Position numbers and translations under genes: made by a program. Below, in pieces: positions 1-34,987 of a stretch of DNA of 34,987 nucleotides. Source of the stretch: a virus. The notes beneath the pieces are model-generated. The model was not told where the DNA came from and ran no database searches. It saw only the letters and a list, made by a program, of their open reading frames with translations. Numbering within the stretch: the first letter of the stretch is position 1; each line of letters starts with the position of its first letter. The stretch covers positions 1-34,987 of IMG/VR virus record IMGVR_UViG_3300049489_001017; one strand, 5' to 3'.

Positions 1-492
1 GCTTTTGCTACATCAGGAATTCCAAGCCTTATAGTTCATAATATTGTTGATGAATTAGAAATTGATGCTAATGAAACTTTGGCATTGTTACGACCTGGAA
101 TGCAATTAAAGTTCATTACATCAAAAGAAACAGATGATGATGAAGAAGACACTTTAGATATAGATTATATTATTAATGGCAAAACAAGAGAATATGGTCA
201 ATTATCTGGGGCACAAAAACTAGCAGCACAATTTGGATTAAAACTAGGGCTTTCTTCATTATTACAAAGACTATTAGATTCTAATTTAGAGTTTCTATTA
301 TTAGATGAAATTGACCAAGCATTAGATAAAGCATCAATTGATGCCTTCGTTGAAATGGTAAAGGTCTTATCTGAGAAAATGAAGGTTATATTAATAACTC
401 ATAATGATCGAACAAAAGACAAATTTGATAATATAATTTTAGTAGAACAAGATTTTAATGCAGTCTCAAAAGCAAAGATTATAGTAAAATGA
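1..492 (+). CDS. SbcC/Rad50/T4 gp46-like recombination ATPase, C-terminal part (5' truncated by window)
   Basis: The reading frame is open from base 1, so this is the C-terminal end of a larger protein whose start lies outside the window; the internal TTG at 79 is not the real start. Visible ABC-ATPase tail motifs, in order: signature motif YGQLSGAQK, Walker B with catalytic acid FLLLDEID, D-loop ALDKAS, and the H-switch VILITHND. This order and spacing are those of the C-terminal ATPase lobe of SMC/Rad50/SbcC proteins. In phages the usual member is gp46, which works with the gp47 nuclease to resect DNA ends for recombination-dependent replication. Its stop overlaps the next ATG by 4 bases (ATGA), so the two are translationally linked. 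The family is confident. The gp46 role is inferred from the neighbouring T4-like genes, and the partner nuclease is not in the window. Confidence 0.85.
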   Translation, partial: AFATSGIPSLIVHNIVDELEIDANETLALLRPGMQLKFITSKETDDDEEDTLDIDYIINGKTREYGQLSGAQKLAAQFGLKLGLSSLLQRLLDSNLEFLLLDEIDQALDKASIDAFVEMVKVLSEKMKVILITHNDRTKDKFDNIILVEQDFNAVSKAKIIVK

Positions 493-1112
493 TTATAGTA
501 GCATTATCAGGTAAAGCAAAATCAGGCAAAGATACTGTCTCTTCATTTATTAATAATGATATTCTTACATTATTTAATAAGCCATTGTATTATCAAAAGT
601 TAGCATTTGCTGATCCTATAAAAGAAATATGTTTAAAGATGTTTCCTAAAGCAGATAAGAAATGCTTATATGGATCATCAGAATTACGCTCAGAATTTAT
701 CCCAGATGCACTTACCCCTGATGGATATCCTTTATCTTATAGACAATCTATTATGGATATTGGGGAATATTTCAAAAGATATAATAAAAATATATGGGTT
801 AATATATTAAATGAACGATTATTAAAAGCCAAAGCTGATGGGATGAATTTAATTATTATTAGCGATGCTAGATTTCTTAATGAATTTGAATATATTAAAT
901 CAAATAAGATTCCATTGATTAGAGTTTTAAGGGAAGATAGCGCTAAAATCAATCATATCTCTGAAACTGAGCAAAATTCTGTTTCTCATGACTTTTTTGA
1001 CCATGTTATAATTAACAATTCTTCAATTGCAGATTTACATGATAAGGTTTATATGCTCTCAAAAGAGCTTATTAAATCGGTAAATCATTCATTTATTGAT
1101 AATTTGAAATAA
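489..1112 (+). CDS. Deoxynucleoside monophosphate kinase (T4 gp1-like)
   Basis: 207 residues. The N-terminus is a P-loop, LSGKAKSGKDT (residues 6-16), directly after a beta strand (MIIVAL), as in T4 gene 1-type dNMP kinases. Later it has a second strand with a conserved acidic end (LIIISDARFLNEFEYI), typical of this family, followed by R-containing segments near residues 140-150 expected to bind phosphate. The enzyme phosphorylates dNMPs to dNDPs using ATP in the cytoplasm, feeding phage DNA synthesis. The ATG overlaps the stop of the upstream gp46-like gene by 4 bases, suggesting coupling. The length is close to the usual size of about 200-240 residues. It could be another P-loop nucleotide kinase, but the GKAKSGKDT form and the phage replication context favour dNMP kinase. 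Confidence 0.85.
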   Translation: MIIVALSGKAKSGKDTVSSFINNDILTLFNKPLYYQKLAFADPIKEICLKMFPKADKKCLYGSSELRSEFIPDALTPDGYPLSYRQSIMDIGEYFKRYNKNIWVNILNERLLKAKADGMNLIIISDARFLNEFEYIKSNKIPLIRVLREDSAKINHISETEQNSVSHDFFDHVIINNSSIADLHDKVYMLSKELIKSVNHSFIDNLK

Positions 1113-1137
1113 TATTCTTGCATTAGCTTAGGTTATA

Positions 1138-2118
1138 ATGGCAGTTATTTCAGTTACTATTTTAGAATCAACAGAGCAGATTGTCAAAGGCATTCCTAAA
1201 TCTGTTAATATTTCTACTAATATCCCATCAAATATTTTTTATACATTTGATGGAGAAGACCCTACATTATTATCTAATATTTATGTAGGAACATTATTAT
1301 TACCTACTGATATTAATCCTTTAACATTTAAAGTTTGGGCAACAAATGGAGTTGATTCATCTGTAGTAGTAGATTTAGAATATGTAACTACAAATGAATT
1401 TTTAAAGACGCCACACGCAGGAACAACTGAACCTTCAAGAGAATCTTTAAAATCTAATTATCCATTTGGAGATACTCCTAAGCCTAATCCAGATATCCAA
1501 TATCTTGGGATAGCAGCAGCTGGGCAGACAATTTACGACCCATCCATGCTAAGTTACCCGAACGCAGTAGATGCTGACGGTAACCCAGCACAGTTTACGA
1601 ATGAAGAATTAAATCAACAGAATTATGGACTAGTTTATAGTACAACTGATGATCAAAATGTATCTAAACCAGGTGTAGGAACAATGCCTACTAAGGTTGT
1701 AAATGAGCCTAAAAAACCAATTCCACCTTGGTCTGAAACAACTTCAAAGTTTTTTGATCCTAGAGCACAAGTTATTTATCAAGATGTAGATAAAGAAGAT
1801 CCAAGTAATCCTTCTATAATTAATAGACAATTTTTTACTTTACAAACTCCAGAAGATAGAGATGGAGTATTTTTAAATAATACAGGATTTGAAACTCCTC
1901 CTTTATATGGATCATTGGTTAGGTCTTCTTATAATTCAATAAATAATACGATGACTTATTATTATAGAGATAGTATGACTAATAGATGGATTATATCCAA
2001 ATCAACATATTATCCTAAAAATCCAGACTTTAATTATGCAGGTCAATTCTTCTCTAAGAGTAGTTCAGCTGGGTTTGTTTTAACCTGGCTACCATTCCAA
2101 AGAAGAGTATTATTCTGA
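1138..2118 (+). CDS. Hypothetical protein with N-terminal Fn3-like (chitobiase C-terminal-type) domain
   Basis: 326 residues, not recognised as a whole. Residues about 5-70 read as a beta-sandwich of the CHB_HEX_C/Fn3-associated type: ISVTILESTEQ, then STNIPSNIFYTFDGEDPT, then LTFKVWATNG. This pattern (a 'YTxDGxDPT' hairpin followed by a strand ending in an Asn-Gly turn) is common in carbohydrate-binding modules and in phage virion decoration or baseplate proteins. The middle is Pro/Asn-rich and low in helix; the C-terminus is aromatic (RDSMTNRWIISKSTYYP, LTWLPFQRR). No signal peptide or membrane segment is seen. The ATG follows TTAGGTTATA, a weak ribosome-binding site. About 100 bases near 1498-1600 use noticeably more C/G-ending codons than the rest. 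A virion role is an inference from fold and composition. Confidence 0.6.
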   Translation: MAVISVTILESTEQIVKGIPKSVNISTNIPSNIFYTFDGEDPTLLSNIYVGTLLLPTDINPLTFKVWATNGVDSSVVVDLEYVTTNEFLKTPHAGTTEPSRESLKSNYPFGDTPKPNPDIQYLGIAAAGQTIYDPSMLSYPNAVDADGNPAQFTNEELNQQNYGLVYSTTDDQNVSKPGVGTMPTKVVNEPKKPIPPWSETTSKFFDPRAQVIYQDVDKEDPSNPSIINRQFFTLQTPEDRDGVFLNNTGFETPPLYGSLVRSSYNSINNTMTYYYRDSMTNRWIISKSTYYPKNPDFNYAGQFFSKSSSAGFVLTWLPFQRRVLF

Positions 2119-2136
2119 TAAAAATAAGGAGGTAAC

Positions 2137-2351
2137 GTGTCAAAGATAAAATAACAGATCATCGCATTCACATATTTCATCAGGAATCAACATGTCAAAT
2201 ATGTGGAATTAGTATACAAGAAGCCATTGAGAGAGCAGGGCAGGTTGCTAGTGCTGCCAGAACTGTAGCAGAAAAGGAAATGGCACTTCGACAAAGACTG
2301 GCTGATAGAGCTGAAAAGAAAGCTCAAAAGAAAGCTCAAAAGGATATTTAA
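2137..2351 (+). CDS. Small zinc-finger-like protein, readable only with a -1 frameshift (or a 1-base assembly error)
   Basis: The strongest Shine-Dalgarno in the window (AAGGAGGT, 2126-2133) sits 4 bases before a GTG at 2137, but that frame stops after five codons (stop 2152-2154). The -1 frame is open from 2136 to the TAA at 2349-2351 and encodes a sensible protein: HRIHIFHQESTCQICGISIQ, then a long Ala/Arg/Lys/Glu-rich helix ending AQKKAQKDI. His residues followed by CxxCG look like a small zinc site. A slip on A-AAA (2148-2151) with the UAA in the A site would join the frames, giving about 71 residues. Without slippage the frame has no standard start codon near the SD. Alternatives are a missing A in the assembly or real gene decay. 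No known family is recognised. This gene fills most of the 321-base gap between its neighbours. Confidence 0.5.
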
Positions 2352-2391
2352 ATATCTATAAAACACAAAGCTTTAGCCTTACATAAGCTAG

Positions 2392-2448
2392 CTCGATCAA
2401 TATCAGTGCTTTCTATAATCTGATGGTTATATTATACTCATGATCGAG
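2392..2448 (+). promoter_or_regulatory. Inverted repeat masking the nuclease start codon, with a -10-like TATAAT between the arms
   Basis: CTCGATCA (2392-2399) is the exact reverse complement of TGATCGAG (2441-2448), and the second arm includes most of the nuclease ATG (2440-2442). A smaller inner pair, ATCAG (2402-2406) and CTGAT (2420-2424), could stack inside. A perfect -10 hexamer TATAAT lies at 2414-2419 without a clear -35. RNA read through from upstream could fold and hide the start codon. RNA begun about 7 bases after the hexamer would lack the first arm. The repeat is seen directly; the regulatory effect is inferred. Bases 2352-2391 hold nothing else that I recognise. Confidence 0.35.
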
Positions 2449-3234
2449 TATAATCCTAGCGATTTAAGACTTAGCGTTTCAAAAGCAAAAACATTTTCAG
2501 ACTGTAGAAAAAAGTTTAATTTTGTTTATAATTTAAAATTCCCTCGAAAAGAATTTGAATATCATACATTTGGCAAGTTAGTTCATAGAATATTAGAAAC
2601 TTTTCATCAAGACATTATAGATGGAAATACATCTTCTTATAATGTTCTAATGAAAAAACACTTTGATTTAGCTTTATCAGAATATAAAGATAAATTAACA
2701 AAGGAAATGAAGACCGAAAGCTATGAAATGTGCAAGTCCTACCTTGACTTGATGAAGGAACATCACTATAATGTCATAGCGTGTGAGCAGGACTTTAAGT
2801 TCAAAGTAGCAGAAGACATAGTTGTTTCAGGTCAAATTGATAGAGTAGAAATTGATAAAGATAATGTTTTGCATGTTGGAGATTATAAAACAACAAAAAA
2901 TGCTAAATATCTTAAAAATGATTTCTTTCAATTATTAACTTATGCTTATGCATTATTTCTTAATGACACAAGTATTACGAAAATAAGAACATCTTATATT
3001 TTATTAAGACATAAATTTGAATTTGTTACTAAAGAGTTTAATGTAGATGAGATAATAACTGTTGGTGAAAAATTTATAGAATATGGAAAAAAGATTAGAA
3101 ATGAAAAAGATTTCCCTGCCAACCCAACAAAATTATGTGAATATTGTGAATATTCACAGTTTTGTGAAGAAGGCAAATTATTGATCGCGAAAAACAAACA
3201 ATTTAACTTTAAATTCGGAGAAAGCTCATGGTAA
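2440..3234 (+). CDS. PD-(D/E)XK exonuclease with Fe-S cysteines (RecB/AddB/Cas4-like)
   Basis: 264 residues. It carries the full catalytic set of the RecB-like nuclease family: H49 (GKLVH), D134 (SGQIDR), D148 and K150 (HVGDYKTT), and the QxxxY motif Q164-Y168 (FFQLLTYAYA). Four cysteines, C22 near the N-terminus and C233, C236 and C242 near the C-terminus, match the 1+3 spacing that holds a [4Fe-4S] cluster in AddB and Cas4. There is no helicase domain, so it resembles a free-standing Cas4/RecB-domain exonuclease, probably acting on DNA ends during recombination or replication near the gp46-like gene. It overlaps the next gene by 7 bases. The start codon lies in an inverted repeat and has no Shine-Dalgarno. 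Codon choice shifts toward G/C-ending codons around 2703-2815. No cas genes or repeats are nearby, so a CRISPR role is not indicated. Confidence 0.88.
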   Translation: MIEYNPSDLRLSVSKAKTFSDCRKKFNFVYNLKFPRKEFEYHTFGKLVHRILETFHQDIIDGNTSSYNVLMKKHFDLALSEYKDKLTKEMKTESYEMCKSYLDLMKEHHYNVIACEQDFKFKVAEDIVVSGQIDRVEIDKDNVLHVGDYKTTKNAKYLKNDFFQLLTYAYALFLNDTSITKIRTSYILLRHKFEFVTKEFNVDEIITVGEKFIEYGKKIRNEKDFPANPTKLCEYCEYSQFCEEGKLLIAKNKQFNFKFGESSW

Positions 3235-3578
3235 ATTACACATTAAATATTTCAAACGTTGGTTACTTAAAAGTTGTTAAGGATGATGACGGTACTATTT
3301 CTGAATTCGTATCAGCAGAAAAGACTGCTGAAGGACGAGAAGCAACAAAAGTTGCCTTCAAGGCTGATATAAAGCAAGTCGCATCAGAAGACAAGCTTGG
3401 AAAGATTAACATTGTTTACAATTTCGTAAATGATGACGAGACTCCCAAGGAAGCTGAAGAGAAGCCTGATCCACTATTCTTTAATATGATTTTAAAAATC
3501 GCCTCTGGTAAAGAGGATTTAAATCTTAAGTTTAGTGAAGAGCAAGTTGGAAATACTTGGCACTTTAATCAATTATGA
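3228..3578 (+). CDS. Hypothetical protein, acidic, beta-rich (116 aa)
   Basis: Not recognised. 116 residues with alternating beta-type stretches (YTLNISNVGYLKVV, KINIVYNFVNDD, LFFNMILKIASG) and an acidic low-complexity turn (ETPKEAEEKPDP). No membrane segment, signal peptide or cysteine motif. It begins inside the end of the nuclease gene behind GGAG (SD at about 3220), so it is probably made from the same mRNA. Much of the gene (about 3260-3470) uses C/G-ending codons such as AAG, GAC, TTC, GTC and AAC, far more often than neighbouring genes. It could be a small DNA-binding or accessory protein; nothing seen decides this. Confidence 0.65.
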   Translation: MVNYTLNISNVGYLKVVKDDDGTISEFVSAEKTAEGREATKVAFKADIKQVASEDKLGKINIVYNFVNDDETPKEAEEKPDPLFFNMILKIASGKEDLNLKFSEEQVGNTWHFNQL

Positions 3579-3602
3579 AATGCCAAATATACATTGAAAA
3601 TG

Positions 3603-3630
3603 GGGGGGTTATTTTCAACTTTAACCTCCC
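3603..3630 (+). other. Hairpin with a 7-G run in the 3579-3676 gap
   Basis: GGGGGGTT (3603-3610) can pair with AACCTCCC (3623-3630), eight pairs including one G-U, around a 12-base loop. It is not followed by a T run, so it is a poor rho-independent terminator. The run of seven G (3602-3608) is very unusual in such an AT-rich genome. It may act as an RNA structure between the nuclease operon and the trigger factor gene. Confidence 0.4.
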
Positions 3631-3676
3631 TAAACTGAACAATTTCATTTACCCGCAAATATTTAGGTTTTAACAT

Positions 3677-4927
3677 ATGCAATCATCAGTAGTAGAAGGT
3701 TCTCAAGGAAAATTAAGTGTCCATTGTATTATGGACAAAGATGAGATCAAAAAGAAACGCCATGAAGTTTTAATGGCAGTTAAAGATGCTCCTGTAAAAG
3801 GATTTCGTAACGGCAAAGTTCCACTTAATATAGTGTCTCATGTATACAAAGATACTATTAAACATGCTTTACGACAATCTTTAGTAGAAGAAGCTTATCA
3901 TCAATATCTATTCGATAGCAATGTTAAGCCCTTTGGTTCGCCAACTATTAATGATGATGTACTATTGAATGATGATGTTTTTGAATGTTCATTTGATATG
4001 TACAAAATGCCAGAATTTGAATTGAAGCCTTATAAGGATTTAAAACTTCCCAAGTATGCTTCTTCTCAAACTAGAGATGATTTAATTGAAAAATCATTGC
4101 ATGATATCAGAGTTAAATTCTCAGATTCTAGATTATTTAATGATGATGAATTTGTGCAAGAAGATGATCAATTAATCATTTCTTATGATGCATTTGTTGA
4201 TGGTGAAAAGGTAGATGAACTTAGTTCTGATGGAGAGCTGTTCTCTATTGGTTCAAGTAACGTTCCTGAATTTGATACTAATATCATTGGTATGAAAGCA
4301 AATGAAACCAAAGAATTTACTATTAATGCAAGTGAAGCGTTAAATAATGCTTGGGCAGGAAAACAAATAACATTTAAATTATCTATTTTAACTGCAAGCA
4401 AAAGAGAACTTCCTCCATTAAACGATGAGCTGGCTCAAAAATTAGATAAGCCAGACGTAAATACTTTAAGGTATTTTGTTGCATCAGCAGTTGATGCTCA
4501 AGAAACTCTTAAAGAACGTAATTTCTTAATGAATCAAGTAATTAATACTTTAATTGCTGATTATGATTTTGAAATTCCTGATTGGGCTGGAGAACAAGAA
4601 GGCGCTAATTTAGCTAATGCTAGAAATGCTAGTTTCGATTCTCTTGATGATGCTCAAAAAGCTGAATTTATTAAGGTTGGAAAAAATAATATTAAATTAG
4701 CTTTGGTTTTACAAAAGATTCGTGATGAAGAGCCTGAAGCCCAATTAACTGATTCTGAAGCAATTGATTCTTTTAAGAGCAATCTTGAAATGCAAATGCC
4801 TACAGAACAAGTTGAAAATTATTTGAAACAAATTGATCATAATAAACAAGGTGGTTTAATTGTTTCAAAAGTCAAAGATGAGTTTGTGTTAGATTTTATT
4901 ATTAAACATTCTACTGTTAGTGAGTAA
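3677..4927 (+). CDS. tig: Trigger factor-like ribosome-associated chaperone / peptidyl-prolyl isomerase
   Basis: 416 residues, close to the bacterial length of about 430. The N-terminal ribosome-docking signature GFRNGKVP lies at residues 42-49, as in cellular trigger factors, and is followed by the expected NIVSHVYKDTIKHALRQSLV and by a KPFGSPTI segment. Residues about 150-240 are an FKBP-type isomerase domain (EDDQLIISYDAFVDGEKVDE, then NVPEFDTNIIGMKANE, then EFTI). The rest is the helical C-terminal chaperone arm region, with the typical LPPLNDELAQKL linker. All three trigger factor domains are therefore present. In bacteria this protein binds the ribosome exit tunnel and folds nascent chains. 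In a phage it could favour folding of phage proteins or replace the host factor. The ATG has only a weak upstream TAGGT. Trigger factor genes are not part of the usual phage set. Confidence 0.88.
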   Translation: MQSSVVEGSQGKLSVHCIMDKDEIKKKRHEVLMAVKDAPVKGFRNGKVPLNIVSHVYKDTIKHALRQSLVEEAYHQYLFDSNVKPFGSPTINDDVLLNDDVFECSFDMYKMPEFELKPYKDLKLPKYASSQTRDDLIEKSLHDIRVKFSDSRLFNDDEFVQEDDQLIISYDAFVDGEKVDELSSDGELFSIGSSNVPEFDTNIIGMKANETKEFTINASEALNNAWAGKQITFKLSILTASKRELPPLNDELAQKLDKPDVNTLRYFVASAVDAQETLKERNFLMNQVINTLIADYDFEIPDWAGEQEGANLANARNASFDSLDDAQKAEFIKVGKNNIKLALVLQKIRDEEPEAQLTDSEAIDSFKSNLEMQMPTEQVENYLKQIDHNKQGGLIVSKVKDEFVLDFIIKHSTVSE

Positions 4928-4935
4928 GGATTTAT

Positions 4936-5220
4936 ATGAGTCATTTACCTGAGAAATATGCTAAGAAGCTTGCCGCAATTGATTTTCTTGATTCCGTTGA
5001 ATCATCTTCTTCTGAAGATCTGAAAAAGAAGATTATTGAGTGTGAGCAAAAGATCAATAAGATCCAAGAAGAAAAAGCAGCTGATGATAAACTAAATGGT
5101 GCAAAAGAATTAGTTAAGGACTATTCTTCAGCTTATCGTGAAGCAGAGGGTCTAGAAGTTGCTAAGATTAAAGCTTGTTTGTGGTTATTAGAAAATCGAG
5201 GCGCAGGATCTGAAGAGTGA
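4936..5220 (+). CDS. Hypothetical small coiled-coil protein (94 aa)
   Basis: Not recognised. 94 residues, highly charged, with one predicted long helical or coiled-coil stretch from about residue 22 to 80 (DLKKKIIECEQKINKIQEEK and onward). It starts 8 bases after the trigger factor stop behind TAAGGA, a good ribosome-binding site, so it is very likely in the same operon. Its stop overlaps a GTG start of the next gene (GTGA). No cysteine clusters or membrane segments. A partner or regulator of the trigger factor or of the downstream protease is possible but unsupported. Confidence 0.65.
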   Translation: MSHLPEKYAKKLAAIDFLDSVESSSSEDLKKKIIECEQKINKIQEEKAADDKLNGAKELVKDYSSAYREAEGLEVAKIKACLWLLENRGAGSEE

Positions 5221-5495
5221 TACAAATAACAACTTTTAAAAGTTGTTGCGGAAGTTCTGGTTCTTTATGGAAATTAGATTTTACTGTTTCCGTAGAGTTC
5301 CAGAACTTTTTAGTTTCTAATGGCTTTATAGAAAATACTGTTTTAAAAAAAGCAAATATTCTTCATGTTAATAATGATGAATTTGCTATCTCATCATCTT
5401 ATGGTGATAATCAATTAAAAATTAGCTGCAAAATATCTAGTTGTATTGTTGCTACTGAAAATTTAAAAGCTTTAATTGAGTCATATGCAAAATAG
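5217..5495 (+). CDS. Hypothetical small protein (92 aa)
   Basis: Not recognised. 92 residues, started by GTG that overlaps the previous stop (GTGA). Predicted mostly beta, with strands such as WKLDFTVSVEF, ANILHVNN and NQLKISCKISSCIVA, and a short C-terminal helix. A Cys-Cys-Gly lies near residue 10, and two further cysteines near 70-75 are not arranged as a standard zinc finger. The gene overlaps the following protease gene by 11 bases when that gene is started at its ATG. The compact overlap pattern supports expression from the trigger factor transcript. Confidence 0.55.
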   Translation: MIQITTFKSCCGSSGSLWKLDFTVSVEFQNFLVSNGFIENTVLKKANILHVNNDEFAISSSYGDNQLKISCKISSCIVATENLKALIESYAK

Positions 5496-6117
5496 ATCCT
5501 CAATTCATTATATTAAATCTAAAATATTTTCAGAATATGATAAAATATCAACTTCATATCATGAGGTTGGTCATATCATTTGTGCTATCTATCATTATCT
5601 AAAACCTCATGAATTAAAAATATTTAAAGAAGCAGACAATTACCACTATGAAGGAATTGCTGTTTATGAATCTTATTCAGATTTTTTATCCAAAGCAAGA
5701 AAACAAGATGTTAAAAAACTTTGCTATTCAGAAATAAGTATCTCTTATGCAGGTACTGTTGCTGAAAGATTATTATTTTCTAGAATATCAGGTAAAAATA
5801 AACTACTAAAAGTTCTTCATGGATTTTCTACAGAAGATTTTAAAGAAGTTAATTATATCATTAACAAATATAATTTAGCTAAACCAGGAAGACTAAGGAA
5901 AAGGCTTAAGTCTAAAATTACTACATATACAGAAAATGTATTAACTACATTTTGGCAAGATGTAGAATTGTTATCCTATAAATTAATTAGTAAAGGATCT
6001 TTAAAAGAAAAAGAAATAAGATCCTTACTGGTTAATGAATCTACAAATAAAAAAGTTTGGACTCATAGATACAAGGTTATAGATCAGCTAAGTAAAGGCA
6101 ATGTTAAGCCCAAGTAA
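5485..6117 (+). CDS. Stand-alone M41 (FtsH-type) zinc metalloprotease domain
   Basis: 210 residues from the ATG at 5485; an in-frame TTG nine bases earlier is a weaker choice. The zinc site is HEVGH at residues 26-30 in the context TSYHEVGHIICAIYH, as in FtsH (YHExGH). Downstream are AGTVAERLLF (89-98), equal to the FtsH GGxxAExLxFG helix, and D118 in GFSTEDFKEV, in the place of the third metal ligand. There is no AAA+ ATPase domain and no membrane segment, so this is only the peptidase half. FtsH peptidase normally needs its ATPase ring. The protein might work with a separate ATPase or digest unfolded substrates by itself. It closes the trigger factor cluster. Roles such as capsid maturation or turnover of host regulators are guesses. 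Confidence 0.8.
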   Translation: MQNRSSIHYIKSKIFSEYDKISTSYHEVGHIICAIYHYLKPHELKIFKEADNYHYEGIAVYESYSDFLSKARKQDVKKLCYSEISISYAGTVAERLLFSRISGKNKLLKVLHGFSTEDFKEVNYIINKYNLAKPGRLRKRLKSKITTYTENVLTTFWQDVELLSYKLISKGSLKEKEIRSLLVNESTNKKVWTHRYKVIDQLSKGNVKPK

Positions 6118-6130
6118 AGATTAATCTTTA
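6115..6130. repeat. Perfect 16-base palindrome at the end of the M41 gene
   Basis: TAAAGATTAATCTTTA reads the same on both strands and includes the TAA stop of the protease gene. It has no loop to speak of and no following T run, so it is not a convincing terminator. It lies 10 bases before a TATAAT hexamer and could be a protein-binding site for control of the polymerase gene. Confidence 0.4.
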
Positions 6131-6136
6131 CAAGAA

Positions 6137-6146
6137 CTATATAATT
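6137..6146 (+). promoter_or_regulatory. Candidate promoter (-10 TATAAT) upstream of dnaE
   Basis: ACTATATAAT contains a perfect TATAAT at 6140-6145. No -35 box at normal spacing is visible and the TG of an extended -10 is absent, so the support is modest. The leader then runs to AGAAAGG (6171-6177), a fair ribosome-binding site 5 bases before the ATG of the polymerase gene. Confidence 0.35.
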
Positions 6147-6182
6147 AGGCTTTAGGTTTAACATCCATTTAGAAAGGTTGTT

Positions 6183-9100
6183 ATGTTTGTTTCGTTACAT
6201 AATCATTCAAGTTATTCATTATTAGATGCTTTATCAACTCCCAAACAGCTCCTACAACGAGCTAAAGAGTTAAACCAACCTGCCATTGCTATTACAGATC
6301 ATGGTACGTTAGCGTGCGCTTGGGATGCCTACAAAACGGCAAAAGAGCTTGACGTAAAACTAATCATAGGTATTGAAGCATACTTTGCATCAGATGATGA
6401 AAAATTTAAACATATAATTCTTATTGCTAAAAATGCTATAGGATATAGAAACTTATTAACATTAAATAAAAATGGGTTTGATAATTTAAAATTAGTAGGT
6501 AAAAAAGTTTATTCTGTTATTAATTGGGAGCTTTTAGAAAAATATTCAGAAGGATTAATTTGTTTAACTGCTTGTGGTAATGGAATTGTCGCTCAGCATT
6601 TAATGGATAAAAACTTCATTGAAGCAGAAACTGTTGCTTTAAGATTAAAAAATATATTTAAAGATGATCTTGCTTTAGAAGTACAAACTCATAATTTAAA
6701 AACTCATGGAAACTTCTATACAAAAGAAATTGAACAGTCTTTTATTAATAGGCAAATAATTAATTTAGGTAAAAAACTAGATATCAAAGTTGTTCCAACA
6801 ACAAATTCTCATTATATTTATAAAGAACAAGCAAACGTTCAAGATGGTTTATTAGCAATTAGCTCTCATCAAACAGTTTATTCCAATTACAGATTAAAAT
6901 ATAATGTTCCTGATTTATATGTTAAGTCATATGAAGAAGTAAAAGCATTCTTCTCAAGAACATATGGAGAGGAATATGCTGAACAATTATGTAAAAACTC
7001 TGTAGAATTTGCGGAAAAATGTGAAATTCCTGATTGGATTAATCCACAATTCTCTAATGCTTCAGGAAAAGAGCTTCCTGAATTTCCTGTTAAGGACGAA
7101 CCAGATTATAATGAATTCTTAGCTTGGAAGAAAGATGATGTATTAGATGAAGACAAACAATATTTAAGATTTGTTTGTGAGAAGAATTTACATAAAGTTC
7201 CTAATACACAAGAATATAAGGATAGATTAGAAGAAGAGCTTGAAGTAATTGAATTTCATGGTTTTTCTTCTTATATGTTAATTGTTGCTGATTATGTAAA
7301 TTGGGCAAGAAAAAATGGTATTGCTACAGGCACGGGTCGTGGTTGTTTAACTGGGGAAACACGAGTTTTAACAAAAGATGGCTTTAATAGGCTTGATAGT
7401 GTTGAAATTGGAGACGAAGTATATACTCATACTGGAGAAATACATAAAGTAAAGAATAAGTTTTGCTACCAAATTGATGAAGTTGGTTTAAGTATAAAAA
7501 CAGACTTTTCTTTTGATAATATCAATCTTACAAAAGATCATAAAGTATATGCTTCGACTTCTGAGCAAACACAGCCAACATGGATCAAAGCTGAAGATCT
7601 AAAAATTGGAGACTTTATATTTATGCCATTTCCAGTAAGGCAAAATAAAAGTAATTATATTTTAAAGAAATATCTTTTATCATTACTTAATTTTAATAAA
7701 AATGGAGCTATAATTAATACTAAGTCTTTAAAATATGCATTGGAAATAAAAGAAGAATTATTATATAATAAAATCCCATGCTCAATCTTAACAATAGAAG
7801 ACTCTTATGGTTTGATGTCTTATCAAGTAATTTTTAATAAATCAAATAATATTAAAGACAATGGATACTATTGTAAAATCACTGAAATCAATGAGTTAAA
7901 ACTAACTGAAGTATATGATATTTCAGTAGAAAAAGATACATCCTACGTCACTTCTAATTATGCGGTTCATAACTCAGCAGGCGGGTCCCTAATAGCATAT
8001 TTAACGGGAATTCATTGTGCTGATCCTATTAAATACAATCTAATCTTTGCTCGTTTTCATAATAAAGAGAAGCAGTCTTTTCCTGATATTGACTTAGACT
8101 TTGCTCCATCAGGAAGAGATAGAGTTTTAAATTATCTTAAAAATAAATATGGAGAAGATCGTGTTGCCCATGTATCTAACGTAAATACAATTACTCCTAA
8201 AGTCTATGCAAGAGATATTTCTAGAATCTTTGAATTAGGAGGATCGAAAGAACAGGCTGTTATCATAGGAGATACTATTGCCGATATTATTCCTTCTGAA
8301 ATTCATAGCATTGATGCTGCTATTAAAGAAGTAGCATTGTTTTATGAATATGGAAAGAAATATCCTCAATTGATAGATATGAAAGAAATAAATGGCAAAT
8401 ACCGAGCATGGTCAACTCATGCAGGTGGTGTTATTATTTCTAAAAGATCATTAGTAGGGTTAGTTCCATTAAGAAGAGATAAAGATGGAGTGCTTTGCTT
8501 AGAATATGATAAAGTAGCAGCTGAAGATAATGGTCTTGTTAAAATGGATATTCTAGGACTATCAACCTTAGACACAATCCAATTAACATATGATTTATTA
8601 AAAAGAGCTGGAAAAGAAATTACTAATGATAGTAACTTTGATGTATATGATGAAAAAACATATAATCTATTAGCCGCAGGAGATACATTCTGTGTATTCC
8701 AATTAGGAACTTCTGGCGGAACAATGGAACTTTGCAGAGGCATTAAACCTAAATGCATTGAAGACATTAGCCATATCAATGCATTAGCAAGACCTTCTTC
8801 AAAAGAAATTAGAATTCCATTTATTAAAGCTAGAGAAAAGAATGAAGTTAAATTATTACATCCTTCATTAGATAGAGCATTATCTGGAACATTCGGATTT
8901 GGTTTATATGAAGAATGTTTAATGTATTTGGCAGCAGATGTTGCTGGATGGTCTTTACATAAAGCTGATGGATTAAGAAAATTAACAAAAGAAAAAGGCA
9001 AAAACCCCAAGAAAGCCAAAGCTTTATTAGAAGGGTTTATGAATGATGCTATTGCTAATGGCATAGAGCCAGATATTGCAAAAGAAATTACTTATGGAAT

Positions 9101-10223
9101 TGTTTCTACATTTAGTGGTTATGGTTTTAATTTAAGCCATTCTATTTTATATAGTATGCTTTCATATCAAACAGCATATTTGAAAGCACATTTTCCTACA
9201 GAGTTTTTGTTAGCAAATTTAATGCAAGAAGTAACTTCTAATTCTTTAAATTCTGAAGATAATATAAAGAAAATTAAAGAAGAATTACGCAAGCATAATA
9301 TTTCAATTTTACCTCCAAATATAAATGAATCTGAACTTCATTATACAATTTCGGATGAAAAGCTTCTTACAGGATTAAATGGATTAAAGTTTGTTGGAGA
9401 AGATGCTATTAGAGATATTATTGATAAGCGTCCATTTAAAAGCTTTTTTGATTTTATGGTTAGAGCAGATACAAGAAAAGTTAGGGCAAATACAATTCAA
9501 GCTTTAGCTGCTTCAGGAGCATTAGATACATTTAATCTTAATAGAAAAGATATGTATCTATATTGTCAGGATTATAGAAAGAAACTTGGCGTTTGGTTAA
9601 AGAAACATAATCCATTAACTGAAGAATTTAATTATCCTTGGGATAATAATAAGGAATGGTCAAAGCAAGAACTATTTGCTTTGGAAACCAAATTTATTGG
9701 CGAATCTTTTATTTGCTCATTAAAAGAAGCTTATCCTAAATTATTCAAAGAAGATTATATTAAATTCAAAGATATTAAATCATTAGAGAATAAATCCCAA
9801 ATTAAATTAACAAAAGGAATTATTAAGAGCTTGTTTGAAATTACCATAAAAAAAGAAGGTTCTAAGTTTTATGGTAAAAAGATGGCTAAGATTTTACTTG
9901 AAGATGGAGAGAATAATTTTATTAATCTAACTATCTTTCCAGACAGATTAGAAAAGATAAATGCAAGAATGAATGAAATTCATAGGGGATTATGCTTGGT
10001 CGAAAATATTGGGCTATCATTTTCTGCTTCTGTTAATATTTATGAAGATGAACCTTCTTTGATTTTAAATGATCTTTTTATGGCTTATGATATTCCTGCC
10101 TTGCCAAAAGACCTTACTGCTAAAAAAGTTACCATTAAAAAAGAAAAATCTGAACAAATTAGTATTGATGATATTGAATCAGATTTAATTAATGAAGGTT
10201 TACTTAGTCTTGATGATGATTGA
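6183..10223 (+). CDS. dnaE: DNA polymerase III alpha subunit (C family) with an in-frame intein
   Basis: 1346 residues as translated; 1136 after removal of a 210-residue intein (residues 388-597), close to bacterial DnaE. The N-terminal PHP domain has H6 and H8 (LHNHSSYS) and TDH (38-40). The polymerase core has GRG/SAGGS split by the intein, the catalytic aspartates D635 and D637 in PDIDLDF, and the third, D789, in LVKMDILGL. Fingers (WSTHAGGVIIS), a helix-hairpin-helix region and a C-terminal OB-type segment follow. There is no DnaQ-like exonuclease domain, so proofreading would come from the PHP domain or elsewhere. The acidic C-terminus resembles the usual tail. It is followed by a strong terminator, so the gene ends its transcription unit. 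Phages more often carry A- or B-family polymerases, so this places the phage among those with a bacterial-type replicase. Confidence 0.95.
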   Translation: MFVSLHNHSSYSLLDALSTPKQLLQRAKELNQPAIAITDHGTLACAWDAYKTAKELDVKLIIGIEAYFASDDEKFKHIILIAKNAIGYRNLLTLNKNGFDNLKLVGKKVYSVINWELLEKYSEGLICLTACGNGIVAQHLMDKNFIEAETVALRLKNIFKDDLALEVQTHNLKTHGNFYTKEIEQSFINRQIINLGKKLDIKVVPTTNSHYIYKEQANVQDGLLAISSHQTVYSNYRLKYNVPDLYVKSYEEVKAFFSRTYGEEYAEQLCKNSVEFAEKCEIPDWINPQFSNASGKELPEFPVKDEPDYNEFLAWKKDDVLDEDKQYLRFVCEKNLHKVPNTQEYKDRLEEELEVIEFHGFSSYMLIVADYVNWARKNGIATGTGRGCLTGETRVLTKDGFNRLDSVEIGDEVYTHTGEIHKVKNKFCYQIDEVGLSIKTDFSFDNINLTKDHKVYASTSEQTQPTWIKAEDLKIGDFIFMPFPVRQNKSNYILKKYLLSLLNFNKNGAIINTKSLKYALEIKEELLYNKIPCSILTIEDSYGLMSYQVIFNKSNNIKDNGYYCKITEINELKLTEVYDISVEKDTSYVTSNYAVHNSAGGSLIAYLTGIHCADPIKYNLIFARFHNKEKQSFPDIDLDFAPSGRDRVLNYLKNKYGEDRVAHVSNVNTITPKVYARDISRIFELGGSKEQAVIIGDTIADIIPSEIHSIDAAIKEVALFYEYGKKYPQLIDMKEINGKYRAWSTHAGGVIISKRSLVGLVPLRRDKDGVLCLEYDKVAAEDNGLVKMDILGLSTLDTIQLTYDLLKRAGKEITNDSNFDVYDEKTYNLLAAGDTFCVFQLGTSGGTMELCRGIKPKCIEDISHINALARPSSKEIRIPFIKAREKNEVKLLHPSLDRALSGTFGFGLYEECLMYLAADVAGWSLHKADGLRKLTKEKGKNPKKAKALLEGFMNDAIANGIEPDIAKEITYGIVSTFSGYGFNLSHSILYSMLSYQTAYLKAHFPTEFLLANLMQEVTSNSLNSEDNIKKIKEELRKHNISILPPNINESELHYTISDEKLLTGLNGLKFVGEDAIRDIIDKRPFKSFFDFMVRADTRKVRANTIQALAASGALDTFNLNRKDMYLYCQDYRKKLGVWLKKHNPLTEEFNYPWDNNKEWSKQELFALETKFIGESFICSLKEAYPKLFKEDYIKFKDIKSLENKSQIKLTKGIIKSLFEITIKKEGSKFYGKKMAKILLEDGENNFINLTIFPDRLEKINARMNEIHRGLCLVENIGLSFSASVNIYEDEPSLILNDLFMAYDIPALPKDLTAKKVTIKKEKSEQISIDDIESDLINEGLLSLDDD
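7344..7973 (+). mobile_element. Intein in DnaE at GRG^S, with degenerate LAGLIDADG remnant
   Basis: 210 residues running from Cys1 (precursor C388) to His-Asn (H596, N597), followed by Ser598 as the +1 nucleophile. Block A is CLTGETRVLTKDG; block B has T63-x-x-H66 (LTKDHKVYA); a late-B strand is EDLKIGDFIFMP; block F is EVYDISVEKDTSYVTSN; block G is AVHN. The block F histidine position appears to be Thr199. Between the splicing halves, intein residues 111-165 look like the second half of a LAGLIDADG endonuclease (LLSLLNFNKNG, then NTKSLKYALEIKEELL, IPCSILTI and YQVIF), but the catalytic Asp is replaced and the first half is missing. Splicing looks intact while homing is probably lost. The insertion interrupts the polymerase active-site motif, so splicing is required for a working polymerase. 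Confidence 0.92.
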
Positions 10224-10246
10224 AAATTAGTATTAAGTTAACATTT

Positions 10247-10292
10247 ATAACAAATGTCATAATAACGTCACAATTATTATGACATTTGTTAT
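10247..10292 (+). terminator. Strong rho-independent terminator after dnaE
   Basis: A perfect 19-bp inverted repeat (arms 10247-10265 and 10274-10292) with an 8-base loop, followed by TTTTTATTT. The stem is AT-rich (core CAAATGTCATAATAA). It sits in the 120-base gap between dnaE and the next gene. The symmetry means it could also work on the other strand, but no gene is seen there. Confidence 0.85.
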
Positions 10293-10319
10293 TTTTATTT
10301 GTAAAATCTATCAAACGAC

Positions 10320-10328
10320 TGATATATA
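10320..10328 (+). promoter_or_regulatory. Extended -10 promoter element TGA-TATATA upstream of the HTH-coil gene
   Basis: TG (10320-10321), one base, then TATATA (10323-10328). The 14-base string ACTGATATATAGCT is shared exactly with the element at 23184-23197. A loose -35-like TTGTAA lies at 10299-10304, 18 bases before the hexamer. The element follows a terminator and precedes GAGG and the ATG at 10344, so it fits the start of a new transcription unit. Confidence 0.6.
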
Positions 10329-10343
10329 GCTATTGAGGTTAAA

Positions 10344-11111
10344 ATGAAATTATCAGAATGGGCATTAAAGCAAGGCATTAGTTATCAGACGGCATTACGA
10401 CAATTTAAAGATAATAAGTTACCCAAAACAGTTGAGGCATATCAAACATCACCTGGGGCAACAATTTTTGTTGAAGAGAAGAATATGAATACAGCTACAA
10501 ATTTATTTGATTTAGTAATACAATTTACAAATGAAAAACGAACAATATCTGAGTTTGCTTCTAAATTAATAACTTTATATGACTTAACATTAAAGAATGA
10601 AGTCCCTGAAGAACCAGTAATTTCTGATGAGCAAAAAGAAATTGAAGCTCAGTTAATTGCTAAAGAAGAAAAAGAATTTGCAGAGCAAGAAGCTCGTAAA
10701 TTAAAAGAAAAGCGATTGAAAGATTCTATAAAAATAGAAAAACATTTAAAGGATTATATAAAAGAAAATGGACCTAAAGTATCTGATGTATATTTGAAAT
10801 CTTTAAAAGAAAAAGCAAAGAAACAAGCAGAGCAAATTACTTCTTCGACTAAAGCTATTGATAAAATCAAAAAAGCAGTTTTATTTATAAAACAAGAAGC
10901 TGAAAAAGATAATGACATTTCTCTTCATCCATTAGATGGAGAATCAGTTTTAGATGTTTCGCTTTTAAACTTAGTTGAAGAACCAGTTGATCAAAATACT
11001 TTACCTAAAACTGAGAAATTATCAAGTTGCACAGATATAACATATAATCAAAACCCTAATGCTGTTACATTCAAAACTACTTCAGAAGTTGAAGAAGACT
11101 ACGAGAAATAA
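10344..11111 (+). CDS. IS607-type HTH domain fused to a charged coiled coil
   Basis: 255 residues. Residues 1-46 (MKLSEWALKQGISYQTALRQ, then FKDNKLP, then GATIFVEE) closely match the MerR-like DNA-binding N-terminus of IS607-family serine recombinases: a KLSxWAxKxGISYxTA helix-turn-helix and a wing ending in strands. The serine recombinase catalytic domain that should follow is absent. Instead there is a Glu/Lys-rich helical region (about 85-190; QKEIEAQLIAKEEKEFAEQE and more) and an acidic, Ser/Thr-rich tail. No mobile element ends are seen nearby. It probably binds DNA through the N-terminus and assembles through the coil. It is first in a new operon behind a promoter element, ahead of a zinc protein and the UvsX region. 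A replication or recombination accessory role, or a regulator, is inferred from context only. Confidence 0.7.
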   Translation: MKLSEWALKQGISYQTALRQFKDNKLPKTVEAYQTSPGATIFVEEKNMNTATNLFDLVIQFTNEKRTISEFASKLITLYDLTLKNEVPEEPVISDEQKEIEAQLIAKEEKEFAEQEARKLKEKRLKDSIKIEKHLKDYIKENGPKVSDVYLKSLKEKAKKQAEQITSSTKAIDKIKKAVLFIKQEAEKDNDISLHPLDGESVLDVSLLNLVEEPVDQNTLPKTEKLSSCTDITYNQNPNAVTFKTTSEVEEDYEK

Positions 11112-11119
11112 GAGGTTTT

Positions 11120-11752
11120 ATGAAATGTGTATCATGTGAAGCCGAAATAGATCCAAAATGGAAAAATGCAATTAGCCAAAACTTATGTCCATTTTGTGGA
11201 AATCCAATTTTAGAAGAAACTTTAAAAGAAGGATTAGCTGTTCTTGCTGAAGTAATGAAAGCTTTAGAAGGCTATGAAGAGCATGTAAATGATTGGTTAT
11301 TTGCTAACTATGGTTATATTAAATCAAATCAAAAATATAAACCAAAGCCAATTAGGTCAAATAATTCTAAAGAAGATGAAGTAATTGATGTTCAAGACCA
11401 AGAAGTTACAGATGCATTTATGCAACGTGCAGGTTCTTCTAAACTAATTGCTGAACAATCAAGGTTAAGAGATATGGCTAATAGGATTAAGAAAGGAGAA
11501 ACTACTATGATCTTAAGTGAAAATGGAGATTCTTCTACTGTTAGTTTTGATCCATCAATATTAGAATCAAATGTAGATTCAGATGATATTAGCAATTTAG
11601 ATGACGATGACATTCCTGCAAGTGTTTTGAATTTTGCTAAAGGCGGTAACTCTAGTGATATAGTAAAGTTACAAAACTCCTTGTCTAAGAAAGCAGAATC
11701 CCAAAATTCCTTTCGTTCGGGCAAAGGGTCATTTTCCAGATCATCTAGTTAA
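11120..11752 (+). CDS. Hypothetical protein with N-terminal zinc ribbon (210 aa)
   Basis: Not recognised. The first 30 residues hold C3-x-x-C6 and C23-x-x-C26 (MKCVSCEAEID, then LCPFCGNPI), a standard zinc ribbon, and the second pair is in a CPFCGN knuckle. A helical stretch follows (KEGLAVLAEVMKALEGYEEH), then a long acidic, Ser/Asp-rich region that is probably flexible (SNVDSDDISNLDDDDIPASV) and a Ser/Arg-rich tail (SFRSGKGSFSRSSS). The ATG follows AAGAGG, a clear ribosome-binding site, 8 bases after the previous gene. It could bind DNA, RNA polymerase or another replication protein. The acidic tail resembles those of single-strand DNA-binding or transcription accessory proteins, but that is not decisive. 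Confidence 0.65.
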   Translation: MKCVSCEAEIDPKWKNAISQNLCPFCGNPILEETLKEGLAVLAEVMKALEGYEEHVNDWLFANYGYIKSNQKYKPKPIRSNNSKEDEVIDVQDQEVTDAFMQRAGSSKLIAEQSRLRDMANRIKKGETTMILSENGDSSTVSFDPSILESNVDSDDISNLDDDDIPASVLNFAKGGNSSDIVKLQNSLSKKAESQNSFRSGKGSFSRSSS

Positions 11753-11766
11753 CAAGATAAAATCCA

Positions 11767-12066
11767 ATGCCTTTAAGAATTGTAGATAATAAAAAAGTGG
11801 ACATGACAGATCATGAATTTGATTTGTATGAAAAAATTGTAAAATCATATACAAATCTTCCTTATCAAAAAGGGGAAGATTTGTTTATGGATCTGTTTGA
11901 GTCTGATGATAATGGAATTATAGTATTCCTTAGACCTCCAACAGATAAAGCTACTACTTTAGAAATTTTCTTATTTCTAGTTAGCTTAATGAATCAACAG
12001 CATCTTAGAGCTATGTATGCTCAAATAGAAGATTTAGCTAATCAAGTAAAACAAAAGTTAGGTTAA
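11767..12066 (+). CDS. Hypothetical protein (99 aa)
   Basis: Not recognised. 99 residues, predicted mixed alpha/beta: MPLRIVDNKKVDMTDHEFDL, a helix, a beta hairpin (NGIIVFLRPPTD) and two C-terminal helices (LEIFLFLVSLMNQQHLRAM, then IEDLANQVKQKL). The hydrophobic C-terminal helix is short and amphipathic, so it is not called as membrane. It ends one base before the next gene's ATG and sits between a zinc protein and a UvsY-like candidate. The order suggests a recombination or replication operon. The compact helix-strand-helix form is seen in many small phage accessory proteins. Confidence 0.6.
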   Translation: MPLRIVDNKKVDMTDHEFDLYEKIVKSYTNLPYQKGEDLFMDLFESDDNGIIVFLRPPTDKATTLEIFLFLVSLMNQQHLRAMYAQIEDLANQVKQKLG

Positions 12067-12067
12067 T

Positions 12068-12571
12068 ATGCAAGTTAAAGATTTAATTGGTACAGGTTTT
12101 GATACTGATGTTTCATTATTCGATATGACAGAAATTCAATCTGTCTTATATACATTACAAAATGAAAGCCCTATTGATTTAGCTCATGCAGAAATGCTAC
12201 AACAAAAAGCTTTAAGAGGAGCTGATATCTTATCAGAATATCTTGGAGAAATTGTTAGAGTTTTATCTTTTCTTGAATCAAAAGTAAATTCTACTAAAAA
12301 TAAAGTTTCTTTAGAATATAAAACTCCTGATGGTTCAAAAGCAACTCTTGATATGAAAAAATGGGCAGCTGAAGTTTCTCCTGAAGTTGAAGCCATTTTA
12401 CTTAAACTTGCTAGCATTAAAGGCGTCAAAGCTGTCTTGGATAAGAAATATGATATTTTAATTAAAAGCCATCATCATTATAAAGATATTGCTACTGGAA
12501 TGAGACGAACAGTATTAGGATATACTGTTGGAGTTGGTAGTAAAAGAGATGATATTCCCGAAGGATATTGA
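12068..12571 (+). CDS. Candidate UvsY-like recombination mediator
   Basis: 167 residues, mostly helical. From about residue 40 it has an amphipathic helix (LQQKALRGADILSEYLGEIV, then LSFLESKV), a short turn with TPDGSKATLDMKKWAAE, and a C-terminal helical region rich in basic and aromatic residues (VLDKKYDILIKSHHHYKDIA and MRRT). T4 UvsY, which loads UvsX onto gp32-covered DNA, has a comparable arrangement of helices ending in a basic segment. The overall identity by eye is low. Position is the main support: the gene lies directly before the UvsX/RecA gene, and an SSB gene follows. Its TGA stop (12569-12571) also forms the TG of the uvsX promoter element. Alternatively it may be an unrelated helical protein. 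Confidence 0.4.
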   Translation: MQVKDLIGTGFDTDVSLFDMTEIQSVLYTLQNESPIDLAHAEMLQQKALRGADILSEYLGEIVRVLSFLESKVNSTKNKVSLEYKTPDGSKATLDMKKWAAEVSPEVEAILLKLASIKGVKAVLDKKYDILIKSHHHYKDIATGMRRTVLGYTVGVGSKRDDIPEGY

Positions 12572-12577
12572 TATATA
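12569..12577 (+). promoter_or_regulatory. Extended -10 promoter element TGA-TATATA upstream of uvsX/recA
   Basis: The stop codon TGA of the preceding gene supplies the TG of the element; TATATA is 12572-12577. No -35 is evident. Initiation about 7 bases after the hexamer would place the start near 12584, at the foot of the leader hairpin. The same form is seen at 10320, 14143, 15490 and 23186. Confidence 0.6.
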
Positions 12578-12581
12578 AGAA

Positions 12582-12627
12582 GGTAGCGAGGGCTAATAAA
12601 GCTGAGTCTTTTAAATTAGCCGCTATC
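12582..12627 (+). promoter_or_regulatory. uvsX/recA leader stem-loop
   Basis: GGTAGC (12582-12587) pairs with GCTATC (12622-12627) and, after a 3-base bulge, GGCTAAT (12591-12597) pairs with ATTAGCC (12615-12621), around a 17-base loop. It is followed directly by AAAAAAGGAAAAT and the ATG. The stem ends before the ribosome-binding site, so it may stabilise the 5' end or form a protein target rather than block translation. Confidence 0.55.
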
Positions 12628-12640
12628 AAAAAAGGAAAAT

Positions 12641-13807
12641 ATGAAAAGTAGTTTAGATTCATTTTTTAAATCATTCTCAGACACAGAAGATTTAATGGAT
12701 GCCAGAGTTGCATCTGCTGTAAGTAATATAAAATTACCAGTTATTCATTCTGGCTCACATGTATTAGATGATGCATTATCATCTGGTGGTCTTCCTAAAG
12801 GAAGATTAATTCAATTTTATGGTCCACCTGGATCTGGTAAATCATTAATGGCTATGATAGCCATTCATAATGCTCAAATTGACGATCCAGAAGCAATGCA
12901 AGTATTCATTGATGCCGAGCAAACATTTGATGTTTCTTGGGCAAAGAAATTAGGCATCAACATAAATAAGGTGTGGGTCGTTGATGGTGACTTGGCTGTC
13001 AATGGTCGTAGATGCTTTGAAATGCTCTTAGGAGTGCCAAAAGAAGACGCTAAACACGTTCTAAAGGGCAAGTCTAAGGAAGGGTTGTTAGACAAGATTG
13101 CTTCAAAAGCAGAAAATATTAATTTAATTATATTGGATTCATTAGGAGCAATTATTCCTCCTGGAGAAGATACTTCTGCTATTGGTAAGATGAATATGTC
13201 TTTGATGGCTAGGTTCTTATCAACAACGTTTAAGAAATTGTCATTGGAAGTTAAGAAAGCAAATGTTCCATTTATTGTAATTAATCATAAGAGAGATAAT
13301 ATGGGAATGTATGGTCCTGATCATACTTTCTCTGGTGGAAATTCTTATGGTCATTTCTTGTCAGCTAATATTTACTTTGAAGGTGTTCAAAGAAAAGATG
13401 AAATGATATTAGATGCAAATGAAAATAAGATAGGTGGAAAAATAAGAGCCACTGTAGAAAAGTCTAAGTTTGGTCCGTGGCCACGGAAATGTGAGTTCAA
13501 GGTTATGTTTGCCACGGGTGTTATTAATTTACATGAAGAAATTTTAGATCTTGCTATTCAATATGGTATTGTTGAAAGACCTACTACTGTTTCTTATACT
13601 TATAAAGATCAAACATGGCGTGGTAGGGCTGCAACAGAAGAAGCACTTTTAGCTGACGAATCTTTACAACAAGAGCTGTTGGCTGTTATAGAGGAAGCAA
13701 GAATGAAGCACTCAGAAGAGCAGGTTGAAGACAGTAAAATTGTTGAAGAACCTTCTTTTGAAGAAGAATTAGAAAAAGCTAAAAAGAAGAGTAAAAAACA
13801 TGAGTGA
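12641..13807 (+). CDS. uvsX: UvsX/RecA-family strand-exchange recombinase
   Basis: 388 residues, like T4 UvsX (about 390). Walker A is GPPGSGKS (61-68), the catalytic glutamate is in DAEQTFD (91-97, as in RecA DAEHALD), and Walker B is LIILDS (162-167). DNA-binding loop regions follow (SAIGKMNMSLMARFLSTTF; INHKRDNMGMYGPDHTFSGG), with the GG-containing loop L2. The tail is charged (EEQVEDSKIVEEPSFEEELE, then KKKSKKH). The protein forms filaments on single-stranded DNA and drives strand invasion for recombination-dependent replication and repair. It is preceded by a UvsY-like candidate and followed by an SSB, the three-part T4 presynaptic set. The ATG lies behind AAGGAAA. Bases about 12970-13095 use more C/G-ending codons than the rest. 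It overlaps the next gene by 8 bases. Confidence 0.93.
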   Translation: MKSSLDSFFKSFSDTEDLMDARVASAVSNIKLPVIHSGSHVLDDALSSGGLPKGRLIQFYGPPGSGKSLMAMIAIHNAQIDDPEAMQVFIDAEQTFDVSWAKKLGININKVWVVDGDLAVNGRRCFEMLLGVPKEDAKHVLKGKSKEGLLDKIASKAENINLIILDSLGAIIPPGEDTSAIGKMNMSLMARFLSTTFKKLSLEVKKANVPFIVINHKRDNMGMYGPDHTFSGGNSYGHFLSANIYFEGVQRKDEMILDANENKIGGKIRATVEKSKFGPWPRKCEFKVMFATGVINLHEEILDLAIQYGIVERPTTVSYTYKDQTWRGRAATEEALLADESLQQELLAVIEEARMKHSEEQVEDSKIVEEPSFEEELEKAKKKSKKHE

Positions 13808-14123
13808 AATCACTATTCAACAAACAAATTTTTCAGCACCTGTTCCACAGTTTAAAACAAAGCCTCATATAGTTTTCTTAAATGATAAGAAAAACAATAT
13901 CTTTGTTACAATAGATAGTCCAGAAGAAACTGTAAATTTTATAAAATGTAAAGGTTTCTTTGTAGACTCAGGTTCTGAAGATAGTTATGAGAAAATGGAA
14001 TCTGTAAGTTTGTTGAAATTAGTTTCTTCAAAAATTGAAAGTGATAAAGATTCTATAATCGAATGTTCATTTTCATGCTTCTACGTTAAAAGAGTAAAAA
14101 GTTTAATTTTTAAACAAAAGTAA
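13800..14123 (+). CDS. Hypothetical protein (107 aa)
   Basis: Not recognised. 107 residues, beta-rich: VFLNDKKNNIFVTIDS, FIKCKGFFVDSG, then DSIIECSFSCFYVKRVKSLI. The ATG lies inside the end of the uvsX coding region (8-base overlap) with GAAGAG upstream, so it is probably co-translated with UvsX. It has four scattered cysteines without zinc-finger spacing and no membrane segment. It lies between uvsX and the SSB promoter. A small protein that acts with the recombinase is a reasonable guess but has no sequence support. Confidence 0.6.
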   Translation: MSEITIQQTNFSAPVPQFKTKPHIVFLNDKKNNIFVTIDSPEETVNFIKCKGFFVDSGSEDSYEKMESVSLLKLVSSKIESDKDSIIECSFSCFYVKRVKSLIFKQK

Positions 14124-14142
14124 TATTAAATCCAAAAAGGTT

Positions 14143-14151
14143 TGATATATA
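14143..14151 (+). promoter_or_regulatory. Extended -10 promoter element TGA-TATATA upstream of ssb
   Basis: TG 14143-14144, TATATA 14146-14151, no -35 seen. A start about 7 bases downstream (near 14158) coincides with the first base of the leader hairpin. The gap to the previous gene is intergenic, so the sequence is free of coding constraint, which strengthens the case. Confidence 0.6.
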
Positions 14152-14157
14152 ATAGAA

Positions 14158-14202
14158 TGAGCATATTGCTCACCCTTGATGGGTAAAAAAGGAAAAAATA
14201 AA
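14158..14202 (+). promoter_or_regulatory. ssb leader: two stem-loops plus A-rich ribosome-binding region
   Basis: TGAGCA (14158-14163) pairs with TGCTCA (14167-14172) across a 3-base loop. ACCC (14172-14175) can pair with GGGT (14181-14184). The rest, up to the ATG at 14203, is almost pure purine A/G (AAAAAAGGAAAAAATAAA). This layout, a 5' structure followed by an unstructured A-rich stretch over the ribosome-binding site, resembles the gene 32 autoregulatory operator of T4, where free SSB binds its own mRNA. Structure is seen; autoregulation is inferred. Confidence 0.45.
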
Positions 14203-14883
14203 ATGTCACAAATGATCTTTGGTGAAGTTAGTTGGGAATCAAGTTTTGGTGATAAAAAAACCACAAATAATAAAGATTTATTCTTAAGATTAGAATCTGG
14301 TGATAACGAAGTTCGCTTTGTATCTAAGCCTTTCCAATATATGGTTCATACATATAAAGTAGAAGGTGAAAAGGGTTTTGGTCGTAAGATTAAATGCTCT
14401 GCGGCAAACACCGATGGAGTATGTCCATTATGTGCTTTGGGCAATAAGGCAAAACCTCGCTGGTATATTGCTGTTATTGACCGAGCAAGCAAATCAGCTA
14501 AATCATATAAACTATTAGATATTAGCTATGCAGTTTACAGTCAAGTTCAGAAGTTAGCACAAGGTAAATGGGGAGATCCTACCAAGTACGACATTAATAT
14601 TGTTGTAGATAAGAATGGTGGAGCTACTGGTTATTATACAGTTCAACCTGTTATTCCTGAACCTTTAAGTGCAGAAGATCAAGTAATTAAAGATTCAGTA
14701 GATGTTGAAGATCTTCAACGAAGGGTCAAGCCACTATCTCATGCTCAAGTTAATGAGATTTTAGCTAAGATTAATGCGGCAAATCCTGCTGCTCCTGCTG
14801 TTGAAAAGTCAAGTGTAGCTAATGCTAAGCAAGTATTAGAAGAGCCTGCTGAAGATGATGAGTTTCCTGCATTTGCTGAGTAA
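14203..14883 (+). CDS. ssb: Single-stranded DNA-binding protein, T4 gp32-like
   Basis: 226 residues from the ATG at 14203. An upstream in-frame TTG and ATG (14176, 14179) lie inside the leader hairpins and lack an SD, whereas 14203 follows AAAAAAGGAAAAAATAAA. The core has a zinc site H49-x15-C65-x8-C74-x2-C77 (KIKCSAANTDGVCPLCALG), like the gp32 His-Cys3 site, then OB-fold strands (PRWYIAVIDRASK, SYKLLDISYAVYSQV, KYDINIVVDKNG). The C-terminus is acidic (EEPAEDDEFPAFAE), the usual protein-docking tail of SSBs. It coats single-stranded DNA and recruits replication and recombination proteins. It follows the uvsX operon and has its own promoter element and a terminator after it, so it is a short transcription unit. 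Confidence 0.9.
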   Translation: MSQMIFGEVSWESSFGDKKTTNNKDLFLRLESGDNEVRFVSKPFQYMVHTYKVEGEKGFGRKIKCSAANTDGVCPLCALGNKAKPRWYIAVIDRASKSAKSYKLLDISYAVYSQVQKLAQGKWGDPTKYDINIVVDKNGGATGYYTVQPVIPEPLSAEDQVIKDSVDVEDLQRRVKPLSHAQVNEILAKINAANPAAPAVEKSSVANAKQVLEEPAEDDEFPAFAE

Positions 14884-14905
14884 GTAGTATTTATAAAGTA
14901 ATTTT

Positions 14906-14944
14906 TACAGTAGGTGATTATAAAATTGCCTACTGTATTTTTTT
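14906..14944 (+). terminator. Rho-independent terminator after ssb
   Basis: TACAGTAGG (14906-14914) pairs with CCTACTGTA (14929-14937), nine bp, with a 14-base loop, followed by a run of T to 14944. It lies between ssb and the Cys-rich gene. Confidence 0.85.
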
Positions 14945-14965
14945 AACATATGTAAGGCAAAAAAT

Positions 14966-15442
14966 ATGGCAAATTTTAATTGTAATAGGTGTATTGGTTG
15001 TGATTTTTGTGATTCATGTAATAATTGCAATGATTGTTTAAATTGTAATTTAAGCCAGTATTGTAATTCATGTAATAATTGCAATGACTGTTTTGATTGT
15101 TATGAAAGTAACGGTTGTACTAATTGTGAGGATTGCAATAATTGCATTAATTGCGAAAGATGTAAGGATTGTACAGATTGCATGGGATGTATAGATTGTA
15201 CTAACTGTCATTTATATAATAGTAAAAATAGTTACAGTACCATCTATAACACTAGTTGTTACAATTGTAATAATTGTTACAGCTGCATAAGTTGTGAATG
15301 GTGTAACAATTCTATTTATTGTATTGGCTGCAAATCTTGCGATGAATGCGTTCTTTGCAAAGATATTGTTTCAGGGAAATATATGATTGATAATCACCAA
15401 TATTCTCGGTCTAATTATTTTAATTTAAAACATCTTATTTAG
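14966..15442 (+). CDS. Cys-comb protein: cysteine at every third residue
   Basis: 158 residues with 35 cysteines (22%), mostly in runs of CxxCxxC. Blocks: residues 6-26 (eight Cys), 32-44 (five), 50-80 (eleven), about 96-111 (six) and 117-129 (five), with short Cys-free spacers rich in Ser/Tyr/Asn. The x positions are mainly Asn, Asp, Ser and Ile. The last 30 residues (KDIVSGKYMIDNHQYSRSNY) have no Cys and look like a capping motif. Proteins with this layout occur in large phages and metagenomic genomes, but I know of no established function. A parallel solenoid with disulfides or with metal or Fe-S binding is possible. The ATG follows TAAGGCAA. It lies between two terminators, so it is its own small unit. 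A 22-base exact repeat (54 bases apart) shows recent duplication. Confidence 0.75.
   Translation: MANFNCNRCIGCDFCDSCNNCNDCLNCNLSQYCNSCNNCNDCFDCYESNGCTNCEDCNNCINCERCKDCTDCMGCIDCTNCHLYNSKNSYSTIYNTSCYNCNNCYSCISCEWCNNSIYCIGCKSCDECVLCKDIVSGKYMIDNHQYSRSNYFNLKHLI
15012..15087 (+). repeat. Direct repeat inside the Cys-comb gene
   Basis: A 22-base string occurs exactly at 15012-15033 and 15066-15087 (both begin ATTCATGTAATAATTG). The 54-base period equals 18 codons, one comb unit. The exact identity at synonymous sites points to recent tandem duplication rather than protein-level constraint. Confidence 0.8.
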
Positions 15443-15463
15443 GATTCTATTTAAAAGACACTT

Positions 15464-15490
15464 AAGCCTGGGATTTTTCCTGGGCTTTTT
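15464..15490 (+). terminator. Rho-independent terminator after the Cys-comb gene
   Basis: AAGCCTGGGA (15464-15473) pairs with TCCTGGGCTT (15478-15487), ten pairs including two G-U, over a TTTT loop, ending in a T run to 15490. The T run abuts the TG of the next promoter element. Confidence 0.85.
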
Positions 15491-15498
15491 GTTATATA
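15490..15498 (+). promoter_or_regulatory. Extended -10 promoter element TGT-TATATA upstream of ruvC (leaderless start)
   Basis: TG at 15490-15491, TATATA at 15493-15498. The ruvC ATG is at 15505, seven bases after the hexamer, where transcription would be expected to begin. No Shine-Dalgarno fits between them. The mRNA would therefore be leaderless or nearly so. Confidence 0.55.
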
Positions 15499-15504
15499 TA
15501 CTTC

Positions 15505-16074
15505 ATGGTTATAATTGGATTTGACGTTTCGAGTACTACTATTGGTTATTGTGTTTTAGATATTGGTGAAGACATAAAATATATAGCTAGTGGATTTATT
15601 AAGCCTTGTAAAAAAGGAGATTTATTTTCTAGATTATATAAAACAAAAAGAGAAATAAATGAATTATTATATAAATATACACCGGAGCATGTTGTAATAG
15701 AAGAGATATCTAAATTTTTTCCTAATAAAAGCAAAGCTCAAACTATCATTATGTTAGCTGTGTTTAATCGGATGGTTGGGCTTGAGTCGTATGCATTTTT
15801 AAATAAAGAGCCCTTGCTTCTGCCTGTGATGAGTATTAGATCAACGATTCGCAAGGAAGCCAAGCTGGCTACGATGCCAGATAAAAAAGAATTGCCAGAG
15901 ATTATAGCTAAATTATTAAATATAGAATTTCCTTGGGTTACTAAGAAAAATAAGAGATTAGAAGAAAGTTACGATGTATCTGATGGAATATGTTGTGCTT
16001 TTGCTGGCGCTCATTATATTTCAGGTAAATATATTAAAAAAGCTAAAGTTAAGAAACGGATTAAGAAAAAATGA
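15505..16074 (+). CDS. ruvC: RuvC-like Holliday junction resolvase
   Basis: 189 residues. RNase H-fold motifs: D7 in IIGFDVSSTTIGY, E66/E67 in HVVIEEISK, and the C-terminal acidic pair D157/D160 in YDVSDGICCAFAG. This is the catalytic set of RuvC. It also has the usual middle helices and a basic tail (KKAKVKKRIKKK). The enzyme cuts Holliday junctions, completing recombination started by UvsX, or debranches DNA before packaging in place of T4 endonuclease VII. The start must be at this ATG because the first strand begins at residue 2. The gene appears leaderless (promoter 7 bases upstream) and overlaps dnaJ by 4 bases. About 15778-15890 shows more G/C-ending codons than the rest. Confidence 0.88.
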   Translation: MVIIGFDVSSTTIGYCVLDIGEDIKYIASGFIKPCKKGDLFSRLYKTKREINELLYKYTPEHVVIEEISKFFPNKSKAQTIIMLAVFNRMVGLESYAFLNKEPLLLPVMSIRSTIRKEAKLATMPDKKELPEIIAKLLNIEFPWVTKKNKRLEESYDVSDGICCAFAGAHYISGKYIKKAKVKKRIKKK

Positions 16075-17021
16075 ATTTAAGAGAAGCTTATAGTATATTG
16101 GAAATAGATCCTTCTTCAAGTGATGAAGAAGTTAAAAAGAAATATAAAGTATTAGCTAAAAAATATCATCCAGATATTTGTAAAGAAGCAAATGCTGATG
16201 ATAAATTTAAAAAGATAAATCAAGCATTTGAGACAATTCAAAAAGGTGAAGATCCAAGAGGAAATCCTTTTGGTAGAAGTCAAGTGGATGATATTTTCAA
16301 TAATCCATTTGGATTTAATGTTAACAATGATGTATTTGAGACATTCTTTGGGCAAAAACGAAGAATGGAGCCTGATACTATAATAGAGTTAGTTGTTTCA
16401 TTTAAAGAGTCTGTATTAGGAACTAAGGCTCCATTAAAGTTCAAGAAACAAACAGCTTGTACAGCATGTGAAGGAACAGGAAGTATACATATTCCTACAG
16501 ATTGTAATTTTTGTGGTGGAAGAGGAAAAGTAACATTTTCTCATGGTGGAATGAGAACAACTCAGATTTGTGGCAGATGTAATGGGAAGCAAAAGTATAA
16601 TCCATGTACCATTTGTAAATCTGGTAGAAACTTATCTGAAGTAGAATATACAATACAAATTCCACCAGGAATAACTAATGGAGCTAATTTAAGGTTAGGT
16701 GGAGCTGGTAATTTCGATATTAATTCACAAACATATGCTGATGTAATTTTAACTGTAAAAGTTACAGAGTTAGATAATTTAAAAGTAATTGGAAGAGATG
16801 TTCATTCTAATCTTACTTTATCTTTAAAAGATGCTGTTTTAGGAAAAGAAGTCAATGTCAATACAATTGATGGAATTAAGAAAATAATAATACCTAAAAG
16901 AACTAAGAATAAAGATATTTACAATTTCCCTAATTTGGGGGTAAATAGGGAAGGATCTCATATAGTAAATATAAATGTAGAGTATCCTAATGATATAGAG
17001 GATATACTGGTGAAAATATGA
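16071..17021 (+). CDS. dnaJ: DnaJ (Hsp40) co-chaperone
   Basis: 316 residues, shorter than the roughly 375 of cellular DnaJ. The J domain is residues 1-60, with HPD at 33-35 (KKYHPDICKEA). A short Gly/Phe region follows (GNPFGRS, NPFGFNVN). The zinc region has four CxxC pairs: C130/C133, C145/C148, C167/C170 and C179/C182; the first two keep CxxCxGxG while the last two are less regular (CGRCNGKQK, CTICKSGRN). The C-terminal substrate domain starts IPPGITNGANLRLGGAG. It would stimulate a DnaK-type Hsp70 and deliver substrates; no DnaK or GrpE gene is in the window, so it probably recruits the host DnaK. Phage lambda uses host DnaJ at its origin, so a replication or assembly role is equally possible. 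It overlaps the next gene by 4 bases. Confidence 0.92.
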   Translation: MNLREAYSILEIDPSSSDEEVKKKYKVLAKKYHPDICKEANADDKFKKINQAFETIQKGEDPRGNPFGRSQVDDIFNNPFGFNVNNDVFETFFGQKRRMEPDTIIELVVSFKESVLGTKAPLKFKKQTACTACEGTGSIHIPTDCNFCGGRGKVTFSHGGMRTTQICGRCNGKQKYNPCTICKSGRNLSEVEYTIQIPPGITNGANLRLGGAGNFDINSQTYADVILTVKVTELDNLKVIGRDVHSNLTLSLKDAVLGKEVNVNTIDGIKKIIIPKRTKNKDIYNFPNLGVNREGSHIVNINVEYPNDIEDILVKI

Positions 17022-17359
17022 TATTTATAAATTGTCAAAGTTGTAAGAAGCAAACTAATCCAGAAATGGATAAAAAGACTGAGAAGATTTACTGTTCTAA
17101 ATGCGAAGCTGAGCAGCCAAGCAATCATTTCTTGAAGATGCAGATGCATTCTGCTAAAATGTACAGGCAAAGAGCCGAGTTACAAGATACATTTTCAGTT
17201 GTATGTAATGCTTGTAAGGAAAGAGGTAGACCTGAGATAAAAGGTTCTAAGGTTTATTGCAAGTCATGTAGTAAAGAAATTACGCATTTAAGTGACATTT
17301 TTATTAATGCATTGAAGGACTATTTAAAAAATGCTATCAAAAATAGTGACGCTATGTAA
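17018..17359 (+). CDS. Tandem zinc-ribbon protein upstream of primase
   Basis: 113 residues with two similar zinc ribbons: C6/C9 with C26/C29, and C63/C66 with C81/C84 (NCQSCKKQ, YCSKCEAE, VCNACKER, YCKSCSKE), an apparent internal duplication. It overlaps dnaJ by 4 bases and the primase gene by 29, so the three are translated from one mRNA. The downstream primase lacks the zinc-binding domain that normally recognises template sequence. It is possible, but only inferred, that this protein supplies it in trans. The ribbons are not the CHC2 form of DnaG. No helicase or catalytic motifs. Confidence 0.65.
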   Translation: MIFINCQSCKKQTNPEMDKKTEKIYCSKCEAEQPSNHFLKMQMHSAKMYRQRAELQDTFSVVCNACKERGRPEIKGSKVYCKSCSKEITHLSDIFINALKDYLKNAIKNSDAM

Positions 17360-18065
17360 AGAGTTATTAGATCAAAGTCCATTAGCATATAATTGTAAAG
17401 AGTATTTAGATTCAAGATTAGATAAAGAAACGCAAGATAAATTCCAATTTGGATATTTTCCTGCGTTTAAAGATATTAAATTAATATCAAGTATTGTTAG
17501 CGAAGAAGAGCTAATTGATAATAATTTGATTTATAAATTTGGAGCATATCAAAAATGCTTCTTTGAAAATCATAATTTAATAATGCCATATAAAGATGCT
17601 TATGGAAATATAGTAGCTTTAGTTGGCAGGACCCTATATACGGATGAAGAAAGAAAAGAAAGAAATATAGCTAAGTATAAAAATTCTTCATTTAAAAAAG
17701 AATTATATTTATTTAATTTAAATGAAGCAATTGAGCATATAAAGGAAAATGGATTTGTATATGTTGTTGAGGGGCAATTTGATGCAATTAAGGCATATGA
17801 ATCTGGATTAAAGAATGTTGTGGCTTTGGGGAATTCAAATATGACAGGATATCAATTAGCTTTGATATTAAGATATACGAACAATATTCATTTATTATTG
17901 GATAATGATGAAGCAGGAATTAAGGGAGCGGAAAAAATAATAAAAGATTACAGTCAATATGCAAATATTGTATCATTACGATTACCTAAAGGATATAAAG
18001 ATTTAGACGACTGTTTAAAACAAGTTAAAGCAGATGACTTAACATTTGGTTTGACTATCTATTAA
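17331..18065 (+). CDS. DnaG-type primase core (TOPRIM), minimal form
   Basis: 244 residues. Residues 1-100 match the N-terminal core of DnaG primases (YLDSRLDKETQDKFQFGYFP; NLIMPYKDAYGNIVALVGR). The TOPRIM domain follows, with E147 in VYVVEGQFDA, GNSNMTGYQ at 168-175, and the acidic pair D191/D193 in HLLLDNDEAG. The protein ends soon after, with KGYKDLDDCLKQ. Compared with DnaG (about 580) it lacks the N-terminal zinc domain and the C-terminal helicase-binding domain, and is shorter than T4 gp61 (about 340). It would make RNA primers for lagging-strand synthesis by the DnaE polymerase. It overlaps the zinc-ribbon gene by 29 bases and is followed by a terminator. Confidence 0.85.
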   Translation: MLSKIVTLCKELLDQSPLAYNCKEYLDSRLDKETQDKFQFGYFPAFKDIKLISSIVSEEELIDNNLIYKFGAYQKCFFENHNLIMPYKDAYGNIVALVGRTLYTDEERKERNIAKYKNSSFKKELYLFNLNEAIEHIKENGFVYVVEGQFDAIKAYESGLKNVVALGNSNMTGYQLALILRYTNNIHLLLDNDEAGIKGAEKIIKDYSQYANIVSLRLPKGYKDLDDCLKQVKADDLTFGLTIY

Positions 18066-18087
18066 TAAAATTGATTAGATATGTTTT

Positions 18088-18115
18088 AGGCAGTCATAAT
18101 TGGCTGCCTTTTTTT
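18088..18115 (+). terminator. Rho-independent terminator after the primase gene
   Basis: AGGCAGTCA (18088-18096) pairs with TGGCTGCCT (18101-18109), nine pairs including one T-G, over TAAT, followed by TTTTTT. It lies just before the SD and ATG of the next gene. Confidence 0.9.
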
Positions 18116-18127
18116 ATTGGAGATACA

Positions 18128-18568
18128 ATGTCAAGAAGAAAAAACCGTTCAGATTCATACCAATATGTATTATTGGAAACAGTATGTTCACATGATATGA
18201 TGGAAAACTTTGGTAATTCAGATTCAATTTATCAGAGATTAGACCCATTTAAGTATAATGAAGAGTTAATGAAATTAGAGGAAGAGTTAAAATATGAGTT
18301 TTGGAGAGTAGTAGATCATTTATTAACGGATAGACAGAAAGAAGTATTGCATTTATGTGGAGATGGCTATACTCAAATGGAGATAGCGAAGATATTAAAG
18401 GTCAATCAAAGTTCCATTACGAAGTCAATAAATGGCAATGTAGATTATAAAAATGGTAAGAGGGTATATGGTGGAGCTAAGAAAAAGATACAGAAATTAA
18501 TATCTAATGATCAAAAAATTAAAGATATTTTAGATAGAATGCGGATATTAAGGGAAGAAAAGTTATAA
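18128..18568 (+). CDS. Sigma-region-4-like helix-turn-helix protein
   Basis: 146 residues from the ATG at 18128 (SD GGAG at 18119-18122). A TTG start 57 bases upstream would put the terminator inside the gene and is rejected. Residues about 67-101 (LTDRQKEVLHLCGDGYTQME, then IAKILKVNQSSITKSINGN) are a sigma-70 region 4/LuxR-type HTH. The N-terminal part (about 1-65) is helical and charged. A conserved-looking extension follows (GNVDYKNGKRVYGGAKKKIQ). It has no clear region 2, so it is not a full sigma factor. It is a good candidate phage transcription regulator, possibly acting at the TGN-TATATA elements, as T4 gp55 acts at late promoters. This link is inference. Confidence 0.75.
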   Translation: MSRRKNRSDSYQYVLLETVCSHDMMENFGNSDSIYQRLDPFKYNEELMKLEEELKYEFWRVVDHLLTDRQKEVLHLCGDGYTQMEIAKILKVNQSSITKSINGNVDYKNGKRVYGGAKKKIQKLISNDQKIKDILDRMRILREEKL

Positions 18569-18600
18569 AGCAATATATTAATTATGCATATTTCTGTACA

Positions 18601-18625
18601 TGTAATATATAAGGGACGCCTTTAT
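18601..18625 (+). promoter_or_regulatory. Promoter-like TGTAATATATAAG with adjoining small hairpin
   Basis: A weaker relative of the TGN-TATATA element: TG at 18601-18602, then AATATATAA. ATAAGGG (18609-18615) can pair with CCTTTAT (18619-18625), including a G-U, in a small stem-loop. The ATG at 18640 is behind CGGAG (18628-18632). Position between genes supports a leader region for the following operon. Confidence 0.4.
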
Positions 18626-18639
18626 TTCGGAGAATATTA

Positions 18640-19098
18640 ATGACAAAGTTTGACATAGACTATAGCTCTTTAGCTAAAAAATTAGACAAAAGAGTAAAAT
18701 TAAGTGACGTTCAAAATAAAATTGAAAAAGTCGCTTTTGGCTTTGTCAGGTTCATAGATAATGATGACGGAGCAAATCTATGGAAAGTTCAAAAGGCAGA
18801 AGATGGACAAGAGTACATTGTAGCTGTTTATGAAGAAGAGTTACAAAAGACAGCATCTGCAAATCCCTGGAGTGTAGAAATTTCTGACAATAATATTCAT
18901 ATTTTTTATAAAAAAGAGCATTTAAATAAATATGCTTCTAAATATTTAGGCATACCTGATGAGCAAATGTTTTTAGTCAGAAGTTATTTGCCAAAAAAGT
19001 TAGCTGACAATAAATCTTTAGTACAGAAAATGTTAAAAGATTTGGATCCAAAATCTGCCGAGTACCTCTTAACAAAATACCCTGAATTAGCTGAATAA
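18640..19098 (+). CDS. Hypothetical protein (152 aa)
   Basis: Not recognised. 152 residues. The N-terminal half is beta-rich (FGFVRFIDNDDGANLWKVQK; EYIVAVYEEELQ; IHIFYKKEHL) and the C-terminal half is helical (DEQMFLVRSYLPKKLADN; SAEYLLTKYPELAE). It opens a run of unknown proteins (18640-23188) that share start-to-stop spacing of 2-11 bases and therefore an mRNA. The ATG follows GGAG. There are no membrane segments or metal motifs. A structural or virion-associated role is guessed from gene order only, as the run precedes the packaging genes. Confidence 0.65.
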   Translation: MTKFDIDYSSLAKKLDKRVKLSDVQNKIEKVAFGFVRFIDNDDGANLWKVQKAEDGQEYIVAVYEEELQKTASANPWSVEISDNNIHIFYKKEHLNKYASKYLGIPDEQMFLVRSYLPKKLADNKSLVQKMLKDLDPKSAEYLLTKYPELAE

Positions 19099-19109
19099 TA
19101 GGAAAATCA

Positions 19110-20669
19110 ATGAGTCTTAAAAAACTTTCACAAATGGCTAATGCAATTATCCAAACGATGGATGAGGAAAAACTTCCTCTTGCTTACTTATCTGGAAAAA
19201 TGGAAAAAGCATTAGAAGTTTTTCCTAACGATCAGACCCTAATTAATATGGCTAAAGTTGTTGATAAACTTGAGTCAAAACAAATGTTTATTCGACAGGC
19301 AGAATTTAAGAAATTGTATAATCAATTTTATACAAATCAAAATAAATTTGCTGAGGTATTTCAGAGTGAACTTGGTATTAAAGACGAAGTTGAACCAGAA
19401 GCAATGCCAGCTGAGTATAAGCCATTAGATTCTAGTGCCTATACTGATCCTGTTTTATATAATGCTTTAAGCTCTATGTTTAATGGAGAAGAAGTTAAAG
19501 AATATAGTAAAACTGCTGCTTTAAAAGCCATTGATAAAGTTAAATCAACTTTAGATATGTGGAGTCTTCCTGCTTCTAAATTAGTTGTTGAAGCTGGAAA
19601 TGATAAGTTTTTAGTAGTAAAAGCTGAGTATGATACTCCTAAAGGCAAAACTTCTATAATGATCCCTGTCCAATTGATTAGGGATAAAATTGCTTCAGCT
19701 GAAGTGTTTATTGGTAATTCAGGGGCTGAAGATTTAAACAACCATAATTTAAAACAATATATTACAAAAAATACTGGCATTGGATCTAAGATTGCAGCTA
19801 GTGTAGTTTTAAGTGCATTAACAACTCAACCAGCAAATAAATTATCAACTGTAGAATTAGCTGCTTTTAAAGTAAGAGCCAATAGAACTCATGATGAATC
19901 ATTATTTGCTAATGCAATTCTTGGTCAAACTGAATTTGAAGTTAAACAAGATGTAGTAGTTCCAGAATTAGCTGAAACTGAAACTTTCGCAGAAAAACTA
20001 TCATCACCAGAAGGTGATGCAGCTATGTATGTTGGAGCTAAGAAAGTTAATTTAGGAAGAACAATAATTGCTTCTATGTTAGCTCAAATTGGCTTTAAAG
20101 CTTCTTCAATTAAAGTAGCTAAGGCTAATAAAGAATCTGTTACTTATTTAGTTAAGGCAGCTGATAAAGCTTTCTCAGTTCCAGTTAAAATTAAAGGTGA
20201 TAAAGTTATTAAACCCTCCATTCTTATAGCAAACGGTTCTGTTAAAGCATTTAATAGAGATGGCGTCGCTTCAATTAAAAATGATAACGTATTAGCTGCT
20301 AAATTATCATCACAGGGCGAATTAACTCCAGGTGCATTAATTGAAAGTATTTATGAAGCTGTTTCTGAGCATAATCTTGCTAAAGCACAAGATGCATTAA
20401 ATGTTCTTGCTGTAAAAGGAACTCCTGAACAATATAAGAAAGCATTTGATGTATTGCTAACTGAAATGACAGCTGAGCCTAAAGAAACTTGTAAATGTGC
20501 ATTAGCTCATAAGAGCCCCAATTCATCTGAATTAATTTGTGGTCATACTAATCTACCAATGAGCAAAGTATATCAAGATGAGTCTGGAGATTGTTTACCA
20601 TTGCGTCGTAGGGGTATGAAGATTGATAATGCTGGTGCTTTCTACATGACTCAAAAAATTCTTGGGTAA
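19110..20669 (+). CDS. Hypothetical large protein with C-terminal Cys/His cluster (519 aa)
   Basis: Not recognised. 519 residues, many Ala/Lys helices and repeated beta segments. Two stretches resemble each other: KTAALKAIDKVKSTLDMWSL with KLVVEAGNDKFLVVKAEYDT, and KVNLGRTIIASMLAQIGFKA with ANKESVTYLVKAADKAFSVP, hinting at an internal duplication of an alpha/beta module. The C-terminus has a likely metal site: ETCKCALAHK, LICGHTNL, then GDCLPLRRRGM. The ATG follows AGGAAA. It is probably a virion or replication-complex component of this phage type. The Ala-rich, Lys-rich composition is common in injected internal virion proteins, but nothing seen proves it. Confidence 0.6.
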   Translation: MSLKKLSQMANAIIQTMDEEKLPLAYLSGKMEKALEVFPNDQTLINMAKVVDKLESKQMFIRQAEFKKLYNQFYTNQNKFAEVFQSELGIKDEVEPEAMPAEYKPLDSSAYTDPVLYNALSSMFNGEEVKEYSKTAALKAIDKVKSTLDMWSLPASKLVVEAGNDKFLVVKAEYDTPKGKTSIMIPVQLIRDKIASAEVFIGNSGAEDLNNHNLKQYITKNTGIGSKIAASVVLSALTTQPANKLSTVELAAFKVRANRTHDESLFANAILGQTEFEVKQDVVVPELAETETFAEKLSSPEGDAAMYVGAKKVNLGRTIIASMLAQIGFKASSIKVAKANKESVTYLVKAADKAFSVPVKIKGDKVIKPSILIANGSVKAFNRDGVASIKNDNVLAAKLSSQGELTPGALIESIYEAVSEHNLAKAQDALNVLAVKGTPEQYKKAFDVLLTEMTAEPKETCKCALAHKSPNSSELICGHTNLPMSKVYQDESGDCLPLRRRGMKIDNAGAFYMTQKILG

Positions 20670-20671
20670 TT

Positions 20672-22477
20672 ATGAATTTACAACTTATTGCTAGAAAACT
20701 GCAATTAAAGTTTGCAGCAAGTTTGCCTTCAATTCCTAATAAACCAATGATTCCTGGTTTAAAGGTTGATAGAACTTCTGATTCTACATTAGATAAATTA
20801 AGATCATCCAATGTATTTGTTGGATGGAAATCTGAAATAAAGAATTTATTACAAAGTGTAGCTACAATATTAGAGACAGAAAAAAAGGGAAATCCTTTAG
20901 CATATGCCCTTAATGAAGGCTCAACTACAGCATTAAAAGATTATAGTAATGTTTATATAAACAAAATTAAATCTGAAAAACCTCAGGTTTCTTTTTTTTG
21001 GCATCTATCAAATGACTTTGATAAAATAGTAGATGATTTGGCTAATATGCCAGATGAAATGCCAAAAGAATTATTTGATTATATTTTCTCAAAAAGCTCA
21101 GATGAAAAAGATTTAGCAGCTGAAGCTTTAACAGATCCTAAATTAAATGAAATTGCAAGAGACTTTTTAAAGAAACTTGATCCATTAAGAGTTAGAATCT
21201 TAAAATATCAAGGCTTATTAGAAGAATATCTAGGCACAAAACCTGGAATTTATAATTTAGTAAGACCAGCTTTCTTTGAAGGATACTCAGGATTTAAAGT
21301 TGAAAATGGCGAAATGTCAGCCAAATCTTTAAATTGGGATCCTAATAAAAAGAAAAAGATGCAGCAATTATTAAATAATTTAGATCATAGAATTATAGAT
21401 GTTTCTAATATTATAGTAAAAGCTTTTAATATAATTAATAATTTTTATCTTGAAGCTACTTTAATTCCTGGGGCAACTCAGAAATTAAAGCAATATATGG
21501 ATAAGCAAACCATTTCTCAAAATGGAAGATACAAATTAATAAATCCAGCGCCTAAACTTAGAACAGATTTAATGAATGCTTTTGGAAGATTTACGTCTGT
21601 ATTATCTCCAATAATCGGAACAGAAATTACATGGGATCAATACTCTGATCTTTTAAAAGATCCTCAAACAAGAGATATTGTTGAGACAATTATAAGATCT
21701 CAAGAAAGACAACACTCTGTTTCAAGAGAATATAATGCCCCAGTTAATAGAGAATTATCTGCCGAAGATATTATTAAATTAAGAAAAGTATTAGATTTAG
21801 GCACTTCTGATATTACATTATCTCCTGATAGATTTAGTGAAAGATCTTCTGCTAAAGAAGTAGTTGATGTAGCAACTAGTATGTTTATGCAAGGAAAAGA
21901 ATCCGAAGCTAGAGCATATTTAAAATCTAATAAGCAAATAAATGAAATGGCTCAATTATCTTTAGAAGCCAAAGAAGAATTACTACATCTTCTTCGTAAA
22001 GATATTAATGCATTAGAATCAGCAAAACAAGTTGGTACTTTACAAGCTAATGAAATAAATGAATTAGAAGAATTAAAAATATCATTAAAAGTATTACAAA
22101 CTCTGATTAATAAACATAAAAGCCAACATGGAATAGAATTAATTCCTAATTACTCTAAATCAGTTGAAAAACAACAAAAACAAGAATCAGAAGATTTAAC
22201 AAGCAAAGAGCTTGGTATGAAGTCTTCAATAGAAGAATTATCTGATAAATATAAAGATTTAATTCCTTATGATCTTGAATCTACATTAAAAGATAAATCA
22301 CGAGAAGAATTAAGCCAAATATTATCTGACTTAAGCAAAGTTGAAGATAATGGAAGAAAACAAAAATACTTAACTATTGATCAAATCAGAAATGTAGATA
22401 AATTAAAACTTATAGTTAGAAAAGCATTAATGGACTTAATTAATAAAGAAAAGAACAGAACTCAATTTCAGAGGTAA
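20672..22477 (+). CDS. Hypothetical large helical protein (601 aa)
   Basis: Not recognised. 601 residues, predicted almost all alpha. The N-terminus is basic and hydrophobic (MNLQLIARKLQLKFAASLPS), reminiscent of a signal-like or targeting helix, but not a clear signal peptide. The central part (about 60-400) is helical with short loops. The C-terminal third is a strong coiled coil (KEELLHLLRKDINALESAKQ; INELEELKISLKVLQTLINK; SSIEELSDKYKDLI; SREELSQILSDLSKVED). It starts 2 bases after the previous stop. The length and coil content suggest a structural or scaffolding role; there is no enzymatic motif. Confidence 0.6.
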   Translation: MNLQLIARKLQLKFAASLPSIPNKPMIPGLKVDRTSDSTLDKLRSSNVFVGWKSEIKNLLQSVATILETEKKGNPLAYALNEGSTTALKDYSNVYINKIKSEKPQVSFFWHLSNDFDKIVDDLANMPDEMPKELFDYIFSKSSDEKDLAAEALTDPKLNEIARDFLKKLDPLRVRILKYQGLLEEYLGTKPGIYNLVRPAFFEGYSGFKVENGEMSAKSLNWDPNKKKKMQQLLNNLDHRIIDVSNIIVKAFNIINNFYLEATLIPGATQKLKQYMDKQTISQNGRYKLINPAPKLRTDLMNAFGRFTSVLSPIIGTEITWDQYSDLLKDPQTRDIVETIIRSQERQHSVSREYNAPVNRELSAEDIIKLRKVLDLGTSDITLSPDRFSERSSAKEVVDVATSMFMQGKESEARAYLKSNKQINEMAQLSLEAKEELLHLLRKDINALESAKQVGTLQANEINELEELKISLKVLQTLINKHKSQHGIELIPNYSKSVEKQQKQESEDLTSKELGMKSSIEELSDKYKDLIPYDLESTLKDKSREELSQILSDLSKVEDNGRKQKYLTIDQIRNVDKLKLIVRKALMDLINKEKNRTQFQR

Positions 22478-22480
22478 TTT

Positions 22481-23188
22481 ATGCGTATAGCTGAACTATT
22501 AGAATTATTTGCACAAGTATTAGAAGATTCAGACAATGAAGCTTTAGTTTTAGCTGAGTCTAATGAAGAATGCTTAGAAATAACTGCCAATGCTTTAGTT
22601 GAAGCAGCAGAAATCTTAAAAGCAGCTGCAAAAAAAGTAGATGAAATTGAACCTATTGAAACTGCATTAACCCCAGAATCACTAGAAGATGTCGCAAACA
22701 TAGCTGAGGCATTTGATGCATCTGGTGATGAAAAATTAATGAAAATGGCTTCTGTTCTTGATGAGCTTTTATTAACAATTGCGGCGCCTGATGTTAATTA
22801 TAAAAAACAAGCCGAACATCAATTAAATGTTTTAAGAGAAAAATTATTAGCTGCCAGAATTTCTCCAGAAAAAGTCGCTGCTGTAACTGAAGAATACAGA
22901 AAAGAAGTAGAAAAAGAACCTGCTTTAAAAACTTACCGTATATTAGAAGCTCCTTTACAAACAAGATACTGTCCAGATCATCCTGGCGTAAGTTTATATC
23001 GTGCCGAAGATAAAGTATTTAAATGTCCTTTAGATGAAAAATCATATGATTTTGATAATGGATACGAATTAGAAAATGGCAGCAAAGTTCAAGGAAGTAC
23101 AGTTCAAGGTCAAAGAACATTTGATAACTATAATACATTACAAGAATCTGTATTTACTACAAGACAACAAAGATTAGGCGAAAACTGA
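22481..23188 (+). CDS. Hypothetical protein with zinc-ribbon-like motif (235 aa)
   Basis: Not recognised. 235 residues. The N-terminal 150 residues are helical with many Ala/Glu (MRIAELLELFAQVLEDSDNE; AEILKAAAKKVDEIE). Then comes a small metal-type motif, RYCPDHPGVSLYRAEDKVFK followed by CPLDEK (residues about 164-190), a CPxH...CP pair that could hold one zinc, then a Gln/Asn-rich tail (QGSTVQGQRTFDNYN). It starts behind AGAGG. Its stop TGA is the TG of the promoter element at 23186. As the last gene of its run it may be a structural protein. Similar Cys-containing tails at the end of the 519-residue neighbour suggest related architecture. Confidence 0.6.
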   Translation: MRIAELLELFAQVLEDSDNEALVLAESNEECLEITANALVEAAEILKAAAKKVDEIEPIETALTPESLEDVANIAEAFDASGDEKLMKMASVLDELLLTIAAPDVNYKKQAEHQLNVLREKLLAARISPEKVAAVTEEYRKEVEKEPALKTYRILEAPLQTRYCPDHPGVSLYRAEDKVFKCPLDEKSYDFDNGYELENGSKVQGSTVQGQRTFDNYNTLQESVFTTRQQRLGEN

Positions 23189-23194
23189 TATATA
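23186..23194 (+). promoter_or_regulatory. Extended -10 promoter element TGA-TATATA ahead of the packaging operon
   Basis: The TGA stop of the upstream gene supplies the TG; TATATA is 23189-23194. ACTGATATATAGCT (23184-23197) is identical to the element at 10318-10331. No -35 is seen. It likely drives the downstream block 23249-34664 and beyond, which has no other visible terminator. Confidence 0.6.
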
Positions 23195-23245
23195 GCTCTT
23201 TGATTAGTTTGGCAATATTTCTGCATTTTTCTATCAAAGAGCTAT
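23192..23245 (+). promoter_or_regulatory. 13-bp inverted repeat covering the ribosome-binding site of 23249, overlapping its promoter
   Basis: ATAGCTCTTTGAT (23192-23204) and ATCAAAGAGCTAT (23233-23245) are perfect reverse complements with a 28-base loop. The second arm holds AAAGAG (23236-23241), the likely ribosome-binding site of the gene at 23249. The first arm begins inside the -10 element. RNA starting near 23201 would lack most of the first arm and stay open; RNA read through from 18640-23188 would fold. T4 uses this design at some late genes. Confidence 0.6.
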
Positions 23246-23248
23246 TTT

Positions 23249-23998
23249 ATGGTAAAACCTGCCCCATCTTTTAAAAAAATATTAGAACATCCTGATAGGG
23301 ATGAAATTATTTCTAAATTAATTATTGGTATTCCTAGTAAAGAAATTAGTGAATGGCTTCATGCTAAATATTTTAATTTAAATGAAACTAGATTTACTAT
23401 TGGTGAAAGTAGCTTAGACTCTTTCTCTAAAAACTATTTAGATATTTATCAATATCTTAAACAAGATATTTCTACAGTTGAAACAGCCCTTACTAAAGCC
23501 CAAAGTACTGAGTCTATTGTTAAGGGTAATAAAGCCTATAAACAAAAAGTAATGGAATTAGCTGAGAAGAAATTAGATGTTAAAACTATAGTTATTAATA
23601 TGGTTGTTGCTATTGAAGATAGATTAAGCCAATTATATGATAATATCCAAGAAGATCCTTCTTCTTTTAGGGAAGATCGTAAATTAATGGAATGGTTTAA
23701 TACTTTGGGATTGGCTTTAGATAGATATTATAAAATAGTTGAACAAGGTCCAGATCAAATTATACAACATAATGTTACATTACAGGCGGTAGACCAGCAT
23801 ATTAATGTGTTCCAAGAAGTAATTAGGAAAACATTAGAACAAATGGATGTTGAAACTTCTTTGTATTTTATGGAAATATTTAATCAAGAAATGTCTAAAT
23901 TAAGGCAGCAAAACGCTACCGCTGCTCCCAATTTAGATGTTCAATTAACTGATGCTAAATTACTTGCGGAAAAAATTCACGAAAAACTAATGGATTAA
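23249..23998 (+). CDS. Candidate terminase small subunit / DNA-binding packaging protein
   Basis: 249 residues. The N-terminus (LEHPDRDEIISKLIIGIPSK, EISEWLHAKY) reads as a helix-turn-helix of the form 'hpxxxeIxxxLxxGxpxxeI...', common in phage small terminases. The rest is helical: QYLKQDISTVETALTKAQST and IVINMVVAIEDRLSQLYDNI, with a helical C-terminus. Terminase small subunits bind the packaging site and stimulate the large subunit. The TerL gene is 4.8 kb downstream in the same run, a larger distance than usual. It is first in the operon behind a promoter whose hairpin may limit translation of read-through RNA. Alternatives: another HTH structural protein. Only the N-terminal motif supports the call. 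Confidence 0.4.
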   Translation: MVKPAPSFKKILEHPDRDEIISKLIIGIPSKEISEWLHAKYFNLNETRFTIGESSLDSFSKNYLDIYQYLKQDISTVETALTKAQSTESIVKGNKAYKQKVMELAEKKLDVKTIVINMVVAIEDRLSQLYDNIQEDPSSFREDRKLMEWFNTLGLALDRYYKIVEQGPDQIIQHNVTLQAVDQHINVFQEVIRKTLEQMDVETSLYFMEIFNQEMSKLRQQNATAAPNLDVQLTDAKLLAEKIHEKLMD

Positions 23999-25963
23999 AT
24001 GATGAATAATAAAAACTTAATTTGGGGAGAAATTATAAAGAAAACTTCTAATATTCCATTAGATATTGAAGATCCACTTGTTGTTCATGAACAGTTAACT
24101 TCTTTACATAATTGGGTTGAAACATCAGATATTCCATTGGTTGATGATTTTCTTCCTTTATCTGCTTTAGCTTATCCAAATTACTTAGGTGGTAGCTATG
24201 GTTCTCCTGCTGCTGATTTAAAGAAATGGATTCAAACAGCCAAAGATCTTTATTTTAGACAATCTAAAGGGGAAGACAAATTAACAGCATTAGCAGAATT
24301 AACTAATAATTGGTCAGAAAAAGAATCTGTTAACTTTTTAGAATGGCTAAAGTTTTATCAACATGGTAATCATTTAAAGTATAAAATGGCTCAAGCATGG
24401 TTTCAAGGAAAAGATGTAGATTATCTTTTGCCATTTAAACCTGATAAAAAAGATGAAAACTTACTTGCTCCTTCTATTGATTTTGCTGCTAAAAAAGTAG
24501 ATGTTCAAGATACTTCTGCCGCTGAACAAAAGAAAGCCGTAGAAGCTCAAAAAAGAAAAATATTATCAAGATTAGATTCATTAGAAAAACTATTAAGAGA
24601 TCATGAAAGTCAAATTTTAGTTGAAGATGAACTGGAAATGCTTATTGGTAAAGTTTATGAGTTAAAAACTTTATTCCAAAAAATAAAGAAAACTAAAAGC
24701 GCTGATTTATATTATGCTCAAGTAATTAAAAAAGCCAATATATTAAATCATAATAAATATACAAATGCAGCCAATGTATTATTTGCTTTTGCTGGAGATG
24801 TTCTTACCGAAAAGAAACCCAATGCCGCCCCAATAGGATCTGTTCCTGTTGCTGCTGATAAATTGCCAGCTGTATCTAATCCTAAAGACGCTAAATTACC
24901 TATTGATGGTGAAAAGGCTACTAAATTAGACAATAATAATGCTGATGCTATTACAGATAAAACACAAGATAAAAAACTACCAATAGCTCCTCCTAACAGC
25001 TCTGGAAACGCTGCGCCTGTTGGTCCTTCCAGTGGTTCAGGGGGCGCTCAGCCAATTACACCGCCCGCGACACCTGCCCCAGCCCCTCCCTTTGGTGGTG
25101 GTCAGCTTCCAATTTCTCAGTTGTCCAGAAATCAAAATGAGCCTAACAACTCTCCTGATTTAACTGATTCTAAGAAATTAAATGGAATTTCTGATTTCTT
25201 ATCAAATGTTTCTGGAGATAAAGATTTAAATAATGTTGAAGAAGATTTAGAAGTAGATGAAAATGATGTTTATGAGAAAGATGGAGAGTTAGTTGCTGAG
25301 GCTCAATTAGCCCCTCTAGCTCCAGCTGAAAATAAACCAGCTCCATTACCTGTTGCTGATAAAGCTGTAGCCACAGAGCCTGAAAACGGTGCAGAATCAA
25401 CTATTACTGTATCAGAGGACTTTGACAATTTAATTGATAAAGCTTTTAACAATATCACAACAAAAGATGTTATTAATAAGTTAGAAGAAATTTCAAAGAT
25501 CTTCAGAGTAAGAGAAATTCCAAGACAACTAGCTATTGTAGATTTAATGTTAGATAGATTAGGAATAGCTTCTTTCTTCCCCAATATTGCTGAAGCATCT
25601 AATAAAGCTTTAGAGTCAAATAATTATATTGGTACTCGTATTGATGATGCGTTATCTAAATTACGTGGAACATTAAGTGTTGCAAATATAGATTTAGTTA
25701 ATGGAGAAGGTAAATCATCTGGTAAAGCAAATGATACTATAAATAAATTACAGCTTGATGAAAAGAAAAATCAAGAACGTCAAGATACAAAAGCTAAATT
25801 AAGAGATCAAGAATTAGATAATGCTTCTCAAATGTTAAAGAATGAAAAAGAAACTCCTGAAATTAATGTAGAAGAAGATTTAGCTGAGCCTGTTGTAAAT
25901 GAACCTGTAGTTGAGACTCCTAAACCTGCAATTCCAAAACCTGTAACTCCTGCGATTAAATAA
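23999..25963 (+). CDS. Hypothetical protein with Pro/Gly-rich linker (654 aa)
   Basis: Not recognised. 654 residues, starting directly after the previous stop (TAAATG). Residues about 1-170 are globular and aromatic (WVETSDIPLVDDFLPLSALA; WLKFYQHGNHLKYKMAQAWF). A coiled region follows (AAEQKKAVEAQKRKILSRLD, about 178-235), then a long Pro/Ala/Gly/Ser linker (about 275-385, including PPNSSGNAAPVGPSSGSGGA and PPATPAPAPPFGGGQLP), then an acidic helical C-terminal region (about 400-654; SEDFDNLIDKAFNNITTKDV) and a Pro-rich end (PKPAIPKPVTPAIK). Nucleotides 25020-25110 are GC-rich compared with the rest. The layout suggests a virion or scaffold protein with a flexible hinge. No enzymatic motifs are seen. 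Confidence 0.6.
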   Translation: MMNNKNLIWGEIIKKTSNIPLDIEDPLVVHEQLTSLHNWVETSDIPLVDDFLPLSALAYPNYLGGSYGSPAADLKKWIQTAKDLYFRQSKGEDKLTALAELTNNWSEKESVNFLEWLKFYQHGNHLKYKMAQAWFQGKDVDYLLPFKPDKKDENLLAPSIDFAAKKVDVQDTSAAEQKKAVEAQKRKILSRLDSLEKLLRDHESQILVEDELEMLIGKVYELKTLFQKIKKTKSADLYYAQVIKKANILNHNKYTNAANVLFAFAGDVLTEKKPNAAPIGSVPVAADKLPAVSNPKDAKLPIDGEKATKLDNNNADAITDKTQDKKLPIAPPNSSGNAAPVGPSSGSGGAQPITPPATPAPAPPFGGGQLPISQLSRNQNEPNNSPDLTDSKKLNGISDFLSNVSGDKDLNNVEEDLEVDENDVYEKDGELVAEAQLAPLAPAENKPAPLPVADKAVATEPENGAESTITVSEDFDNLIDKAFNNITTKDVINKLEEISKIFRVREIPRQLAIVDLMLDRLGIASFFPNIAEASNKALESNNYIGTRIDDALSKLRGTLSVANIDLVNGEGKSSGKANDTINKLQLDEKKNQERQDTKAKLRDQELDNASQMLKNEKETPEINVEEDLAEPVVNEPVVETPKPAIPKPVTPAIK

Positions 25964-26703
25964 TGAGACTTAGACTAAGAGATATATTGGCTATAATTCA
26001 GGAAGTATCTCATAAGGAAAAATTACCAGAAACATTTATTTGTGGTGGTGTACCTAGAGATAAAGAAATGAATACTTTATCTAATATTAATGATTTAGAT
26101 CTAACTAATGGATCTGATAGCATTAATATATTGGCTAATAAAGTCTCAGGTATATTGTCAAGAAAATATAATTTATTACAAAAACAATCAAATGATGGTC
26201 ATATATCTTTAATTGTAGGTAATTTAAAAGTAGATTTTTCTTCTCATTTTATTGTTGATGGAGTAAAAGGCAAAACTGAATTAGAAAAAGAAATGTTTAG
26301 TAGGGATTTTACTTGCAATTCTTTATTATTGACATTGGACTTAAAGAAAATTATAGATGTAACTGGTAGAGGTAAAATTGATATTAAAAATAAAGTATTA
26401 AATACTTGTTTAGATCCAAGTATAACTTTAACTAATTCAAAAAATCGAGTTCCAAGAATTGTATATATGGCAGCTAAATTAGGGTTTACAGTAAATCCTG
26501 ACATAATAGAATATGTTAAGAATAATCCTTCTGTAAATAATTTAAATGTAAGAGAGATAACTATTAAAAAAATAAATGAAGCTATTAAATATGATGCTGA
26601 AAAATCATTAAAATTAATAAGCCAAATGAATTTATGGGATTACATTCCTATTTCTAATGAATTACAACCATATTACCAAGCGCATTTGAAAGGAGAAATA
26701 TGA
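25963..26703 (+). CDS. CCA-adding enzyme / poly(A) polymerase-type nucleotidyltransferase
   Basis: 246 residues. Class II nucleotidyltransferase motifs: FICGGVPRD at 26-33 (family GGxVRD), NDLDL with D44 and D46 as metal ligands, RDFTCNSL at 114-121 (family RDFTIN), an IDVTGRGKIDIKNKVLNT segment (131-148), and RVPRIVYMAAKLGF (162-175; family RIxRAxRFAxxLxF). It stops near the end of the neck region, so the C-terminal body and tail that bind tRNA in bacterial enzymes (about 400 residues) are missing. It would add nucleotides to RNA 3' ends; substrate unknown. The gene lies among packaging genes and overlaps both neighbours (1 and 4 bases). No tRNA genes are visible in the window, although large phages commonly carry them elsewhere. 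Confidence 0.85.
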   Translation: MRLRLRDILAIIQEVSHKEKLPETFICGGVPRDKEMNTLSNINDLDLTNGSDSINILANKVSGILSRKYNLLQKQSNDGHISLIVGNLKVDFSSHFIVDGVKGKTELEKEMFSRDFTCNSLLLTLDLKKIIDVTGRGKIDIKNKVLNTCLDPSITLTNSKNRVPRIVYMAAKLGFTVNPDIIEYVKNNPSVNNLNVREITIKKINEAIKYDAEKSLKLISQMNLWDYIPISNELQPYYQAHLKGEI

Positions 26704-27245
26704 AAACTCCTAAAAAAGATATAGATACATTAGGTGTATTATACCAAAATTATGATTTATATGATGTGGGTGGAGAAGGACCTGGTGCTGGGTTTTATTC
26801 TAATATGGATAAATATACTTCTGTAAAAGATTTTCTTAAAAAGAAAAAGCAAAGGTTACGCAGGAAAGCCTTTTTAAGATCATTTATAATAAAGAAAGCA
26901 ATAGATTTTGCTAATGATAATTCATATACTATGCAACCATTAGAGCAAGATAGTATATTTGAAGCAACTACTATGGGATTGGGCAGGAAATACGATTATG
27001 TTCAAAATGATTTTGAAGATAAAAGACCTGAACAATTTGAAGTTGGTAAAGACTATCAGTTTAATGATAAAGAAATTGCTGAAGAATTTGGTAAATGGAT
27101 TAATTTTGAAACTCCAATATTACAGCTTCCTAATGATATAAAGCCTTTGTCAGATACAGATCAAGAATGGATTCCTGACCAAAGATACTCAATAACCGAT
27201 GTTGGTACAGGTGTATATTCAAAAGATGATGAGTATCTATATTAA
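26700..27245 (+). CDS. Hypothetical protein (181 aa)
   Basis: Not recognised. 181 residues, with a basic helical stretch near residues 45-70 (VKDFLKKKKQRLRRKAFLRS) and a Gly-rich turn (YDVGGEGPGAGFYSN). The C-terminal half is acidic and low in helix (EDKRPEQFEVGKDYQFNDKE; YSITDVGTGVYSKDDEYLY). The ATG overlaps the end of the nucleotidyltransferase gene by 4 bases behind AAAGGAG, the second-best ribosome-binding site in this block. A nucleic-acid or membrane-surface contact through the basic helix is possible. Its position before TerL suggests a head or packaging component. Confidence 0.6.
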   Translation: MKTPKKDIDTLGVLYQNYDLYDVGGEGPGAGFYSNMDKYTSVKDFLKKKKQRLRRKAFLRSFIIKKAIDFANDNSYTMQPLEQDSIFEATTMGLGRKYDYVQNDFEDKRPEQFEVGKDYQFNDKEIAEEFGKWINFETPILQLPNDIKPLSDTDQEWIPDQRYSITDVGTGVYSKDDEYLY

Positions 27246-27284
27246 TAGAGCTGCATAATATTATAGTTTTTCTAGGATCAAACA

Positions 27285-28148
27285 ATGACTCAACCAAACA
27301 TTTTATATGTATCAGAACAAAATCCAACAATAGAAGAACCTATTGTTTTAGAAGTAATGGATACGCCTAACTTCCCTCAAGAACAAGAACAGCCTTTAGA
27401 AGTTACTTTGGAATTAGATTTTGTTCCAGGTGCTCCTAAAGATGTTGAAGATATTGTTATTGAAGAGGAAAAAGAAGAGGTAAAAGACGAACAAGAAGTT
27501 AAAGATGAAGAATCTTTAGATGGATGGAAAATACCTCTAACTAAAATGGTTGAATGGGTTGATCTTAAATTTAAAAAGATTCCTAAGCATTCAGGTAATG
27601 ATATTGCTGGTATTGAAAGAGCTGTTTCATTTTTGAAAAAAGTAAAAAATGAAGTTTATTCAGCTATGAAAAATGATTTAGATGAAGTTTTGGATTCTAA
27701 ATTAGTTGAAGATATTTGTAATAAGATTGAAAAAGGCATTGATGGTTTAGAGGATCGTAAAGAAAAACTATCTAAGAAAAAGAAGCGCGCTGATGACATT
27801 TCTGATCGTATTAAATTAATAAAAGAAGCTTCTTCTGCTATGGGAGTAAATGGAATTACTGTAGTTGCCCCAATATTTATTTCAAGAATTGCTAGAATTC
27901 TAGTTAATGGTCATATTTCTGCTGGTCATGATATGTCAGATATGTTTGATAAATTAATTAAAAAATATGATTTGGATCAAAGAGAAGTTGCTGAAGTATT
28001 AGAGTTAGTATCTAATATGGGTTATCCTTTACGTATGGATAGAGGATATGATTTAGGTGAAGAAGTTGATGCTGCTTCATCAGATAATTTTGATTGGGCT
28101 GCCAATTATTCAGACCCTTCTTACATTAATAACAAAGATCAAAAGTAA
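27285..28148 (+). CDS. Hypothetical acidic/helical protein (287 aa)
   Basis: Not recognised. 287 residues. Residues 1-80 are acidic and likely disordered (VEDIVIEEEKEEVKDEQEVK). Then come a helical domain (KIPLTKMVEWVDLKFKKIPK; IERAVSFLKKVKNEVYSAMK), a charged coiled region with KKKKRADD, and a helical C-terminal part (ITVVAPIFISRIARILVNGH; DKLIKKYDLDQREVAEVLEL). Start behind AGGA. The gap of 39 bases upstream contains a small AT palindrome (TAATATTA) without a T run. It overlaps the next gene by one base. A structural or assembly protein is possible from composition. Confidence 0.6.
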   Translation: MTQPNILYVSEQNPTIEEPIVLEVMDTPNFPQEQEQPLEVTLELDFVPGAPKDVEDIVIEEEKEEVKDEQEVKDEESLDGWKIPLTKMVEWVDLKFKKIPKHSGNDIAGIERAVSFLKKVKNEVYSAMKNDLDEVLDSKLVEDICNKIEKGIDGLEDRKEKLSKKKKRADDISDRIKLIKEASSAMGVNGITVVAPIFISRIARILVNGHISAGHDMSDMFDKLIKKYDLDQREVAEVLELVSNMGYPLRMDRGYDLGEEVDAASSDNFDWAANYSDPSYINNKDQK

Positions 28149-28780
28149 TGAAAATAAATAGAAATAGATCAGGTAATTTAATTAAAACACATAATGAACA
28201 AACCTTTAATGGTAATTCTATTATGAATGATTTTATTAAAAATCTTGATAAATTAGCAACTCAGCCAAGGCAAGAAAATTTATTTAGCCAAATACAATCT
28301 ATTGTTAATGGTACAGGTTCTAAATTTTCATCTGTTGAAGATAAAGTCAAAGATATGCAGGAAAGGTCAGGATTTGCTGAATATCGTAGAAAAGTCTCTG
28401 AAAAAGAAGAAACTACTAAAGTTGCTCAAGTAGAAGAAAATTCTGAGACTAATGATAATCCAGAAGCTATTAAAAAATTTCCACCATTAGGAATTGCAAT
28501 TAATTCTTATGTTGATAAAATAAAAGGTAGTGATTCGATTATATCTGTTATAGAAAAGATGAAGAGTTTATACAGATCTGAACTGCCTGAAGATACTGAT
28601 TGGAATGATGTTAATTTATATGAATATATAAATCAAGCAATTATAAGAGCAAAACATCAATATGTAACTCCTGGATATACTGGTTTTGAAGCTAATAGTG
28701 ATACTGTCGATGATTTACATGTTGATGAATCTAATAATGACCCATTTGCCATCTTATCTCCAGGTAACAAAAATATATAG
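28148..28780 (+). CDS. Hypothetical protein (210 aa)
   Basis: Not recognised. 210 residues. The ATG overlaps the previous stop by one base (TAATG). An internal ATG at 28223 (MNDFIKNLDKLATQ) is an alternative start, since the first 25 residues are low complexity. The body has a charged coiled region (VEDKVKDMQERSGFAEYRRK) and a helix (INSYVDKIKGSDSIISVIEK), with an acidic tail (DDLHVDESNNDPFAILSPGN). It immediately precedes TerL, a common place for small terminase or head-completion genes, but there is no HTH to support a small terminase. Confidence 0.55.
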   Translation: MKINRNRSGNLIKTHNEQTFNGNSIMNDFIKNLDKLATQPRQENLFSQIQSIVNGTGSKFSSVEDKVKDMQERSGFAEYRRKVSEKEETTKVAQVEENSETNDNPEAIKKFPPLGIAINSYVDKIKGSDSIISVIEKMKSLYRSELPEDTDWNDVNLYEYINQAIIRAKHQYVTPGYTGFEANSDTVDDLHVDESNNDPFAILSPGNKNI

Positions 28781-28795
28781 TTCCTGGGTTTAAAT

Positions 28796-30649
28796 ATGAC
28801 AGATGTTGATGTCTTTAAGAAAATACAAACAGATTTATTAAAATTAGATCCTTGTTGGTTTTGCGAAAACTATCTTACATTAGATGGTAAACCATTTAGA
28901 TTACATGGCAATGGTTATAAACCATTTGCTGATATTTATAGATATATTGGAATTAAATCATTAGAAGAATCAGCTAAACCTATAATTATTGTCAAGGGTC
29001 GTCAGGTAGGTGGAACTACTATGGCAAATGCCCTTGAAATGTATTTCATGGGTTCAGGGTTATTTGGCTTTGGAGATAAATCTCCAATGAGAATTATCCA
29101 TGCTTTTCCTCAATTGGAAATGGCGGCAGCATATTCTAAAACTAAATTAAATCCAATGATCAGTAGTTCAGTATCAGTTGAATCTGATGTTAAAAATGGA
29201 AAAGTAAAATCTTACATGCAATCAATGTTAGATAATACTACATCTACAAATGATTCATTGAGCTTTAAACAATTTCAAGGTGGAAATCATATTTGGATAG
29301 AATCAGTAGGGTTAAATGCAGATAGGTTGCGTGGTCGTACTGCTGATGCGATGTTTTTTGATGAAATGCAAGATACTACAACTGATGCTATTACAAATGC
29401 CGTAAAGGTTTTAACTACATCTAAATATGGACCTCCAGGCAAAGGAATTCAAGTTTACTTTGGAACTCCTAAAAGAAAAGGTTCAGATTTTCATAAGATG
29501 TGGATGGCATCAAGCCAACAATATTTTCAATTAGGATGTGAAGTTTGTAATAAACATTTTCCATTATATTCTCCTCAATCAGAAAAATGGGAAGAAATTT
29601 GGATAAGAGCATTTACAGTTAAATGTCCTCATTGCAATCATTATCAAGATAAAAGAGCTGCTGCTGAAAGAGGAAAATGGGTAGCTGTTAGAGATCCAGA
29701 TGATCCTGAATGTAAATATGTAGGATTTCATATTAATCAGTTATACATGCCTCATTTTACTAAAGAAAGTGTTATGGATGAAAAACCTGGCATTCATCCT
29801 ATTAATACTGAAAGAGTTTATCAAAATGAAGTTTTAGGAGAATTCTTTCAAGGAGATTCTAGTCCTATTACTAAAGATGATATTATAAGTTTTTGTGGTG
29901 ATATTGGGAGAAAAATGGCAGTGCAAATTTCTCCAGAAGAAAACTTAATAGTTACATTAGGCATTGACTATGGTTTAAAATCAGATTTAGAGCAATTAGC
30001 TCATCCTGAAAAATTTAAAAAGACTGGTCAGTCATTTACAAGCGCAGTTGTATTAGTTTCTAGAGGCTCACAATTATCTGTAGAATTTTGTACTAAATTT
30101 GCTAGAAATGATATTCAAAGTAAAAAAGAATTAATTGAACAAATATGCAGAAAATATTCAGTTAATTTAACTATTGGAGACATTGGCTTTAGTCAGGACT
30201 TTTCAACATTAATGCATACTTCTTATGGAGATAAATATTTAGTTTCCAGAGCTTTAAGTAAAGTAAATGATAAGGTTAAATTTAATAAAGAAATAATGCC
30301 TAAAGAAGTTCAGTTTGAAAGAGATTACTTTTTACAGGAAATGTTTGATTTATTTAAAAAGGGTGGGGTTAGATTTCCATTAGGAGATTACGAAAAATTT
30401 GCGTGGTTAATTGATCATTGTGCAAGTATGGAGATGAAACCTTCTTTAAGTAAATTTGGTGATCCAACATTACATTATGTAAAAGGTGGGACACCTAATG
30501 ACGGTTTAATGGCGTTATTAAATGCTTATTTGGCATATAAGTATATTGTTTCGGATGGATTTATGAATAAGAATCCATTTGATCAAAAAACAGACACAAA
30601 ACAAGCAAGAACCCTAGCAATAGGCGCACATGTTTCTAGGCGCTTTTAA
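28796..30649 (+). CDS. terL: Terminase large subunit (packaging ATPase-nuclease)
   Basis: 617 residues. ATPase: Walker A-like KGRQVGGTT (67-75), Walker B with catalytic glutamate AMFFDEMQD (185-193, D189/E190), coupling motif YFGTPKRKGS (221-230). A four-cysteine zinc finger at C248/C251 and C277/C280 (LGCEVCNK; KCPHCNHYQ) is inserted between the ATPase and nuclease. Nuclease: D391 in TLGIDYG, D462 in TIGDIGFS, and a C-terminal DGLMALLNAYLAY segment. This is the motor that drives DNA into the prohead and cuts it. The zinc finger resembles the metal-binding insertions of the lambda GpA-like group. The portal gene follows after 12 bases, the usual order. Confidence 0.95.
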   Translation: MTDVDVFKKIQTDLLKLDPCWFCENYLTLDGKPFRLHGNGYKPFADIYRYIGIKSLEESAKPIIIVKGRQVGGTTMANALEMYFMGSGLFGFGDKSPMRIIHAFPQLEMAAAYSKTKLNPMISSSVSVESDVKNGKVKSYMQSMLDNTTSTNDSLSFKQFQGGNHIWIESVGLNADRLRGRTADAMFFDEMQDTTTDAITNAVKVLTTSKYGPPGKGIQVYFGTPKRKGSDFHKMWMASSQQYFQLGCEVCNKHFPLYSPQSEKWEEIWIRAFTVKCPHCNHYQDKRAAAERGKWVAVRDPDDPECKYVGFHINQLYMPHFTKESVMDEKPGIHPINTERVYQNEVLGEFFQGDSSPITKDDIISFCGDIGRKMAVQISPEENLIVTLGIDYGLKSDLEQLAHPEKFKKTGQSFTSAVVLVSRGSQLSVEFCTKFARNDIQSKKELIEQICRKYSVNLTIGDIGFSQDFSTLMHTSYGDKYLVSRALSKVNDKVKFNKEIMPKEVQFERDYFLQEMFDLFKKGGVRFPLGDYEKFAWLIDHCASMEMKPSLSKFGDPTLHYVKGGTPNDGLMALLNAYLAYKYIVSDGFMNKNPFDQKTDTKQARTLAIGAHVSRRF

Positions 30650-30661
30650 TTTTGGAAGCTT

Positions 30662-32407
30662 ATGACAAACTCTTTACCACAATACTGGGATAACGTAAAT
30701 AACACTACTCCTTCATTAAGCGCATTAACAGCTAAAAGTGTTTCTGTTCAAAGGCACAATGAATTATCTAATGATATAAATAAAGGTATTTTTAGACATG
30801 GGTCTTCTCAATCTTCTTCTGATAATGGATTAACATTAGCATCTAATATGACTTCTTCTGTGGGTCAAATTAAAAATGCTCAAGTTATTTCATCTGGAGG
30901 CTCAAGTGGTAATTTTAGAGGTTCAGGTGGAACTGTAAGACAATTACCAGAAGTATATTCTCCATTATGGTTAAATTCAAATTTATCAATGCCACGAGAC
31001 AGAAATACTGTCAACATGTGGTGTCGTTCATTTTATGCTTTAAATCCATTTGTTCATAATGCTATTAATTTACATTCTACTTATCCTATAAGTAAATTAA
31101 GTATTAAATGCCATGATAAAGATGTAGAAGATTTCTTCAGCGAAATGATTGAAGAAACTCAATTAATGAATATTTGTGTTCAAGTAGCACAAGAATTTTG
31201 GCTATTAGGAGAGGCTTTTATCTTTGGCGAATTAGATGAAGCTAAAGGAAAATGGAAACGATTTGTTATTCAGAATCCTGATCATATGATAGTTCAGAGA
31301 GTTTTAGCTGGAGATGATGGCGCAATTTTCATGAAGCCTGATGAGAAATTAAAAAGAATTGTTACTTCTTCTCATCCTTCAGATATTGAGCAAAGAAAAC
31401 AATTAAGCTCAGGTATTGTTGATGCTGTTAAAAAAGGTCAAAATATACCAATGCCAGGATTACAAACTTGGCATTTAGCTAGAAAAATTTCTCCTTATGA
31501 TGTTCGTGGAACAGGTTTACCAGTAGCAATTTTTAGAGCATTAATGCTTTATGATAAGTTGCGTGAAAGTAAGTTTGTTCAGGCTGATTCTATGATTAAT
31601 CCTCAGACTTTAATTAAAGTAGGAAATCAAGATTTCAAGCCTACAGCAGCAGATTTAGATCAAGTAAGGTCTGTTATTGAACAAGCTCAATATGATAAAG
31701 ATTTTAAGATAATAACTCATGATGCTGTTTCTATTGAAAGAATTGGTTGGGGAGGTGGGATTTTAGATATTTCTAATGATTTAACTCAATTAACAAAAGA
31801 AATATTTATTGGGTTACAAGTTCCTCCAGTATTAATGGATGGTGGTGGAGATACTACCTATGCAAATGGTGGTGTTCAATTAGATGTTCTAAGACAAAGA
31901 TACATGCAATTTAGAAACATGATGTCTGAATGGCTTAGAAGAAAAGTATTTGCTCCTATTTCTCAAATTCAAGGATTTTATGAATATAAGAATAGAGGTG
32001 GCAGATCTGAGAAGAAACTAATTATTCCAGAAGTTGACTGGAATCATATGAGTTTATTTGATGCTGGCGATTATACTAATTTACTAATGCAATTAAGCCA
32101 AGGTGAAGGCGATCAAAAACGAGTATCAAATCACACTCTTTATAGATCACTTGGTTTAGAATTTGAAGATGAGCAACGTAAGTTAAAGAAAGAATCAATT
32201 GCAGCTGAAGTTCTTAAGAAAGAAAAAGAAGTATTAGCTTCAATGAATTTGACGGAATTAAGGTCTTTGACTGATGATGATGAAATTGTTGAAAAACAAG
32301 ATTTAACAGATCAACCTGAAAATAAAGAAGAAGATACTAATTTACCTGGTGTTGATAATAGTCCTGCACCAGAAACGCCAGTACCTGCAATGCCTCCTCT
32401 TGGTTAA
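30662..32407 (+). CDS. Portal protein
   Basis: 581 residues. The core reads as a portal: stem and wing regions with FYALNPFVHNAINLHSTYPI (about 120), FWLLGEAFIFGELDE, then WHLARKISPYDVRGTGLPVA, then FIGLQVPPVLMDGGGDTTYA with the following long helix (VLRQRYMQFRNMMSEWLRRK). Such order is seen in dodecameric portals, where the last helix lines the channel. The first 95 residues are low complexity (SGGSSGNFRGSGGTVRQL). The C-terminus is acidic and Pro-rich (EPENKEEDTNLPGVDN). It follows TerL. It forms the ring at the vertex through which DNA enters and leaves, and on which the tail is attached. The SD GGAAG is 4 bases before the ATG. Confidence 0.88.
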   Translation: MTNSLPQYWDNVNNTTPSLSALTAKSVSVQRHNELSNDINKGIFRHGSSQSSSDNGLTLASNMTSSVGQIKNAQVISSGGSSGNFRGSGGTVRQLPEVYSPLWLNSNLSMPRDRNTVNMWCRSFYALNPFVHNAINLHSTYPISKLSIKCHDKDVEDFFSEMIEETQLMNICVQVAQEFWLLGEAFIFGELDEAKGKWKRFVIQNPDHMIVQRVLAGDDGAIFMKPDEKLKRIVTSSHPSDIEQRKQLSSGIVDAVKKGQNIPMPGLQTWHLARKISPYDVRGTGLPVAIFRALMLYDKLRESKFVQADSMINPQTLIKVGNQDFKPTAADLDQVRSVIEQAQYDKDFKIITHDAVSIERIGWGGGILDISNDLTQLTKEIFIGLQVPPVLMDGGGDTTYANGGVQLDVLRQRYMQFRNMMSEWLRRKVFAPISQIQGFYEYKNRGGRSEKKLIIPEVDWNHMSLFDAGDYTNLLMQLSQGEGDQKRVSNHTLYRSLGLEFEDEQRKLKKESIAAEVLKKEKEVLASMNLTELRSLTDDDEIVEKQDLTDQPENKEEDTNLPGVDNSPAPETPVPAMPPLG

Positions 32408-32413
32408 TATTTT

Positions 32414-32432
32414 GATATTAAAGTATAATATC
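32414..32432 (+). other. Small stem-loop in the leader of 32446
   Basis: GATATTA (32414-32420) pairs with TAATATC (32426-32432) around a 5-base loop. There is no T run, so it is not a terminator. It ends 3 bases before GGTGG, the likely ribosome-binding site of the next gene, so it may shape the leader. Confidence 0.4.
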
Positions 32433-32445
32433 TTCGGTGGAATTT

Positions 32446-33654
32446 ATGAAAAAAGAATCTCAAAAACGTTCATTATTACAAAGACTTCATGAATCAGCTA
32501 ATGTTGGCGGGCTAATGATGGAAAAGTTATCTCCTAATTTGCAAGAATTAATGGATAATTTAAGAGGAGCTGATAATACTGTTAGAGAATTAGCTGCTGG
32601 TGGACCTAATGGACTTTCATTAAAAGAACTTTTAAAAGCAGCTAAAAAATCATTAAATGATGCAAGGTATTTACAATCAGTTGGTTATTTAGGTTCTTTT
32701 TATAATAGGCTAGAAGATATTAATAAAGAATTTAGTAGGATTAGAGGATTAGCTGATAAAGAACATTTAGACTTTTTAAGCAAAGGTTTAGATGATGAAG
32801 GCAGAGAACATTTATTAAATTTACATAAACAACATGTTAAAGCCTGTTCTACTTTAGGTATGAATAAGTTTGGTGGGTTGTTTAATTTATTTAGTGGCTT
32901 TAAAAGGTGGGAAAAATTAAATCCTTCTTTCACAAAAGAATTAAGAAATAGTATTGTTGAACATGTTCGTGCTGCTGAAAGAGTATATAATGTATTTAAC
33001 TCTACATTAAAAGAAATGGGCAGTTTACGTGCTTCTAGAAAAATAGAAGGTTATCTTAAAGATATTGAGAAAATAGCAAAGGTATATGTTCCTGCTAAAG
33101 TTGCTTTTGAGAATTTTTACAAATCACGAATTAAAAGCTATGTTGATAAAATCAACGAAGCCGCAAATGTAAAGCCTTTAGAAGAATTAACTGTAACAGA
33201 AGATAGTCCTAGCGCAGAAGTGCCAGTTGCTGCTACAGAAACACCTATTCAAAAAGCTTTCCCTAATTGGGGCAAAGCAGTACCAGTTAGTTCTGAAACT
33301 GTTGCTAAACCTGAATTTGAAGAAGATTTTGAAGAAGATGTTGAGTTAGAACCAGAAGTTCCTGTTGTACAAGAACCAGTTAAAACTCAACCAATGCCTG
33401 CTGTTCCTGAATTAGAAGTCCCTGTTAGACAACCAGTTAAAGAAGAAGTTAAAACTGAAGTTGTTCCAGAAGTAAAGACTGTTGAAAATAAATCTCCAGA
33501 ACTTACGGTCCCAGGAACAAAGCCTTTAAAACCTCCTTCTAAGAAAAGTCAAGAAGCTTTATTAGATGATCTTTTAAAGCAACATGTTAAAAGTGTTAAA
33601 TCTTCTTTTGAAATAAGAAAACGCAAAGTTATTTTAAAGAAAGCTCTTGCTTAA
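32446..33654 (+). CDS. Hypothetical helical protein with Val/Pro/Glu-rich tail (402 aa)
   Basis: Not recognised. Starts at the ATG at 32446, five bases after GGTGG; a GTG nine bases earlier is inside that SD. Residues about 15-235 are helical, with a coiled part (ELMDNLRGADNTVRELAAGG; RGLADKEHLDFLSKGLDDEG). Residues about 250-360 are a low-complexity stretch of Val/Pro/Glu/Lys repeats (EVPVVQEPVKTQPMPAVPEL and similar) that is probably disordered. The C-terminal 35 residues are basic (LDDLLKQHVKSVKSSFEIRK; RKVILKKALA). A basic end after an acidic tether is typical of scaffold or core proteins that bind DNA or shell, so a head core or scaffold role between portal and lysozyme is plausible. Confidence 0.55.
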   Translation: MKKESQKRSLLQRLHESANVGGLMMEKLSPNLQELMDNLRGADNTVRELAAGGPNGLSLKELLKAAKKSLNDARYLQSVGYLGSFYNRLEDINKEFSRIRGLADKEHLDFLSKGLDDEGREHLLNLHKQHVKACSTLGMNKFGGLFNLFSGFKRWEKLNPSFTKELRNSIVEHVRAAERVYNVFNSTLKEMGSLRASRKIEGYLKDIEKIAKVYVPAKVAFENFYKSRIKSYVDKINEAANVKPLEELTVTEDSPSAEVPVAATETPIQKAFPNWGKAVPVSSETVAKPEFEEDFEEDVELEPEVPVVQEPVKTQPMPAVPELEVPVRQPVKEEVKTEVVPEVKTVENKSPELTVPGTKPLKPPSKKSQEALLDDLLKQHVKSVKSSFEIRKRKVILKKALA

Positions 33655-34664
33655 TGTTTTCTAATGAGTTTTACAAAAAACTTACTGATCTAGCAACTTC
33701 TGTAGGATTAAAACCAGAAGACTTGTTGCTAGTATCTACTATTGAATCAGGTCTTGATCCAGCCGCTAGAAATAAAAATGGTAATGCTGTAGGTTTATTT
33801 CAAGCTATGCCTGCAACATTAAAGGGCTTTGGTTACAAAGGTAATTATTCAGATTTTCAAAATGAAAGCGCTGAAAGTCAATTAGATTTTGTAAAACAAT
33901 ATATTACAAAAGCAGCAGCAATGGCAGGTGGAAAATTTAATTCAGCTGCCCATGTTTATGTTGCTAATTTTTTTCCAGTAGCATTACAATTGCCCGGTGT
34001 AAAAAATGGTGATCCAAGTACTGTTATTATTGAAAAAGATCCTATAACTCAAAAATATAAAAATATCTCATTAGAGTTTGAAAGAAAAGTATATAAAGCT
34101 AATAGTGGATTAGATCAAGATAAAGATGGTAAAATTACCTTTGGTGATTTTATTAAAATAACCAATGCTGCCAAAGGTAATAAAAAATATCAAATTGCAG
34201 TTAATGAATTACATAATGGTTCAACTGACGCTACACAGACTAAGGAATCTATGCCAAGTACAGACTCATATTTAGATAAAATTATAGATTCATTCAAAAG
34301 TGCAACTGCTTCTAAATTTAAATATTTACCTAAACATAAAATAGCAATAAAATTAGCTGGAAAATTAGAAGATTCAATTAAATTTGCTAATATACTTTCT
34401 TTAGTATTAGATGATAAACTTTTAAGTTCAACAAGTGTGCATTCGGATAAAAATTCAGTTGAATTAGAATGTGTTATTAATGGAGATAAGAGTTTATGTG
34501 TACAAGCTGTAGATAATGTTTCTAAAGTAGTATTAGATTATTATAGACCAACTGTTGCTTTAAAATTAATTAAACAAGCTTCATCTTTACCTGTAATAGA
34601 TAATAAATTTGAAAGCCTAATGCTTAGGAAATTTGAGTTAAATAAATTTGCGAGTAAAAAATGA
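33654..34664 (+). CDS. Lytic transglycosylase (SLT) with an EF-hand loop
   Basis: 336 residues. The lysozyme-like SLT domain occupies residues 1-110: E31 in STIESGLDPAARN is the catalytic acid, followed by GLFQAMPAT (47-55). Then a DQDKDGKITFGD loop (154-165) matches the 12-residue EF-hand pattern (D154, D156, D158, G159, K160, D165), suggesting calcium binding. The C-terminal part (about 210-336) is of unknown fold (IAIKLAGKLEDSIKFANILS; VELECVINGDKSLC). No signal peptide is present, so it is more likely virion-borne, cutting peptidoglycan on entry, than a secreted endolysin; this fits its place after the portal. The ATG overlaps the previous stop by one base (TAATG). Confidence 0.82.
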   Translation: MFSNEFYKKLTDLATSVGLKPEDLLLVSTIESGLDPAARNKNGNAVGLFQAMPATLKGFGYKGNYSDFQNESAESQLDFVKQYITKAAAMAGGKFNSAAHVYVANFFPVALQLPGVKNGDPSTVIIEKDPITQKYKNISLEFERKVYKANSGLDQDKDGKITFGDFIKITNAAKGNKKYQIAVNELHNGSTDATQTKESMPSTDSYLDKIIDSFKSATASKFKYLPKHKIAIKLAGKLEDSIKFANILSLVLDDKLLSSTSVHSDKNSVELECVINGDKSLCVQAVDNVSKVVLDYYRPTVALKLIKQASSLPVIDNKFESLMLRKFELNKFASKK

Positions 34665-34987
34665 ATAACCAGCAAATTTCAGAATATATGAATACTACTA
34701 GAAGTGATAACAAAACTTCTTATGTTGAACATATTGTAGCTTTTCTTAAAGGACAAATTGTTGAAGTTTATATGGGCGAAGCTTATGAGGTTATTAAATT
34801 AGACCAATCAGAATCACAGGCTCCACAAGTTTTCATTGGTAGGATTGTTGATGGTTCAGGAGATTGTTTAGTTCTTGAAACTTTAAATATTGATGATAAT
34901 AAAAATATAACATCTAATAAATTAATTTTTATACAAGGATATAACATATATTCTGTCTCACCAATTACAAATAACTCTGTATTAAAT
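34661..34987 (+). CDS. Sm/Lsm-like hypothetical protein (3' truncated by window)
   Basis: 109 codons are visible, open to the window end. The start ATG overlaps the previous stop (ATGA). Residues about 26-100 follow an Sm-type pattern: FLKGQIVEVYMGEAYEVIKL, then VFIGRIVDGSGDCLVLETLN, then KLIFIQGYNIYSVSPI. The last segment resembles the Sm2 motif (IRGxxIxxIx), and the GRIVDGSGDCLVLE stretch resembles the Sm1 strand pair. Such small barrels bind RNA or form rings; Hfq is the bacterial case. It is also common for phage SH3-type barrels to look similar. The full length is unknown. Because virion genes surround it, a structural role is as likely as RNA binding. Confidence 0.5.
   Translation, partial: MNNQQISEYMNTTRSDNKTSYVEHIVAFLKGQIVEVYMGEAYEVIKLDQSESQAPQVFIGRIVDGSGDCLVLETLNIDDNKNITSNKLIFIQGYNIYSVSPITNNSVLN

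Follow-up and report, generated by a model that had tools for sequence, protein, structure and literature searches.

We argue that large tailed phages of one lineage have trigger factor (TF) as a core gene, and that the phage protein would act on newly made proteins at the exit of the host ribosome. The gene described here lies in a stretch of 34,987 nucleotides, IMG/VR record IMGVR_UViG_3300049489_001017, which we call the window. It occupies positions 3677-4927 on the plus strand, begins with ATG, is present in a single copy and encodes 416 amino acids.

Identity and predicted fold

Pfam, NCBIfam, the AlphaFold model and fold matches in the PDB all give the same identification. Three Pfam domains score above their curated cut-offs. 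These are Trigger_N (residues 1-142, 3.8e-21), FKBP_C (residues 158-226, 6.3e-5), which counts as a PPIase domain, and Trigger_C (residues 262-409, 7e-6). On the plus strand the FKBP-like domain as a whole spans 4148-4381 (residues ~158-235), with its active-site residues partly replaced, and the Trigger_C chaperone region spans 4460-4903. The protein scores 197.8 bits with the NCBIfam equivalog TIGR00115 (tig), whose cut-off is 180.2; the TFs of some distant relatives score under it. PHROG 26774 matches nearly the full length (1.4e-33), but this family has no named function and also matches ordinary bacterial genomes.

The nearest solved protein by sequence is E. coli TF (1w26, E 4.8e-19). 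An AlphaFold model built from a 69-row alignment has a mean pLDDT of 92.8, and its C-terminal region is helical and predicted with high confidence. The top PDB fold match of this model is 2vrh, E. coli TF on a translating ribosome (E 9.9e-23, TM 0.72), and the N-domain matches 1oms with a TM of 0.80-0.81 by target. None of the viral structures in BFVD match the model at E <= 0.001. Judged by its sequence and modelled structure, the protein is a true, full-length trigger factor. A preliminary description had claimed that all the TF domains are present at full length and that the ribosome-docking signature GFRNGKVP sits at residues 42-49 (3800-3823, plus strand). Both claims hold, the signature being exactly there.

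Synteny, distribution and descent

The window encodes a terminase (TerL), a portal protein, a UvsX-like recombinase, a DnaE with an intein, a DnaG-like primase and RuvC. In GC, both overall and at third codon positions, the TF gene matches the adjacent genes, so there is no sign of a stray insert. All of its neighbours discussed here are on the plus strand. Upstream lies a PD-(D/E)XK exonuclease recognized by a domain match (2440-3234). The first gene after TF encodes a 94-amino-acid protein (4936-5220), and the next, which overlaps it, encodes one of 92 amino acids (5217-5495); the function of both is unknown. They are followed by an M41/FtsH-like peptidase that has an HExxH motif but lacks an AAA+ domain (5485-6117) and by the DNA polymerase III alpha subunit, DnaE (6183-10223), whose intein is a Pfam Intein_splicing match at residues ~416-597. 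The start of the peptidase is unsure (TTG at 5476 or ATG at 5485), and its M41-like assignment comes from a weak Pfam match under the cut-off and from HExxH, which is seen among the members listed. Over 47 loci, the window and 46 others, the genes keep one order: exonuclease - TF - 94 aa - 92 aa - M41-like peptidase - DnaE. TF and the peptidase are found in 47/47, the exonuclease and DnaE, which are the upstream and downstream synteny anchors, in 46/47 each, the 94-aa protein in 44/47 and the 92-aa protein in 38/47.

A scan of viral contigs with the window's TF as a single sequence gave no match, and an alignment was required. With the alignment, 46 viral contigs were recovered, the longest of 481 kb; their TFs share 33-40% identity with that of the window. 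In total at least 73 IMG/VR contigs have a TF of this kind: 47 in the window's clade, about 17 intermediates, 7 in a second clade, and the contigs of loci L168 and L213. Most of these homologues share one syntenic site, between the exonuclease and DnaE. The second clade (L012-L014, L165) has the same site with a TF identity of only ~23-25%, and L167 bridges the two clades. The M41-like peptidase is missing from the second clade and from most intermediates.

Counting TF genes on contigs that were found by their TF would be circular, so a search was run with the exonuclease only. It returned 46 lineage loci (L169-L214). TF is on 40 of these 46 contigs, adjacent by HMM in 38 of them and present also on the contigs of L213 and L214. 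One of the 38, L210, has its TF split in two frames, and the TF of the L214 contig is cut by the locus edge. The remaining six are fragments of 37-129 kb with TF absent from the part covered; the lineage contigs are all fragments, with completeness not stated. TF is a single-copy gene in 16/16 large contigs. On this gene content TF is a lineage-wide core gene and not an accessory one, a point the preliminary description had missed. It must be noted that the 372-kb contig of L213 (loci L253 and L256) has two TF genes as well as a GroEL-like gene and a deformylase.

A TF tree was built with IQ-TREE under a PMSF mixture model with 79 rows. The window's clade and the intermediates together have a support of 100/100 and a stem of 1.08 changes per column. 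A larger group of 45 viral TFs, which takes in the second clade, L253, L256 and L255, is split from the bacterial TFs with a support of 97/83, though this split includes the very long branch of L255. The window's clade, the intermediates and the second clade alone do not form a split because L255 joins the second clade. Among the bacteria sampled, the TF nearest to the viral clade is ~31% identical. This sample was chosen by motif, is biased toward query-like sequences, and has few or no Bacteroidota, Chloroflexota or candidate phyla, so the deepest links in the tree are provisional. The patterns used, which have limited sensitivity, found no member of the window's clade in bacterial genomes.

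One can imagine that the TF is a bacterial gene that reached a viral contig by contamination or misassembly. There are such cases in the viral collection. The TF matches of L016, L017, L023, L024, L027 and L031 have clpP/clpX nearby, and these are probably bacterial contigs, as L002 probably is. Matches in an annotated phage collection were considered too and set aside: they look mostly bacterial, an Acinetobacter record reads tig-clpP-clpX, and the others are unannotated or unverified records. The lineage described here is different. Its TFs form a separate clade, match their surroundings in composition and have no clpP/clpX nearby in the loci tested, except for a clpP match in L214. The gene recurs at one position in dozens of independent phage contigs of up to 481 kb. 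This recurrence already refutes contamination, and we give it practically no chance for the window. The earlier claim that the TF is phage-encoded therefore stands, and the misassembled bacterial contig named there as the refuting outcome is ruled out by the conserved synteny and a tree position outside the sampled bacterial TFs. The L214 contig, which carries a TF, a ClpP-like gene and a distant form of the lineage exonuclease, is either a phage or a mixed contig; its TF (L250) falls elsewhere in the tree, outside the viral clade.

The docking loop and the isomerase pocket

Conservation of the loop was measured over 36 distinct TFs, namely the window's and 35 that were fetched without reference to TF. 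G42, R44 and G46 are invariant in 36/36, F43 is present in 33/36 and K47 in 32/36. When a frame of equal shape is slid along these TF-blind sequences, the docking loop ranks 1 of 410. The final P of GFRxGxxP is present in the window and is kept in only 10 of the 47 clade members, which counts against docking. In TFs the third position of the E. coli FRK triplet varies, being K or P in most sampled bacteria and N in the window. Since that position is free across the family, N45 is no argument against docking. In E. coli the bound fraction of TF (slow, ribosome-bound) is 85% and falls to 20% in an FRK-to-AAA mutant of this loop (PMC11725819). That the docking loop is the best preserved part suggests that the virus brings its own folding help to host ribosomes.

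The gene sits within a replication block, from the exonuclease to DnaE, a position that would also suit a function in replication or assembly. The protein could be an assembly chaperone that works away from the ribosome, on virion or replisome proteins already translated, with the loop kept for dimerisation or substrate binding. The E. coli TF does form a head-to-tail dimer in which the ribosome-binding domain takes part (PMC5722895). However, no other stretch of that shape is as conserved as the docking loop, and the relatives co-carry peptide deformylase, a ribosome-exit enzyme. We consider such a chaperone unlikely.

The isomerase pocket shows a different pattern. In the FKBP domain of the window F199 and F233 are retained, while the E. 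coli-equivalent positions have the replacements F177->V, F185->E, G197->E and Y221->L. Across the window's clade F177, F185, P196-G197 and Y221 (E. coli equivalents) have drifted, and F198 and F233 are mostly kept. The second clade retains nearly all of the pocket residues. As read from these alignments the pocket is partly lost in the window's clade, which had also escaped the preliminary description. We take a conserved loop beside a drifting pocket to mean that docking and chaperoning are selected for more strongly than isomerase activity. The main job of these TFs appears to be the holding and folding of nascent chains and not proline isomerisation.

Even if the partly lost pocket and the split frame of L210 are taken as signs that a host gene is decaying without function, the rest of the evidence goes against it. 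The dN/dS of the viral TFs is 0.05-0.13 in seven usable pairs (two more pairs are saturated), which makes decay unlikely, and TF is intact in nearly all relatives. These ratios point to strong purifying selection along the entire protein, and a functionless relic is barely credible.

Overproduction of an N-terminally complete TF harms E. coli and cuts its protein output, and among 390 bacterial genomes that have more than one TF, a single copy retains the docking motif in 367 (PMC11559001). Additional TF that can still dock is a burden for bacteria, so a phage whose TF retains the motif either depends heavily on docking or gains from that burden. The second option would make TF a host shut-off factor, with surplus ribosome-binding TF slowing host protein synthesis. 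The same harm in excess and the same scarcity of second docking copies speak for it. But phage protein synthesis would suffer too, purifying selection is strong over the whole TF, and the co-carried DnaJ and deformylase suggest help and not poisoning. A shut-off factor is less likely still than an assembly chaperone.

Our preferred account is that TF was acquired long ago as a core gene of a large tailed phage lineage. Its GFRxGK loop would most likely dock at the exit tunnel by binding L23, a ribosomal protein of the host, and the docked protein would shield nascent phage proteins, replacing the host TF or working beside it. Ribosome binding, substrates, timing and competition with the host TF are all inferred parts of this proposal. 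Taken whole, we think it somewhat more probable than its rivals combined. The preliminary description suggested that a phage copy could compete with the host factor and redirect folding toward phage proteins, or slow the maturation of host proteins; we treat these effects as hypotheses.

Companion genes and known systems

Several genes carried with TF, which the preliminary description had overlooked, could act on the same nascent chains. The window has a DnaJ at 16071-17021 on the plus strand, identified by its domains and motifs: a J-domain with HPD at 33, four zinc-binding Cys motifs and DnaJ_C. DnaJ_C is found in 26/26 related contigs of at least 112 kb. HSP70 (DnaK) was found in 0/16 large contigs, and GroEL is present in 1/20 contigs and absent from 19/20. 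The phage DnaJ, probably a partner of TF, would recruit the host DnaK. Peptide deformylase is present in 18/20 contigs, ~9-10 kb upstream of TF in clade members. The window starts downstream of the expected site, so no deformylase is seen there. An M24 peptidase, of the methionine aminopeptidase family, is present in 14/20. These two enzymes would trim N-termini, probably alongside TF.

The deformylase has a SecA-like CxC...C[CH] zinc motif at its C-terminus in 31/32 copies (L034:1304-1822, L035:793-1323 and 30 other relatives), and a Pfam SEC-C match to one of these tails lies under the curated cut-off. SecA is reported to bind the ribosome (PMC6692507), so the tail may be a second device for targeting the exit site. 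Near the deformylase, at L034:2000-2317 and in 34 relatives, there is a thioredoxin-fold protein, with CxxC absent in the two copies read.

This gene content is best read as a virus-encoded toolkit that serves new proteins at the ribosome exit. A stronger version is that the kit (TF, zinc-tail deformylase, M24 and DnaJ) is near-complete, that the window's-clade TF is a docked holdase with reduced isomerase activity, and that it is an exception to the bacterial rule of one ribosome-binding TF. We hold this version tentatively, as it falls a little short of an even chance.

The viral TF and bacterial Tig (TIGR00115; E. coli TF, 1w26/2vrh) have in common the order of three domains, the fold, the docking loop and the length class. 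They differ in sequence, the viral TF being a separate clade at or below the identity given above, and in the C-terminal part, which is ~20 residues below the bacterial median (medians 169 vs 189). In the window's clade the pocket is partly replaced, and the gene is in a phage replication block and not beside clpPX.

Huge phages are known to carry IF1, IF3, S1, S4, S21, L7/L12, EF-G/Tu/Ts, PDF, RF, RRF and SmpB (PMC7162821). Like TF these are phage factors acting on host ribosomes, and PDF is common to both sets; trigger factor is not named among the factors in the main text of that survey. Moraphages have DnaK, DnaJ and Hsp20, and RB43 has a J-domain protein (PMC12619734). These are phage chaperones too, with DnaJ in common, but moraphages have a family B polymerase and some have DnaK, whereas the TF lineage has DnaE, TF and no HSP70 in its large contigs. 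The cyanophage peptide deformylase (Frank et al. 2013, as cited in PMC7162821) is likewise a phage enzyme acting on nascent chains. The lineage deformylase has its SecA-like tail and lies ~9 kb from TF.

The preliminary description knew of no well-described phage system of this kind, and the literature searched agrees. Among the open-access papers covered, none was found to describe a phage trigger factor. Automated annotations of phage TFs may well exist in supplementary tables or subscription papers. A comparison of 224 jumbo-phage genomes lists other chaperones and no FKBP, peptidyl-prolyl or trigger factor, and a Southern Ocean study states that a trigger factor analogue was undetected. 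Huge phages were known for initiation, elongation and release parts, and TF extends this to the step at which nascent chains leave the tunnel. This allows a test of whether viruses replace the first chaperone that new proteins meet. It also bears on TF dosage, since the additional TFs of bacteria have nearly always been stripped of the docking domain (PMC11559001) and TF-bearing phages keep it. TF is also a marker for a widespread phage lineage for which no isolate was found.

A few other features of the window should be mentioned. No tRNA gene was found in it, and a promoter scan did no better than on shuffled sequence. Among the replication genes is a protein with a chitobiase-like CHB_HEX_C/Fn3-associated domain (1138-2118; 45/47 loci). 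A 158-aa protein without a Pfam match (14966-15442) is almost all CxxC repeats (CNNCNDCxNC...). Finally, 25963-26703 encodes the head domain of a poly(A) polymerase/CCA-adding enzyme (PF01743, 1e-9).
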